A DNA stretch of 64,000 bases from Candidatus Gastranaerophilales bacterium (lineage in GTDB: Bacteria > Cyanobacteriota > Vampirovibrionia > Gastranaerophilales > Gastranaerophilaceae). The stretch spans positions 62,001-126,000 of the forward strand of contig CALUPW010000003.1 of NCBI GenBank assembly GCA_944322785.1, in the 5' to 3' direction. Made by a program: the position numbers and the translations under genes. The notes under the pieces are model-generated. The model was not told the DNA's origin and did no database searches. It was given only the letters and a program-made list of their open reading frames with translations. Shown here piece after piece: positions 1-64,000 of the stretch (position 1 is its first letter; each line of letters starts with the position of its first letter).

Positions 1-1
1 G

Positions 2-67
2 GCGTTTGTTGAAAGCACTCTTAGAGAAGCTGTGGATTCAAATATTGATGTAATCGAGGTGGCATAA
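2..67 (+). CDS. C-terminal fragment of an unidentified upstream gene
   Basis: An open frame runs in from the left edge for 21 codons, ending ...NIDVIEVA and a TAA stop. The last A of that stop is the first base of the next gene's ATG (TAATG overlap), so the two genes are probably translationally coupled in one operon. The fragment is too short to identify. By position it could be an Fe-S or sulfur metabolism partner of the desulfurase, but that is only inference. Confidence 0.55.
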   Translation, partial: AFVESTLREAVDSNIDVIEVA

Positions 68-1263
68 TGAGTTTGATATATTTAGACAACAACGCAACAA
101 CAAAAGTTGCACCGGAAGTTCTTGATGTAATGCTTCCCTATTTTAAAGAAGAATATGCAAACCCTTCAAGCATTTACGAATTTGCAAAAAAATCCAACCA
201 TGCTGTTCGTGAGGCAAGAGGTGTGATAAAAGATTTTATTAATGCTGCAAACGAAAAAGAAATTATTTTCACCTCCTGCGGTTCGGAAAGCGCAAACACG
301 GCTATTATGGGCGTACTAAACATGAACAAAAACAAGCGCCACATTATCACCTCAAAAGTCGAACACCCCTGCGTACTCAATCTATATCAAAATCTTGAAA
401 AACAGGGATATAAAGTTGATTATATCGGAGTTAATTCAAACGGAGAACTTGATCTTGCACAGCTTGAAGAAGCAATAAATTATGACACGGCTCTTGTTTC
501 AATAATGTATGCCAATAACGAAACAGGTGTTATTTTCCCGATTGAAAAGATTTCGGAAATTATTAAATCAAAAAATAAAGAAACTAAATTTTTTGTTGAT
601 GCAGTTCAGGTTGCAGGCAAAATTCCGATTGATGTTCAAGCTGCCGAAATTGATCTTCTGGGAATTTCAGGACACAAATTTCATGCCCCGAAAGGTGTCG
701 GTGCTTTGTACGTAAATTCAAAAACACTGATTACACCTTTAATCATCGGTGGACATCAGGAAAGGGGCAAACGTGCCGGAACTGAAAATGTTCCCTACAT
801 TGTCGGAATGGCAAAAGCTGCGGAACTTGCCTCAGACAATCTCAAATATGAAGCAAACGAAGTTAAAAGACTGCGTGACAAACTGGAAACAGGTATTTTG
901 AAAAAAGTATTTAATGCAAGAATAAATACAGGAATTGCAAGCAGAGTACCGAATACTTCAAACATCGGTTTTGAATATATAGAAGGGGAACTTATTCTTC
1001 TTCATTTAAGTGATTTAGGAATTTGTGCAAGTTCCGGAAGCGCCTGTACATCGGGTTCTCTTGAGCCGAGTCATGTCCTACGTGCGATGAATGTTCCGTT
1101 TACAGCCATTCACGGAAGTATCAGATGGTCGCTTTCAAGATACACAACAGAAAAAGAAATTGATTACGTTCTGGATGTTCTGCCGGGAATAATCGACAAA
1201 ATAACCTCTCTTTCTCCATATCAGGATGAACTTGCAAACCTTAAAAAACTTAAAGGATTTTAA
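67..1263 (+). CDS. nifS: Cysteine desulfurase, NifS/IscS family
   Basis: This PLP enzyme takes sulfur from L-cysteine, giving alanine and an enzyme persulfide used for Fe-S clusters and tRNA thiolation. The 398 residues match the usual length. The N-terminal YLDNNATTK motif is typical of the family. The PLP lysine is K204 in SGHKF. The catalytic cysteine is C327 in SSGSACTSGS, followed by LEPSHVLRAM, which is closer to NifS-type than to SufS-type enzymes. It overlaps the upstream stop by one base. The thiouridylase MnmA (35.3-36.3 kb) is a likely sulfur acceptor. Assignment to the family is firm; the NifS versus IscS label is a matter of taste. Confidence 0.95.
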   Translation: MSLIYLDNNATTKVAPEVLDVMLPYFKEEYANPSSIYEFAKKSNHAVREARGVIKDFINAANEKEIIFTSCGSESANTAIMGVLNMNKNKRHIITSKVEHPCVLNLYQNLEKQGYKVDYIGVNSNGELDLAQLEEAINYDTALVSIMYANNETGVIFPIEKISEIIKSKNKETKFFVDAVQVAGKIPIDVQAAEIDLLGISGHKFHAPKGVGALYVNSKTLITPLIIGGHQERGKRAGTENVPYIVGMAKAAELASDNLKYEANEVKRLRDKLETGILKKVFNARINTGIASRVPNTSNIGFEYIEGELILLHLSDLGICASSGSACTSGSLEPSHVLRAMNVPFTAIHGSIRWSLSRYTTEKEIDYVLDVLPGIIDKITSLSPYQDELANLKKLKGF

Positions 1264-1291
1264 AGTTAATAAAAAATTCAAATAAGAAATT

Positions 1292-1345
1292 TATTTAAGC
1301 CTAAAGTAGTATGATTATTTAAACATAAGACTTTAGGCTTAAATA
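1292..1345. promoter_or_regulatory. Perfect 16-bp inverted repeat, probable terminator or regulatory hairpin
   Basis: Positions 1292-1307 (core AAGCCTAAAGT) pair perfectly with 1330-1345 (core ACTTTAGGCTT) around a 22-base loop. It lies 29 bases after the desulfurase stop. The stem is AT-rich with only one short GC core, and no clean T-run follows on the plus strand. It could be a terminator, an mRNA 3' end stabiliser, or an operator for the next gene. Confidence 0.5.
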
Positions 1346-1437
1346 TTTACAGGAATTTTTGATTTTTTCAAAATGGCAGCTTCGTAGGATAGTTTTTAAA
1401 AATAAGCAGCCTTATCCTGAGCATAAGGAGTTGCTTT

Positions 1438-2412
1438 ATGAAAAAATTTATTATTACTTTATGCCTTCCTATTTTATTAGGATTTTCCATGACTGCGGCA
1501 CTTGCTGCTAACACACAAATTCTTGATAAAATTGAAAATTCTCTTTACGGTTTTACATACACGGGCGACAGCGAAAATTCAAGACTTGACAGAATAGAAA
1601 ATTCTGTTTACGGGACAGTTTCACAAAAATCAGCAACCGAACGAGTTGCCAGACTAAAAAAAGATTTATCTGCTGATTTGATAGGTCAGGAAATAGAACC
1701 AAAAGAAGACACCTTTGCGGATGATGAAATAGCATACGTTGGAGAAGAACTTAAATCTGCGCCAAATGTAAGTTATCCTGCAGTAGATGAGATGGAAGAG
1801 ATGGTATTTAATAAAGTTACGCCAAAAGATGACATTAAAAAACGGCTTTCTCGTCTTGAGATGAAAATGTTCGGTAAAGAATATAACGACGATCTTGCAA
1901 CCAGAACAGACAGACTAAAAGCTGAAATTAAACCGCAATCTTTGATGGACAATCAAATTGCACAATCCTCAAATGAATTTTATGATGATTATGTGCCGCC
2001 GCTCGGGGCTGATTATCATTTAAACAAGTATCAGCAGCATGATTTTTTTGATTATGATAGCTTTAATGCACGGCAGGCAGCTATGGAACAAGCTTTTGAA
2101 AACGAAAAATACGGTCAGGCTCCAATTCCGCCTTCACCGAAAAAATATAATCTCACAACTGTTGAAAAAAATGTACTTAAACAAACATTTAAAAATGATT
2201 CAACGGAAAACAGACTGACAAGGCTTGAAAACGCAATGTTCGGAACACAATTTGATTCCGATGACACAGAAACCAGAATAAATCGTATATCAAGCGCATA
2301 TAATGCACAAAAATCCGCAACTAAATACGACAGCAACAGATTTGCCCAAAACATGACAACAGCTATGCAAATAGGAACAATTCTTCTTATGGTTCTTGCG
2401 TGTATCTTATAA
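1438..2412 (+). CDS. Secreted protein with internal RLxRLExxxFG repeats
   Basis: The family is not recognised by name. The 324-residue product starts with a clear Sec signal peptide (residues 1-24, ending AALAA). It then carries at least four divergent copies of a roughly 30-residue unit with the pattern ENRLxRLExxxFG, near residues 31, 50, 135 and 260, for example SRLDRIENSVYG and NRLTRLENAMFG. The middle is acidic and tyrosine-rich. The last 15 residues are hydrophobic (IGTILLMVLACIL) and could be a membrane anchor. The ATG has a good Shine-Dalgarno sequence, AAGGAG, 7 bases upstream. A periplasmic or outer-surface structural role is plausible but unproven. Confidence 0.8.
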   Translation: MKKFIITLCLPILLGFSMTAALAANTQILDKIENSLYGFTYTGDSENSRLDRIENSVYGTVSQKSATERVARLKKDLSADLIGQEIEPKEDTFADDEIAYVGEELKSAPNVSYPAVDEMEEMVFNKVTPKDDIKKRLSRLEMKMFGKEYNDDLATRTDRLKAEIKPQSLMDNQIAQSSNEFYDDYVPPLGADYHLNKYQQHDFFDYDSFNARQAAMEQAFENEKYGQAPIPPSPKKYNLTTVEKNVLKQTFKNDSTENRLTRLENAMFGTQFDSDDTETRINRISSAYNAQKSATKYDSNRFAQNMTTAMQIGTILLMVLACIL

Positions 2413-2444
2413 CAAAATTCCGCAGTTACTCTGCGGAATTTTGT
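2412..2444. terminator. Bidirectional terminator between convergent genes
   Basis: A perfect 14-bp stem, 2412-2425 against 2431-2444 (core TTCCGCAG/CTGCGGAA), has a 5-base loop. T-rich tracts follow on both strands. It overlaps the stop codons of both flanking convergent genes, so one hairpin likely ends both transcripts. Confidence 0.85.
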
Positions 2445-5400
2445 TTTGGTGATTTGAACAAATTTTTTATTTCATCAATACTGTCTTTTACATTCTGAAC
2501 CTGATTTTTAATATCTTCCTTCTTTTGTTCAGCCTGCAGTTTCAATTGTTCAGCCTGCTCCTGCGCCTGCTGTTTTTTAAGTTCATTTTGCTGTTTGGCG
2601 GTTTCAATATTTGTTTTAATTGTTTGTTTTATATTTTCTGTACTCGTTTCAATCTGTTCTTTCAGACTTGGGCCTTCTATTCCTGACAAATCCGGATTGG
2701 AAAGCCATTTAAATGATTTAACCGAACTTTTGCTCTCTATTCCTCCGTTAAAATTAACTTTGAAATCTTTATATTGAGCATTTCCGCTTGATAATTCAGG
2801 AATGGCGTCCACATTTTCATTTTTAGGATTTGAAGTCATTGTTTTAATGATATTTGCTGTCAATGTTCCGAATTTTGGAATATATGAAGTTAATTTGTCA
2901 ACGGAAAGCTCGCCGAGAGGTCCAAGAGCTGCCACCACATCACTGCCAAGTCTTCCTAAAATAACAAGATTAGCGGTTCCGTTTAATATGTTATATTTAC
3001 CGGTTATATAATAAGCCATTGATGGTCCGCTTGCTTTTATTGAAATATTTTCAGCCCATCCGTTGTTAAATGTCATATTGCCTTTTATATACTGAAAATT
3101 TGCACTGTTTTTAATAACTGGAACAGTCGAAATTGCAGAAAGGGCTGTTTTCATAACAGCATTTGCAACGATATTGTCTGCGGCAAGGAGATTTTCAATT
3201 TTACCGATACTTAAAAATGCACCGTCTGCAACATCAAATGACATTTTTCCTTTTAAATTTTTAATCATTTCAATATCCGTTGCACCGGAAAGTGTCACGT
3301 TTGCCGTAAATCCCAGAGTTCCGGAAAGTGCATTTTTAATTCCTGCAGCACCTTCGATTGCTTTTATTGCATCAAGTCCGCTGCCGGTGATATCAACGCC
3401 AATTTTGCCGTTATACAAATTATATGCAACATCGCCTCCAATATCTCCGGAAAAGGCTTTCCCTTTTATATTTTTGAGATTAAATATTCCGTTATTCGGA
3501 TTGAATGTAAAATCCGACGTCAGATTTTCGGCAACAATACCGCCTGAAGTTATATTTTCAAGAGTAGCGCTGCCGTTTGCAAGTTTTCCGCTTAAATTCG
3601 CATTAAGATTTTTCATGGAAAACTTCATATCCGGAATGTTCAATTCAGGCACTTCCACATTTCCTTTTAAAGTCGGATTTAGGATGGTTCCGCCGGCTGT
3701 AAGGTTTCCTTTCAGTGAAAGCAAAGAATTATCACCCATCAAAGGTACGGGCATCCCTATAAGTTCGGGGACCACAACATTAATTGAAAGGTTTTGCGTT
3801 TTTGAAAGGTTATTTATGCTGCCGTCGATTTTTGCAATTAAAAAGCCTTCTGATGTCATTTCCGTATCAGAAATTTTTAAAGAATCATTTGAATATACAA
3901 GCGTACTTTTAATTGTGGACGGTTTATTTTTTGATTTGTCTATGTCAAGAATTTTAAAATAATTGTCGGGTGTTGCATTGATTGCGATATCTGCTTTTTG
4001 TGCTTTTGGATTGCCAGAAATTTTAACGCTTAATGGTAAACTTCCTTTTGCTGTCACAAAAGAACGGAACTCTGCAGGAAGCATGTTTTTCAAATCATTT
4101 GCATTCAGTTTACCGTTTGCGGATATATCAATACACAAATCCTGCGACATATAATCTTTAATTCCGCCTGTAATATCAATTCTGGAATTGTCAATCAAAA
4201 GATATGCATTATCAATATTTATGTCATTTTCATCCATTGTAATTTTTGCTGCCGGAGCTTTTAGCAACAACGCCGGATTGTCGAGATTTGCAGATGAAAG
4301 ATTAAGAACGCCTTCATATGAACTATCTTCAGTTGTGAGATTTAAACTGCCGTTAGCAAGGGAAAGGGTTGTATTTGATGGTATATTTTTTATTTTAAGA
4401 TTATCAACCGACAAATTAAGAGCGGGCGACGGGTTTGAAAGCTTACCCTTAAGAGTTGCTTCCATTGAAAGTGTACCGGATTTAAAATCGTTTTCTTTTA
4501 AAAGCGCAACCTGACCTGCGGCAGCAGCAAGAGCTTTTATAAGCAGATTGTCCGCAACAAGGTACAAATCTGCAACAGCATCTGAAGTTAATGTACCGTA
4601 TAATTTTAAAGGCTGATTAAATACCGTAAATGAAATATTCTTTATATTCACGTTGTTATCAGAAAAATCCGCATCTGCATTAATTTTGTCTATCAAAATA
4701 TTATAAAGTTTATAATTTATTGAAGCTTCGGGTATTTTAAAATATCCTGATGAGGTAACTTTTTGCGTATCACCTGATACATAAAAATTCGCATTAATAT
4801 TACCTGTGGCGCTCAGTGTGTCGAAATCGTTTATATCAAAGGATTTTGCAACACTGTCTATCAAATTGAAGAAGTTGTTGATACCTGCATTTGCAATTAA
4901 ATGAACATCATATTTGAAATTTTTGCCTGTTTCAATCGTTGATAAAAGAGAAATATTTTCGTCTTCTGCCGGGTGAAGTGTTGCGACAATTTTCGCTTTT
5001 TTCTCTTTAAGTTCCGCATTAATAACTCCTTCCGGCAATTTTTGACCGTCAACTTTTACTGTTATTCCGTCTGCGGAAATTTTTCCGGTATAATTTATAT
5101 CGTCAAAATTACCGTAAGTTTTAATATCGGCTTTTAGGTTTCCTGCAAGACCGTTATTATGTATTTTGTCAAAAATATCAATTATATTTACAAATGACAT
5201 TTCTGCTTTTTTATAATTATCTTCATTTTCGACATTTTTAATAATTTCCTGCGGGAAAACAAGGTCATTCAAAACTAAATCCGGCATAATATAATTTTTA
5301 ATTTTTAAGTCATAGCCGAAATGTTCTTCCCCGTCAAGAAATATTTCACCTGCGGCTTTAACTTTAACTTTTTTATTCAATATAAAATCCGTCAAGTAAA

Positions 5401-5965
5401 GATAACTGCCGTCCAGATAATATTTTTTGTCTGTCGGAATATCCACAAACTCTACATAAAATTTTTTTAATATGATATCAGGCAGATGATTTGAAAGTTT
5501 TAAACCAAACGGAAGTCCTGCCACAGTCTGAGAAGTTTCATTGTCAGACGGAACTGATTGAGGGATATAGTCTTCTATTAAAAAATGTCCGTCTGATTTT
5601 ACATCAAGTCTGAGCTTTGTATTTTCAACCGAGATTTTATCAAGTTCCACTTTCTTTAACAACAGAGGCAAAAGAGATAATTTTATTTCAAAATTATCAG
5701 CCGAGAGAAATTTTTTATTTTCCGGCAAGGTAAATTCAGCATGAGCAAGCTTTATACCTGCGGTTAATTTTGGAGTCGTAACTATTTTTAACTCATTTAA
5801 TTCCGCATTCAATCCCGTTGAATTCTTTATCAAATTAACGATATCACTGTTATATTTTTCAATTATTCCATTAAGAAAAAACGGAACAATTAAAAATGCC
5901 GCATAAAGTATTAAAATAATACTTCCAAAGCCTATTGCCGTAATTTTAAATACTCGTTTTTTCAT
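2426..5965 (-). CDS. AsmA/TamB-like giant envelope protein
   Basis: The 1179-residue protein has a single N-terminal membrane helix (residues 8-30) followed by an AsmA-type N-terminal domain that includes the KKVELDKISVENTKLRL segment. A long body of repeated beta-rich units (NGSLNLTTEDSS, ISGNPKAQKADI) follows. A C-terminal AsmA_2-like domain around residues 900-1050 includes LKGKMSFDVADGAFLSIGKI. The tail from about residue 1105 is rich in Gln, Lys and Glu and predicts a coiled coil. AsmA-clan proteins act in phospholipid transport or outer-membrane homeostasis, and this one fits a diderm envelope. The ATG follows AAGGGGTGTT. The Gln/Lys coiled-coil tail is unusual for the family. Confidence 0.88.
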   Translation of the reverse strand: MKKRVFKITAIGFGSIILILYAAFLIVPFFLNGIIEKYNSDIVNLIKNSTGLNAELNELKIVTTPKLTAGIKLAHAEFTLPENKKFLSADNFEIKLSLLPLLLKKVELDKISVENTKLRLDVKSDGHFLIEDYIPQSVPSDNETSQTVAGLPFGLKLSNHLPDIILKKFYVEFVDIPTDKKYYLDGSYLYLTDFILNKKVKVKAAGEIFLDGEEHFGYDLKIKNYIMPDLVLNDLVFPQEIIKNVENEDNYKKAEMSFVNIIDIFDKIHNNGLAGNLKADIKTYGNFDDINYTGKISADGITVKVDGQKLPEGVINAELKEKKAKIVATLHPAEDENISLLSTIETGKNFKYDVHLIANAGINNFFNLIDSVAKSFDINDFDTLSATGNINANFYVSGDTQKVTSSGYFKIPEASINYKLYNILIDKINADADFSDNNVNIKNISFTVFNQPLKLYGTLTSDAVADLYLVADNLLIKALAAAAGQVALLKENDFKSGTLSMEATLKGKLSNPSPALNLSVDNLKIKNIPSNTTLSLANGSLNLTTEDSSYEGVLNLSSANLDNPALLLKAPAAKITMDENDINIDNAYLLIDNSRIDITGGIKDYMSQDLCIDISANGKLNANDLKNMLPAEFRSFVTAKGSLPLSVKISGNPKAQKADIAINATPDNYFKILDIDKSKNKPSTIKSTLVYSNDSLKISDTEMTSEGFLIAKIDGSINNLSKTQNLSINVVVPELIGMPVPLMGDNSLLSLKGNLTAGGTILNPTLKGNVEVPELNIPDMKFSMKNLNANLSGKLANGSATLENITSGGIVAENLTSDFTFNPNNGIFNLKNIKGKAFSGDIGGDVAYNLYNGKIGVDITGSGLDAIKAIEGAAGIKNALSGTLGFTANVTLSGATDIEMIKNLKGKMSFDVADGAFLSIGKIENLLAADNIVANAVMKTALSAISTVPVIKNSANFQYIKGNMTFNNGWAENISIKASGPSMAYYITGKYNILNGTANLVILGRLGSDVVAALGPLGELSVDKLTSYIPKFGTLTANIIKTMTSNPKNENVDAIPELSSGNAQYKDFKVNFNGGIESKSSVKSFKWLSNPDLSGIEGPSLKEQIETSTENIKQTIKTNIETAKQQNELKKQQAQEQAEQLKLQAEQKKEDIKNQVQNVKDSIDEIKNLFKSPKQNSAE

Positions 5966-6012
5966 AACACCCCTTAATCCAAATTTATTTCCAATTGTAT
6001 TTTATCATAAAA

Positions 6013-6882
6013 TTATTTTTTCAGTCTTACAGGCTCAACTGTCCATTTTATAGAAGGATTTTTACGAAACCAGGTGAGCTGCCTTTTTGCATAATTTCTT
6101 GTATTCTGTTTTAATTTTTCCTTAGCTTCATCCAAACTCATCAAATTATCCAGATACCAAATAATTTCTCGATATCCGATTGTACATACAAGATTTTTAA
6201 TACGTCCGTGTTTTTTCAACAGATATTCTGTTTCCTCAACAAGACCGTCCTTTATCATATTATCTACACGTTTGTTAATTCTTTCATAAAGAATTGACCT
6301 TTCAAAATTCAGTCCGTACCATTCGACATCAAACAAAGGTTCCTTTATATATTCTTCCTGCTGTTTATCAGAATATTTTGCAATTTCTATTGCTCTGATA
6401 AGTTTCTTTTTATCATTGACTTCAATTTTCTCAGCTCTTTTCGGATTTAATTTTATTAGAATTTCTTTTAATTCTTCGTAGGACAATTTTGAAAGTTTTT
6501 CCCGTTCCTCATAATCCGGTTCAACTTTCGGTACATCATAATTTTCCAGCAGCAATCTGAAATACAAACCGGTTCCGCCGGCAACTATCGGAGTTTTACC
6601 TCTGGTCAAAATATCATTTATAACATTTTCCGCATCTTTTGCATAAAGCCCAGCTGAATAATCAAACTCAGGTTCCACTATATCCATCATATGATGCGGA
6701 ATTTCATCCCGTTCTTCAAGTGTAGGCTTGGCAGCACCGATATCAAAACCTCTATACACAAGCCGAGAATCAGCCGATACAATTTCTCCGTTTACTTTTT
6801 TTGCAAGTTCTATTGAATAAGCGGTTTTACCTGAGGCTGTAGGTCCGACAACTGCAATTACTTTAGGCTTTGATTTCATCAT
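6013..6882 (-). CDS. miaA: tRNA dimethylallyltransferase MiaA
   Basis: MiaA transfers a dimethylallyl group to N6 of A37 in tRNAs that read UNN codons. Visible motifs are the P-loop GPTASGKT (residues 13-20 from this start), DSRLVYRGFDIGAAKP, the H-H-M-M-D loop, and IVAGGTGLY. The frame is open to a further ATG at 6927, giving 304 residues. The start at 6882 (MMKSKPKV) is preferred because family members begin just before the P-loop and because it reduces the overlap with the upstream membrane-protein gene to 20 bases. The Shine-Dalgarno sequence (ACGGAAC) is weak, so translational coupling is likely. Confidence 0.93.
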   Translation of the reverse strand: MMKSKPKVIAVVGPTASGKTAYSIELAKKVNGEIVSADSRLVYRGFDIGAAKPTLEERDEIPHHMMDIVEPEFDYSAGLYAKDAENVINDILTRGKTPIVAGGTGLYFRLLLENYDVPKVEPDYEEREKLSKLSYEELKEILIKLNPKRAEKIEVNDKKKLIRAIEIAKYSDKQQEEYIKEPLFDVEWYGLNFERSILYERINKRVDNMIKDGLVEETEYLLKKHGRIKNLVCTIGYREIIWYLDNLMSLDEAKEKLKQNTRNYAKRQLTWFRKNPSIKWTVEPVRLKK

Positions 6883-7711
6883 TTTTATCTGTTCCGTTAA
6901 ATTCTTTTTCGTAATAGCTGAAAACAAGAACTACAACATATATAATAAAATAGAAACAGATGACCATTACAAGAAGGTAAAGCAGCGGATGTAATATTGC
7001 AAAAGTGCTTAAAAATGACACAAATATATTAAGTATTGAAAGATAAATAAATAATGCAACAGATTTTGGGAATTTCACAAATACTTTTTTAATGGATTTA
7101 AATAATGCAGTAAAAGGATTTATTGTTGAATAGATAATTTCCGGAATCCAGAACATAATTAAAAATGATATAAGCGTTGTTGTACCCATAATCAAAAAAT
7201 TCCAGAGATTAAGCTTTATCAATTGCTCGACAGTCAGAGAATCAATAAAAAGTTTCATATCTTCGGTTGAAGAAAGCGCAGCCGTTATCTGATCCTGCGT
7301 AAAAACATTGCCTATATAATGAATTCCGAACTTATAAACAAGTGTTCCGGCAAGAGAAACTATAAATAAAAATATTAATATTAGTCCGATAAAAGAGAGA
7401 AAATATTTTCCTATACCATAGGGAATTACTTTAAAAAGATTCATTGTTGCTTTTGCTCTGTCTTCATCAAGAACATAAACCTGTCTTGAAACAACAATAG
7501 CATTTTGCACCATATAAAACCAGCCGGATAAAAAGGCGGCTGTCATGAATAATACAGTTATAAAAGCAAGAATAATTTCAGCCGGCTCATTTACAACCGC
7601 ATTTGAAAATGCAAAATAAAATGACAATATCCACATAAACAAAACAAGCGGAATTGCAAGAATTATACAATCATTTGCCGTTTTAAAAGCCTCTTTATAA
7701 AGTTTAAACAT
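6863..7711 (-). CDS. Multi-pass membrane protein of unknown function
   Basis: This 282-residue protein has about six predicted membrane segments, near residues 14-36, 45-72, 100-125, 168-195 and two in 215-262. Soluble loops are short and there is no obvious catalytic motif. It begins with ATG after a distant GAGGTAA. Its 3' end overlaps the miaA start, so the two are co-transcribed. The layout resembles glycerophosphoryl-diester-type or DUF-type integral proteins, but I cannot assign a family. Function is not recognised. Confidence 0.75.
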   Translation of the reverse strand: MFKLYKEAFKTANDCIILAIPLVLFMWILSFYFAFSNAVVNEPAEIILAFITVLFMTAAFLSGWFYMVQNAIVVSRQVYVLDEDRAKATMNLFKVIPYGIGKYFLSFIGLILIFLFIVSLAGTLVYKFGIHYIGNVFTQDQITAALSSTEDMKLFIDSLTVEQLIKLNLWNFLIMGTTTLISFLIMFWIPEIIYSTINPFTALFKSIKKVFVKFPKSVALFIYLSILNIFVSFLSTFAILHPLLYLLVMVICFYFIIYVVVLVFSYYEKEFNGTDKNDEIKA

Positions 7712-7754
7712 ATATTAATATTTACCTCAGATGTTAAAAATCAGTATCCCCTGA

Positions 7755-8915
7755 TTACTTAATAAGTTCTTCCTGTTTTTCTTGTTTATTTTCAATTTTA
7801 TTGTTCATCTGGCGACGGCGTTTGCGGCGTCTCATCAAATCCACAAATGCCTCAAGCCTTGTAAGATAGCCTGCTTTACCGGTTTGCTCATCCATAATCA
7901 AAGGCAAAATCGGAATGTCGCAATTTTCCCTCATTGCAGGAAATATATTCTGCGACATGATTTCCGGCATACAGGTAAACGGACTTATATGAATAATACC
8001 GTCAATTCCACGTTCGTTTGCATACGCAACATCCGATACACATTCCAGTGCATCCCCTCCGATATCACGCATCAAATACGGCTTTGCAAGACGGTTTGCT
8101 CGTTGAAGGTGAGTTTCACCTTTTCTGAACATTTTTGGTATTATTGCATCCTTTAAAAAGCTTCCGACTGTCAGGCTTTTTCTTGTTTCAACACCCATTT
8201 TGCCCAGTTCTTTTACTATATCCTGATTTGAAAATCTGTCACATACAAGATAAATTTCACCTGTTATATCAACATGCAAAACTTCACGGTTTTTGTCGTA
8301 TTTAACTTTATCCATTTCTGCAAACGCCAGTTTTTTTGCTCTGTTTAACTGCCTTGTGTTCATGGCATCATCAACAATCTTTAACGCTTTTATGAAATGT
8401 TTTTCAGCATCACCGAATGTTAACTCCCTTGCTCGCAAATATGAAAGTTTGCGTTCTAAATCGTCAAGAAGAAAAACTTTTCTTATTGCAAGAACTATTG
8501 CTCTTACAAATAAAACAGGATCACTTTTTCCGCTTATCTGCTTTAAGAAATTGTACATTCCTTTTATTCCGTCATAAAGTTGCAGTTCAATATAGTTTGC
8601 ATGATATCCTAAATCAGACAAGGCATTGTTTATACATTTTCCGTATTCACCGAGCCTGCAGCATCCCGGAGATGAAATCATTGCGACATAGTCCGCTCCG
8701 CCTTCAATAGCTTCAATAAAGTTTCCCATTATCAATTTGTACGGAAGGCAAATTGCCTCAGGCGAATGCTTTGTTCCGAGCGAAAGCGTTCTTTTGCTTG
8801 TGTATGGAGGTACAAACGGTTCAACTCCAACTTTTCTTAATGCAGCTGACCATGCAATATATATTGTGCCCATGTGGGGAAATGAAACTTTTATTTTTTT
8901 CTTTTGATTAGTCAA
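7755..8915 (-). CDS. 2-hydroxyacyl-CoA dehydratase/activase-related Fe-S protein
   Basis: The 386 residues resemble the HgdB-like/DUF2229 part of CoA-substrate activase proteins: SPEAICLPYK (C56), SSPGCCRLGEYGKC (C85, C86, C94), and a later HISPFTCMPE followed by PLIMDEQTGKAG. These cysteines probably hold an Fe-S cluster. Large family members fuse this to an ASKHA ATPase domain, which is absent here, so this is a stand-alone half. The protein ends in a basic patch (RRRKRRRQ). The start is TTG with AAAGG seven bases upstream. The substrate is unknown. The GC-poor minus-strand neighbours run the same way. Confidence 0.82.
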   Translation of the reverse strand: MTNQKKKIKVSFPHMGTIYIAWSAALRKVGVEPFVPPYTSKRTLSLGTKHSPEAICLPYKLIMGNFIEAIEGGADYVAMISSPGCCRLGEYGKCINNALSDLGYHANYIELQLYDGIKGMYNFLKQISGKSDPVLFVRAIVLAIRKVFLLDDLERKLSYLRARELTFGDAEKHFIKALKIVDDAMNTRQLNRAKKLAFAEMDKVKYDKNREVLHVDITGEIYLVCDRFSNQDIVKELGKMGVETRKSLTVGSFLKDAIIPKMFRKGETHLQRANRLAKPYLMRDIGGDALECVSDVAYANERGIDGIIHISPFTCMPEIMSQNIFPAMRENCDIPILPLIMDEQTGKAGYLTRLEAFVDLMRRRKRRRQMNNKIENKQEKQEELIK

Positions 8916-8969
8916 TTTTATTGCCTTTCATTATTATGTCAAGTCTGATAATAAATTTTTAGAACATTT

Positions 8970-9581
8970 CTAGATTATTCCCTGTTTTTTCAAATCTTTT
9001 TTAATTTTGTCAAGCCCTGCCTGAATAATCCTTGATATACGGGATTGTGAAATATCAAATTCCTCCGATATCTCCCTCAATTTTTTTTCTTTAAAAAATT
9101 TATATTCGATAAGCTCACGTTCACGTCTGGGAAGCTTTTTCATTGATTCAAGAATATGTTCTTTCAATTCTGCAAATTCGATAGACTCCTCGGGTGTTCT
9201 GTCTTCAGCTTTAATTTGTGTCGGAACTTCAGCCTCCTGCATTTCATCAATAGACAAAATTGTTTTATAAACTTCTACTCTTAATTCCTGTTCTTCTTCA
9301 GCCTCCTGAAGTTTTTGCTTGCGGTTTTTAAGAGTGTACCATTTATAACGGCGCCGGACTTCGTTTCTTATAGCCCATTTTATTGCAGTCGAAAGATATG
9401 TATTGTTGTAATTTTCCGGCGGATTATTTTTAAACAAAATATAAAGCGTATGATTGCCGATATTTATAAGTTCCGGCAAATCAATTAAATGTGAAACCGA
9501 AAATTTTTGATACTCAACCTTTGCTATCGTTTCAATTAAATTTTTATAATCCCTGAGGTTAACCCTTTGTTCAGCTTGCAT
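8970..9581 (-). CDS. Small sigma-70 family sigma factor
   Basis: The 203 residues contain a region-2-like segment (TYLSTAIKWAIRNEVRRRYKW, residues 64-85) and a clear region 4 helix-turn-helix (LPRRERELIEYKF... EISEEFDISQSRISRIIQAG, about residues 150-195). A typical group-3 factor (FliA, SigB, SigF) is longer, with region 3. Here the linker is short and acidic, between alternative-sigma and ECF size. No anti-sigma gene is adjacent. It is divergent from the tandem universal stress gene, which may be a target, though this is not shown. Confidence 0.85.
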   Translation of the reverse strand: MQAEQRVNLRDYKNLIETIAKVEYQKFSVSHLIDLPELINIGNHTLYILFKNNPPENYNNTYLSTAIKWAIRNEVRRRYKWYTLKNRKQKLQEAEEEQELRVEVYKTILSIDEMQEAEVPTQIKAEDRTPEESIEFAELKEHILESMKKLPRRERELIEYKFFKEKKLREISEEFDISQSRISRIIQAGLDKIKKDLKKQGII

Positions 9582-9714
9582 GACTACATCACTTTATCCT
9601 TAGAATCCGCTTCTTACAATATAATACCAGAAAAAAATATAGATTACCAGATAATTTAATTTTCCTTAACATAATTTATAGTGAAATAAATTAAAATTTT
9701 AAAGGAGAAAAAAG

Positions 9715-10578
9715 ATGAAAGTTTTATTTTGTACGGACGGCTCTAAAATAAGTTTTAATGCGCTTCACAATTTTGCAAAATGGTCTAAAAATGCAATAGT
9801 TGATGCAATTTGCGTAATTGATTGGAGCTTTCTGCCCGATGATATAAGTATTGAAGCCGAAGGATTTTCAATAAACTGTGCAAATATAGCGGACAGCATT
9901 CTTGAATACACAAAAAAAGAAACTGAAAACTGCGGTCTTTTATTCGGAGAAAAAATAAAACAATGCGGAAGTGCAATTGAAAGCATTTTAGAACAGAGTT
10001 CAAAAGAAAAATACGATATTATACTTATGGGTTCACACGGGAAAAAGGGGCTTCAAAAATGGCTCGGCTCCGTTTCAAGAGAAATTGCATACGCAGACGG
10101 TATTTCGACATATATAACAAAAGAAGAAAACGGAAAAATGCGTGTACTTTTTGCAACGGACGGAACTGAAAGTGCAAATTATGCGGTAGCTGAAGCACTA
10201 AATAATTTGAATTTAGAAAATAAAGAAATATTTTTATGTACTGTAAACGAAACTCCAGACATGTTATTTTTGGACGGAACTCTTGATTCAAACTGGATTC
10301 TTGCAATTGAGGAGCAGCAGCAAAAGTATTCAAGAAAAACGCTTGAAGATTTAACAAAGAGATTTAAGTGCAAAGGATTTCCGCCTGATGAAAGCATCAT
10401 ATTAAGCGGCAACCCCGCACAAAAAATTATTGATTTTGCAAAAGCACGCCAGATTGACCTGATTGTACTCGGAAGCAAAGGAAAAACCAAAATGCAGGAT
10501 TTTCTATTAGGCTCGGTCAGCAAACGGGTTCTTGAAAATACAAAATCCGATGTTCTAATTTACAAGGATTCACTCTAA
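9715..10578 (+). CDS. Tandem-domain universal stress protein
   Basis: Two Usp domains are fused, residues 1-139 and 141-287. Each begins with a beta strand and the acidic D-G pattern (VLFCTDGS, VLFATDGT). Each ends with the ATP-binding G-x2-G-x9-G-S/T motif: GSHGKKGLQKWLGS in domain 1 and GSKGKTKMQDFLLGS in domain 2. Both therefore look able to bind nucleotide. The ATG follows AAAGGAGAAAAAAG. A TATAGT hexamer at 9677-9682 is a plausible -10. The 3' end overlaps the end of pilin-like locus 1 by 9 bases. Confidence 0.93.
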   Translation: MKVLFCTDGSKISFNALHNFAKWSKNAIVDAICVIDWSFLPDDISIEAEGFSINCANIADSILEYTKKETENCGLLFGEKIKQCGSAIESILEQSSKEKYDIILMGSHGKKGLQKWLGSVSREIAYADGISTYITKEENGKMRVLFATDGTESANYAVAEALNNLNLENKEIFLCTVNETPDMLFLDGTLDSNWILAIEEQQQKYSRKTLEDLTKRFKCKGFPPDESIILSGNPAQKIIDFAKARQIDLIVLGSKGKTKMQDFLLGSVSKRVLENTKSDVLIYKDSL

Positions 10579-11653
10579 AATCCATGTTTTATAAAGACAG
10601 TTTCCACTCGGGCACCAGCGAGTTTTATATTTAAAATCCCTCCAAGGTGAAATTGTATTAACATTACCTGAATATACTTCATCACTGCCATTTGATGCAA
10701 ATAACATTACAAATCTGTCCTGTCCTAGCCGATTTGGTCGCTTGTCACCGTTGACATCAACAAGAATAGGATATTCCTTGTTGCTATACAAAGCCCAAGC
10801 TATTCCGGAATAATCAATAAATGCATAGGCATTTTTATTACAACCAAGCCACTCCGGCCCAGCCCCATGTCCGGCTTGACCGTCTTCACAAACCCAGCAT
10901 TCATCTTGATTTTTATCAAAACATGTTTTTACTGTATTAAAATACTTTGACATTGTTTTAAAGTTTTCACCGATTGCACCGGAATATCTGACGCCATCAA
11001 CTACTGACTCCGGAGTAATTGCGATAAAATCTCCGTCCTCCTGCATCCGCAAAAAAGCTTGAGAAATGCTTGAATATGATTTTTTGTAGGCGACTTTCCA
11101 TTGTTTTTCCTGATAATTCCCGATTAACGACGGCAGTGTCATGGCAGCGACTATACCAATTATGCCGAGGGTTATCAAAACTTCTGCCATTGTGAAGGCG
11201 GCTTTGCGGCTTAATTGGTCACTCCGGCCTATGCTGCGTAGGTTGTTTCTATCAGCATTGATCGACCCTGAATCAAGTTCAGGGTGACAAGGTTGATACA
11301 CATGTGATAAATTCGTCATTCCGGCCTCCGAGCCGGAATCTATTTCTTTATTTTGAGATTTTGAAACAAGTTCAGAATGACATATTGAATTAACCGGCAT
11401 TGATAGACTCTGACTTTCGTCAGAGTGACGGAATGAGGTGCTTAGCATCCGGCTGCCTTCGTTACTCCGGGCTTCAGGGCGTAGGATGTTTGACTTCGTA
11501 CCCGTCACTCCGGCCCCGAGCCGGAGTCTGTTTTTATCAACATTAATAGATTCCGGGTCAGGTCCGGAATGACGTTTCAGTAAATCGCAGCAGGAGCCTG
11601 TTTTACGGGTTGCCCCCCCCCCCCTGAAATCCAGTCATATCAATAGTTTCCAT
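10570..11653 (-). CDS. Pilin-like locus 1, out of frame at a 12-G tract (candidate phase-OFF)
   Basis: The ATG at 11653 has AAAGGAG upstream and a consensus promoter. Its frame reads METIDMTGFQ, four glycines, NP and then stops, because the coding strand has 12 G. Removing one G joins this start to an open frame that ends at 10570. That frame encodes a leader of about 150 residues, then [18 protein letters not shown] (type IV prepilin cleavage, Glu at +5), and a globular domain with paired cysteines, a DVNGDKRPNRLG loop and a WCPSGNCLY end. The frame is also open from a GTG at 11508. It is a close paralog of locus 2 (50.0-51.1 kb). The long leader contains palindromic elements and is far longer than a normal class III signal peptide. 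Confidence 0.75.
11218..11288. repeat. Palindromic element, copy 1
   Basis: A 71-bp unit is bounded by GTCAC and GTGAC. Its right-hand arm, ACCCTGAA-TCAAG-TTCAGGGT, is a perfect hairpin. The left arm is diverged compared with the copies at 11504 and 50866. It lies inside the leader frame of pilin-like locus 1, next to the prepilin start. Confidence 0.7.
11315..11381. repeat. Palindromic element, copy 2
   Basis: A 67-bp unit is bounded by GTCATTC and GAATGAC. Its left arm, ATTCCGGC-CTCCGA-GCCGGAAT, is perfect. The middle arm is degenerate in this copy. The segment just before it (GATACACATGTGAT) is shared with locus 2, showing common ancestry of the whole leader region. Confidence 0.75.
11504..11573. 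repeat. Palindromic element, copy 3
   Basis: A 70-bp unit starts GTCACTC and ends GAATGAC. The left arm is ACTCCGGC...GCCGGAGT. The right arm is ATTCCGG...TCCGGAAT. Relative to other copies, both strands of each arm have changed together and pairing is kept. It lies directly downstream of the G tract of locus 1 within the leader frame. Confidence 0.75.
11613..11624 (-). repeat. Homopolymer of 12 (G on the coding strand)
   Basis: Twelve consecutive C on the plus strand (G in the pilin sense) sit 27 bases after the A of the locus 1 start codon. Eleven would put the start in frame with the pilin; 12 and 13 do not. Such a run is not expected by chance in an AT-rich genome. Confidence 0.9.
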
Positions 11654-11693
11654 ACTTTTAAATCTCCTTTAAAATTCTGTTTTAACAATATAT

Positions 11694-11722
11694 ATTATAT
11701 CATAATTTAATAATTTTTTCAA
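11694..11722 (-). promoter_or_regulatory. Promoter of pilin-like locus 1
   Basis: On the minus strand, TTGAAA (11717-11722), a 17-base spacer and a perfect TATAAT (11694-11699). This places the transcript start about 33 bases before the ATG at 11653, leaving the AAAGGAG ribosome site inside the leader. Confidence 0.8.
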
Positions 11723-11733
11723 TTTTTAAATAA

Positions 11734-11762
11734 TTGACTGAAAAGCTTAAAAGTGCAATAAT
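11734..11762 (+). promoter_or_regulatory. Promoter of the sugar permease operon (leaderless geometry)
   Basis: TTGACT (11734-11739), 17 bases, then AATAAT (11757-11762) preceded by TGC (extended -10). The ATG begins 7 bases after the -10 ends, at the expected transcript start, and no Shine-Dalgarno sequence is present. Confidence 0.75.
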
Positions 11763-11768
11763 CGGTTT

Positions 11769-12641
11769 ATGTTTAAATATTACGGGAAATACACACCATA
11801 TTTATTTTTACTTCCGGCTGCGGTGGTGCTTATAATATTCTTTTTTATCCCGTTTTTTCAAACCTTTGTTTTAAGTTTTCAGGATTACTCAAACAGTATT
11901 TATCACCCAGCATTTGCAGGATTTGCGAACTATATAAAACTTTTTAACAGCCCTGTTTTTTACAAAGTTTTGTTTAACACCTTTATCTATCTTTTTGTTG
12001 CAGTACCGGTTCTTGCGATAGTACCGTTATTTCTTGCAATACTTTTAAATCAACAGATAAAAGGAATAACTCTTTACAAAATTCTTATTTATCTGCCTGT
12101 AATTGTATCAATAGTTGTTGCAGCGATTGCTTTTAAATGGCTTTATGCAGATGAAGGAATTTTAAACTATCTTGTGACTACATTCGGTTTTCAAAAAATC
12201 GGCTGGCTTACGGATCCAAAATGGGCTTTGTATTCGGTAATTATCGTAACAATCTGGAAAGGTATCGGATATTACATGATGATTTATCTTGCTGCATTAA
12301 TGAGTGTGCCCAAAGAACTCTATGAAGCATGTGAAATTGACGGGGCAGGATTTTTACGCAAACATTTGACAGTTACTGTTCCGCATATAATGCCGACAAT
12401 TGCTCTTGTTACAACAATCAGTGCGATTTCGGCAATGAAAGTCTTTGCGGAAATCTATGTTATGACAAAAGGCGGCCCTCTAAATTCAAGTAAAACAATC
12501 GTCTATTATATTTATGAACGTGCATTTGAAAATCTTGATTTAGGATTTGCCTCTGCAATGGCTGTCGTCCTTCTTTTGATTGTTCTTGCACTCTCTTTTG
12601 TCAATGTAATATTTTTTGAAAGAAATAAATATCAAATATAA
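11769..12641 (+). CDS. ABC sugar transporter permease, MalF/UgpA type
   Basis: This 290-residue inner-membrane permease has six predicted helices. The EAA loop that docks the ATPase reads EACEIDGAGFLRKHLTVTVPHIMPT (about residues 188-212, conserved EAA...G). It begins the binding-protein-dependent carbohydrate uptake operon with the following permease. The solute-binding protein and the ATPase are not in this window, so the sugar is unknown; a shared MsmK/UgpC-like ATPase encoded elsewhere is likely. The start codon sits exactly where transcription should begin. Confidence 0.93.
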   Translation: MFKYYGKYTPYLFLLPAAVVLIIFFFIPFFQTFVLSFQDYSNSIYHPAFAGFANYIKLFNSPVFYKVLFNTFIYLFVAVPVLAIVPLFLAILLNQQIKGITLYKILIYLPVIVSIVVAAIAFKWLYADEGILNYLVTTFGFQKIGWLTDPKWALYSVIIVTIWKGIGYYMMIYLAALMSVPKELYEACEIDGAGFLRKHLTVTVPHIMPTIALVTTISAISAMKVFAEIYVMTKGGPLNSSKTIVYYIYERAFENLDLGFASAMAVVLLLIVLALSFVNVIFFERNKYQI

Positions 12642-12658
12642 CAGTAAAAGGAGAACAG

Positions 12659-13501
12659 ATGAAAAAAATAATAAAAAATTTACCTGTACATGCAATTTTG
12701 ATATTTGTATCACTGTTGTCTGTTTTTCCGTTTATCTGGCTTATTTCAACATCATTAAAGGGGAGCGGCGAAAACATTTTTGCATACCCGCCTGCAATTA
12801 TCCCATCTGACTTTACGTGGGAAAACTATACGGGAGTATGGCAGAAAGTTGATTTTATAGGGTATTTTATAAATTCTATGATTGTTGCGGGAGGAACAGT
12901 GTTGTTAAACCTTATACTTTCTGCAATGGCAGGGTACCCGCTTGCGAGAATGGAATTCTGCGGAAAAAAAATAACATTTTTCGCAATTCTTGCAACAATT
13001 ATGATACCGTTTCAGGCAATTATGCTTCCTGTGTATCTTATTACCCTAAAACTCCATCTGGTGGACAGTGTAAATAATTTTGCGGGATTTATCGGTCTTA
13101 TTATGCCTTTTGCGGTAAGCGCTTTCGGAATTTTTTTGATGCGTCAGGCATTTCTTGGAATTCCTAAAGAAATGGAGGAAGCAGCAATTGTTGACGGATG
13201 TAATGTTTTTCAGATTTTCACAAAAGTTCTGATTCCGATGGTAAAACCCTCTCTAGCTGTTCTTGCAATCTTTACATTCATCGGAAGCTGGGGAGAATTT
13301 TTGTGGCCGAGCATTGTTCTGACAAAAGAATCCATGTACACCCTTCCGGTCGGTGTAAATAATTTGCAGGGCATGTTCAGTTCAAACTGGAGATTTATTG
13401 CAGCAGGTTCAATTCTTGCAACAATTCCTATAATAATATTCTTCCTGTTTATGCAGAGATATTTTATTTCAGGCGAAAACGAAGGTGCTGTAAAAGGCTG
13501 A
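12659..13501 (+). CDS. ABC sugar transporter permease, MalG/UgpE type
   Basis: The 280-residue partner permease has six helices and the EAA loop EEAAIVDGCNVFQIFTKVLIP near residue 175. The N-terminal LISTSLKG segment is typical of the MalG group. The ATG follows AAAAGGAGAACAG, 17 bases after the upstream stop. It would form the heterodimeric channel with the upstream product. Confidence 0.93.
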   Translation: MKKIIKNLPVHAILIFVSLLSVFPFIWLISTSLKGSGENIFAYPPAIIPSDFTWENYTGVWQKVDFIGYFINSMIVAGGTVLLNLILSAMAGYPLARMEFCGKKITFFAILATIMIPFQAIMLPVYLITLKLHLVDSVNNFAGFIGLIMPFAVSAFGIFLMRQAFLGIPKEMEEAAIVDGCNVFQIFTKVLIPMVKPSLAVLAIFTFIGSWGEFLWPSIVLTKESMYTLPVGVNNLQGMFSSNWRFIAAGSILATIPIIIFFLFMQRYFISGENEGAVKG

Positions 13502-13503
13502 TT

Positions 13504-14601
13504 TTAGTCACCGTAAAGGATTTCGTCTTCATCTTCCTCTTCTTTTACAAAAATACTGTAAGAGCCGCAGGTGCTGTAATTTTGTAAAATTGCTTCATCA
13601 AAGTCATCTGACATTACAAGATGACCTTTAACATAAGTTACGTTTCCGGCAGCAACCTCATTTGGCGTCAAATCTTCTGACACATTATCAACAAGATAAT
13701 TGATTTTACCTTTGGTTTCCATATAAGTTCTTGAAATATCGTTTAAGACATCAAAAACATATCTCTGTCTGTTTGACATGCCTTCATTCTCCGTTAAAAG
13801 AGTGGTTGCTTTCTGCATTTCAACAACAGATTCTTTATAATATTTTAGGTGTCTTAACAGAATTGCAAGATTATAGTGAGCTTCATAATTAAAAGGTTCA
13901 AGTTCTATTGCTTTACAATATGCCAGCCCTGCGTTTCTGTAATCTCCGTACAAATGATATGCAAGCCCCAGATTGTAATGTGCATCGTAGCTGTCCTGAA
14001 GAATTTTTATTGCTTCTTTATAGGAGGCGATTGCATATTTTAAATATTTCAGTTCGTAATCCTTTTTACCTTCCTGATAAATGTATTTTTGCCGGTAAGC
14101 AACCCCTTTATTATAATGAGCAAGCCCCATGTTTGTTTTATAACTTTTCATATTGTTAAAAACATACGGAATCCATATCAAAAACTTTTTTCTTATCCCT
14201 AAAATTGTATTGTACTGATCAATAGCTCCATCAAAATCACCTAGACGCTCTGCTGAAATAATTCCGTAATTCATCCTTGCAATTACATAATTCGGGTTTG
14301 CCTTAATTGCGTTTTCGTAGGCATCGACTGCCGAATAATAATCTTCATAAAGTACGTAAATATTTCCGAGGTTGAACCATGCACTGTAATGTTCCGGATA
14401 AAGCGCCAGACCTTTTAAATAAAAATCTATTGCCTTTTGAAGCTTTAGTTTTCGTAAAGCTCTGTCCCCCCGCCAGACGAGATACATTCCACGGCATTTA
14501 TTAATCTGTGTTACATACCAGTCTGTATATAAATATGCGGTAACCGCAATTGTTATCAGGATTAGAAATGAAAAAATTTTAGAAAGTTTGCGCTTGTTCA
14601 A
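13504..14601 (-). CDS. Membrane-anchored TPR protein
   Basis: The 365-residue product has one N-terminal membrane helix (residues 9-27), then at least five tetratricopeptide repeats (for example AWFNLGNIYVLYEDYYSAVDAYENAI, residues 75-100, and AHYNLGLAYHLYGDYRNAG). It ends with a strongly acidic tail (EEEDEDEILYGD). TPRs scaffold protein complexes; orientation suggests the repeats face the periplasm. The start is TTG with GAGGTGTAT upstream. It is convergent with the permease operon, with a 2-base gap. The partner is unknown. Confidence 0.85.
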   Translation of the reverse strand: MNKRKLSKIFSFLILITIAVTAYLYTDWYVTQINKCRGMYLVWRGDRALRKLKLQKAIDFYLKGLALYPEHYSAWFNLGNIYVLYEDYYSAVDAYENAIKANPNYVIARMNYGIISAERLGDFDGAIDQYNTILGIRKKFLIWIPYVFNNMKSYKTNMGLAHYNKGVAYRQKYIYQEGKKDYELKYLKYAIASYKEAIKILQDSYDAHYNLGLAYHLYGDYRNAGLAYCKAIELEPFNYEAHYNLAILLRHLKYYKESVVEMQKATTLLTENEGMSNRQRYVFDVLNDISRTYMETKGKINYLVDNVSEDLTPNEVAAGNVTYVKGHLVMSDDFDEAILQNYSTCGSYSIFVKEEEDEDEILYGD

Positions 14602-14696
14602 AATACACCTCTACATTTAAATATAATAATCATTTTCCCGACAATTAGCAAGTATATTAAGGAAAATTATTTATAGAAACACAATGATTAAATTAT

Positions 14697-14726
14697 TTGT
14701 TACGAAATATTAATTTCGTATATACT
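14697..14726 (+). promoter_or_regulatory. Promoter with a palindromic operator in its spacer
   Basis: TTGTTA (14697-14702) and TATACT (14721-14726) are separated by 18 bases. A perfect palindrome, TACGAAAT-ATTA-ATTTCGTA (14701-14720), fills the spacer. This arrangement suggests a dimeric repressor controlling the following gene. Confidence 0.5.
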
Positions 14727-14802
14727 AAAACGCAATCCCGATAAAAATTAATTGTTTATATAAGTAAGGTAGGTTAAGTTAAATTAATTCGGAGGTTAGG
14801 TT

Positions 14803-15636
14803 ATGTCATCTCAGTTAGGAATATCACCAATGATGCCGATGTTCGGATATCCGAATATGTATGACTCATACAGCAATCAGGTATTTTTAAACGATTTGAC
14901 CGGTATGAACTGGTACACACCTCCATTCGGTATGGGATTCGGCGGCATCGGTATGGATATGAACAGCAGCATTTTCGGGAATATACCGTACACAATGCCT
15001 TATATGAATTATAATTCCGATTCATATTATCAAAATATGGACAAATATTATGAAAACATGATGAACAATCAGGTTAAATACCAGCAAAGAACAAGAGAAG
15101 CTGATATAACTTTAAATGCAGCATACAAAAATATGCGTCAAAAAGGACTTGTTCTTAATGAAAAAATTCAACTAAACGAACAGTCCCAAATTTATCAGGC
15201 ATTTCAAGAGTATGTTGAAAGCGTAAGAAGTTATTACGGAAAAGACGCAAATGAAGAAGATTTGAAAAATACTGCACTTGAACTCTATCAACAACAGTTT
15301 GGCAATACAATTCAAAAAGACATCCGCACACAAGGAACTAATTCATTTGTCCACGGAATGAAAGAACTGTTAATATTCCCATCTAAAACAAGTGCAGAAG
15401 ACAATATTGCAAAAATAACCGGTCAGGCAAAAGGCAAAAGCGAAAAATATAAAGAATGGGCAGGCAACGCAACGACAGGTGCAATTTTAGGCGAAACAGC
15501 TCTTCTTTTCTCAAAGAAATTGCGTGATTTTTGCGGTATTACAGGATTTAAAGATATACGTAAAATCGGTAAGGCCGGATTAATCAGTGCAGGCATAGGC
15601 TGGGTTGCCGGCAGAGTAATAGATTTCTTTTCCTAA
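14803..15636 (+). CDS. Unknown protein with Met/Tyr/Gly-rich N-terminus
   Basis: The family is not recognised. The first 90 residues are low-complexity and rich in Met, Tyr, Asn, Gly and Pro (MMPMFGYPNMYDSY, FGMGFGGIGMDM). Residues 95-190 are helical and charged. The C-terminal 70 residues have two small-residue hydrophobic stretches (TTGAILGETALLF and AGLISAGIGWVAGRVIDFF) that could insert in a membrane. There is no signal peptide. The ATG follows a strong GGAGG seven bases upstream. The gene stands alone between two terminators and behind a palindromic promoter, so it is probably individually regulated. Confidence 0.75.
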   Translation: MSSQLGISPMMPMFGYPNMYDSYSNQVFLNDLTGMNWYTPPFGMGFGGIGMDMNSSIFGNIPYTMPYMNYNSDSYYQNMDKYYENMMNNQVKYQQRTREADITLNAAYKNMRQKGLVLNEKIQLNEQSQIYQAFQEYVESVRSYYGKDANEEDLKNTALELYQQQFGNTIQKDIRTQGTNSFVHGMKELLIFPSKTSAEDNIAKITGQAKGKSEKYKEWAGNATTGAILGETALLFSKKLRDFCGITGFKDIRKIGKAGLISAGIGWVAGRVIDFFS

Positions 15637-15678
15637 TTTTCCCGAATAGTGTAAATAGAATGTGTGTGTGTAATTTTT

Positions 15679-15701
15679 AAGGACTGCTTCCCTCAGTCCT
15701 T
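15679..15701 (+). terminator. Rho-independent terminator
   Basis: Stem AAGGACTG (15679-15686) with CAGTCCTT (15694-15701), 7-base loop, followed by TTTTATTTT. It ends the transcript of the preceding unknown gene. Confidence 0.85.
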
Positions 15702-15729
15702 TTTATTTTGGAATATATAAAGAATTCCC

Positions 15730-15762
15730 GCCTCTCTTTTTTATTTGAAGGAGTTGAGAGGC
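15730..15762. other. Intergenic hairpin with a GAAGGAG loop
   Basis: GCCTCTC (15730-15736) pairs with GAGAGGC (15756-15762); the 19-base loop contains GAAGGAG. No open frame follows it (TTG, four codons, stop). It may be part of a small RNA or a chance structure in the 229-base gap before the TPR gene; nothing else is recognisable there. Confidence 0.25.
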
Positions 15763-15853
15763 AGGAACTAAATCAGTAAAAGAGACATCACCAGTATTAT
15801 TATTCATATATTTTTTAAGTCAAATTTTTCTGGATATTTTTTTTAATTTGGCA

Positions 15854-15859
15854 TATAAT
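15854..15859 (+). promoter_or_regulatory. -10 element, leaderless geometry
   Basis: A perfect TATAAT ends 7 bases before the A of the ATG at 15866, with no ribosome binding site. The -35 region is weak (TGGATA). Confidence 0.55.
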
Positions 15860-15865
15860 TTCATT

Positions 15866-16447
15866 ATGAAAAAATTTTTGACAGTTTTAATACTCGGGAT
15901 ATGTCTTATTTCACCTGTTTTTGCGGAAGAAAATACAACAGGGGAACAGGCAAAGCTTTTATATGCGGACAACAATATTGAAGAAAGCTTTAATCTGCTT
16001 CTTTCAATTCCGGAAGATGAAAGATCTGCAGAAAACTGGCTTTTACTGGGAAATCTTCTTCAGGATAAAGGACGGGAAGAAGATGCTGTATTTATGTATT
16101 CACAGGCAATTCTTAAAGACGGCAGCTTTTATAAAGCTCATTACAATCTCGGCAACTGTTATCTGAATTCCGACAAACCTAATATGGCAATTGAGGAATA
16201 TAAAAAAGTTCTAAAATTAAAAAAAGATTATGCATACGCCTACTACAATCTCGGATGTGCATATTTAAAACTCGGACAATACAGGAAGGCAAAAAACGCA
16301 TTTTTAGATGCAGTTTATTTTAAAAATACAGAACCGGATTTTTACTATAATCTTGCATACACATACAAAAAATTAAACAAAGAAAAAGATGCAAAGGCTT
16401 ATCTTGAAATTTATAACAAAGTTATGGAAAGCCGGATTGACGAATAA
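15866..16447 (+). CDS. Secreted TPR protein
   Basis: The product has 193 residues from the ATG at 15866. A TTG six codons earlier is open but lies inside the promoter. A Sec signal peptide (MKKFLTVLILGICLISPVFA) is followed by about four TPR units, for example ENWLLLGNLLQDKGREEDAVFMY, AHYNLGNCYLNSDKPNMAI and AYYNLGCAYLKLGQYRKAKNAF. It probably works in the periplasm as a scaffold. The HAD phosphatase gene follows 12 bases later. Confidence 0.87.
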   Translation: MKKFLTVLILGICLISPVFAEENTTGEQAKLLYADNNIEESFNLLLSIPEDERSAENWLLLGNLLQDKGREEDAVFMYSQAILKDGSFYKAHYNLGNCYLNSDKPNMAIEEYKKVLKLKKDYAYAYYNLGCAYLKLGQYRKAKNAFLDAVYFKNTEPDFYYNLAYTYKKLNKEKDAKAYLEIYNKVMESRIDE

Positions 16448-16459
16448 AAGGGATATCAA

Positions 16460-17164
16460 ATGAAATACAAAGGAATAATTTTTGATTTTAACGGGACACT
16501 GCTGTTTGACTCGGAAAAACATCTTGAGGCATGGAGGGAATATTCAAGACAACTCAGAGGAACGGCATTTACGGATGAGGAAATGCGTAATCACATGTTC
16601 GGCAGGACAAATGAAGATATAATTGCATACGCAATAGGCAAAAAACCTTCAGGAGAACTCGTAAAAAAATTAGGACTTGAAAAAGAAGCTGTTTACCGTG
16701 ATATGTGCAGGAAAGACAGAGAAAATTTTAAACTTGCGCCTCATGCTGAAGAATTTCTGGATTTTCTCTGTGAAAATAACATTCCGCATACAATTGCAAC
16801 AATGTCCGGAATTGAGAATGTCGAGTTTTATATTGAAGAATTTAAACTTGAAAAATGGTTTGATATTGAAAAAATTGTCTATGATAACGGAAATATTCCC
16901 GGAAAACCAGCACCTGATATTTATTTTATTGCCGCAAAAAATCTGGGGCTTAAACCGGAAGAATGTATTGTTGTCGAAGATGCACTTTCAGGAATTAATG
17001 CGGCTGCAAATGCAGGTATCGGAAAAATCATTGCTATGGCCTCAATGGAGCCTGTTTCGTTTTATCAAAAAATTTCCTGCGTCAAAGATATAATTACTGA
17101 TTTCAATCAGCTTGACAGAAATATGTTTTTAGTTAAAACAACATCAATAACTCAGAATATTTAA
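16460..17164 (+). CDS. HAD-superfamily phosphatase/phosphomutase-like
   Basis: The 234-residue HAD hydrolase has motif I DFNGTLLFDS, near residue 9. The second acidic position is Asn rather than Asp, which is common in one beta-phosphoglucomutase-like subgroup but could alter acid/base catalysis. Motif II is TIATMSG (about residue 113). Motif III includes GKPAPDIYFIAAKNL (Lys). Motif IV is VVEDALSGINAA. The helical cap after motif I is of type C1. The substrate is probably a sugar phosphate, by family. The last 15 residues are a non-conserved tail. Confidence 0.88.
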   Translation: MKYKGIIFDFNGTLLFDSEKHLEAWREYSRQLRGTAFTDEEMRNHMFGRTNEDIIAYAIGKKPSGELVKKLGLEKEAVYRDMCRKDRENFKLAPHAEEFLDFLCENNIPHTIATMSGIENVEFYIEEFKLEKWFDIEKIVYDNGNIPGKPAPDIYFIAAKNLGLKPEECIVVEDALSGINAAANAGIGKIIAMASMEPVSFYQKISCVKDIITDFNQLDRNMFLVKTTSITQNI

Positions 17165-17273
17165 ATAAATATTTTTAAATTTATTATTAAAATATATTAA
17201 AAATACGACTGCACTATAAAATTATGATTTAATAAAAAGAAAGTGTTTACCAAATAAAATAACTGGAGGGATG

Positions 17274-17600
17274 ATGATTTTAACGAACATTGAAAGCGTT
17301 CCGGGCATGAAGATAACCGGACACTGCGGTATGGTTTCCGGAAGCACCGTACGCGCTAAAAATTTTGTAAAAGATTTCGGCGCCGGATTAAAAAACATAG
17401 TCGGCGGTGAATTAAAAAGCTATACAGAACTTCTTGAGGAAGCCAGACGTGAAGCATTGGACAGAATGCAGCAACAAGCACAAAAACTTGGAGCAAATGC
17501 CATAATCAATGTAAGACTTGCAACATCTGCCGTAACTGCTGGAGCCGCAGAAGTTTATGCTTACGGAACGGCTGTTAAAGTACAACAAATTGAAGGATAA
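17274..17600 (+). CDS. YbjQ-family protein
   Basis: The 108-residue product matches the YbjQ (UPF0145) fold: start MILTNIESVPGM, a conserved GMVSGSTV, a middle EEARREALDRMQQQA helix, then GANAIINVRLATS, ending with AYGTAVKV. The family forms pentamers; a heavy-metal-binding role is proposed but unproven. ATG occurs twice in tandem; the second (17274) is used here because GGAGGG abuts the first. It is the first of a group with a second YbjQ-like gene and an M48 protease. Confidence 0.88.
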   Translation: MILTNIESVPGMKITGHCGMVSGSTVRAKNFVKDFGAGLKNIVGGELKSYTELLEEARREALDRMQQQAQKLGANAIINVRLATSAVTAGAAEVYAYGTAVKVQQIEG

Positions 17601-17604
17601 TTAT

Positions 17605-18060
17605 ATGGGTGATTTACTTTTAGTTATAATAATTTTAATTATTACCTACACAACAGGCAGCATCATTGAAAAAAATCACTTTAAAAAAATCCGACAACGG
17701 GAAATTGCTCTTGTTAAAAAGCCTGTTGTAACATTCGGCAAAAAACTTACAACTAATAAAAAAATTAAAAATGTTGAACTTGTGGCTGGTGAAGCCGCAA
17801 TAAGCGGAGATTATTTCAAAACTTTTGTTTCTTCGTTCAGAAACTTTTTTGGCGGGCGCATGGTTTCATTTGAATCTCTTATGGACAGAGCACGCCGTGA
17901 AGCAGTTTTGAGAATGCGGGAAAGCGCTAAACATGCAGATATTATTGTTAACGTAAGAATTGAATCAGCAATGCTTAATTCGTCTGAAGACACCTCAAAT
18001 AATCAACTTCCTCAAGTGTCGGTTATTGCATACGGAACGGCGATTACGTATGAACGATGA
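17605..18060 (+). CDS. Membrane-anchored YbjQ-like protein
   Basis: The 151-residue product has an N-terminal membrane helix (residues 3-22), a basic stretch, and a YbjQ-like domain (VELVAGEAAISGDYFKTF, DRARREAVLRMRESA, ADIIVNVRIESA, VIAYGTAITY). It is a paralog of the gene just upstream, with a membrane anchor added. An upstream ATG at 17557 overlaps the previous gene and is rejected in favour of 17605, which follows AAGGATAATTAT. The stop overlaps the next start, so translation is coupled. Confidence 0.82.
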   Translation: MGDLLLVIIILIITYTTGSIIEKNHFKKIRQREIALVKKPVVTFGKKLTTNKKIKNVELVAGEAAISGDYFKTFVSSFRNFFGGRMVSFESLMDRARREAVLRMRESAKHADIIVNVRIESAMLNSSEDTSNNQLPQVSVIAYGTAITYER

Positions 18061-18850
18061 AAATAACTATTTTTACGAAAATCAAATAGATGTTATTGAA
18101 GATAATGTTAATGTAACTAAAACATCTGATATAAAGGAATTCTTTATTCTTATAACGGGCATAATCGTTCTTATTTGCGGAATATTGTTTGTTTCGGACT
18201 TTGTGATGCAGATTTTTCTTGATAAAATGTCTTATGACACGCAGGTAAAAATTGAGTCGTTTTTAAGTTTTGATACAGCAGCTAAACCCCAATATACAAA
18301 AGAAGAACAGATTTGGCTGAATGATTTAAATAATATTCATAAAAAAATACTCTCAAATGATGAAGAACTTAAAAAATTTAAAGGTCTTAATATTAATATA
18401 TCTTCGGACAAAGAAATTAATGCTTTTATTTTACCGAACGGTAAAATTTACTTTACCAAAGGCATGTTGAAAAATTTAAAAACAGAAGATCAGGCGGCTT
18501 TTGTTCTTGCACATGAAATCGCACACTACAAAAACAGAGACCATCTTAAATCAATTGGCAGAAGTATTCTTACTTTATCAACAATAAGTATTTTAGGCTT
18601 AGGCAGCGGTGATTTTGCAAAACAAATTATGTATTCAATCTATGACATCGGGGATTTGCAATATTCCCAGCAACAAGAAATTACTGCCGACAAATATGCA
18701 AACGAGACAATAAAAAAAATATACGGTTCAAATAAAGGGGCTGTCGAATTTTTTAATATTATAGACAGAAATCAAAAATTACCGGAATTTATACATTATT
18801 TTAGCACTCATCCTTCACCGCAAACCAGAATAAAACTTTTAGAAGAATAA
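18050..18850 (+). CDS. M48-family membrane metalloprotease
   Basis: The 266-residue product begins at the ATG overlapping the upstream stop (a longer frame from 17960 is inside the previous gene). One membrane helix spans residues 30-55. The zinc motif HEIAH is at 155-159, and the third ligand is in EITADKYANE about 55 residues later. The tail FSTHPSPQTRI is typical of M48 (HtpX/BepA-like) proteases. It likely acts in envelope quality control. The close link with two YbjQ proteins suggests a shared envelope function. Confidence 0.92.
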   Translation: MNDENNYFYENQIDVIEDNVNVTKTSDIKEFFILITGIIVLICGILFVSDFVMQIFLDKMSYDTQVKIESFLSFDTAAKPQYTKEEQIWLNDLNNIHKKILSNDEELKKFKGLNINISSDKEINAFILPNGKIYFTKGMLKNLKTEDQAAFVLAHEIAHYKNRDHLKSIGRSILTLSTISILGLGSGDFAKQIMYSIYDIGDLQYSQQQEITADKYANETIKKIYGSNKGAVEFFNIIDRNQKLPEFIHYFSTHPSPQTRIKLLEE

Positions 18851-18851
18851 T

Positions 18852-18880
18852 TTGTTTTAAATATTTAATTAATATATAAT
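18852..18880 (+). promoter_or_regulatory. Promoter with leaderless geometry
   Basis: TTGTTT (18852-18857), 17 bases, TATAAT (18875-18880). The -10 ends 7 bases before the A of the ATG at 18887 and no ribosome site is present. Confidence 0.7.
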
Positions 18881-18886
18881 ATTATT

Positions 18887-19444
18887 ATGAGTACAAATTT
18901 GATTTGCCAAAAATCCGATATAGAATTTCTTAACGATTATACTGTTTTAGACATTGAAACAACCGGACTTTCTCATACTAAAGATGAAATTATAGAGATT
19001 TCCGCTCTCAAAATCAGGAATAATAAAGTATCTGATGAATTTTCAAAACTTGTAAAACCCTATGCACAAATCAGTTCATTTATTACTTATTTGACGGGCA
19101 TTACAAATGAAATGGTTTCAAATGCGCCAAAAATAGAAACTGTTCTGCCTGAATTGATAAAATTTGTTTCAAATGACATAATTTTAGGACATAACGTAAA
19201 ATTTGATATCAATTTTATTAAAACCAATCTGGAAAACTACGGGTATCCTTCTTTAACCAATTCATTTATAGATACAATGGTACTTGCAAGAAGATACTGC
19301 AAATTAAAAAGCCACAGTCTTAAAAATCTTGCCGAACACTATAATGTAAACCTTGCAGGACACCATAGAGCTTTAAACGACTGTCTGATTACTCATAACG
19401 TTTACCAGAACATAAAAAATGAATTTATGAGCTTACAAGTTTAG
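18887..19444 (+). CDS. DEDDh 3'-5' exonuclease, DnaQ/PolC-epsilon-like
   Basis: The 185-residue exonuclease domain stands alone. Metal-binding residues are in DIETTG (residues 22-27), HNVKFDINF (about 102-110) and HHRALNDC (about 162-169). It resembles the proofreading domain of Gram-positive PolC or a stand-alone DnaQ homolog, and may act in DNA repair or as an epsilon subunit. The last 20 bases overlap the end of the convergent unknown gene. Confidence 0.92.
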   Translation: MSTNLICQKSDIEFLNDYTVLDIETTGLSHTKDEIIEISALKIRNNKVSDEFSKLVKPYAQISSFITYLTGITNEMVSNAPKIETVLPELIKFVSNDIILGHNVKFDINFIKTNLENYGYPSLTNSFIDTMVLARRYCKLKSHSLKNLAEHYNVNLAGHHRALNDCLITHNVYQNIKNEFMSLQV

Positions 19445-20090
19445 GATTAGCAGATGCTTTTTGAAACATTACAAAAATTTCAGGTGCATCCATCGGTTTA
19501 ACCTCTTTTTTACCAAGATACAATCTGTCACCTTCAGCTATTGAAATTTGTTCAAAACATTTAAGCAAATCCTCAAGCTTTTTAACAGTTATATATTTAC
19601 CGTTATCCCTGTCATAAAAACTTGAACAAAGGGTCCATGTATCATTTTCCAGAGAATAATGATAATGGGTTTCGGAAGAAATATACCGGTGTTTTTGGAA
19701 ATATGATACATTCTTTACCCGCTCTAAAAAAACATTTTTAAATCTTAAAAACTGCTCCATTGAAAAAGGAGAATTTTTCAAATCTTTTCCGCCGACAAGA
19801 AGTCCGTGCTCCGGAGATTTAACAAACCTGAACAGACAATTTACAAGAAAGTTAAAATCTTTTTTATTCATCAAATCATCCCAGAAATGAAATCCTTCTG
19901 CCTCTTTAAAAGGATTTACCAGTCCGCCGCCCGTGCATGTTCGTATTTCTTCGGAATAAAAAGTTTTATCCTTCAAAATATTCGGCTCATTATGCCTGAA
20001 ACCGATTAAATTGTGTTTTTCCATCATTGCATAGACAGGTCTTTCAACAAATCTGATTTTTGAGGTAAAAGATATTGAATTATTTTTCAT
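19425..20090 (-). CDS. Unknown cytosolic protein, 221 residues
   Basis: This is not recognised. The protein has no signal peptide or membrane helix. It is rich in aromatic and basic residues, with a GGLVNPFKEAEGFHFWDDL segment near residue 55 and a HYHYSLENDTWTLCSSFYDR strand pair near 145. The pattern looks like a small alpha/beta effector-like or lineage-specific protein. It starts with ATG without a clear ribosome site. The gap from here to tRNA-His (20091-20245) holds no other recognisable feature. Confidence 0.65.
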   Translation of the reverse strand: MKNNSISFTSKIRFVERPVYAMMEKHNLIGFRHNEPNILKDKTFYSEEIRTCTGGGLVNPFKEAEGFHFWDDLMNKKDFNFLVNCLFRFVKSPEHGLLVGGKDLKNSPFSMEQFLRFKNVFLERVKNVSYFQKHRYISSETHYHYSLENDTWTLCSSFYDRDNGKYITVKKLEDLLKCFEQISIAEGDRLYLGKKEVKPMDAPEIFVMFQKASANPKLVSS

Positions 20091-20245
20091 ACAGAAATGA
20101 AAACAAAAAGAATTTATTTTTTGCTATCGAAATTAGAAGTTGATTAGCTGGAAATATAGATTGTCTATAATTTGCGATTAGTCTATCTTTACCCCGTATT
20201 TTTATCGCATCTGAACATAAAACACTTCCGCATCATGCATACTAA

Positions 20246-20267
20246 AAAACTCCCTTACGGGAGTTTT
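20246..20267 (-). terminator. Terminator of tRNA-His
   Basis: AAAACTCCC (20246-20254) pairs with GGGAGTTTT (20259-20267) around a TTAC loop. On the minus strand it is followed by a run of T and lies 6 bases after the tRNA 3' end. Confidence 0.85.
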
Positions 20268-20272
20268 AAAAA

Positions 20273-20349
20273 TGGGGCGCCTGATGGGATTCGAACCCAT
20301 GCATATCGGAACCACAATCCGAGGTCTTGACCACTTGACGACAGGCGCC
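20273..20349 (-). tRNA. tRNA-His (GTG anticodon)
   Basis: It folds as a cloverleaf of 77 bases including encoded CCA (20273-20275). The acceptor stem GCGCCTG pairs with CAGGCGC. The extra 5' G (G-1, at 20349) opposite discriminator C is the hallmark of tRNA-His. The anticodon arm is TCGGA-TTGTGGT-TCCGA with anticodon GTG. The T arm contains GGTTCGAATCC. Confidence 0.97.
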
Positions 20350-20442
20350 ATTTATATTTTTTACTTAATCATCATAACATGAAAATATTTTTTGTCTATA
20401 GATTTTTATAAAACCCAAAAACTAATTGAAAGGAATAGCATT

Positions 20443-20982
20443 ATGGGCACAGTAGAACCAATAAGAAACTTACATGATTTAAAAAAGATAGAACAATTGT
20501 TGTCCTCAAATACAAGGGATTTAGTGCTTTTTACCCTTGGTACAAACAGTGGACTTAGAATCTCTGATATTCTTGCACTTGATGTCGGAGATGTGAAGGA
20601 TAAAACATATATCCAATTAACAGAAAAGAAAACTAAAAAAATAAAGAAATTTCCGATAAATTCCAAACTTAAAACTATGCTAAAAGAGTTTACTAAAAAC
20701 AGAATAAACGATGAACCGTTGTTTACCACAAAATTCAAAAACAGACTTAGCAGAGTGACTGCATATTACACAATTCGTAATGCCTGTCAAAAAGCAAAAC
20801 TTGATGAAAAATTCGGTACACACACAATGAGAAAAACCTTTGGCTATCATCATTATAAAAAATATAAAGATATTGCAATGCTTCAAAAAATATTCAATCA
20901 TTCAAATCCTGTTATTACCTTAAAATACATCGGAATTGAACAAGAAGAAATTTATAACAGTTATTTGAATTTTATTTTATAA
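20443..20982 (+). CDS. Short tyrosine recombinase (core catalytic domain only)
   Basis: The 179-residue product starts at the ATG at 20443 after AAAGGA. A full set of catalytic residues is visible: R39 (SGLRISD), K in the beta-hairpin EKKTKK (about 62-66), H127 and R130 (HTMR), H153 (FNHSNP) and Y162 (LKYIG). It lacks the N-terminal SAM-like core-binding domain of XerC/D and most phage integrases. This size resembles the FimB/FimE class of DNA-inversion recombinases. Two inverted core-like sites lie immediately downstream, making them likely substrates. Confidence 0.9.
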   Translation: MGTVEPIRNLHDLKKIEQLLSSNTRDLVLFTLGTNSGLRISDILALDVGDVKDKTYIQLTEKKTKKIKKFPINSKLKTMLKEFTKNRINDEPLFTTKFKNRLSRVTAYYTIRNACQKAKLDEKFGTHTMRKTFGYHHYKKYKDIAMLQKIFNHSNPVITLKYIGIEQEEIYNSYLNFIL

Positions 20983-20984
20983 AT

Positions 20985-21011
20985 TATACATTTTATTTGA
21001 AATGTATAGAA
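20985..21011. repeat. Left inverted repeat, recombinase core-like site
   Basis: Perfect 27-bp inverted copy of 21115-21141. Its first 24 bases are TATACATTT, six bases (TATTTG), then AAATGTATA: two 9-bp inverted arms around a 6-bp asymmetric spacer, as in Xer/Cre/FimB-type core sites. Confidence 0.85.
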
Positions 21012-21114
21012 ATTTTTATAATTATTATAATACAAATATATTTATTATTAAAAATATGTTAAAATATATAGTTTTTAATTCTTGAACAATTTGGAAAAGC
21101 CTCTGTTTACGGGG
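21012..21114. other. 103-bp segment between inverted sites, possible invertible promoter
   Basis: This AT-rich non-coding segment is flanked by the inverted repeats. In the present orientation it contains TGTTAAAAT (21057-21065), an extended -10 reading toward the sugar transferase; inversion would turn it toward the recombinase. Other TATAAT hexamers (21017, 21026) lack a -35. Promoter identity is uncertain. Confidence 0.5.
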
Positions 21115-21141
21115 TTCTATACATTTCAAATAAAATGTATA
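21115..21141. repeat. Right inverted repeat, recombinase core-like site
   Basis: This is the exact reverse complement of 20985-21011, with the same 9-6-9 arm and spacer layout. It lies 37 bases before the sugar transferase ATG. Confidence 0.85.
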
Positions 21142-21177
21142 GAAAAATTGCAGTAAAGTAAAAGAGGTTCATTTATC

Positions 21178-22545
21178 ATGATAAAATCACTATCCAAATC
21201 TGTTGTTCTGTTATTTTTATACGACTTTGCGGTTATTTTCTGTTCTACATTAATATTTTACAAATATTTCAATCTACCGGAAAATTATTTCGGCTCGATA
21301 ACAATAATAACTCTTCTCGTCGGAATGTTTACTCTATTTTTAAAAGATAACTACAAAATACGGGAATTTAATATTACATTAAAAAATATTTATTTACTTT
21401 TTGAAGCTGTTGTTTTTGCAATATTTCCGGCCTCAGTAATATTGTTTATATTTAATAGGGATTTAAATTCTATATATTTTGTTTTATTAAATTTATTTAC
21501 TATATGGTTATTACTTCTGCTATACAGAATTATTTTTCATTATTATCTTTTCAATTTGAAAAGGGTTAAAAATGTTTTAATTATAGGAGGTGGTCATCAA
21601 GCGGAAGTTGTTTCCGAACTGATTAATGAAAAATACGCTTTAAAAATGAATGTTGTTGAACAGTTTGAATATACCAATTGTGATAATAATTATGAAACAA
21701 TTAACAATTATCTGTGCAGCTTGTCTGAAAAAATTAAAAAATTAAAAGTTGATATTATAATAACAGCAAAAGATGAACCTTTTGACGAACTTTTTATACT
21801 TTCATTAATATCAAAAGATATTATTCCGAAAAATGTAAAAATTTACAGAATGTATGATTTTTATGAACTTGCTACAGGAAAATATTTTATTGATGAGCAT
21901 TCCATTAATGAATTAATTTTCTATTTTAATGAGCACAAATCAAAACTTTATGATTTTTGTAAAAGAATTTTTGACATAATTTCAGCCGCAATTATTTTGA
22001 CAGTAACGCTGCCGATAACAGGATATATCGCTCTGAGAGTAAAGCTTACGGACGGGAAGTCACCATTTTTTACTCAGGAAAGAGTTGGTAAAAACGGAAA
22101 AATATTTAAAGCATACAAATTAAGAACAATGTATGACAATGATTTTATCCCGAAAGACAACAAAAAAGTCGGCTATGTAGAAAATCAGGATGAAGACGAC
22201 AGAGTTATTCCTTTTTGCAAATTTGTACGTAAAGCAAGATTTGATGAAATATTCCAGATGATAAATATATTAAAAGGCGAAATGTCAATAGTAGGTCCAC
22301 GGGCCGAATGGACAAAAGTTGTCGAAGTTTATCAAAAAGAAGTCAAAGGATATCCGCTTCGAATGATGGTAAATACAGCCTGGACCGGCTGGGCACAAAT
22401 TAATCAGGGCTATTGCTTTGCCTCAGACAATGAAGCAATAAAACTTCAATATGACTTGTATTATATAAAACACCGAAATCTTCTCTGGGATATTTCCATA
22501 CTTATAAAGGCAATTTTTCTTGCAGTAGGGGGTAGACATGCATAA
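21178..22545 (+). CDS. Polyprenyl-phosphate sugar-1-phosphate transferase (WbaP/EpsL-like)
   Basis: The 455-residue initiating glycosyltransferase for surface polysaccharide has four N-terminal membrane helices (residues 10-125), a Rossmann-like middle (VLIIGGGHQAEVV), and a further helix near 265. The C-terminal bacterial sugar transferase domain includes KRIFDIISA, GKIFKAYKLRTM and LKGEMSIVGPRAEW. It loads the first sugar onto undecaprenyl phosphate at the inner membrane. AGAGG lies 11 bases upstream. It overlaps the epimerase gene by 8 bases. The inverted sites just upstream suggest its transcription may be switched. Confidence 0.93.
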   Translation: MIKSLSKSVVLLFLYDFAVIFCSTLIFYKYFNLPENYFGSITIITLLVGMFTLFLKDNYKIREFNITLKNIYLLFEAVVFAIFPASVILFIFNRDLNSIYFVLLNLFTIWLLLLLYRIIFHYYLFNLKRVKNVLIIGGGHQAEVVSELINEKYALKMNVVEQFEYTNCDNNYETINNYLCSLSEKIKKLKVDIIITAKDEPFDELFILSLISKDIIPKNVKIYRMYDFYELATGKYFIDEHSINELIFYFNEHKSKLYDFCKRIFDIISAAIILTVTLPITGYIALRVKLTDGKSPFFTQERVGKNGKIFKAYKLRTMYDNDFIPKDNKKVGYVENQDEDDRVIPFCKFVRKARFDEIFQMINILKGEMSIVGPRAEWTKVVEVYQKEVKGYPLRMMVNTAWTGWAQINQGYCFASDNEAIKLQYDLYYIKHRNLLWDISILIKAIFLAVGGRHA

Positions 22546-23440
22546 AAAGTGTGTTCTTGTAACCGGGGGCGAAGGTTTTATCGGAAAATATACAGTACAG
22601 GAATTATTAAACAACAATTTTGATGTAATTATTGCAGACAGAAAAAAAGAGTTTCAAAACACTAAAGCAAAATATTACAGGTTAGATGTTGCAACTGATG
22701 AACTGAGTAAGGTTTTTGAAAATAATAAAATAGATTTTATAATACATTTAGCGGCTCTTCCTTCGGTTTCAGAATCAATCAGAAAACCGTTGCAGGATTG
22801 CCATGATAATTATCAGGCTACCGTAAATGTATGTTCTTATGCCAGAAAATATAATGTCAAAAAAATAATTTTTTCATCAACTGCAGCTGTATATGCAAAC
22901 CCAGAATATCTGCCGGTTGACGAAAAACATCCAACCTCATTTTTGTCACCCTACGCCATTACAAAAAATGCATCTGAAAATTTTATTAAATATTGCGGAA
23001 TCAATTATATAATTTTTAGATATGCAAATGTTTACGGAAAAGGTCAGGATGCAACAGGAGAGGCCGGAGTTGTTGCAAAATTTTTTGAATTAATGTCTGA
23101 TAATTTACCATTAAAGATACATGGAACAGGCAATCAATACAGGGATTTCATTAATGTAAAGGATGTTGCAAAGGTAAATGTATTAGGCTTATTAACGAAT
23201 ACTAATAATGAAATAATAAATGTTTCAACAAACACAAAAACAACCATCAATGAATTGTTTGAGATTTTAAAGCAAGAATTAGGGTACACTCAGCCTCCGG
23301 AATATACAAATCCACGAATTGGAGATATTGAAAAATCTGTTTTAGACAACAATAAATTAATTAAAATGCTGGGATATACTCCCCAAATTGACATAAAAAA
23401 CGGCATTAAAGAAATGGTCAAATCTAAAATTAAGGCATAA
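22538..23440 (+). CDS. NAD-dependent sugar epimerase/dehydratase
   Basis: The 300-residue extended SDR has the NAD motif GGEGFIG (residues 10-16) and catalytic S-S-T (FSSTAAVYA) with YAITK (about residues 148-152). The region FRYANVYGKGQD is typical of UDP-glucose 4-epimerase-like enzymes. It probably makes the nucleotide sugar used by, or downstream of, the transferase with which it overlaps. The exact substrate is not readable from sequence. Confidence 0.92.
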   Translation: MHKKCVLVTGGEGFIGKYTVQELLNNNFDVIIADRKKEFQNTKAKYYRLDVATDELSKVFENNKIDFIIHLAALPSVSESIRKPLQDCHDNYQATVNVCSYARKYNVKKIIFSSTAAVYANPEYLPVDEKHPTSFLSPYAITKNASENFIKYCGINYIIFRYANVYGKGQDATGEAGVVAKFFELMSDNLPLKIHGTGNQYRDFINVKDVAKVNVLGLLTNTNNEIINVSTNTKTTINELFEILKQELGYTQPPEYTNPRIGDIEKSVLDNNKLIKMLGYTPQIDIKNGIKEMVKSKIKA

Positions 23441-23466
23441 AAAAGGCTCTATAAAGAGCCTTTTTT
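23439..23466. terminator. Terminator between surface-sugar operon and rpaB-like gene
   Basis: A 12-bp stem AAAAAAGGCTCT/AGAGCCTTTTTT has an ATAA loop. The A and T tracts make it work in both directions, and it lies between convergent genes. Confidence 0.92.
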
Positions 23467-23487
23467 ATTTAATATCAAAACTTTTTA

Positions 23488-24237
23488 CTAACTTATTCTC
23501 TGGAACATATATCCTATGCCACGGGCTGTTAATATAAGCTCCGGATTTGCCGGATCTGATTCAAGTTTTGAACGCAATCTTGAAATATGAACATCAACAA
23601 CTCTTGTGTCAATTCTATGATCCGGCGGATAAGCCCAAACATGCTGTAATATTTCATTTCTTGAAAATGCCTGCCCTGAATTATTAACAAGAAGTTCCAG
23701 CAGGCTGAATTCCATACCGGTCAAACGAATTCTTTCATTTTTGCGGAACACCTGACGGCGTGCCGTATCAATCTTGATATTGCCGGTTGTAATTACATTT
23801 TTGGTAACTTTTCCTGCCGGTGTAACTGATTCTCTGTTATTAGTACGTCGCAAAACTGCTTTTACACGGGCTTCAAGCTCTTTAGGTGAAAAAGGTTTGA
23901 TAACATAATCATCAGCACCTAATTCAAGTCCTGTAATTCTTTCGGAAACATCACCAAGAGCTGTCAATATTATAATCGGAACATCTGCGGTTCTTCTTAT
24001 TTCTCTTGTTACTCCGTATCCGTCCATTTTGGGCATCATTACATCCAACACAACCAAATCAGGATTGTATTTATTAAATGCTGCAACTGCTTCCTCACCA
24101 TCAGCCGCAGTATAAACATCATAACCTGCCATTTTTAAACGTGTTTCCAAAATACGTCTGATACTGGCTTCATCGTCTGCCAGCAAAATTCTTTGACGAT
24201 CTTCTGTTTCGTTTTGTAATTCAGCATTTTCAGTCAT
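23488..24237 (-). CDS. OmpR-family response regulator, RpaB-like
   Basis: A 249-residue two-domain regulator. In the receiver, acidic pocket D21-D22, phosphoacceptor D65 (VVLDVMMPK), T92 and K114 (IKPFSP). A winged-helix DNA-binding domain spans residues 150-245 (RLTGMEFSLLELL, VDVHISRLRSKLE). The segment ADDEASIRRILETRL closely matches cyanobacterial RpaB as I remember it, supporting a cyanobacterium-related host. No histidine kinase is adjacent, so it is an orphan here. The ATG follows AAGGAAAAG. Confidence 0.93.
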   Translation of the reverse strand: MTENAELQNETEDRQRILLADDEASIRRILETRLKMAGYDVYTAADGEEAVAAFNKYNPDLVVLDVMMPKMDGYGVTREIRRTADVPIIILTALGDVSERITGLELGADDYVIKPFSPKELEARVKAVLRRTNNRESVTPAGKVTKNVITTGNIKIDTARRQVFRKNERIRLTGMEFSLLELLVNNSGQAFSRNEILQHVWAYPPDHRIDTRVVDVHISRLRSKLESDPANPELILTARGIGYMFQRIS

Positions 24238-24406
24238 AATTTTTTCTTTTCCTTACTTAAAAAAATCTAACACCTCAACAAAAAACATATATAATTATTA
24301 CAAAATATATACTTTTTTAAATTTTTATAACGTTATATTAACCTAATTTACAAAAAAAAGCAAGTACTTTTTTATACTTTAGGTGGAAAAAATATGATAT
24401 TATATT

Positions 24407-25150
24407 TTAAATTATTCCTAATTTTGCTTCGACAATTGATTTGAATTTTTCCAAATCTTCTTTTGTATCAATGCCTACAGGCACAAAATCAACAACCGAA
24501 GTTTTAATTTTCATTCCGTTTTCAAGCGCACGCAACTGCTCAAGGCTTTCTGTCTTTTCAAGCGGAGTTTGCTCTAATGATGTCATTTTAATCAAAGCTT
24601 CCCGCTTATAGCCGTAGATACCAAGGTGTCCGTAATATTCACCGCTAATCGGGTTTCTTTCATACGGGATTTTTGAGCGGGAAAAATAAAGCGCAAATCC
24701 GTTATTATCACGCACACATTTAACAAGATTCGGATTATTTATTTCATTTTCATCCTTTAAAATTCTGACAAGAGTTGATATATCTGCATTTTCGTCTTCT
24801 TTAACATTTTTTGCAACCTCGTCGATTGCAGAAGGTTCAATCAAAGGTTCGTCCCCTTGAAGGTTCACAATATAAGAGATTTCCGGATGTCTGTCAACGA
24901 CTTCGCGAATTCTGTCAGAGCCGCATTTATGATTGATGGATGTCATTTCGGCAACTCCGCCAAAAGCAGTGACAGCATTGAAAATTCTTTCATCATCCGT
25001 CGCTACAATAATAATATCCGCCAGTTCAGACATCATCGCTTTTTCGTAAACCCACTGAATTACAGGTTTTCCAGCTACTTCCAAAAGCGGTTTACCTTCC
25101 AGTCTTGATGACCCGTATCGAGCCGGAATTATTATTGCTGTTTTAGACAT
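24407..25150 (-). CDS. kdsB: 3-deoxy-manno-octulosonate cytidylyltransferase KdsB
   Basis: The 247 residues match the family length. KdsB activates Kdo as CMP-Kdo for lipid A-core synthesis. Visible motifs: IIPARYGSSRLEGKPL at the N-terminus (nucleotide binding), ATDDERI, NLQGDEPLI, and ALYFSRSKIPY near residue 150. It implies a lipopolysaccharide-containing outer membrane. The start has GGAGGACCACA upstream and overlaps the previous gene by 8 bases. Confidence 0.96.
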   Translation of the reverse strand: MSKTAIIIPARYGSSRLEGKPLLEVAGKPVIQWVYEKAMMSELADIIIVATDDERIFNAVTAFGGVAEMTSINHKCGSDRIREVVDRHPEISYIVNLQGDEPLIEPSAIDEVAKNVKEDENADISTLVRILKDENEINNPNLVKCVRDNNGFALYFSRSKIPYERNPISGEYYGHLGIYGYKREALIKMTSLEQTPLEKTESLEQLRALENGMKIKTSVVDFVPVGIDTKEDLEKFKSIVEAKLGII

Positions 25151-25568
25151 TGTGGTCCTCCAAAAATTTCTTTATATATTCATATTCTGTCATGCCTAAC
25201 GGAAGTTCAATTTTGTTTTTGCCTGAAGTAACAATTAAAGTAGAGGTAAATTTGCCGGTCAACTTTAATTGAGAAAAATCTCTGATTACTAAGGCTTTGT
25301 TGAAAATCTTAAAAACTATAAAATCGGAATAAATTTCAACATCAGCATAAAAACCTCTGTAAATGAGCCCATTTATGCTGGAAATACGAGTTGTAAATAT
25401 TTTCAGCGGTTCAGCAGTTGAATTTGATTTGATTTCATCGTAATAATCACAATCAAATATTGCGTCAAATGAATCTTTTAATATGTTGCCCACAAGATAA
25501 GCTATTAAACCCAAAAAGAATACTACAAAAACTAGTAAAAAAACTATTTCAAACGGTTTTACGTACAT
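25143..25568 (-). CDS. Small membrane protein with PH-like cytosolic part
   Basis: A 141-residue product from the ATG at 25568, which follows GGAGGGG and overlaps the prmA stop. One membrane helix (IVFLLVFVVFFLGLIAYLVGNIL) is followed by a beta-rich soluble domain (TRISSINGLIYRGF, YSDFIVFKIFNKALVI) resembling a pleckstrin-like or bPH fold. No function is recognised. It sits between prmA and kdsB in one operon. Confidence 0.7.
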   Translation of the reverse strand: MYVKPFEIVFLLVFVVFFLGLIAYLVGNILKDSFDAIFDCDYYDEIKSNSTAEPLKIFTTRISSINGLIYRGFYADVEIYSDFIVFKIFNKALVIRDFSQLKLTGKFTSTLIVTSGKNKIELPLGMTEYEYIKKFLEDHNV

Positions 25569-26527
25569 CAATAACACCCCTCCGCATTTTTAACAATTAG
25601 AGCAACCCACTGATCCTGATGAGCCTCTTCCAACAGTTCCAAATTAAACTTGTTAATCGCATCAATTACAACCTGCTTTTTCTCATCCAAAATCCCAGAC
25701 AAAACCATAATTGCATTATTTTTCATAATATTTTTTAAGTCCGGCATAATTTCCGCCAGAACATTATGAAGAATATTTGCGCAGACAAAATCGTAATTTT
25801 CGGTTATTTTATCGGCTGTGTTAAGTTCAAAAACACAATTTGCATTATTTTTGAGAGCATTTTCTTTTGCAACATCTATTACGGTAGGATCATTATCACA
25901 ACCGTAAACTTCCGCGGCACCGAATTTTGCTGCACAAATTGCAAGAATACCGCTTCCGGTACCGATATCAGCCATTTTTGCACCTTTAGACATGTATTTT
26001 TCAATAACTTTCATACAAAGCTGTGTTGTCTGGTGTGTGCCTGTTCCGAAAGCACAACCGGGTTCAAGTCTGATAACAACTTCATCTTTTCTTAAAGGAG
26101 AATATTCAATCCAATCCGGTACAACCGTAATTCTGTCCGAAACATGAGTAACATCCCACTTTTCTTTCCATTTTTTTGACCAATCCTGATTTTCTTTTTT
26201 CTGAAGAGATAAATTCCAGCTTCCAAGTTCATCATCCGAAAAGCTGCGGGATTTTAAAATATTTCGCTGTTCCGCCAAAATTGCACGAATTTCATCTTCT
26301 GAAATTCCGTTGTCGTAAAGGAAAACTTTTAACGTGCCCTCTGTCGTTGATACCATTTCAAGGTCTTTATAAGTTTCCTCAGCCAGTACAACGCCTTCAC
26401 ATGGCAGCATTTCAAAACAAATCTCCGATACGATATCTTCAATATCAGGATTTATCTTAATTTGAAGCTCTAAATAAAAGTCGTTATTTTCTGTCTTTGA
26501 AGGCATTATATCAGTCATATCCTGCAT
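25568..26527 (-). CDS. prmA: Ribosomal protein L11 methyltransferase PrmA
   Basis: The 319-residue SAM-dependent enzyme trimethylates L11. An N-terminal alpha/beta substrate domain is followed by a Rossmann methyltransferase with GCAFGTGTHQTT, motif I MADIGTGSGILAI, and VCANILHNVL. The ATG follows TTTGGAGTAATT and lies 2 bases from the accA stop. Confidence 0.95.
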   Translation of the reverse strand: MQDMTDIMPSKTENNDFYLELQIKINPDIEDIVSEICFEMLPCEGVVLAEETYKDLEMVSTTEGTLKVFLYDNGISEDEIRAILAEQRNILKSRSFSDDELGSWNLSLQKKENQDWSKKWKEKWDVTHVSDRITVVPDWIEYSPLRKDEVVIRLEPGCAFGTGTHQTTQLCMKVIEKYMSKGAKMADIGTGSGILAICAAKFGAAEVYGCDNDPTVIDVAKENALKNNANCVFELNTADKITENYDFVCANILHNVLAEIMPDLKNIMKNNAIMVLSGILDEKKQVVIDAINKFNLELLEEAHQDQWVALIVKNAEGCY

Positions 26528-26529
26528 AA

Positions 26530-27480
26530 TTACTCCAAAAAAGCCCCCATTTTTCTAAATTTTTCATAACGGGACTTTTTAAGTTCCTCACCTGACATTT
26601 GAGAAAGTTCTTCAAGACTTGACACTATAGTTTTCTTCAACTCATCAGCCATCGCTCTGTAATCATGGTGCGCTCCGCCTAAAGGTTCATTTATTGCGCC
26701 ATCTATAATTTCAAACTTCATCAAATCAGGCGCAGTAATTTTTAAAGCTTCTGCGGCAACACTTGCCTTTGTTGCATCACGCCATAATATTGAAGCACAG
26801 CCTTCCGGCGAAATAACCGTATAATAAGCATGTTCAAGCAAATACACTCTGTTTGCAACAGCAAGTCCGAGAGCGCCGCCTGAACAGCCTTCTCCTGAAA
26901 TAACCGCAACAACAGGAACTTTCAATTTTGCCATTTCACGTAAATTTACGGCAATCGCACCGCCCTGATTGGTTTCTTCTGCACTTATACCGGGGTATGC
27001 TCCGGGAGTATCAATAATCGTAACAATCGGAATATTGAATTTGTTTGCATGTTTAAACAATCTCAAGGCTTTTCTATACCCTTGCGGCTGAGGCATTCCG
27101 AAATTGTACTCGAGATTTTCTTTTGTGGATTTGCCTTTCATTGTGCCGACTATCATTACCGGTTTGCCGTTGATTTTCGCAAGCCCGCCGATTATCGCAC
27201 GGTCGTCCATACCTTCATGGTCGCCGTGAAGTTCAATAAAATCTTCGCAAATTAAATTTACATAATCCAAAAAGTTAGGTCTTTCAGGATGTCTTGCAAT
27301 CTGCAATTTTTGTGAAGGCTTCAAATTGGCATACAAATCCTTTTTGTAATCTTCTGCCTGCTGTTCAAATGTTTCTATTTCCTTTGTTAAATCCATGCCG
27401 GACTCCAAACTTATTTTCTTTAGTTCATCGATTTTTTCTTGAATTTCCGTAATCGGTTTTTCAAAATCCAAAACTGTCAT
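26530..27480 (-). CDS. accA: Acetyl-CoA carboxylase carboxyltransferase subunit alpha
   Basis: A 316-residue subunit. The N-terminal helix pair is followed by the crotonase-fold carboxyltransferase with PQGYRKALRL, IDTPGAYPG, and SGEGCSGGALGLAVANRV with ISPEGCASILW. With AccD it transfers carboxyl from biotin to acetyl-CoA for fatty-acid synthesis. accD is directly upstream (42-base gap). The biotin carboxylase and carrier genes are not in the window. Confidence 0.96.
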   Translation of the reverse strand: MTVLDFEKPITEIQEKIDELKKISLESGMDLTKEIETFEQQAEDYKKDLYANLKPSQKLQIARHPERPNFLDYVNLICEDFIELHGDHEGMDDRAIIGGLAKINGKPVMIVGTMKGKSTKENLEYNFGMPQPQGYRKALRLFKHANKFNIPIVTIIDTPGAYPGISAEETNQGGAIAVNLREMAKLKVPVVAVISGEGCSGGALGLAVANRVYLLEHAYYTVISPEGCASILWRDATKASVAAEALKITAPDLMKFEIIDGAINEPLGGAHHDYRAMADELKKTIVSSLEELSQMSGEELKKSRYEKFRKMGAFLE

Positions 27481-27522
27481 CTCTTACCTCATTAAAAATA
27501 CTCTTAAATTATTTGACTCCGT

Positions 27523-28398
27523 TTATTTTAAAACCGGTTCATGCATTGAAAGCAAATTACCTAAAATATCCGGCAAATCCTTACGTTTTGCAACGACATC
27601 CACCTGTCCGTATTTTAAAAGATATTCCGCTGTCTGGAAATCTGACGGAAGTTTTTGTCTGATTGTTTGTTCAATTACACGGCGCCCCGCAAAACCGATT
27701 CGTGCACCCTGTTCCGCAATAATAATATCGCCAAGCATACCAAAGCTTGCGGTAACTCCGCCAAATGTCGGTTCTGTTAAAAGATTTATGTACAAAAGAC
27801 CTTCATCATCGAGTCTTGACACCGCACAGGATGTTTTTGCCATTTGCATAAGACTTAAGGCGCTTTCCTGCATTCTTGCACCGCCGGATGATGTAATTGC
27901 AAGCACCGGAAGACGCAATTCAACAGCTTTTTCAATAATTCGTGTGACTTTTTCTCCCACAACTGAGCCCATTGATCCGCCCATAAAGTCAAAATCCATA
28001 ACAGCTGCCGCCAGTCTGTGTCCTTTTATTGAAGCAAGACCCGTAACAACAGCATCATTTAACCCTGTTTTTTCATGCGCTCTTTCCAACCGGTTCTTAT
28101 AACTTTCCGTATCTGTAAATTCAAGAGGATCTGTCGGCTTGATATCTCCAAAAAGCTCCTCAAAGCTGCCTTCGTCAAAAAGCTGTTTTATCCGTGTTCT
28201 TGCATTTATTCTGAAATGATAGTCGCAAACAGGGCATACATACTGATTTGCGGCTAAATCTTCTTTTAACAGCTGGGCGTCACAGTGTACACATTTTGTC
28301 CAGAGATCCGGATTTTTTTCCACTTCCGCTCTTGCTTCCAGCGCCCGTCTTTGAATTTGCGCCTCTTTACGTTTTTCAAACCAATCTTGAATCGTCAT
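27523..28398 (-). CDS. accD: Acetyl-CoA carboxylase carboxyltransferase subunit beta
   Basis: A 291-residue partner of AccA. The N-terminal C4 zinc ribbon is C36-x2-C39 and C55-x2-C58. A crotonase-fold domain follows (DFMGGSMGSVVGEK, SSGGARMQES). Its zinc ribbon is known in the family to bind nucleic acids and the carrier. It is first in the accD-accA-prmA-kdsB minus-strand run. AGGG lies 11 bases before the ATG. Confidence 0.96.
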   Translation of the reverse strand: MTIQDWFEKRKEAQIQRRALEARAEVEKNPDLWTKCVHCDAQLLKEDLAANQYVCPVCDYHFRINARTRIKQLFDEGSFEELFGDIKPTDPLEFTDTESYKNRLERAHEKTGLNDAVVTGLASIKGHRLAAAVMDFDFMGGSMGSVVGEKVTRIIEKAVELRLPVLAITSSGGARMQESALSLMQMAKTSCAVSRLDDEGLLYINLLTEPTFGGVTASFGMLGDIIIAEQGARIGFAGRRVIEQTIRQKLPSDFQTAEYLLKYGQVDVVAKRKDLPDILGNLLSMHEPVLK

Positions 28399-28464
28399 AA
28401 TATTATAATCCCTATCAAAATAATTCTTTTAACAAAAACATTATACATCAAAAAATTATTGATG

Positions 28465-29250
28465 TCATTTTTTGCGGTCTTTGTTTACAAAAAACTTTCG
28501 CATATCAGGCGAAATCTGCAGATTTTGAAGTGCCAGATGGTATTTTTTAAGATTTGCGATATTTTCCTGTTCCTCCAGCAAATCCCTTTTTGGCTGGCTT
28601 CCGACGGATTTTTTAACCCGTTCAAACTCACTTTCGGCCTTGCCCTCCATAACTTTCGCAATAATTTCATCAATATTAGCCCCGCCGGTCTGGTATTTTG
28701 AAGCAATTTCCGAAACCGTTGCCCCCTGCGGAAGTCTGTAAAGCCAGTTTACCGTTAAGACGTCCCCGGCAGACACTTTGTTAATTCCCTTCTGGTGGGG
28801 GGTGTACATTATGTCTTTTTTATTCGGACTGTGTCCAAGCCCTATTGCATGCCCTATTTCGTGCAAAATTGTATGATAGACTTCATTTTCATCCATATAA
28901 TCCGCATGAACAAGCCCTTCGGTCAAACCGATTGAAACCTCTGCTCCGTAAAGCCGGTGGCTTGCATCATAGGAAAAATTGCAAAGTCCGAGAGCTTTAC
29001 GCTCTACCCTTTTCCACTCAATATTTATGTTTGATTCAAGAAGCGTTTCGACAATTCGAAAAGCTACCTTGCCTTTTGTAGCATTCTGCCATTCATCAAG
29101 CGCACGTTTTACAAGACCTCTGTATTTGTAATCCTGTCCGGCTTTGGAATAAAACTTCATTGGCGCAACGTAAACCTTTAACGGCATAAAAGTCCAGCGC
29201 ATCAATCTTCCGTTTTTTAAAGATTCCGAAACATAAGTACGTGTTTGCAT
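28465..29250 (-). CDS. Matrixin-like zinc metalloprotease (M10A)
   Basis: The 261 residues contain the metzincin motif HEIGHAIGLGH (H130, E131, H134, H140) and a Met-turn (DIMYTP, M148). The catalytic domain is followed by a short Lys-rich helix. No signal peptide, propeptide switch or cysteine-switch motif is visible, unlike most matrixins. It may therefore be cytosolic or exported by another route. The ATG is at the predicted transcript start (TACAAT on the minus strand, 29257-29262). Confidence 0.88.
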   Translation of the reverse strand: MQTRTYVSESLKNGRLMRWTFMPLKVYVAPMKFYSKAGQDYKYRGLVKRALDEWQNATKGKVAFRIVETLLESNINIEWKRVERKALGLCNFSYDASHRLYGAEVSIGLTEGLVHADYMDENEVYHTILHEIGHAIGLGHSPNKKDIMYTPHQKGINKVSAGDVLTVNWLYRLPQGATVSEIASKYQTGGANIDEIIAKVMEGKAESEFERVKKSVGSQPKRDLLEEQENIANLKKYHLALQNLQISPDMRKFFVNKDRKK

Positions 29251-29256
29251 ATTTTT

Positions 29257-29262
29257 ATTGTA
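29257..29262 (-). promoter_or_regulatory. -10 element, leaderless geometry
   Basis: On the minus strand TACAAT ends 7 bases before the A of the ATG at 29250. No ribosome site is present; the -35 region (TTCTCA) is weak. Confidence 0.55.
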
Positions 29263-29311
29263 TAATAAAATTACTAAAATGAGAAGTCAGACTTAATGGA
29301 GGATATAAGGC

Positions 29312-29644
29312 ATGAATATTATGCAAATGATGAAACAGGCTCAAAGTATGCAAAAAAGATTAAAAGATACTCAGGAGGAGCTTGCAAATGTGGAAATTAC
29401 CGGTGAAGCTGCAGGCGGCAACGTTAAAGTTACCTGTGACGGGCTGGGAAAATTCAAGTCAATAAAATTGACTCCGGAAGCAATAAATCCTGAAAACCCG
29501 TCATCAGTTTCCGTTGATACTGTTGAAACACTTGAGGATATTATTTCAGCAGCTATTGTTCAGGCAAGCGACAAGGCTTCCGCTCAAATGGAACAAAAAA
29601 TGAAAGCCGTAACAGGCGGTATTAATATCCCCGGATTATTCTAA
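29312..29644 (+). CDS. YbaB/EbfC nucleoid-associated protein
   Basis: The 110-residue DNA-binding dimer family member shows MNIMQMMKQAQSMQKRLKDTQ at the N-terminus, then the GGNVKVTCDGLGKFKSI strand and the C-terminal GGINIPGLF. The ATG follows GGAGGATATAAGGC. It is placed directly before recR, the usual ybaB-recR pairing. Confidence 0.95.
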   Translation: MNIMQMMKQAQSMQKRLKDTQEELANVEITGEAAGGNVKVTCDGLGKFKSIKLTPEAINPENPSSVSVDTVETLEDIISAAIVQASDKASAQMEQKMKAVTGGINIPGLF

Positions 29645-29645
29645 T

Positions 29646-30245
29646 ATGATTTATCCTAAATCAATAGCTACGCTGATTGAGCATTTTCAGAAGTTTCCGT
29701 CAGTGGGACCTAAATCTGCCCAACGTATGGCGTTTTATATGCTCAGAATGCCTGAAAGTGAAGTTCAAAAGTTCGCTCAGGCAATTCTTGATGCAAAAAG
29801 AAACACAAGAACATGCGAGGTATGTTTTAATCTTTCGACATCAAGCCCCTGTGAAATATGCACAAATCCAAAGCGTGACCGCTCAACAATTTGTGTGGTT
29901 GCAGAAACCAAAGACTTAATTGCAATTGAAAAAACAAACGAATTTAAAGGGCTTTATCACGTTTTGCAGGGGCTGATTTCGCCGATGGACGGAATTGGCG
30001 CTGACGATATCAGAATTAAAGAACTTTTAAACAGACTGACAAGCGAGGAAGTCAAAGAAATTATTCTTGCACTTCCGCCGTCAGTTGAAGGCGAGGCAAC
30101 AAGTCTTTACCTTACAAAACTTATAAAACCGTTCGGAATTACGATTTCACGGATTGCGTTCGGGCTTCCTGTCGGTGCAGATCTTGAATATGCCGATGAA
30201 ATTACTATTGCAAAAGCTATCGAAGGCAGACGGGAAATATTATAA
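29646..30245 (+). CDS. recR: Recombination protein RecR
   Basis: The 199 residues match the family: an N-terminal helix-hairpin-helix (FPSVGPKSAQRMAFYML), a C4 zinc finger (C57, C60, C69, C72), and a Toprim domain (ICVVAETKDLIAIE...GLYHVLQG). It loads RecA at gaps with RecO. It starts 1 base after the ybaB stop. It ends 2 bases before the convergent pilin-like gene. Confidence 0.97.
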   Translation: MIYPKSIATLIEHFQKFPSVGPKSAQRMAFYMLRMPESEVQKFAQAILDAKRNTRTCEVCFNLSTSSPCEICTNPKRDRSTICVVAETKDLIAIEKTNEFKGLYHVLQGLISPMDGIGADDIRIKELLNRLTSEEVKEIILALPPSVEGEATSLYLTKLIKPFGITISRIAFGLPVGADLEYADEITIAKAIEGRREIL

Positions 30246-30247
30246 TT

Positions 30248-30946
30248 TTAATTAAAACTTTTAAAATAAGATTTATCAGTCAATGCGTTATAAGTGCATC
30301 CGGCTCCATTCATATTGTTTGAAGATGTTGCAGAACAGTATTCTTCAGTTTCGCTATAATATTTTGTACCCGGAGCCCCCATAGGGAGAAGTCTTCCTTT
30401 TGAATCTAACTCGAATATAAATAAATCACGTCCGAGTCTATTCGGATTTTTAAGGTACCCGTTGACATCAACACTTATATATATACGTCCGTCATTATTT
30501 CCAGAAGTTTTATTTGAATTTTCAATTAAAATAAAACTTCCATCATTCAAAACGAACTGGCCGTCGTCAAAAAAGTTAAGATTAATTGTTGATGTTCCCG
30601 TAAAATTTTTATATTTTTGAGAGTCCGGATTGCTTGTATCGTTTGGCATACAGGCTTCACCCTCCGTTGCAACACCATACCCGCAGTCAACCAGAACCTT
30701 CATATATGTCATCAAAGCAGTCTTAACTTCATGACGACCTACCGATTCAGTCGATATTCTTTCGCCTGTTTCAGCCTGATACATATCAAGCGCCTGAAGA
30801 ATAGCTGAGTAATTTTTCTTTAATGCGGTTTCAAGTGCTTTATTTCGCTGGTTATTGATTAAAGCTGGCAATGTCATAGCAGCAACAACGCCAATTATAC
30901 CAAGTGTAATCAATACTTCTGCCATTGTAAAACCCAATTTATTCAT
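30248..30946 (-). CDS. Type IV pilin-like protein with a conventional leader
   Basis: A 232-residue prepilin starts [19 protein letters not shown]: a 5-residue leader, cleavage after Gly, Glu at +5, then one hydrophobic helix. The globular part has four cysteines in two regions and a VDVNGYLKNPNRLGRDLF loop like that of the other pilin-like genes here. The ATG follows AGGAGG. Unlike the three G-tract loci it has no homopolymer or long leader, so it serves as an internal control. The partner secretion genes are not in the window. Confidence 0.88.
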   Translation of the reverse strand: MNKLGFTMAEVLITLGIIGVVAAMTLPALINNQRNKALETALKKNYSAILQALDMYQAETGERISTESVGRHEVKTALMTYMKVLVDCGYGVATEGEACMPNDTSNPDSQKYKNFTGTSTINLNFFDDGQFVLNDGSFILIENSNKTSGNNDGRIYISVDVNGYLKNPNRLGRDLFIFELDSKGRLLPMGAPGTKYYSETEEYCSATSSNNMNGAGCTYNALTDKSYFKSFN

Positions 30947-30961
30947 AATTCCTCCTATTAT

Positions 30962-30978
30962 ATTGGCTCACAGCCAAT
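30962..30978. promoter_or_regulatory. Palindrome between pilin-like gene and HTH gene
   Basis: ATTGGCT-CAC-AGCCAAT is a perfect 7-bp inverted repeat. A minus-strand TATAAT at 30957-30962 touches it, placing the palindrome in the spacer of a pilin promoter and just before the divergent HTH frame. It may be the operator of that HTH protein. Confidence 0.45.
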
Positions 30979-31003
30979 GTGATTTAAACAAATAATAATT
31001 TAT

Positions 31004-31201
31004 CTGAAACTGGGCAGAAAAATTTACTCATTGCGACGCAAAATGGGGCTTTCACGTGAAAAATTTGCAGAACTTGCCACCATGAATGACTACTATCTTG
31101 GGGAAATCGAACGAGGAGAAAAAAAAGCCTCTCTTGATACCCTTTTTAAAATATCAAAACTTTTAAATATTAAAATCCATGAACTTCTTAATTTAGAATA
31201 G
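31004..31201 (+). CDS. Small XRE-type helix-turn-helix regulator
   Basis: This frame encodes LKLGRKIYSLRRKMGLSREKF..., then LGEIERGEKKASLDTLFKISKLL and HELLNLE before TAG: a complete XRE/Cro helix-turn-helix of about 65 residues. An in-frame stop at 30980 limits the start to the next 24 bases, which hold no ATG, GTG or TTG; CTG (31004) or ATT (30998) are the only options that keep helix 1. The start is therefore uncertain, and the gene may have lost its original start. It is divergent from the pilin-like gene, with a palindrome between. Confidence 0.65.
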   Translation: MKLGRKIYSLRRKMGLSREKFAELATMNDYYLGEIERGEKKASLDTLFKISKLLNIKIHELLNLE

Positions 31202-31214
31202 CCTTTTCATATAA

Positions 31215-31243
31215 TTGCTTTTAATTTGAAATTAAGCTAAACT
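31215..31243 (+). promoter_or_regulatory. Promoter with leaderless geometry
   Basis: TTGCTT (31215-31220), 17 bases, TAAACT (31238-31243). The -10 ends 7 bases before the A of the ATG at 31250, with no ribosome site. Confidence 0.6.
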
Positions 31244-31249
31244 CTTTTT

Positions 31250-32212
31250 ATGAACGACTGTCTTGTAAAAATTAGAGATTTGCATGTTGAATATAAAACT
31301 GACAAGGGAGTTTTTGGCGGCATACAGATAATACATGCCGTTAACGGGGTAAATCTTGAAATTTATAAAGGCGAAATTCTTGCAATAGCCGGCGAATCCG
31401 GCTGCGGCAAATCAACGCTCGCAAAAGCAATTATAAAACTTGAAAAACCTTTATCCGGCGAAATTTTTTTTGAAGGTTCGGATATGCTCAAAATGACAAA
31501 AAAAGAACTTAAAGATTTCAGGAAAAAGGTTCAGATGATATTTCAAAATCCGTATTCCAGCCTTGACCCGAAAATGAAAATCGGTGATACATTAAAAGAG
31601 CCGCTAAAAATCAATACGGATTTATCGGATGATGAAATTGAAAAAACGGTTGAGGAAACTGCCTGCAAGGTCGGTCTTGATAAAGATTGTCTAATGCTTT
31701 ATCCGCATGAATTTTCAGGCGGTCAGCGCCAGAGGATTGCAATTGCAAGAGCACTTGTATTGAATCCGAAATTTATTCTTGCAGATGAGCCGGTTAGTGC
31801 GCTTGATGTAAGTATTCAGGCGCAGATAATCAATCTTTTAAAAGAATTGAAAGAAAATTACAATCTTACATTTTTATTAATAACACATGATATGAGTGTT
31901 ATAAAATATCTAGCAGACAGAGTTGCAATTATGTATCTCGGCGAAATCGTTGAAACCGGAACAGTTGATGAAATTTTTAACAATCCCAAACATCCTTACA
32001 CAAAAGCTCTTTTAAGTGCGGTTCCCGAAATCAGCGGGAATAAAAAAGAAAAAATCATTTTACAGGGTGAACTGCCTTCGCCGGCAAATCTGCCAAAAGG
32101 GTGTAAATTTCACACAAGATGTCCGGAGGTAATGCTTAAATGCAAAGAGAATTGCCCGCATAATACGGAAATTAAAGACGGTCATTCAGTCAAATGCTTT
32201 CTTTATAATTAA
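31250..32212 (+). CDS. Peptide-type ABC transporter ATPase, OppF/DppF-like
   Basis: A 320-residue ATPase with Walker A GESGCGKST (about residues 49-57), Q-loop FQNPYSSLDP, signature FSGGQRQRIAIARAL, Walker B ILADEPVSALD, and the OppF-type C-terminal extension with four cysteines (GCKFHTRCPEVMLKCKENC) that may hold an Fe-S cluster. OppF normally pairs with OppD; neither OppD nor permeases are adjacent here. The substrate is unknown. Confidence 0.93.
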   Translation: MNDCLVKIRDLHVEYKTDKGVFGGIQIIHAVNGVNLEIYKGEILAIAGESGCGKSTLAKAIIKLEKPLSGEIFFEGSDMLKMTKKELKDFRKKVQMIFQNPYSSLDPKMKIGDTLKEPLKINTDLSDDEIEKTVEETACKVGLDKDCLMLYPHEFSGGQRQRIAIARALVLNPKFILADEPVSALDVSIQAQIINLLKELKENYNLTFLLITHDMSVIKYLADRVAIMYLGEIVETGTVDEIFNNPKHPYTKALLSAVPEISGNKKEKIILQGELPSPANLPKGCKFHTRCPEVMLKCKENCPHNTEIKDGHSVKCFLYN

Positions 32213-32239
32213 GCAAAACATAACTTGAATAAATATTTA

Positions 32240-32248
32240 TGCTAAAAT
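32240..32248 (+). promoter_or_regulatory. Extended -10 of smpB (leaderless geometry)
   Basis: TGC-TAAAAT; the hexamer ends 7 bases before the A of the smpB ATG at 32255. No ribosome site is seen. Confidence 0.65.
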
Positions 32249-32254
32249 CTAAGT

Positions 32255-32707
32255 ATGGACAAAAAAGTTATCACAACAAACAGAAAAGCGTTTCACGACT
32301 ACACGATTTTTGAAAAATATGTAGCGGGCATTGTTTTGACAGGAACCGAAATCAAATCAATACGCAAAAATGCAATCAATCTCAAAGACAGTTTCTGTAA
32401 AATCGAAGATAACGAAATTTTCCTGTATAACTGCCACATTTCACCTTATGAACAGGGTAATCGTTTTAATCACAAAGCAGAACGTACACGAAAACTTCTT
32501 CTTACCAAAAAAGAAATTCTAAAAATGCATTCCAAAGTAAAAAAAGACGGGTATTCGATTATTCCGCTGGAGGTGTTTTTGTCACACGGATTTGCCAAAA
32601 TAGAAATCGGGCTTGCCAAAGGTAAAAAACTTCACGACAAACGTGATGATATTGCTAAAAAAGACCAGAAACGAGAAATGGACAGAGCTTCTAAAATCAG
32701 ATATTAA
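32255..32707 (+). CDS. smpB: SsrA-binding protein SmpB
   Basis: The 150-residue tmRNA partner contains NRKAFHDYTIFEKYVAGIVLTGTEIKS, the conserved HISPYEQGN segment, and the basic C-terminal KKLHDKRDDIAKKDQKREMDR tail that enters the decoding centre. It works in ribosome rescue. The tmRNA gene itself is not seen in this window. Confidence 0.97.
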   Translation: MDKKVITTNRKAFHDYTIFEKYVAGIVLTGTEIKSIRKNAINLKDSFCKIEDNEIFLYNCHISPYEQGNRFNHKAERTRKLLLTKKEILKMHSKVKKDGYSIIPLEVFLSHGFAKIEIGLAKGKKLHDKRDDIAKKDQKREMDRASKIRY

Positions 32708-32735
32708 ACTCCGGATATTTAAGGAAGTAAGGGCT

Positions 32736-33758
32736 ATGAAAGTTATTTTAATCGGAAAAGGCAAAATGCTTGCAAATATGATTGAAAGCGCTTATACATC
32801 TGGCGTAGAAATCGCAGGTGTTATGCGTTATGAAAGAACAACGCTCTCCCCTCTGAAACTTTTAATTCATGATTTATTTAAAACCTCTCATGATTTGACG
32901 CTTATCAAACAATACAAACTTCCTGAGATAAAATGTAAATCCGTGAATTCAAAAGAATTCAGAGAGATTATTCTTAAAACCAATACAGACATTTTGCTTG
33001 TCGGAACTTGGCGGGAAAAAATTCAAAAAGAAACTTTTTCAATGCCGAAAATCGGCACAGTTAACATTCATCCTTCGCTTCTTCCGAGATACAGAGGGCC
33101 GAATCCTTATATGCAGGTGATTTTAAGAGGAGAGAGAAAAACCGGCGTTACAATTCATCTTATGGATGAAAACTGGGATACGGGTGCAATACTTTTGCAA
33201 AAAGAAATTGATATCATGCCCGACGATACAGGAAAAGAATTAAGGGAAAGAACTTTTACGGCAGCAAGAGAACTTGTTTGGGAATTTTTACAAAAAATTC
33301 AATCCGAGGTAATAATTCCGATACAACAAAACGAAAACAGAGCATCATATTTTGGAAACGTTAATGAAATTATAAAAATGCTTGATTTTAAAAACAGAAC
33401 CGCAGAAGAAATTTATGCAATAATCCGAGCGCTACACCCGTGGATGCCCTGTTATATAACAATAGGCAGACACTTTTTAAAGGTAAATCCATACAAAGTT
33501 TTTCTTGAAAAACAACAGGCTGACACATTAAAAGATGTTTTACAAAAAAATATTGAGTCTGCAGTATTACCTGACAAAAAAGAGAGCTTTACGGCAGGAC
33601 AAATTGTTGCGAATGAATGCCGTAAAAATTCATTGACAATTGTATGCAAAGACGGACAAACTTTAAAATTTGAGGATTTAAAACTCTGGGGATTTTTTAT
33701 AAGACCGTTTACAAAATTGTTTATCAAAAATATCAAATTAAACACAACCGTTGATTAA
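32736..33758 (+). CDS. Formyltransferase-family protein (Fmt-like fold)
   Basis: The 340-residue product starts at the ATG at 32736 after AAGGAAG; an upstream frame from 32613 is inside smpB and is rejected. Catalytic residues of the GART fold are visible in VNIHPSLLPRYRGPNPYMQ (Asn, His) and WDTGAILLQ (Asp). A C-terminal OB-like domain follows (about residues 245-330). It resembles methionyl-tRNA formyltransferase but the N-terminus (MKVILIGKGKMLANM) is atypical, so it may act on a sugar nucleotide or another substrate. Confidence 0.85.
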   Translation: MKVILIGKGKMLANMIESAYTSGVEIAGVMRYERTTLSPLKLLIHDLFKTSHDLTLIKQYKLPEIKCKSVNSKEFREIILKTNTDILLVGTWREKIQKETFSMPKIGTVNIHPSLLPRYRGPNPYMQVILRGERKTGVTIHLMDENWDTGAILLQKEIDIMPDDTGKELRERTFTAARELVWEFLQKIQSEVIIPIQQNENRASYFGNVNEIIKMLDFKNRTAEEIYAIIRALHPWMPCYITIGRHFLKVNPYKVFLEKQQADTLKDVLQKNIESAVLPDKKESFTAGQIVANECRKNSLTIVCKDGQTLKFEDLKLWGFFIRPFTKLFIKNIKLNTTVD

Positions 33759-33796
33759 AAGCTGCCCCGGCCTAAAATATCGGAGGCTCTATGTTT

Positions 33797-35215
33797 TTAG
33801 AATTTGAAATCCCGCTCGCCCGCATGAATTTTTACCAGATCTTTTTCAACTATAGATTTAATATCCGGATTTTCAAGAGTTTGCAATTCTTGTTGAATAA
33901 GTTTTTCACCGACCTCTCTTGTTTCCGGCGATGCATAATCCTCAAGATACTCTTTTAATGTCATTATTGCGTTTGGATGACAGAAGTTGTGGATTTGCTG
34001 GTTTTTACATATTTCCATAAATCTGTCGCCGGTTCTGCCGCTGCCGTAGCAGGCAGTACAAAAGCTCGGCAGATATCCGAGTTCCATAAGCCATTTTATA
34101 ACAGCATCAAGAGGTCTGCGGTCGGACACATCAAACTGAGCTGAATTTTCATCCTCAGGCATCGGATTAAAATATCCGCCGACACTTGTTTTTGAACCGC
34201 CGCTTATTTGAGAAATACCTAAATGCAAAACTCTTTCCCTGCATTTTTCGCTTTCCCGTGTTGAAATTATCATACCCGTATAAGGAACTGAAATTCTTAT
34301 ACAAGCAACAATTTTTGCAAATATATCATCGTCAATTCCGTTATCAAATGCGTTCGGATCAATATCATCCGCTTTTTTAATTCTGGGAACACTTATTGTG
34401 TGAGGCCCGACACCGAAAACAGCTTCCAGATGCTCAGCATGCATTAAAAGTGCGGCAAACTCATACCTGTAAGATTCAAGTCCGAACAGAACCCCCAACC
34501 CAACATCATCAATTCCGCCTTCCATGGCTCTATCCATGGCTTCTGTATGATAAGCATAATTGTGTTTTGGCCCTGTCGGATGAAGTTTTTCATAACTTAC
34601 TCTGTTATAAGTTTCCTGAAACAGAATATATGTCCCGATACCGGCTTCATGCAGTTTTCTGTAATTTTCCACCGTCGTTGCCGCAATATTTACGTTTACA
34701 CGGCGTATTGCTCCGTTTTTGTGTTTTATTGAATATATGGTTTTTATGGAGTCTAAAATATATTCAATCGGGTTGTTAACAGGATCTTCGCCCGCTTCAA
34801 TAGCAAGTCTTTTGTGCCCCATGTCCTGAAGCGCTATTACTTCCTGTTTAATTTCCTCCTGCGTAAGTTTACGACGGGGAATATGTGTGTTTTTAGCATG
34901 ATACGGGCAGTAAACACAACCGTTTACGCAATAATTTGAAAGATACAACGGCGCAAACAATACAATTCTGTTTCCGTAATAATCTTTTTTAATTTTTTCG
35001 GCAAGTTCAAAAATTTCTTTATTCTTTTCTTCAATTTCACAGTCCAGAAGCACTGCAGCTTCTCTATGCGACAAACCTTTTCCAAGCTTTGCTTTTCCAA
35101 GAATTTTATCAATTAATTCAACATTATTCTTATTTTCATCCGCATATTTTAAGGACGCAAGAACTTCGTCATGATTTATAAATTCCTCGGCTTTACGTGA
35201 TTTAGGGTTATACAT
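33797..35215 (-). CDS. hydG: FeFe-hydrogenase H-cluster maturase HydG
   Basis: The 472-residue radical SAM enzyme uses tyrosine to supply CO and cyanide for the H-cluster. The radical SAM cluster motif is C96-x3-C100-x2-C103 (CVNGCVYC). The C-terminal auxiliary cluster motif is CTACYGSGRTGDRFM, the HydG signature distinguishing it from ThiH. The ATG at 35215 is chosen because GGGAGGTGG precedes it; a longer frame from 35245 is less likely. HydE, HydF and the hydrogenase are not in the window. Confidence 0.95.
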   Translation of the reverse strand: MYNPKSRKAEEFINHDEVLASLKYADENKNNVELIDKILGKAKLGKGLSHREAAVLLDCEIEEKNKEIFELAEKIKKDYYGNRIVLFAPLYLSNYCVNGCVYCPYHAKNTHIPRRKLTQEEIKQEVIALQDMGHKRLAIEAGEDPVNNPIEYILDSIKTIYSIKHKNGAIRRVNVNIAATTVENYRKLHEAGIGTYILFQETYNRVSYEKLHPTGPKHNYAYHTEAMDRAMEGGIDDVGLGVLFGLESYRYEFAALLMHAEHLEAVFGVGPHTISVPRIKKADDIDPNAFDNGIDDDIFAKIVACIRISVPYTGMIISTRESEKCRERVLHLGISQISGGSKTSVGGYFNPMPEDENSAQFDVSDRRPLDAVIKWLMELGYLPSFCTACYGSGRTGDRFMEICKNQQIHNFCHPNAIMTLKEYLEDYASPETREVGEKLIQQELQTLENPDIKSIVEKDLVKIHAGERDFKF

Positions 35216-35272
35216 GAATACCACCTCCCTGTAAAAATCATACAACTACAAGAATTTTTTACAACAAATAAT

Positions 35273-36331
35273 TTATGCAACAACTCCGCCGCCGATTAAA
35301 TGTCCGTCATTTATATCATATATAACGCCGGCCTGACCTGAAGTTACGGAATTTACAGGTTCGTAAAATTTTATATCAGCAAAATTATCGAAAATCTTTA
35401 TATGAGCTTTTTTAGCCTGCATGTTGTAACGAATTTTGACATTAGCGTCAAATTCTTTTTTCATATCATCATTCAGCGGCTCAATTAAATTAACATCAAG
35501 TATTTTTAAATTATCTTTGTAATTATCCTCTTCCCGCCCGAGATAAACAATATTTTTAGAAGCATCAATCTTTATTACATACAACGGATAAGGCGCTGCA
35601 ATCCCGATACCTTTTCTCTGCCCTATTGTATATTGATAGCAGCCTTCATGTTCTCCCCATTTCTTATCTGTCAGAATGTCAACAAAATCGCCGCGTTTTA
35701 CACCGAATTTTTCAATAAGATATTTTTTTGAAGTCATCGGTTTTTTAATAAAACATATATCCTGACTTTCTTTAGAGGATTTTGTCGGAAGATTGAATTT
35801 TTCCGCTATTTTACGGACTTTATCTTTTGAATATTTCGCTAACGGAAAAATTGTTTTCGACAGCTGTTGCTGATTTAGTTTATAAAGAAAATATAACTGA
35901 TCTTTGTGCTCGTCCGCCGCCGGATAAAGTCTGAATATCCCGTCTTTTTCAATAATATTTGCATAATGTCCGGTTGAATAGACGTCTGCGCCGAGTTTTT
36001 CAAACGCATAATTAAAAAGTTCACCCCATTTTATAAACTTATTGCACATAATACAAGGGTTAGGAGTTTTGCCGAATTTATAGGAGTTTTCAAAATACTC
36101 GATTACTTTTTTTTGAAAAGAATCTGTGGCATCATAAACATAGTGTTCTATTTCAAGACTTTGCGCAACCAGTTTTGCATTTTCAATTACACTCTCAGCT
36201 GAAGGCGAATTTATCATTTTTCCCGTAAGTCCAATAACTTCATAGCCCTGCTGTTTTAATAAAAGTGCCGCAACAGAGCTGTCAAGCCCGCCGCTCAATG
36301 CAACAACCGCTTTTTTCCTGTTCGTATTCAT
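35273..36331 (-). CDS. mnmA: tRNA-specific 2-thiouridylase MnmA
   Basis: The 352-residue PP-loop enzyme makes s2U34 in Lys, Glu and Gln tRNAs. PP-loop SGGLDSS is at residues 14-20. Catalytic cysteines are in NPCIMCNKFIKWG and ESQDICFI. The C-terminal beta domain ends near SGQAGVIYD. It needs a sulfur relay from a cysteine desulfurase such as the one at the start of this window. Confidence 0.96.
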   Translation of the reverse strand: MNTNRKKAVVALSGGLDSSVAALLLKQQGYEVIGLTGKMINSPSAESVIENAKLVAQSLEIEHYVYDATDSFQKKVIEYFENSYKFGKTPNPCIMCNKFIKWGELFNYAFEKLGADVYSTGHYANIIEKDGIFRLYPAADEHKDQLYFLYKLNQQQLSKTIFPLAKYSKDKVRKIAEKFNLPTKSSKESQDICFIKKPMTSKKYLIEKFGVKRGDFVDILTDKKWGEHEGCYQYTIGQRKGIGIAAPYPLYVIKIDASKNIVYLGREEDNYKDNLKILDVNLIEPLNDDMKKEFDANVKIRYNMQAKKAHIKIFDNFADIKFYEPVNSVTSGQAGVIYDINDGHLIGGGVVA

Positions 36332-36337
36332 AATATT

Positions 36338-36346
36338 ATCATATCA
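36338..36346 (-). promoter_or_regulatory. Extended -10 of mnmA (leaderless geometry)
   Basis: On the minus strand TGA-TATGAT; the hexamer ends 7 bases before the A of the mnmA ATG at 36331. No ribosome site is visible. Confidence 0.6.
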
Positions 36347-36421
36347 TAAATAGCAAAAAATATTTTTTATGAAGTTTATACAATAATCACTGATAATACT
36401 CTAAAAATCAAAGGAATGAAT

Positions 36422-36955
36422 ATGAAAATACAAAATTTACACCTCAAGTTAAAAAATTATGCAATAAAAAAATACGATAACATTTTTAACAAACCAAAAT
36501 ACTGTTATCTGCCGCACTGCCACGCAAGGTGCTGTTCAAGTGCGCCTATTCCGGATTTGTTTTTAAAATTTGTCAAACCCGAAAAACAGGTGCGAAAAAT
36601 TTTTATGACAGTACCTGCCCCGCAAACAAATCCATACTGCAAGGATGCAGTAATCCCGATTACAAAACCGCTTGACAAACTTATAAAACCATCAGGCAAG
36701 ACTAAAGACGGACGAAAAGTATTTGAACTGGATTTAGCAAAAGTTTTAAATGCTGAAGACAATTTTTGTCCGTATTTGACGGATTACGGCAGATGCAACA
36801 TTTACGACTTCCGTCCGAAAGTATGCAGGGATTTCGGGAATGACGGATGGTTCAAGTGCTATAAAAAATTGAACTTAAAAGAATTATTAACAAACAAACT
36901 TCTTGATTTATATGACACATGTATTGGAATTATAAAAAACACGGGTAAAAAATAA
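36422..36955 (+). CDS. YkgJ-family cysteine-cluster protein
   Basis: The 177-residue product has the family's cysteine pattern: CYLPHCHARCCSSAPI near residue 22, then CPYLTDYGRCNIYDFRPKVCRDFGNDGWFKC near 115-145. It probably binds an Fe-S or zinc cluster; function is not known. AAGGA abuts an earlier ATG (36416) and lies 6 bases before the ATG chosen here. Confidence 0.85.
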   Translation: MKIQNLHLKLKNYAIKKYDNIFNKPKYCYLPHCHARCCSSAPIPDLFLKFVKPEKQVRKIFMTVPAPQTNPYCKDAVIPITKPLDKLIKPSGKTKDGRKVFELDLAKVLNAEDNFCPYLTDYGRCNIYDFRPKVCRDFGNDGWFKCYKKLNLKELLTNKLLDLYDTCIGIIKNTGKK

Positions 36956-36959
36956 TAGT

Positions 36960-36987
36960 TTGACATAAGCCTTTGAAGCCGTAGAAT
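36960..36987 (+). promoter_or_regulatory. Promoter of glmU
   Basis: Perfect TTGACA (36960-36965), 16 bases, TAGAAT (36982-36987). Transcription would start about 20 bases before the glmU ATG, with AAGGAG retained in the leader. Confidence 0.75.
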
Positions 36988-37013
36988 TAAATAAGCTAAG
37001 GAGATATGAGGAT

Positions 37014-38288
37014 ATGGAAATTAAATCTGTAATTATGGCTGCGGGCAAAGGAACAAGAATGAAATCCGAAACGCCCAAAGTGTTGCATAAAATTTTTGAA
37101 AAACCTTTATTAGGCTATATTCTTGACAACGTAAAGAATTTAACGGATGAAAACTTTGTAATTGTCGGACACCATGCTGATGAGGTCAAAGCGTTTGTTG
37201 ATAAAAATTACAAAAATTCAAAATGCGTTCTTCAATCCCCGCAATTAGGAACAGGTCATGCTGTTTCTATGGTTTGCCCTTATCTTGAAAACTTTGAAGG
37301 ACAAGTATTTATTCTTAACGGAGATATTCCTCTTATTACGGAAAGTACGCTTAAAAAATTTATTGAGTTCCACAATGCCAACAATTCTGATTTGACGGTT
37401 ATGAGTACGATTTTTGAAAATCCAACAAATTACGGACGTATTATTCGTGATGAAAATGGGAACTTTAAAGCAATCGTTGAAGAAAAAGACACAACTGATG
37501 ATGAAAAAAAGGTAAAAGAAGTTAATGCAGGCATCTATCTTGTTAACTGGGCAAAAATCAAATCGGCATTTTCTCATCTCAAAAGCAACAATGCGCAAGG
37601 GGAATATTATCTGACAGATATTGTTGAATGGGGTAAAAAACAAAACTTAAATGTCTTTGCATATATACTGGAAAACAGCGATGAAATTTTCGGAATAAAT
37701 TCCAGAAAACATCTTGCCGAAGCCGCAAGAATTATGAACGAAAGAAAACTGGAAGAATTGATGGACAACGGAGTTACGATTGTTGATACTTCAAACACAT
37801 GGATATCTGAAGATACGGAAATCGGGCAGGATACTATAATTTATCCTTTCACCTATATTGAAGGCAAAAATAAAATCGGAAAAAATTGTAAAATCGGTCC
37901 CTGTGCACATTTGCGCGGAGATGTTGAAATACAGGACAACTGCAAAATCGGGAATTTTGTAGAAGTAAAAAAAGCCAGAATCGGACATAACACAAATGCC
38001 GGACATTTAAGCTACATCGGTGACAGTGAGCTTGGTTCTTATGTAAACATCGGAGCCGGAACAATTACGGCAAACTTTGATCCGATAAGCAGAACAAAAA
38101 ACAAAACCGTTCTAAAAGATCATGTAAAAATCGGTTCAAACACAGTTCTTGTCGCACCGGTTGAAGTCGGTGAAGGCACAAATGTCGGCGCAGGCAGTGT
38201 TATTACAAAAAATATCGGAGAATGGACGCTTGCCCTTACCCGTGCACCTTTAAGAATTATTGAAGGCTGGGTTAAAAAGAAAAATTAA
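37014..38288 (+). CDS. glmU: Bifunctional GlmU (uridyltransferase/acetyltransferase)
   Basis: The 424-residue enzyme makes UDP-GlcNAc. The N-terminal uridyltransferase has MAAGKGTRMKSETPKVLH, QLGTGHAV and LNGDIPL. The C-terminal left-handed beta helix acetyltransferase has hexapeptide repeats from about residue 250 (IGKNCKIGPCAHLRGDVEIQ, NFVEVKKARIG, GAGTITANFD). It is about 30 residues shorter than E. coli GlmU, missing the C-terminal tail. The ATG follows AAGGAGATATGAGGAT. Confidence 0.96.
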   Translation: MEIKSVIMAAGKGTRMKSETPKVLHKIFEKPLLGYILDNVKNLTDENFVIVGHHADEVKAFVDKNYKNSKCVLQSPQLGTGHAVSMVCPYLENFEGQVFILNGDIPLITESTLKKFIEFHNANNSDLTVMSTIFENPTNYGRIIRDENGNFKAIVEEKDTTDDEKKVKEVNAGIYLVNWAKIKSAFSHLKSNNAQGEYYLTDIVEWGKKQNLNVFAYILENSDEIFGINSRKHLAEAARIMNERKLEELMDNGVTIVDTSNTWISEDTEIGQDTIIYPFTYIEGKNKIGKNCKIGPCAHLRGDVEIQDNCKIGNFVEVKKARIGHNTNAGHLSYIGDSELGSYVNIGAGTITANFDPISRTKNKTVLKDHVKIGSNTVLVAPVEVGEGTNVGAGSVITKNIGEWTLALTRAPLRIIEGWVKKKN

Positions 38289-38315
38289 CATAAAAATATA
38301 CGTTTTTAGTGTTCA

Positions 38316-38324
38316 TGCTACAAT
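38316..38324 (+). promoter_or_regulatory. Extended -10 of MFS gene (leaderless geometry)
   Basis: TGC-TACAAT; the hexamer ends 7 bases before the A of the ATG at 38331. No ribosome site is present. Confidence 0.65.
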
Positions 38325-38330
38325 TGTTTT

Positions 38331-39728
38331 ATGACCAACAAATCTATTAAGTGGACAATCTTTGTAATCACAGCCATCGGTAATTTTATTGCAATGCTTG
38401 ATTCAACAACTGTTAATCTTGCGCTGTATCCGATGTCTGTTGATTTGCATGTTTCCATGAGCCAGATTCAGTGGGTTATGATAGCATACATGCTCGTTTT
38501 AACTGTTTTTCTTCCGTTTTTCGGCAAACTGGGCGATATTTTTCCGAAAAATAAACTTTATTCTGTAGGATTTTCACTTTTTGCACTCGGCGCATTTTTA
38601 AACACAACCGCTCAAAGCTTCTGGCTTTTGATAGCTTACAGATGTCTTGAAGCGCTCGGAGCTTCCATTATGCTTTCTAATGCTCAGGCAATTATCGCAT
38701 CTATCTTTAAAAACGAAAGACGTGGAAAAGCTCTGGGGCTGAACGGATGTATTGTCGCAATAGGCGGAATGAGCGGGCCTGCAATCGGCGGGGTTTTAAT
38801 AAATTCATACGGCTGGCATTCTGTGTTTTACCCGTGTATCCCTGTTGCACTGGCGGGAGCTTATTATGCCTATAGAATGCTTCCGCATGCAGTAAAAACA
38901 GACAGAAAAAACTTTAAATTTGATTATAAAGGCTTCATTTATTTTACAATAAGCCTTTTTGCGCTTCTTCTTGCAATTGCGGAAGGCCACAGCTGGGGTT
39001 GGAATTCTTTGAAAATAATTATTCTGGGCGTTGTTACTCTTATTTTCGGGGTCCTGTTTTATATAAGAGACCACCATATAAATTACCCTCTTATTGATTT
39101 TTCACTGTTTAAAATAAGAACCTTTACCTTCGGAAATCTCGGAGTTATGACATCGTATATGGCAATGTACACAAACAGCATACTTCTTCCGTTCTTTTTG
39201 CAGGAAATTTTAAAATACAACCCGCTCGTAACAGGACTTTTGATTCTTCCGTATTCTGTTACGCTTTCATTTATCGCACCTGTTGCAGGCAGACTGTCCG
39301 GAAAATACGGCAGCAAATATTTGACGCTTGCAGGTCCGATTGTATATTGTTTAGCGCTTTTAATGTTCACTTTATACGACAAAAATGCAGCAATGTGGCA
39401 GATTATACTTGCTTCCGGAATTATGGGAATAGGAAACGGGCTTTTCCAATCACCTTCAAACAATGCAATTATGACAAGCGTTGACCATGAACAGCTCGGA
39501 CTTGCATCAGGTATTCTTGCTCTTTCAAGAAATATGGGGAATATTTTAGGCGTAGCGGTTACCATTACACTGTTTGAAACATTCCGTAATATGCTTCTTG
39601 AATCCGGAAAAATTTATGATACAGCATTTTTATTTTCATACAGAACAACAATGTGCTTCGGAATATTTTTCGGACTCTGCTGTCTTACATTTGCATTCCT
39701 TGCCTATAAAGATAATATTAAATCCTAA
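38331..39728 (+). CDS. MFS exporter, DHA2 (EmrB/QacA) family
   Basis: A 465-residue transporter with about 14 membrane helices, the number typical of the DHA2 group. The first helix has FIAMLDSTTVNLALYPM, matching the family's conserved D-x-T-x-V-N-x-A motif. The helix 2-3 loop reads GKLGDIFPKNKLY and helix 5 has GGMSGPAIGGVLINSYGWHSVF. It likely exports drugs or metabolites by proton antiport. No adaptor (EmrA-like) or regulator gene is adjacent. Confidence 0.93.
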   Translation: MTNKSIKWTIFVITAIGNFIAMLDSTTVNLALYPMSVDLHVSMSQIQWVMIAYMLVLTVFLPFFGKLGDIFPKNKLYSVGFSLFALGAFLNTTAQSFWLLIAYRCLEALGASIMLSNAQAIIASIFKNERRGKALGLNGCIVAIGGMSGPAIGGVLINSYGWHSVFYPCIPVALAGAYYAYRMLPHAVKTDRKNFKFDYKGFIYFTISLFALLLAIAEGHSWGWNSLKIIILGVVTLIFGVLFYIRDHHINYPLIDFSLFKIRTFTFGNLGVMTSYMAMYTNSILLPFFLQEILKYNPLVTGLLILPYSVTLSFIAPVAGRLSGKYGSKYLTLAGPIVYCLALLMFTLYDKNAAMWQIILASGIMGIGNGLFQSPSNNAIMTSVDHEQLGLASGILALSRNMGNILGVAVTITLFETFRNMLLESGKIYDTAFLFSYRTTMCFGIFFGLCCLTFAFLAYKDNIKS

Positions 39729-39747
39729 CACATTTCTTTAAAAAAAC

Positions 39748-39796
39748 TTGAAAAAATCTTATGTGTAATATAAAATATTAGTGTAAAATTTACACT
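39748..39796 (+). promoter_or_regulatory. Promoter and palindromic operator of typA
   Basis: TTGAAA (39748-39753), 17 bases, TAAAAT (39771-39776). A perfect palindrome AGTGTAAA-A-TTTACACT (39780-39796) covers the predicted transcript start near 39783, so a repressor bound there would block initiation. Confidence 0.65.
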
Positions 39797-39825
39797 TTAA
39801 TTATTTAATATAAATGGCGGAAATT

Positions 39826-41625
39826 ATGAGTAAGACTAACGAAAATATACGAAATATAGCGATTATTGCGCACGTGGACCACGGCAAAACCACACTTGTT
39901 GATTGTCTTTTAAAACAGGCGGGTGCATTTAGAGAAAATCAGCACGTACAGGAACGTGTTCTTGACAGCAACGACCTTGAAAAAGAACGCGGGATTACAA
40001 TTCTTTCAAAAAATATTTCAATCAATTACAAAGGCTGTAAAATAAATGTTGTAGACACCCCCGGACACGCAGACTTCGGCGGCGAAGTAGAACGGGTATT
40101 GGGAATGGTTGACGGAGCGTTGTTGATTGTGGATGCAGCGGAAGGCCCTATGCCGCAGACAAGATTTGTATTATCAAAAGCTCTTGAATTAGGTTTAAAA
40201 ATTATTGTTGTAATCAACAAAATTGACAAACCCGCAGCAGAACCGCTTACTGCACTTGATAAAGTTTTTGACTTATTTACGGAACTGACAGACAGAGAAG
40301 ATTTGATAGATTTTCCGTTTATTTTTTCAAGCAGCTTGAACGGATTTGCAATAAAGGATTTGGAAGACGAAAGAAAAGATATGATACCGCTTCTTGATTG
40401 CATTTTAGAAAATATTCAGCCGCCTAAATGCGATGTAACAAAACCTTTCCAATTCAGAGCTACAACACTTGATTATAACGATTACGTAGGCCGTATCGTA
40501 ATCGGCCGTATTGAAAACGGCTCTGTAAAATCACAGGAACAGGTTTGTGTAATCCATGCGGACGGAAGTCAGGAAAGAGGGAAAATTACAAAACTTTTCG
40601 GATTTCATGATCTTGGAAGAGTTGAGATTGATGAAGCCTTTGCAGGTGACATTGTAGGTATTGCGGGATTTGCAGACATTCAAATCGGCGAAACCATCTG
40701 TGATTTAAACAATCCTTCTGCGCTTCCTTTAATTAAAGTTGATGAGCCTACCCTGCAGATGAATTTTTCTGTAAACGACAGTCCGTTTGCGGGAACAGAA
40801 GGTAAATTTGTAACCTCAAGACAGCTGAGAAAAAGACTGTATAATGAACTTGAAAAGAATGTAAGTTTGCGTGTTGAAGATACTGAATCTACAGATGTAT
40901 TCAAAGTTTCTGGCAGAGGCGAGCTGCATCTGGGAATTTTGATTGAAACAATGCGACGTGAAGGATATGAGTTTCAGGTTTCAAAGCCGGAAGTTATTTA
41001 TAAAACAATTAATGATGAAAAGTGCGAGCCTTATGAAAATTTGATAGTAGATGTTCCGGAAAGCTGTGCGGGAAGCTGTATTGAAAGACTTTCGGGCAGA
41101 AAAGCCGAAATGAAGGAAATGAACAATGCAAAAGGCAGAACGACACTGACTTTTCATATCCCTGCACGGGGCTTGATAGGTTTTAGAAGTGAATTTATAA
41201 GAATGACCCGTGGCGAAGGAATTATGTATCATACATTTTTGCATTACAGACCCTATGCAGGTGACATCCCCCGTCAAAGAAACGGCTCTATAATTGCAAT
41301 CGAACAGGGTGAAGCAATTCCGTATGCTCTTGCTCAGTTTGAGGACAGAGGAACATTCTTTGTAACTCCGAAAACAAAAGTCTATAGAGGGATGATAATA
41401 GGAGAATGCAACAAACCGCAGGATATTGTCGTCAACATCTGCAAAACAAAAAAACTGACAAATATGCGAAGCGCAACAGCTGATGTTATGGTAACGCTTC
41501 AGGCACCGAAAATTATGGCGCTTGAAGAATGCCTTGAATACATCGGCGATGATGAACTTGTTGAAATTACGCCGGAAAACGTAAGAATTCGAAAGGCTGA
41601 TTTAAACAGAAAAATTTATAACTAA
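39826..41625 (+). CDS. typA: Translational GTPase TypA/BipA
   Basis: A 599-residue ribosome-associated GTPase from the ATG at 39826; an ATG at 39814 is also in frame. G1 is AHVDHGKTTLVD, G3 is DTPGHADFGGEVERV, G4 is NKID. Domain II, an EF-G-like fold and the TypA-specific C-terminus (ARGLIGFRSEFIRMTRGEG) follow. It supports ribosome assembly and stress growth. The dedicated promoter carries a palindrome at +1. Confidence 0.96.
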   Translation: MSKTNENIRNIAIIAHVDHGKTTLVDCLLKQAGAFRENQHVQERVLDSNDLEKERGITILSKNISINYKGCKINVVDTPGHADFGGEVERVLGMVDGALLIVDAAEGPMPQTRFVLSKALELGLKIIVVINKIDKPAAEPLTALDKVFDLFTELTDREDLIDFPFIFSSSLNGFAIKDLEDERKDMIPLLDCILENIQPPKCDVTKPFQFRATTLDYNDYVGRIVIGRIENGSVKSQEQVCVIHADGSQERGKITKLFGFHDLGRVEIDEAFAGDIVGIAGFADIQIGETICDLNNPSALPLIKVDEPTLQMNFSVNDSPFAGTEGKFVTSRQLRKRLYNELEKNVSLRVEDTESTDVFKVSGRGELHLGILIETMRREGYEFQVSKPEVIYKTINDEKCEPYENLIVDVPESCAGSCIERLSGRKAEMKEMNNAKGRTTLTFHIPARGLIGFRSEFIRMTRGEGIMYHTFLHYRPYAGDIPRQRNGSIIAIEQGEAIPYALAQFEDRGTFFVTPKTKVYRGMIIGECNKPQDIVVNICKTKKLTNMRSATADVMVTLQAPKIMALEECLEYIGDDELVEITPENVRIRKADLNRKIYN

Positions 41626-41632
41626 AATTCAG

Positions 41633-41653
41633 GCGCCGCATAAAATGCGGCGC
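41633..41653 (+). terminator. Terminator of typA
   Basis: GCGCCGCAT (41633-41641) pairs with ATGCGGCGC (41645-41653) around a 3-base loop, followed by ATTTTTC. It also lies at the end of the convergent transporter gene. Confidence 0.92.
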
Positions 41654-41658
41654 ATTTT

Positions 41659-42582
41659 TCAATACTCATTATTTACGACTTCAACTTCTGCAGGCTGCCG
41701 CTTGTTTGAAATAATTACGCATATCGTCTGCAAAACAACAGATAAAATAATCAGACTTAAACCTGCAAAAAATGCCCAGTTCAATTCTTTAGCTTCATGA
41801 AAGATAATCATGGCAAGAATAATTGTATAAACAGGTTCAAGATTGTAGGTTAAGTTGACGGTGAACGCAGAAAGTTTGCGAAGCACCTGAATTTGGAGTT
41901 TGTAAAGCCACACTGTACAGCAGAGAGATAAAATAAGCAAATAAAACAAATCATGACCTGACGGAACAATCGAATGAAGATTTGCAAATTTTAGATATAC
42001 AGGCAGAATAGCGGAAGTTACAATCAAGCCTCCGAGAAGTTCATAAAACAGCATAGTATTTGAGGTGTGACGCTTCATAACCGGTTTGTTCAGAATTGTA
42101 AAAAGAGCATCAAATGCGGCTGATATAATACCGAGCATAAGTCCGAATCTGTGTTGAAAATCAAAACTGAAAATCAGAGCGATTCCTGCAATAGTAATAA
42201 AACTGAAGAAAAGTTCACGGGGAGAAAATTTTCTTTTTAGAATAATCGGTTCAAAAATTGCCGCAAAAAGGCCGACAGTTGAATATGCAACAAGTCCCAC
42301 CGATACATTTGCAAATTTTATACTTCCGTAGAAAAGAATCCAGTGGATTGCAAGAAGTGCACCCAGTCCCGTGATTTTCCAGAATTCTTTTATGTGAACA
42401 AGGCAGAATTTTTTGGTTAAAAGTAAAATTGCCATAAAAAAAATACACGTTATAAAAAATCTGTTCCACACAAGCAAAAATTCGTTTGCCGTAATTATGC
42501 GGCCTAGAATTCCCGTAAAACATGATATTAGAATAGATAAATGTAATTTGACTAAATACTGGTTCATAAATTCATAATTCAC
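41659..42582 (-). CDS. EamA/DMT-family transporter
   Basis: A 307-residue integral membrane protein with ten predicted helices as two EamA repeats (about residues 10-145 and 155-290). Typical segments are GALLAIHWILFYGSIKFANVSVGLVAYST and NLTYNLEPVYTIILAMIIFHEA. It probably exports amino acids or metabolites. It is last in the minus-strand run with glgA, about 50 bases after it. Confidence 0.9.
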   Translation of the reverse strand: MNYEFMNQYLVKLHLSILISCFTGILGRIITANEFLLVWNRFFITCIFFMAILLLTKKFCLVHIKEFWKITGLGALLAIHWILFYGSIKFANVSVGLVAYSTVGLFAAIFEPIILKRKFSPRELFFSFITIAGIALIFSFDFQHRFGLMLGIISAAFDALFTILNKPVMKRHTSNTMLFYELLGGLIVTSAILPVYLKFANLHSIVPSGHDLFYLLILSLCCTVWLYKLQIQVLRKLSAFTVNLTYNLEPVYTIILAMIIFHEAKELNWAFFAGLSLIILSVVLQTICVIISNKRQPAEVEVVNNEY

Positions 42583-42632
42583 AAGACTAATTACAAAAAT
42601 ATTATCAGTCTTATGAAGATTAATGTCAAATT

Positions 42633-44078
42633 TTATTTCCCTGACAATTCTTTATACATATCAAGATACTGTTTTGAACTTTTTTCCCAGGAGAAATCAG
42701 CTTCCATAGCGGATTGTCGCATAGCGCCCAAGGTATATTTGTCTTTGTAAACATATAAAGCACATTTAATTGCATCAACCATTGCACCGGAATCATATCC
42801 CCAGAATTTAAATCCGGTTGAATTGTCCAGCGGATAGCCGACGACAGTATCTTCAAGCCCGCCGGTTGCTCTTACAACAGGAAGCGCACCGTATCGCATT
42901 GCAATAAGCTGGCTTAACCCGCAGGGTTCAAATTTTGAGGGCATCAGATAAAAATCTCCGGCCGCATAAATTCTGTTTGCCATCTCTCCGTTGTACCCGA
43001 TAAATGCACGAATGTTCGGGGTATTATTTGATAGCCATATTAAAAGATTTTCATAATCTTTATTGCCTGTACCTAAAAATACAAAATCTGCGTCCAGATG
43101 CGCAAGAGTGTTTTCCGCCCCTCGAATCAAATCAATGCCCTTTTGTCCGACAAGCCTTGATATCATAACAAATAACGGACGTTCCGGATTGTATTTTAAT
43201 CCGAAATATTCACAGACAAATTTTTTGTTATCTTCTTTATTTTTTATTGTTTTAATATCGTAATTTTTTATCAAAGTTTTATCAGTCTTTGGATTAAAGA
43301 CATCGTAATCAATTCCGTTTAAAATTCCTCTTAATTTATGCTGTGCACCGCGCAGGGTGTAATCCATACCTTCACCGTATTCGCCGGTCAAAATTTCTTT
43401 TGCATAAGTCGGTGATACCGCAACAACACGGTCCGAATAATTTATTGCACCTTTCATCCAGTTAACACGACCGTAATGCTCTACACACCACTCGTTATAA
43501 ACAATATCTTTTCGCATATTTGCAAAGTCAAGAATACTTTCAAACCACACTCCCTGATAGGCAAGATTATGTATTTCAAAGACGGTTCTGGTGTTTTTCC
43601 AGAAATCATCAAACTTGTAATTACTGTGAAGATAAACAGGAATCATTGCCGTATGCCAGTCATTTGCATGAATAACATCAGCACGGAAGTTTAAAAGTTT
43701 TGCATATTCCATTGTCGCCAGAGAAAATGCAATATATCTTTCATGCTCATACTGCGGATCAAGCCATTTTGGATAAACTTCGTTAAAACAGGTGAAGTAC
43801 CAGTCATTATGAACAAAAAAGACATTAATATTTGTTCCGGGAAGTTTTGTCATAAACAATCTGAATTTATGCCCGTTACGTCCGAAAGTCAGCCACATTT
43901 CCGAATTTTCAAGCTCTTTTATACCGTACTTTTTTTGGTCAATACAGCCGTGAAGCGGTGTAAAAATTGCAATTTCCGCATCTTTTTCCAGATATTTGGG
44001 CAAACTGCCGACAACATCTGCCAGCCCTCCGGCTTTTGAAAAAGGCGCAACTTCCGCTGCCGCAAAAAGAACTTTCAT
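42633..44078 (-). CDS. glgA: Glycogen synthase GlgA (ADP-glucose type)
   Basis: The 481-residue GT5 enzyme shows the N-terminal KAGGLADVVGSLPKYL (KxGGL nucleotide-binding loop), DWHTAMIPVYLH, LKYNPERPLFVMISRLVGQKGIDLI, and FEPCGLSQLIAMRYGALPVVRATGGLEDTV. It elongates storage glycogen. Its ATG overlaps the stop of the 1175-residue gene upstream, so expression is coupled. ADP-glucose pyrophosphorylase is not seen here. Confidence 0.97.
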   Translation of the reverse strand: MKVLFAAAEVAPFSKAGGLADVVGSLPKYLEKDAEIAIFTPLHGCIDQKKYGIKELENSEMWLTFGRNGHKFRLFMTKLPGTNINVFFVHNDWYFTCFNEVYPKWLDPQYEHERYIAFSLATMEYAKLLNFRADVIHANDWHTAMIPVYLHSNYKFDDFWKNTRTVFEIHNLAYQGVWFESILDFANMRKDIVYNEWCVEHYGRVNWMKGAINYSDRVVAVSPTYAKEILTGEYGEGMDYTLRGAQHKLRGILNGIDYDVFNPKTDKTLIKNYDIKTIKNKEDNKKFVCEYFGLKYNPERPLFVMISRLVGQKGIDLIRGAENTLAHLDADFVFLGTGNKDYENLLIWLSNNTPNIRAFIGYNGEMANRIYAAGDFYLMPSKFEPCGLSQLIAMRYGALPVVRATGGLEDTVVGYPLDNSTGFKFWGYDSGAMVDAIKCALYVYKDKYTLGAMRQSAMEADFSWEKSSKQYLDMYKELSGK

Positions 44079-47000
44079 TATTCCTCACTTTCCTCTTTAT
44101 CTGATTGTTTTGCTGAACCGGTATTACGCTGTACAGCCCCGACTCCGCTGTTAACAAGATTACTTTCATCATCAGGATCTTCAAGCGGTATGTAATGAGA
44201 AGGATCCGTATCAAATGTGAATTTAATACCGTATTTTTGAGTCAAATAACCGCATTGAGCAATACAAATCTGAGCTTTATCTTCATGACCTTTAAACATT
44301 AGAACTTTGTACATTTGATATTTAAAGAGCATTAAAAGATATTCATTTGAATTGTCGGCTTTTTCAAGCTGAATAAGCGAATTATTTACAATACCGTATG
44401 CAACCGTATATCTGCCCTGTCTTAAACTCATTTCACTCATCAAATACCAGGCGGCATAAGTAAGATTGGTCATGCCGTTATCGCCTGTTGCTCTGATAAT
44501 TTTGTAGATAATCAAGGACGCTTTGTCGTAGGATTCAAGATTAATGTATGCATAACCAATCAGCAGATCGCAGAAATATTCCAGCTGATGGAGTTTGTTG
44601 TATCTAGCAAGTCTTTTTGCCGCATAAATTTCTTCCGCAAATGCGTTGCTGTCGTTCAAATATTTATTAAACGCCTCCATTATGTGGAAAAGAATTCCGG
44701 AAAATTTGTCAAGCTCAGAAACCATAACAGGACTGTAAGTTCCTCGTTCACCGTGTATAAAGTCCTGCAGTGCCTTAAATATATCGTATGACGGCGGCAG
44801 GTTCGGCAAATCACCTTTTACTAAATTCAAAAAGTCCTGAACATTACCTTTCATCTGCAAAACGTTAGAAAGCGCAACAAATCCGACAGAATCAATTAAA
44901 ACTTTTATAAACTGATTTTTATCCAGATAATCGGGTCGTAATAGTTCCAGATTTGCCTGATTAACAACACTCAAAACCTTATATCCCACATCAAGACAAT
45001 CTTCAAGAGCACCGATATTAAAGAGAATTTCAATGTGAATCAGCGACATCAGGAAGAAATATTTATTAAAGTCAGGTGAAGACGGATCAATTGAACCGCT
45101 CGGAAGACGTGATAAAATTTTGTGTGTCAATTCAAGTGCATGAGTATAATTTCCGTTGTTAAGACATCCTTGAATCATTTTATTACACAGTGCAATAATT
45201 TTTTCGTTATCACCGGCCTGCTCAAGTCTTTCAAGAGTAAGTTCCGCAATTCTGGAATTTTTATTCGGAAGATACTCAGACATGTTTTCCGCAATATTTT
45301 GCGACAAATCCAATTTGTACTGTTCAATTTCTTCCTGTTTTTCTTCATCCGTGTTTTTGTCCAGAAGTTCAATAATTTTATCCGCACAATTTATATATGC
45401 GTTAAAATCTCCCATTGAAAGATTGATTTTTGCAAGGTTTTCCCATTCAAGAAATTCTGCTTTGTAATCCTCCAACAATCCGTATAAATAAGCTTTTGTC
45501 GGACTCGGCATGTTATTTACGAAAACTTTTTCAAACAAATCATTTGCGATAGCCTTTAACAAATCTTTGTTAAGAACGGCAAGTATGCTTTCACGAAGCA
45601 GATTGTAGTTCGGGAAATACATACAGTTGTTCCAGAAATAAATATAGCCTGTTTCGGAAAGTTTTTGGACAATGTCATCAATATTTTCATAAGCTAAGCT
45701 TTTAATAGTCTGCTGGTCGATACGTGTTCCGAGAAGAACGCAGGTTGCGAGGAATTTAATAGCTTCTTCATCATCTTCAAGTAAATTCAGACGGCGTTTC
45801 ATTAATTTGCCAAGACTTGAAGGAATGATAAGGGTTTTCGGATTGACAAGTTTTATACCGTTTTCATCAGCTTCATAAACTCCGCTTTCAATCAGATATT
45901 GAATTGCAATGTCAAGGAACAGAATACTTCCGTATGAATATTTGGCAATTCTGTGGAAATAGAAACTGTCCATGATATCTTTATAATATTCTTTATTTTC
46001 CTCAATCATTTTTTCAAATGAAGTCGGCTTAAGAGCAATTTCCGTGTAATACGGTTTTGTCATTAAGGAATACGTATCTCTGTGAAGAGAAAAATCTTTG
46101 TCGTATGAAATCAAATAACTTATTTTTAACCGCTCAAATTGTTCAAACAAAAATTTCATAACGTCATAGGAGCTTGAATCTATTTTGTCAAAGTTTTCAA
46201 TAAATATTAGAGTTTCAGGTATTACATTCAGAAGAGTAAAGAATATATCATAATACTGCATTCTTGTATCTTCGTTATTTCCTTCCGGACGTTGTGATAA
46301 TGTAATCAAATCCTTAATCATATTATCCGGATCTATTGAACGGAACATTGAAAAATCGTTTGTATTAAACAGTTTTTGAGATATTGTAAATTCAAAGATT
46401 GCAGCAACAAGTTCACGGAAAAACGAATACGGTGAATATTTCATCTCATCATAACAGGTGATGCTGATAATATTTTTATAAATATTCAATTCTTCAATTG
46501 TTGAAATGATTTTTAATGAATAAGGAACATACAATGGCGGGGTTTTTATGGCACAAATTCCGTAAGGATGCTCTGAAAGTTTGTTTACGACATGATAAAA
46601 TACGTCTATGTTTTCCGTTCTGATAAAATCACATTTTATCTCGTTAAAATGAATTGTTTCAATATCGTAAATCGCATCCGGATCCGTCGGGCTTTCAAGC
46701 TTACTCAACGCTTCCCCGTCAAGTTTGTCCTGCTCAACCAGCATGTTTTGAACAAAATTCGGAACTTCAAGTTCTTCATCCGGCTTGTCCTCTAACTCCT
46801 CATAGTTAATTTTAATATGGCTGTTGATTTCGACTTCATGGAACATAACCATCTGGTCTTTTATCATGACAGAATTTAAAGGACTTGATTTGTACATTGG
46901 ATCAAGCGCATCATGGACAAAGTTGTCCGCAATAATTTGAAACGTATTTAAAACTTTTTGTTTCAAATTATCGCTCTGTTTTACCATGCTTATGTTAAAG

Positions 47001-47605
47001 CCTGATTTGATATCATAAGGATTGTCGTCTATGCTTCTTCTTAAAAGAAACATGTTGCATCTTACCGTTGCATTTTTTTTGTTGGTAAGTTTATAGTTCA
47101 TTTTGGTTATTTCGGTAAGAAGTTTTACGGCTGTTGTTATTGCATTATTTACACTGCTGTTAAAGGTGTAATCTTTATTAAACCTTAAAATATATGTGTT
47201 ATTTAAAACCTGACGGCGGATACCTGCTGATTTAGCGACACTAAGAATTATATTATCAAGTTTTACTTTGAATTTGTTTAAAAGCTGAACAGAACCAAGA
47301 AGAGTTCTCAGTTCATTAACGTTCGGAAAATCAATCGTCATTAATGCAAAATTGTCCGTATTGGATTCGTTTAAAATTACACTCTGTTCCAGTGAAAATC
47401 CGCATTTTTTGCACTTTTTATCAACGGTCTGGTTAACCTTGCCGCACTTATTGCATTTGGTAACAATTACATAACCGCATTTTTTACAGGTATTTGTTTT
47501 GTTAATGGTTTTACAGATAGGGCAGACAACTTTGAGCACCTTTTTACAATTAGGGCACACCGTTGCTTTATCATCAATCTCTAAACCGCATTTTGGACAT
47601 TCCAT
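44078..47605 (-). CDS. Zinc-ribbon / cyclase-like / degenerate STAND protein with TPR-like C-terminus
   Basis: The 1175-residue protein is unusual. Residues 1-70 hold three zinc ribbons with 12 cysteines (C3, C6, C17, C20, C28, C31, C40, C43, C51, C54, C65, C68). Residues 85-220 resemble a nucleotidyl-cyclase fold (FALMTIDFPNVNELRTL) but lack evident metal-binding aspartates. Residues 330-760 resemble an AAA/STAND module with a Walker B-like LIFIENFDKID but no recognisable Walker A. The rest is helical and TPR-like. It ends with a charged tail. It is coupled to glgA, suggesting a role as a regulatory or scaffolding partner, though this is inference. Confidence 0.78.
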   Translation of the reverse strand: MECPKCGLEIDDKATVCPNCKKVLKVVCPICKTINKTNTCKKCGYVIVTKCNKCGKVNQTVDKKCKKCGFSLEQSVILNESNTDNFALMTIDFPNVNELRTLLGSVQLLNKFKVKLDNIILSVAKSAGIRRQVLNNTYILRFNKDYTFNSSVNNAITTAVKLLTEITKMNYKLTNKKNATVRCNMFLLRRSIDDNPYDIKSGFNISMVKQSDNLKQKVLNTFQIIADNFVHDALDPMYKSSPLNSVMIKDQMVMFHEVEINSHIKINYEELEDKPDEELEVPNFVQNMLVEQDKLDGEALSKLESPTDPDAIYDIETIHFNEIKCDFIRTENIDVFYHVVNKLSEHPYGICAIKTPPLYVPYSLKIISTIEELNIYKNIISITCYDEMKYSPYSFFRELVAAIFEFTISQKLFNTNDFSMFRSIDPDNMIKDLITLSQRPEGNNEDTRMQYYDIFFTLLNVIPETLIFIENFDKIDSSSYDVMKFLFEQFERLKISYLISYDKDFSLHRDTYSLMTKPYYTEIALKPTSFEKMIEENKEYYKDIMDSFYFHRIAKYSYGSILFLDIAIQYLIESGVYEADENGIKLVNPKTLIIPSSLGKLMKRRLNLLEDDEEAIKFLATCVLLGTRIDQQTIKSLAYENIDDIVQKLSETGYIYFWNNCMYFPNYNLLRESILAVLNKDLLKAIANDLFEKVFVNNMPSPTKAYLYGLLEDYKAEFLEWENLAKINLSMGDFNAYINCADKIIELLDKNTDEEKQEEIEQYKLDLSQNIAENMSEYLPNKNSRIAELTLERLEQAGDNEKIIALCNKMIQGCLNNGNYTHALELTHKILSRLPSGSIDPSSPDFNKYFFLMSLIHIEILFNIGALEDCLDVGYKVLSVVNQANLELLRPDYLDKNQFIKVLIDSVGFVALSNVLQMKGNVQDFLNLVKGDLPNLPPSYDIFKALQDFIHGERGTYSPVMVSELDKFSGILFHIMEAFNKYLNDSNAFAEEIYAAKRLARYNKLHQLEYFCDLLIGYAYINLESYDKASLIIYKIIRATGDNGMTNLTYAAWYLMSEMSLRQGRYTVAYGIVNNSLIQLEKADNSNEYLLMLFKYQMYKVLMFKGHEDKAQICIAQCGYLTQKYGIKFTFDTDPSHYIPLEDPDDESNLVNSGVGAVQRNTGSAKQSDKEESEE

Positions 47606-47611
47606 ACAAAA

Positions 47612-47640
47612 ATTATACCATACGAGCCTTGTATAAACAA
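47612..47640 (-). promoter_or_regulatory. Promoter of the 1175-residue gene (leaderless geometry)
   Basis: On the minus strand TTGTTT (47635-47640), 17 bases, TGG-TATAAT (hexamer 47612-47617). It ends 7 bases before the A of the ATG at 47605. No ribosome site is present. Confidence 0.75.
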
Positions 47641-47655
47641 ATTAATAAATAAATC

Positions 47656-48825
47656 TTAATTATATCTGATGCCGGCTTGCTTCATTCTTCTGATGCATTC
47701 TTTAATTGTGTCAACATCCTTTGTAAGAGCAACACGGAAATATCCTTCACCGCATTGACCGTAACCGTTTCCTGGCGGCACAACTACATTTGCTTTTTCT
47801 AGCATTTCTGTTACAAATTCTTCACTTGTCATACCTTTTGGTACAGGAAGCCAGAGATAAAATGTTGCCTTGGAAGGTTTTATATTCCATCCCAGTTCAC
47901 GGAAGCCATTTTCTGCAGCATCACGTCTTTCCTGATACATTTTATTCAAATTATCAATTAATGCCTGATCAACCGTAAAAGCTGCAGCCGCCGCATCTTG
48001 AATTGCCTTAAAAGTTCCGCTGTCGATATTGTTTTTGATTGTTCCGAGCGCTTTTATTGCACCTGCATTTCCGCAGACAAATCCGACACGCCATCCGGTC
48101 ATGTTGTAGGATTTTGAATGAGAATAAAATTCTATTGCAACATCTTTTGCGCCTTCAACCTGAAGAACTGATGGAGCTTTATATCCGTCAAAAGTCATTT
48201 CGGAATATGCCATATCAGAACACAGCAGAATATCATATTTTTTACAAAAATCAACGGCTTTTTTATAAAAATCCAAATCCGCAACAGCACCTGTCGGATT
48301 GTTCGGATAATTTAAAAACATAATTTTTGATTTTTTTGCAATATCTTCGGGAATTTTATCAAAGTCAGGCAGATATCCGTTTTCTTCCAGCAAGGGCATT
48401 GAATAAGGTGTGCCGCCTGCAAAAATCGTTGCATTTTTATAAACCGGATATCCCGGATCCGGCACTAAAGTATAATCGCCTTTGTCAACAAACGCAAAAA
48501 ATACGTGAGCAATAGCTTCTTTTGAACCTATATTTGCAAGCATTTCTGTATCAGGATTTAAGTCGACGCCAAATCTTCTTTTCATCCAATCGCAGGCTGC
48601 TTTTCGAAATTTTTCGGTTCCGTTGTAAGGCGGATAGTCATGATTTTTCGGATTATCAATTGCTCTGTGCATTTCCTCAACTACAGGCGCCAGCGTTGGA
48701 GTATCAGGATCGCCGATGCCCAAACTTATTACATCACAGCCTTTTGCTTTTGCTTCTGCTATTTTTCTGTCAATTTCCGCAAACAAATACGGAGGAATTT
48801 TTTCTAAACGTTCTGAAACTTTCAT
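47656..48825 (-). CDS. dapL: LL-diaminopimelate aminotransferase DapL
   Basis: A 389-residue class I/II PLP aminotransferase. SLGIGDPDTPT, DYPPYNGTEKFRKA, NYPNNPTGAV, and the PLP lysine in SHSKSYNMTGWRVGF are visible. It matches the DapL type that converts tetrahydrodipicolinate directly to LL-DAP for lysine and peptidoglycan, a route used by Cyanobacteria, Chlamydiae and some anaerobes. The ATG follows AAGGAGAGGTC. Confidence 0.9.
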   Translation of the reverse strand: MKVSERLEKIPPYLFAEIDRKIAEAKAKGCDVISLGIGDPDTPTLAPVVEEMHRAIDNPKNHDYPPYNGTEKFRKAACDWMKRRFGVDLNPDTEMLANIGSKEAIAHVFFAFVDKGDYTLVPDPGYPVYKNATIFAGGTPYSMPLLEENGYLPDFDKIPEDIAKKSKIMFLNYPNNPTGAVADLDFYKKAVDFCKKYDILLCSDMAYSEMTFDGYKAPSVLQVEGAKDVAIEFYSHSKSYNMTGWRVGFVCGNAGAIKALGTIKNNIDSGTFKAIQDAAAAAFTVDQALIDNLNKMYQERRDAAENGFRELGWNIKPSKATFYLWLPVPKGMTSEEFVTEMLEKANVVVPPGNGYGQCGEGYFRVALTKDVDTIKECIRRMKQAGIRYN

Positions 48826-48932
48826 GACCTCTCCTTCTTAATATTTTATCCCTGCATTTAATTTTATGCTATCATGAAATTGTCAAATAAACAATTATAA
48901 TAAAATTTTAAAACAATTACAGGCAAAGGGAT

Positions 48933-50033
48933 ATGAGTATAATATCGGACGACAACAAATTTACCGGAGATTCGGCTCAAAAAGACAGTAAAAAACATTC
49001 TGATTTTCATAAAAATCCGGTGATTAAAGCAGAAAGCATTGAATGTGACAAGAATTTTGAAAATTCAATACGTCCTAAATCTTTTGATGCCTATATAGGG
49101 CAAAGCGCACTGAAAGAAACTTTAAAAATCACAATTGCCGCTGCAAAAAAACGTGAACTTCCGCTTGACCACCTTTTATTTTACGGCCCTCCGGGACTTG
49201 GCAAAACAACGCTTGCGGGGGTTATTGCAGAACAAATGGGGGTAAATATCAGAATAACATCTGCGCCCGCACTTGAAAGACCACGTGATATTATCGGAAT
49301 TTTGATGTCATTAAAGGGCGGAGAAATTCTTTTTATTGATGAAATTCACCGTCTGAACAAGGTCGCCGAAGAAATTCTTTATCCTGCAATGGAAGATTTT
49401 TTCCTTGATATGACAACAGGTAAAAGCCAGACAGTAAAGACTTTAAGAGTACCGCTCCCTAAGTTTACGCTTATCGGTGCAACGACAAAAGCCGGTGAAC
49501 TTTCCGGGCCTTTGCGTGACCGCTTCGGAATCATTCACAGACTTGAATTTTATACGGAAGACGAACTTGCACAGGTAATCACAAGAACTGCAGGAATTTT
49601 AAACATTGAAATTACGTCCGAAGGCGCTCATGCAATTGCAAGACGCTCACGCGGCACACCGAGAATTGCAAACAGACTTGTAAAGCGTGTAAGTGACTTT
49701 GCGCTTGTAAAACATGACGGAAAAATTACGGAAGATGTAGCAAACGAATCTCTTGACATTTTAAAAATTGATAACTACGGACTTGACTGCACTGACCGCA
49801 ATCTTTTAAAACTTATTATCGAAAAATATGACGGCGGGCCTGTCGGAGTTGAAACAATTGCAGCTGCAATCGGCGAAGATGTCCGAACAATAGAGGATGT
49901 TTGCGAACCGTTTCTGCTACAAGCCGGACTTTTGCAAAGAACACCGAGAGGCCGTAAAGTTTCGCCGGCTGCATACAGGCATCTCGGTTACAAAGATATT
50001 GATATTAACGAGCAAAAAAGTTTATTCCAATAG
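48933..50033 (+). CDS. ruvB: Holliday junction helicase RuvB
   Basis: A 366-residue AAA+ motor. Walker [10 protein letters not shown], Walker B DEIHRL, the [11 protein letters not shown] lead-in, sensor [20 protein letters not shown], and a C-terminal winged helix ([19 protein letters not shown]). The first 40 residues are a non-conserved extension relative to most RuvB proteins. The 3' end overlaps the pilin-like gene by 12 bases. Confidence 0.97.
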
Positions 50034-51095
50034 CCATGTTCTGTAAAGACAATTTCCGCTCGGACACCAGCGTCCTTTTGAAAATTTGTCGTCCCAGGGC
50101 TGAATTGTGTTGGCTTCCTGCATGTAATTTAAATCACTGTTGTTTACGGCAAATCTCATTACAAAACGATCCCGTCCGAGTTTGTTCGGACGATTAAATC
50201 CGTTTACATCAACCAGAACCGGAAACTCACTGTTGCTATACAGATACCACCCCATTCCGGAATAATCAACAAATGCATAATTATCTTTAGTGCACCCTAG
50301 CCAGTCCGGAGCACCTCCCCCATGTATAGCTGCTTGTCCTTCTTCACATACCCAGCATTCATCCGCATTGTTGTCAAAACAGGTTTTTATAGTATTAAAA
50401 TACTTTGACATAGTTTTAAAATTTTCACCGACTGTAGGAGCTCTAAGCTCTCCATACTCATTAAGAGAACCTGACATATCCAGCAGCTCATCATTTGCCT
50501 GCATACGCATAAAGGCCTGCGACATACTGGAATAAGCTTTTTTGTAGGCGACTTTCCATTGTTTTTCCTGATAATTCCCGATTAAGGAAGGTAAAGTCAT
50601 TGCAGCGACTATTCCGATTATGCCGAGGGTTATAAGGACTTCTGCAAGCGTAAAGGCGGGTTTGCGGCACTTTTGGCGGCAAAAGTGCCGGATTAAATTA
50701 ACCGGCATTGACAGACTCAGACGGAAGTCAGAGTGACTGGACGTGGTGCGTGACATCCGGCTGACTTCCTCACTCCGGCCTCCGAGCCGGAGTCTGTTTC
50801 TATCAACATTGATAGATTCTGAGTCAAGCTCTGAATGACATGACAGATACACATGTGATGGCTTTGTCATTCCGGCCTCCGAGCCGGAATCTATTCCTAT
50901 CAGCATTGATAGATTCTGAATCAAGTTCAGAATGACGCAACGGTTTTCGTAAAAAGACCTAAGACATGTCTTTTTAAGAGTCTTTGGACTTAAATTGTCC
51001 TTGTCCTCTGAATAACATAAGGTTAAATCGCACGCAGGAGCTTTATTACAGGTTGCCCCCCCCCCCTGAAATTCAGTCATATCAATAGTTTCCAT
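50022..51095 (-). CDS. Pilin-like locus 2, in frame at an 11-G tract (candidate phase-ON)
   Basis: A 357-residue frame starts [10 protein letters not shown], three glycines (11 G, in frame), then a leader of about 150 residues, then [19 protein letters not shown] (prepilin cleavage, Glu at +5), one hydrophobic helix and a cysteine-containing globular domain ([37 protein letters not shown]). AAAGGAG lies 11 bases before the ATG and TATAAT at 51136-51141. An internal ATG ([19 protein letters not shown]) would give a more normal leader and is an alternative start. It is a close paralog of locus 1. Confidence 0.82.
50770..50839. repeat. Palindromic element, copy 4
   Basis: A 70-bp unit runs from TCACTC to GAATGAC. 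Left arm ACTCCGGC...GCCGGAGT and right arm ATTCTGAG...CTCTGAAT, both perfectly paired but with different bases from copy 5. It lies within the locus 2 leader frame. Confidence 0.8.
50866..50936. repeat. Palindromic element, copy 5 (best preserved)
   Basis: A 71-bp unit closed by GTCATTC/GAATGAC. Three internal arms: CCGGC...GCCGG, GAATCTAT...ATAGATTC, and ATTCTGAA...TTCAGAAT. Together they form a cloverleaf-like structure. It is read through in frame by the locus 2 leader. Confidence 0.85.
51056..51066 (-). repeat. Homopolymer of 11 (G on the coding strand)
   Basis: Eleven consecutive C on the plus strand, 29 bases after the A of the locus 2 start. Eleven keeps the frame open through the leader and pilin. 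The same sequence flanks the tract as in locus 1. Confidence 0.9.
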
Positions 51096-51206
51096 ACTTT
51101 TTAAAGCTCCTTTTGATTAAATATTTCACATATTTATTATACTATATATTTTTAAAAATTGCACTACTTTTGTGATAATATCAAATTTAATAAAGGGGAT
51201 ATGTTT

Positions 51207-52307
51207 ATGAAAAAATTTCTTGTTCTTTTATTTATTCTGGTTGCTTTTATAAATCCTGTTAAAGCTGATGAAAATGCAGTATTGCCCTCTGAAACAGGCG
51301 TTGTTCAGTCAGTCGAAAATATCTACAATGACGATGAAAACAGCCAGCAGGGCACAAAACAGATTGTAACCGTAAAAGTTTTGTCAGGAGAGTATAAAAA
51401 TCAGGAAAAAGAAATCGTAAATTTTTTAACAGATAATCCTGCATACGACATCCCGCTCAAAAAAGGTGACAAAGTCATTCTGCACCTTGAAGAAGATCCG
51501 ACAGGAGGCATGAACTTTTTTATTGCCGATATTAAAAGAGACTCGTCAATTTTATTTTTCGGTGCCCTATTTGCACTTCTTTTACTGATTATCGGGCATA
51601 AAAAAGGGATTTTCAGTCTTATTTCAATTCTTGCAACAGTCGGTTTGATATTTTTTGTCATGCTGCCAATGATTTTAAACGGGTTTTGTCCGATTGCGTC
51701 GGCAATTCTTGTATGTATTTTAAGCACAATAATAACGATTTATCTTGTTGGCGGCTTCAATTCCAAAAGCACATCTGCCGTCATCGGCACAATGCTCAGC
51801 TTAATTTTTGCAGGCGCTCTTTCAATGCTTGCAATTTTTATGGCTCATTTAACGGGTTTTGCAGGCGAGGAAACCGTATTTCTTTACGGGGCGCGGCCTG
51901 ATTTGAATTTTCAAGGGATTTTGTCCGCTTCTATGATTATTGCGGCACTCGGGGCTTTGATGGACACATCGGTTTCTATTGCCAGCACAATTAACGAAAT
52001 TTATGCAACAGACAATACCCTTGGCGTCAAAGAACTTTTTAAATCCGGAATGAATGTCGGACGAGATATTATCGGAACAATGTCAAACACTCTTATTCTG
52101 GTTTATCTTGGAAGTGCGCTGCCGCTTGTACTTTTAGCCAGCAATATTGATTTACAAAAATTCTTTAACCTTAATCAGGTTTCAACAGAAATTCTTTCTG
52201 CAATCACCGGCAGCATTGCAATTCTTGCATGTGTACCCATTACGGCGATTATTTCGGCTTATTTAATAAAACATAAAAAACAGGAAGATGTTGAATTTAA
52301 GTTTTAA
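51207..52307 (+). CDS. YibE/F-family membrane protein
   Basis: The 366-residue protein begins at the ATG at 51207, 8 bases after AAAGGGG; frames from 51159 and 51201 are less likely. A Sec signal peptide (to VKA, about residue 19) and a soluble OB-like segment (VVTVKVLSGEYKNQEKEIVN) precede eight membrane helices typical of YibE/F (GARPDLNFQGILSASMIIAALGALMDTSVSIAS). The transported substrate is unknown. The promoter region lies between this gene and the divergent pilin-like locus. Confidence 0.92.
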   Translation: MKKFLVLLFILVAFINPVKADENAVLPSETGVVQSVENIYNDDENSQQGTKQIVTVKVLSGEYKNQEKEIVNFLTDNPAYDIPLKKGDKVILHLEEDPTGGMNFFIADIKRDSSILFFGALFALLLLIIGHKKGIFSLISILATVGLIFFVMLPMILNGFCPIASAILVCILSTIITIYLVGGFNSKSTSAVIGTMLSLIFAGALSMLAIFMAHLTGFAGEETVFLYGARPDLNFQGILSASMIIAALGALMDTSVSIASTINEIYATDNTLGVKELFKSGMNVGRDIIGTMSNTLILVYLGSALPLVLLASNIDLQKFFNLNQVSTEILSAITGSIAILACVPITAIISAYLIKHKKQEDVEFKF

Positions 52308-52316
52308 AATTTATAA

Positions 52317-52322
52317 TATAAT
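52317..52322 (+). promoter_or_regulatory. -10 element of ribF (leaderless geometry)
   Basis: TATAAT ends 7 bases before the A of the ribF ATG at 52329. It overlaps a second TATAAT at 52312. No ribosome site is present. Confidence 0.6.
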
Positions 52323-52328
52323 TAAGAC

Positions 52329-61525: not shown

Positions 61526-63793
61526 ATGAATTCACCCAAAAAGTCACAGAACGCACTTGAGAATGAATTATTTGAAAGCGTTTTCGAAAAGACGCCGGAA
61601 TATATAAAGAAACTTGATTTATTGGATTTTAACAATAAAGGCGAATTTACATTTACGCTGAAAAAGGAATACCTTGAACCCTATGATGAACAAAAAAATC
61701 CTGAAGGTCTGAATTTAAAGGAATGGTTTGAAAACTATGCAAAAGAAGCAAAGGTTTCAACAGCAGGAATTCGCGGGCCTCAAAATATTTTATATCCGCA
61801 GGATACAAGATTCCCTATTAATTTAATCGGGATTATTCTTGCGACTTTAGCAAAGGCGCTTGTTGCAAAAGAGAAATATCCGGATAAAGAGCTTTTAAAA
61901 ATAGCTGGGCGGGAGGTAAGATATAATTCCGATTTGTATCTGGAAGCCATAGCAAGAGTTCAGGCGGCTCAGGGGATAAAAACACTTGTACCAGAAGGAA
62001 GAAAAACAATTCCGATATGGCTTGCATCATTTCTTGCATTCAAGCTTGACCTTCTCGGCGGTGAATACATAACATCCAGCCATGGAATTTCCGTTAAAAA
62101 TGCAACAAAAGATTTAAATTGTCAGGGAAGTCAGTACCTGCCTGAAGAAAGTCTTGAATTTGTCGAAAAGATTCAGGAAATTTTCGATGAAATGGAAAGA
62201 AAAGGTAAATATGAAATTAAGATTGCGAAATCCGACAATCCGCTTATAGATGAAAATATAATGAAAAAACTTGAAGACGGAACAAATCTTTATGTTGAAT
62301 ATTTAAAATCCGGTGTTGCTCAAAAACATAATCTTAATTTGATTAAAGAATACGATGACAAAATTATAATCGAAAATGTCGGAGGTTCTGCTTACAGAAC
62401 TTTGAGCAGAGTATTGAAAAAACTTGATATTTCAGATAAATTTGACTGGTTTAATACAGAAGAAGACCCGTTTTTTCATTCAATCGGAAAATATGACCAT
62501 ACTCCCAAAGGGGAAAAAGCTTTTTATGATTATTCGGTTGATGCGACAGTTGTTTCAAAAAGGCTCAGCGGAGAAAAATACTTTCCGGTAATTGAAACAA
62601 TGCATTATGAAGAAAAACTTAAAAATTATCCCTTCTTAACTGCAGTTTTGATAACAGATCCTGATCATGACCGTCTTACAATTGTTCAAAAAGAAAGTAT
62701 TCTCCGAATTCCAAAACTTGAAGAAGCCGGAATTGATTATATAAAACTTGATGACCGCTCAATTTTGACAATATTTACGGCAAATCAGGCATTTCTTATG
62801 CTTATGGATTTTCAGGCAAAACAGTTAAAAGCACAGGGGCTGTGGAAAAATCATCCGAGATTTATGATAAAAACAACAGCTTCAGCCTTAAGCTGGGATG
62901 AATGGGCAAAACATCAAGGTGTTAAGGTTATAAATGTTCCTGTCGGTTTTAAAGAAATCGCAAACATCATGAAAAAAGTCGAACTTAAACTTAAAAACAA
63001 TCCTGATAAAGATGTCCTAATTGAAGATGTTTTTTCAAATGAGATTAATATTGGCGTAAATCCGAGGTTAATTTTTGCAGGTGAAGAAAGCGGCGGCATG
63101 ATTATGGGTACGGAAGATTTAATAAAATCAAACGCAGGAAGATTTGCTGTTGCTATGAGAGAAAAAAGCGCAACCGAGGCTATCATTGCAGCATCAGCTT
63201 TAATCTCTCAATTAAAAGAGATTTCTCTTTCAAGATATCTTGTCCAGATATTTGACGAATGCGGAATCAAAGGCAGATATGACACAAGAATAGATATTGC
63301 ATACTATAATGAATCAGAACCTGATATTGAAAAACTAAAACTTGCAAAATCCGAAGGTGAAAAGAAACGAACAGAAAACGATCTGTTTTATCTTTCAATG
63401 GCAATAGCAGTAAAAGAAGGCAGGATGACTCTTGATGATGTAAAAGAAGTTTTAAATGATTCGTTTAAAAGCCTCTGTTTTGACACATTAAAATCAATAA
63501 AATTTGTCGGCGACGGAACATATCTTGAATTTAGCGACAAATTTATTGAAATAAGACCCTCCGGCACAGATGCCAAAACAAAAGCCTACGGCGGAGGACT
63601 GGACAAACACGTTCTTGAACTTTATGCAACAAATATGGGAAATTACAGCGGCTACAGATCAGAACTGCACAAAAAATTCATTGATGACTATTTTTACAAT
63701 TCAACAAAAGAAAAAGCAATGAAATATTATCTTGATTTTGTGGACAAAGATGCGAATAACGAAAAGTTTGAAATTCCGGAATACAACTTTTAA
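61526..63793 (+). CDS. Phosphoglucomutase/phosphomannomutase-family enzyme, long form
   Basis: The 755-residue product contains all four alpha-phosphohexomutase motifs: catalytic-serine loop YITSSHGIS (about residue 184), metal-binding ITDPDHDRL, sugar-binding GEESGGMI, and phosphate-binding RPSGTDAKTK. Ordinary members have 450-580 residues, so this has roughly 200 extra, spread over the N-terminus and insertions. The active-site variant TSSHG (rather than TASHN) and DPDHDR (rather than DGDADR) suggest a divergent subfamily. It likely interconverts glucose-1- and glucose-6-phosphate for glycogen or surface sugars. Confidence 0.92.
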   Translation: MNSPKKSQNALENELFESVFEKTPEYIKKLDLLDFNNKGEFTFTLKKEYLEPYDEQKNPEGLNLKEWFENYAKEAKVSTAGIRGPQNILYPQDTRFPINLIGIILATLAKALVAKEKYPDKELLKIAGREVRYNSDLYLEAIARVQAAQGIKTLVPEGRKTIPIWLASFLAFKLDLLGGEYITSSHGISVKNATKDLNCQGSQYLPEESLEFVEKIQEIFDEMERKGKYEIKIAKSDNPLIDENIMKKLEDGTNLYVEYLKSGVAQKHNLNLIKEYDDKIIIENVGGSAYRTLSRVLKKLDISDKFDWFNTEEDPFFHSIGKYDHTPKGEKAFYDYSVDATVVSKRLSGEKYFPVIETMHYEEKLKNYPFLTAVLITDPDHDRLTIVQKESILRIPKLEEAGIDYIKLDDRSILTIFTANQAFLMLMDFQAKQLKAQGLWKNHPRFMIKTTASALSWDEWAKHQGVKVINVPVGFKEIANIMKKVELKLKNNPDKDVLIEDVFSNEINIGVNPRLIFAGEESGGMIMGTEDLIKSNAGRFAVAMREKSATEAIIAASALISQLKEISLSRYLVQIFDECGIKGRYDTRIDIAYYNESEPDIEKLKLAKSEGEKKRTENDLFYLSMAIAVKEGRMTLDDVKEVLNDSFKSLCFDTLKSIKFVGDGTYLEFSDKFIEIRPSGTDAKTKAYGGGLDKHVLELYATNMGNYSGYRSELHKKFIDDYFYNSTKEKAMKYYLDFVDKDANNEKFEIPEYNF

Positions 63794-63818
63794 GAAACAG
63801 GTATAAAGCCTGTTTCTT
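63792..63818 (+). terminator. Terminator of the phosphohexomutase gene
   Basis: AAGAAACAGG (63792-63801) pairs with CCTGTTTCTT (63809-63818), 7-base loop, followed by TTT. It overlaps the stop codon. Confidence 0.88.
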
Positions 63819-63830
63819 TTTATCATAATA

Positions 63831-63839
63831 TGTTATAAT
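63831..63839 (+). promoter_or_regulatory. Extended -10 of metF (leaderless geometry)
   Basis: TGT-TATAAT, a perfect extended -10 that ends 7 bases before the A of the ATG at 63846. No ribosome site is present. Confidence 0.75.
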
Positions 63840-63845
63840 TTTTCT

Positions 63846-64000
63846 ATGAAATTGAATGAGATTTATAAATCAGATAAAACAAAAATTTCATTTGAAATTT
63901 TTCCGCCGGACTCGGACGAAAATATCCAAAAACTATATGAAGAGATAGAAATTTTAAAAAATTACAAACCGGAATTTATTTCACTTACTCACAGTGTCAC
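63846..64000 (+). CDS. metF: Methylenetetrahydrofolate reductase MetF, N-terminal part
   Basis: The first 51 residues are present before the window ends. KISFEIFPPDSDE is the conserved N-terminal strand and FPP motif of MetF, followed by a helix and the strand PEFISLTHSV. The enzyme reduces methylene-THF to methyl-THF for methionine synthesis. The start codon lies at the predicted first transcribed base. Confidence 0.88.
   Translation, partial: MKLNEIYKSDKTKISFEIFPPDSDENIQKLYEEIEILKNYKPEFISLTHSV

Follow-up and report, generated by a model that had tools for sequence, protein, structure and literature searches.

The stretch of DNA analysed here (the window, 64,000 nucleotides) very probably carries a two-site DNA inversion switch, that is, a phase-variation switch with an outward promoter, in front of the genes for a sugar-phosphotransferase and an epimerase. 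This reading is based on what was observed: the two sites, the conservation of such sites, their occurrence together with a recombinase, and the natural inversion of the corresponding segments in relatives. Gastranaerophilales are gut relatives of cyanobacteria and are known mostly from metagenome assemblies. The window's genome has 1.95 Mb in 18 contigs, and the genome-wide statements made below rest on searches of this genome. The features of the locus are given in Table 1.

Table 1. Positions of the candidate switch and of its surroundings in the window.
Feature	Position	Strand	Remarks
tRNA-His	20273-20348		neighbour of the unit
Core-only tyrosine recombinase, 179 aa	20443..20982	+	candidate invertase; Pfam, alignment, AlphaFold model
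Recombination site 1, left inverted repeat	20985..21011	+	27/27 complementary to site 2; fits the family 26-bp consensus
Site 1 spacer TATTTG	20994-20999
Invertible segment (candidate at this locus), 103 bp	21012..21114	.	enclosed by the repeats; counterparts in relatives found inverted
Promoter-like element TTTGTATTATAAT	21024..21036	-	points at the recombinase as assembled; putative function
Recombination site 2, right inverted repeat	21115..21141	-	spacer equal to that of site 1, inverted orientation
Polyprenyl-phosphate sugar-phosphate transferase, 455 aa	21178..22545	+	first gene behind the switch
NAD-dependent epimerase/dehydratase, 300 aa	22538..23440	+	Pfam Epimerase PF01370, 5.1e-51
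Response regulator	23488-24237		neighbour of the unit

Inverted repeats and recombination sites

Site 1 starts 2 bp past the stop codon of the recombinase gene. The sequence-only reading had described two perfect 27-bp inverted repeats around 103 bp, and this description is correct. Of all inverted repeats in the whole window that fit within 600 bp, this pair is the longest, with a runner-up of 16 bp, and its length is far beyond chance, the maxima in 30 dinucleotide shuffles of the window being 12-16 bp. The inverted arms around a 6-bp asymmetric spacer, also described in that reading, were read directly as the inner arms TATACATTT/AAATGTATA around TATTTG. Site 1 shows this spacer as written and site 2 shows it when reverse-complemented, so the sites are oppositely directed. 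The palindrome is perfect (12-6-12) in site 2, from which site 1 deviates solely in its outermost left bases. The locus thus has the inverted repeats around a short segment beside a recombinase by which an inverton is recognised. In the whole genome the exact site pattern occurs at these two places only, and matches with 3 mismatches are at the control level. A looser site pattern gave 39 matches on the window against a mean of 28.4, a count reached by 4 of 100 shuffles; it was rejected because the excess is slight and the matches are out of register with the sites.

The recombinase

The recombinase matches Pfam Phage_integrase (PF00589) with 5.2e-24 over residues 21-165. In an alignment of 46, residues R39, H127, H153, and Y162 are invariant, as are K63, K66, and K68, and R130 is nearly so; as had been proposed, it is a complete core-only enzyme with its catalytic set. 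The best PDB fold matches of its AlphaFold model (mean pLDDT 80) are XerA, XerD, lambda integrase, and HP1 integrase, and these matches, together with the R-K-H-R-H-Y set in a Phage_integrase domain, place it in the tyrosine recombinase superfamily. There is little beyond the catalytic domain; the Xer profile match begins at position 100 of 263, the N-terminal part being absent. With NCBIfam, the protein falls below the equivalog cut-off for XerC/XerD/XerA (best 90.7 bits versus 220) and those for the FimB/FimE type (PRK09871, 35.7 bits versus 222; PRK09870, 27.4 versus 221). The ATG at 20443 fits the relatives as the start codon; the list of open reading frames also holds an alternative TTG start at 20392.

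Of 286 genomes sampled in the order, 196 have members of the recombinase family at a threshold of E 1e-40, with up to ten copies per genome, and in a sample of the phylum all of the matches listed fell into the same family of bacteria. Among 80 titled loci, the closest named relatives are from Candidatus Gastranaerophilales assemblies. The window's genome has four further copies, 52-60% identical, one of which is interrupted by stop codons. Very similar recombinases with mostly unrelated downstream sequence and no clear repeats (L176-L200, L018:5446-5985) form a subgroup that perhaps serves island integration. Many other phage contigs (L231-L304, IMG/VR) encode core-only recombinases with 41-51% identity, mostly without downstream repeats.

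Recurrence of repeats and spacers in the family

Among 100 loci with enough sequence, inverted repeats with a score of at least 15 within 450 bp downstream of the recombinase were found at 47, compared with 0 of 300 shuffles and 2% upstream; about half of the family members are without clear repeats. In the tree, the window recombinase belongs to a supported clade of nine, and repeats are present in 7/7 clade members with enough downstream sequence. Where the sites can be centred, they follow a common 26-bp plan, roughly CnnnACAwwTT....AAwwTGTnnnG. The co-occurrence and the conservation of the sites support the adjacent recombinase as the putative catalyst of the inversion.

All of the 6-bp spacers are asymmetric, and they are identical within the locus in 41 of 45 loci, a set that includes a few near copies. 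Within a locus, the mismatch per base is 1.9% in the spacer versus 21% and 16% in the arms, although the loci were chosen by repeat similarity, which inflates within-locus identity overall, not obviously more in the centre than in the arms. Between loci, spacers are identical in 3.7% of comparisons. An asymmetric spacer matched within its locus is what strand exchange across the spacer demands, and it makes inverted sites invert.

The genes behind such switches were compared in a set of 50, with some near copies and the window's own gene among them. Glycosyltransferase 2 leads the Pfam families with 10 cases, followed by Stealth (5) and UDP-galactopyranose mutase (3), and Bac_transf, epimerase, GT8, and GT9 are found twice each. 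Other recombinase copies in the window's genome adjoin Type II/IIG restriction-modification genes. At one of the loci in this genome (L019:4621-5440; G000:C1, about 286.6 kb), a 23-bp inverted repeat (87%) with 140 bp between its arms comes after a recombinase paralog and immediately precedes the methyltransferase and helicase genes of a Type II/IIG system; this may be a case of phase-variable restriction-modification. At five loci (L103, L117, L129, L143, L154), the gene that immediately follows the switch encodes another core-only recombinase, which recalls the paired FimB/FimE.

Natural inversions in relatives

A complete two-site flip was found between two different assemblies, L097 and L098, the former with a recombinase of the window's clade. 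Their 129-bp segment is identical at 129/129 positions only if one is reversed, and the flanks agree in the forward direction (499/500 before the segment and 300/300 after it). Partial flips were found at three-site loci. L010, a paralog from the window's own genome, differs from L060, which comes from a congener, in that the stretch from site 2 to site 3 is inverted (147/149) within forward flanks (191/193 on the left and 74/74 on the right), and in L161 versus L162 the inverted part matches at 154/155. The comparison set has one genome per species, and these flips were seen at related loci, not at the window locus. Several other closely related locus pairs have equal orientation, and no flipped example other than L097/L098 came up when the L098 switch was used as a DNA query.

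Contig ends were considered as a sign of mixed orientation, but the excess (8 downstream versus 2 upstream within 430 bp, p=0.055) was too weak to be used. A three-site switch lies behind a recombinase at a contig end of the window's genome (L017:4108-5091, G000:C1), by phage-type transposase and terminase-small-like genes, and is partly inverted relative to the congener L060. In L098 (172-6859), phage terminase and endolysin genes are followed by the recombinase, the switch, and a Stealth gene, and this is apparently a prophage-borne surface-modification switch.

Promoter-like element and proposed mechanism

After inversion, the promoter-like element of the segment would sit at 21090-21102 on the + strand and face the transferase gene. 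The motif TTTGTNNTATAMT is perfect in 8 of 55 segments versus 0.5% of shuffles, and present with at most one mismatch in 18 of 55 versus 6%; this enrichment is partly circular because the motif was noticed in some of the same segments before counting, and several of the 55 are homologous. In the 14 two-site loci with a clear direction, the element lies 12-36 bp from the segment end it points at, facing the gene in four and the recombinase in ten. A standard sigma-70 scan of this AT-rich region predicted promoters not clearly more often than in shuffles, and in a naive test TATAAT was not enriched in the sense upstream regions of these genomes. Since generic promoter scans fail to discriminate in DNA as AT-rich as this, the direction of the element and the OFF call are to be read as inferences; on this footing, the window was most likely assembled in the OFF state.

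The proposed mechanism can be described as follows. The recombinase would bind the arms of the two 26-27-bp sites and exchange strands across the 6-bp spacer, and since the sites are inverted, the 103-bp segment would flip. The segment would bear an outward-pointing promoter near one end. In the ON orientation, this promoter would drive the sugar-phosphotransferase and epimerase genes; in the OFF orientation, it would point back into the recombinase gene. The outcome would be that cells with an alternative surface glycan and cells lacking it coexist in one population. Of the inversion switch of surface-sugar genes put forward in the sequence-only reading, the inversion is supported by the flips in relatives, the matched spacers, the enrichment of repeats, and two orthologous loci, the flips being those of related loci; we infer that the recombinase acts on these particular sites, that a promoter is present and which way it faces, and what the switch does to surface glycans.

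It is also possible, with a distinctly lower probability, that the inversion is real but acts otherwise than by moving a promoter, for example by way of a leader or terminator whose effect on the transcript comes after initiation. Control past the initiation step is known for the flagellar switch of C. difficile (PMC5386303), and the generic promoter scan stayed near the chance level. However, no terminator-like site was found in the switch region, and the outward-pointing promoter-like element 12-36 bp from the segment end in 14 loci argues for a promoter.

Orthologous loci

Two transferase orthologs, 74% (L201/L305) and 68% (L202/L096) identical, lie behind an orthologous recombinase and repeats, and the epimerase is kept after the transferase in both. 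The arms are alike across the window and these two loci, and the spacers are TATTTG, TGTATG, and TATTCA, each matching within its locus; TATTTG and TATTCA come from the systematic comparison of spacers, and TGTATG was read off the locus sequence directly. The more distant transferase paralogs that were examined have no recombinase motif within 1.5 kb. A distant paralog in the same genome (G000:C11:61296-62654), 56% identical, has one in-frame TAA.

L096, one of the closest named relatives of the recombinase, is identical in sequence to G034, which belongs to the same family as the window. Its recombinase (L096:5001-5540) has Cys in place of the catalytic R130, and its repeats are well kept; because of this replacement, the L096 switch may be locked or decayed. 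Its segment aligns better in the window's orientation, and no flip was seen there. The loss of R130 in this ortholog, and the single orientation available for the window locus, would also suit a fossil switch, formerly invertible and now locked in this strain. This is unlikely, as the catalytic residues of the window recombinase are all intact and its repeats are perfect over 27 bp.

Genes behind the probable switch and genomic setting

The sugar transferase and the epimerase, which had been placed directly after the segment, are confirmed by profile matches. The former matches Pfam Bac_transf (PF02397, 1.4e-47) and NCBIfam EPS_sugtrans (2.4e-82), and the epimerase gene, with the match given in Table 1, overlaps the transferase gene by 8 bp. 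The two genes are probably co-transcribed.

Recombinase, switch, transferase, and epimerase form a unit of about 3 kb between tRNA-His and a response-regulator gene. In 11 congeners the latter two adjoin each other, which makes the unit look like an accessory insertion. The same unit is found between tRNA-His and the response regulator in G077, from another genus, and a third copy adjoins tRNA-Glu (L096:8074-8145). With this setting, and with the match of the recombinase to the phage integrase family PHROG 216 (7.5e-56), the repeats could be thought of as attachment sites of a mobile element, the recombinase moving the cassette rather than working a switch. This is very unlikely, since the sites are internal to the unit, inverted with 103 bp between them, rather than marking its ends, no other place in the genome has the exact site pattern, and inverted sites yield inversion, not excision. 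By another reading, the repeats would serve as operator palindromes or RNA hairpins to which the recombinase or some other protein binds, with no inversion taking place. The palindromic form of each site speaks for this, but the reading is hardly tenable, since an operator does not need an asymmetric spacer that is constant within each locus and varies from locus to locus, and it leaves the inverted segments between near-identical relatives unexplained.

Comparison with known systems

The inverted repeats of fimS have 9 bp. The systems fimS/FimB-FimE, hyxS/FimX, and ipuS/IpuA-IpuB resemble the inversion switch proposed for the window in that a small tyrosine recombinase is encoded next to a short promoter segment, which has inverted repeats at its ends and surface genes downstream (PMC6083910). 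The ipuS repeats have 7 bp (PMC6083910), whereas the window sites, in contrast to those of both fimS and ipuS, are 26-27-bp palindromic, two-arm sites. Unlike in E. coli fim-type switches, one recombinase abuts its own switch, and it reaches 27-36 bits against FimB/FimE-type cut-offs of 221-222. Therefore, the earlier comparison with fim holds for the mechanism and not for the recombinase.

In C. difficile, the tyrosine recombinase RecV (cwpV, flg) likewise acts with inverted repeats and surface structures downstream; the flg switch has 21-bp inverted repeats around 154 bp (PMC5386303). More than one switch is served by RecV, and the repeats of these switches are dissimilar (PMC5386303), whereas the window recombinase gene directly abuts its switch. 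The Bacteroides capsule switch has an invertible promoter before polysaccharide genes, as is proposed for the window. Its recombinase, Mpi, is a serine recombinase. Mpi controls at least 13 switches (PMC5386303), whereas the window has a tyrosine recombinase, which is not of the Mpi type, with one local switch. The capsule comparison made earlier is thus apt for the outcome but not for the enzyme.

By both profile and structure, XerC/XerD/XerA have the closest catalytic domain, although the window recombinase is below the Xer cut-offs and lacks the N-terminal core-binding domain. The dif site has an arm-6 bp-arm layout, which the window sites share, but here there is an inverted pair of sites instead of dif. 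PhaseFinder-type inverton catalogues of gut bacteria contain similar short invertible segments near surface and invertase genes (PMC11892184). In the papers searched, which left out most subscription journals, no invertons from Gastranaerophilales were found, nor any account of phase variation for Gastranaerophilales or Melainabacteria. Overall, the fim-like mechanism is already known, and the recombinase family and the host group appear to be undescribed in this respect in the searchable papers.

Implications for Gastranaerophilales

One tentative extension, which we consider somewhat less probable than not, is that the switch is part of a self-contained phase-variable cassette, in which recombinase and target genes move along with it. 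Genomes of Gastranaerophilales would then carry several such cassettes with private site specificities, on chromosomes and prophages, and surface glycans, phage-encoded surface modification, and restriction-modification might be shuffled independently in each cell. Since the family is present in about two thirds of the sampled genomes of the order and its sites are recognisable, switch states could be read from existing metagenomes. The finding raises the question of which surface structures Gastranaerophilales vary, and whether phages or the host drive this variation.
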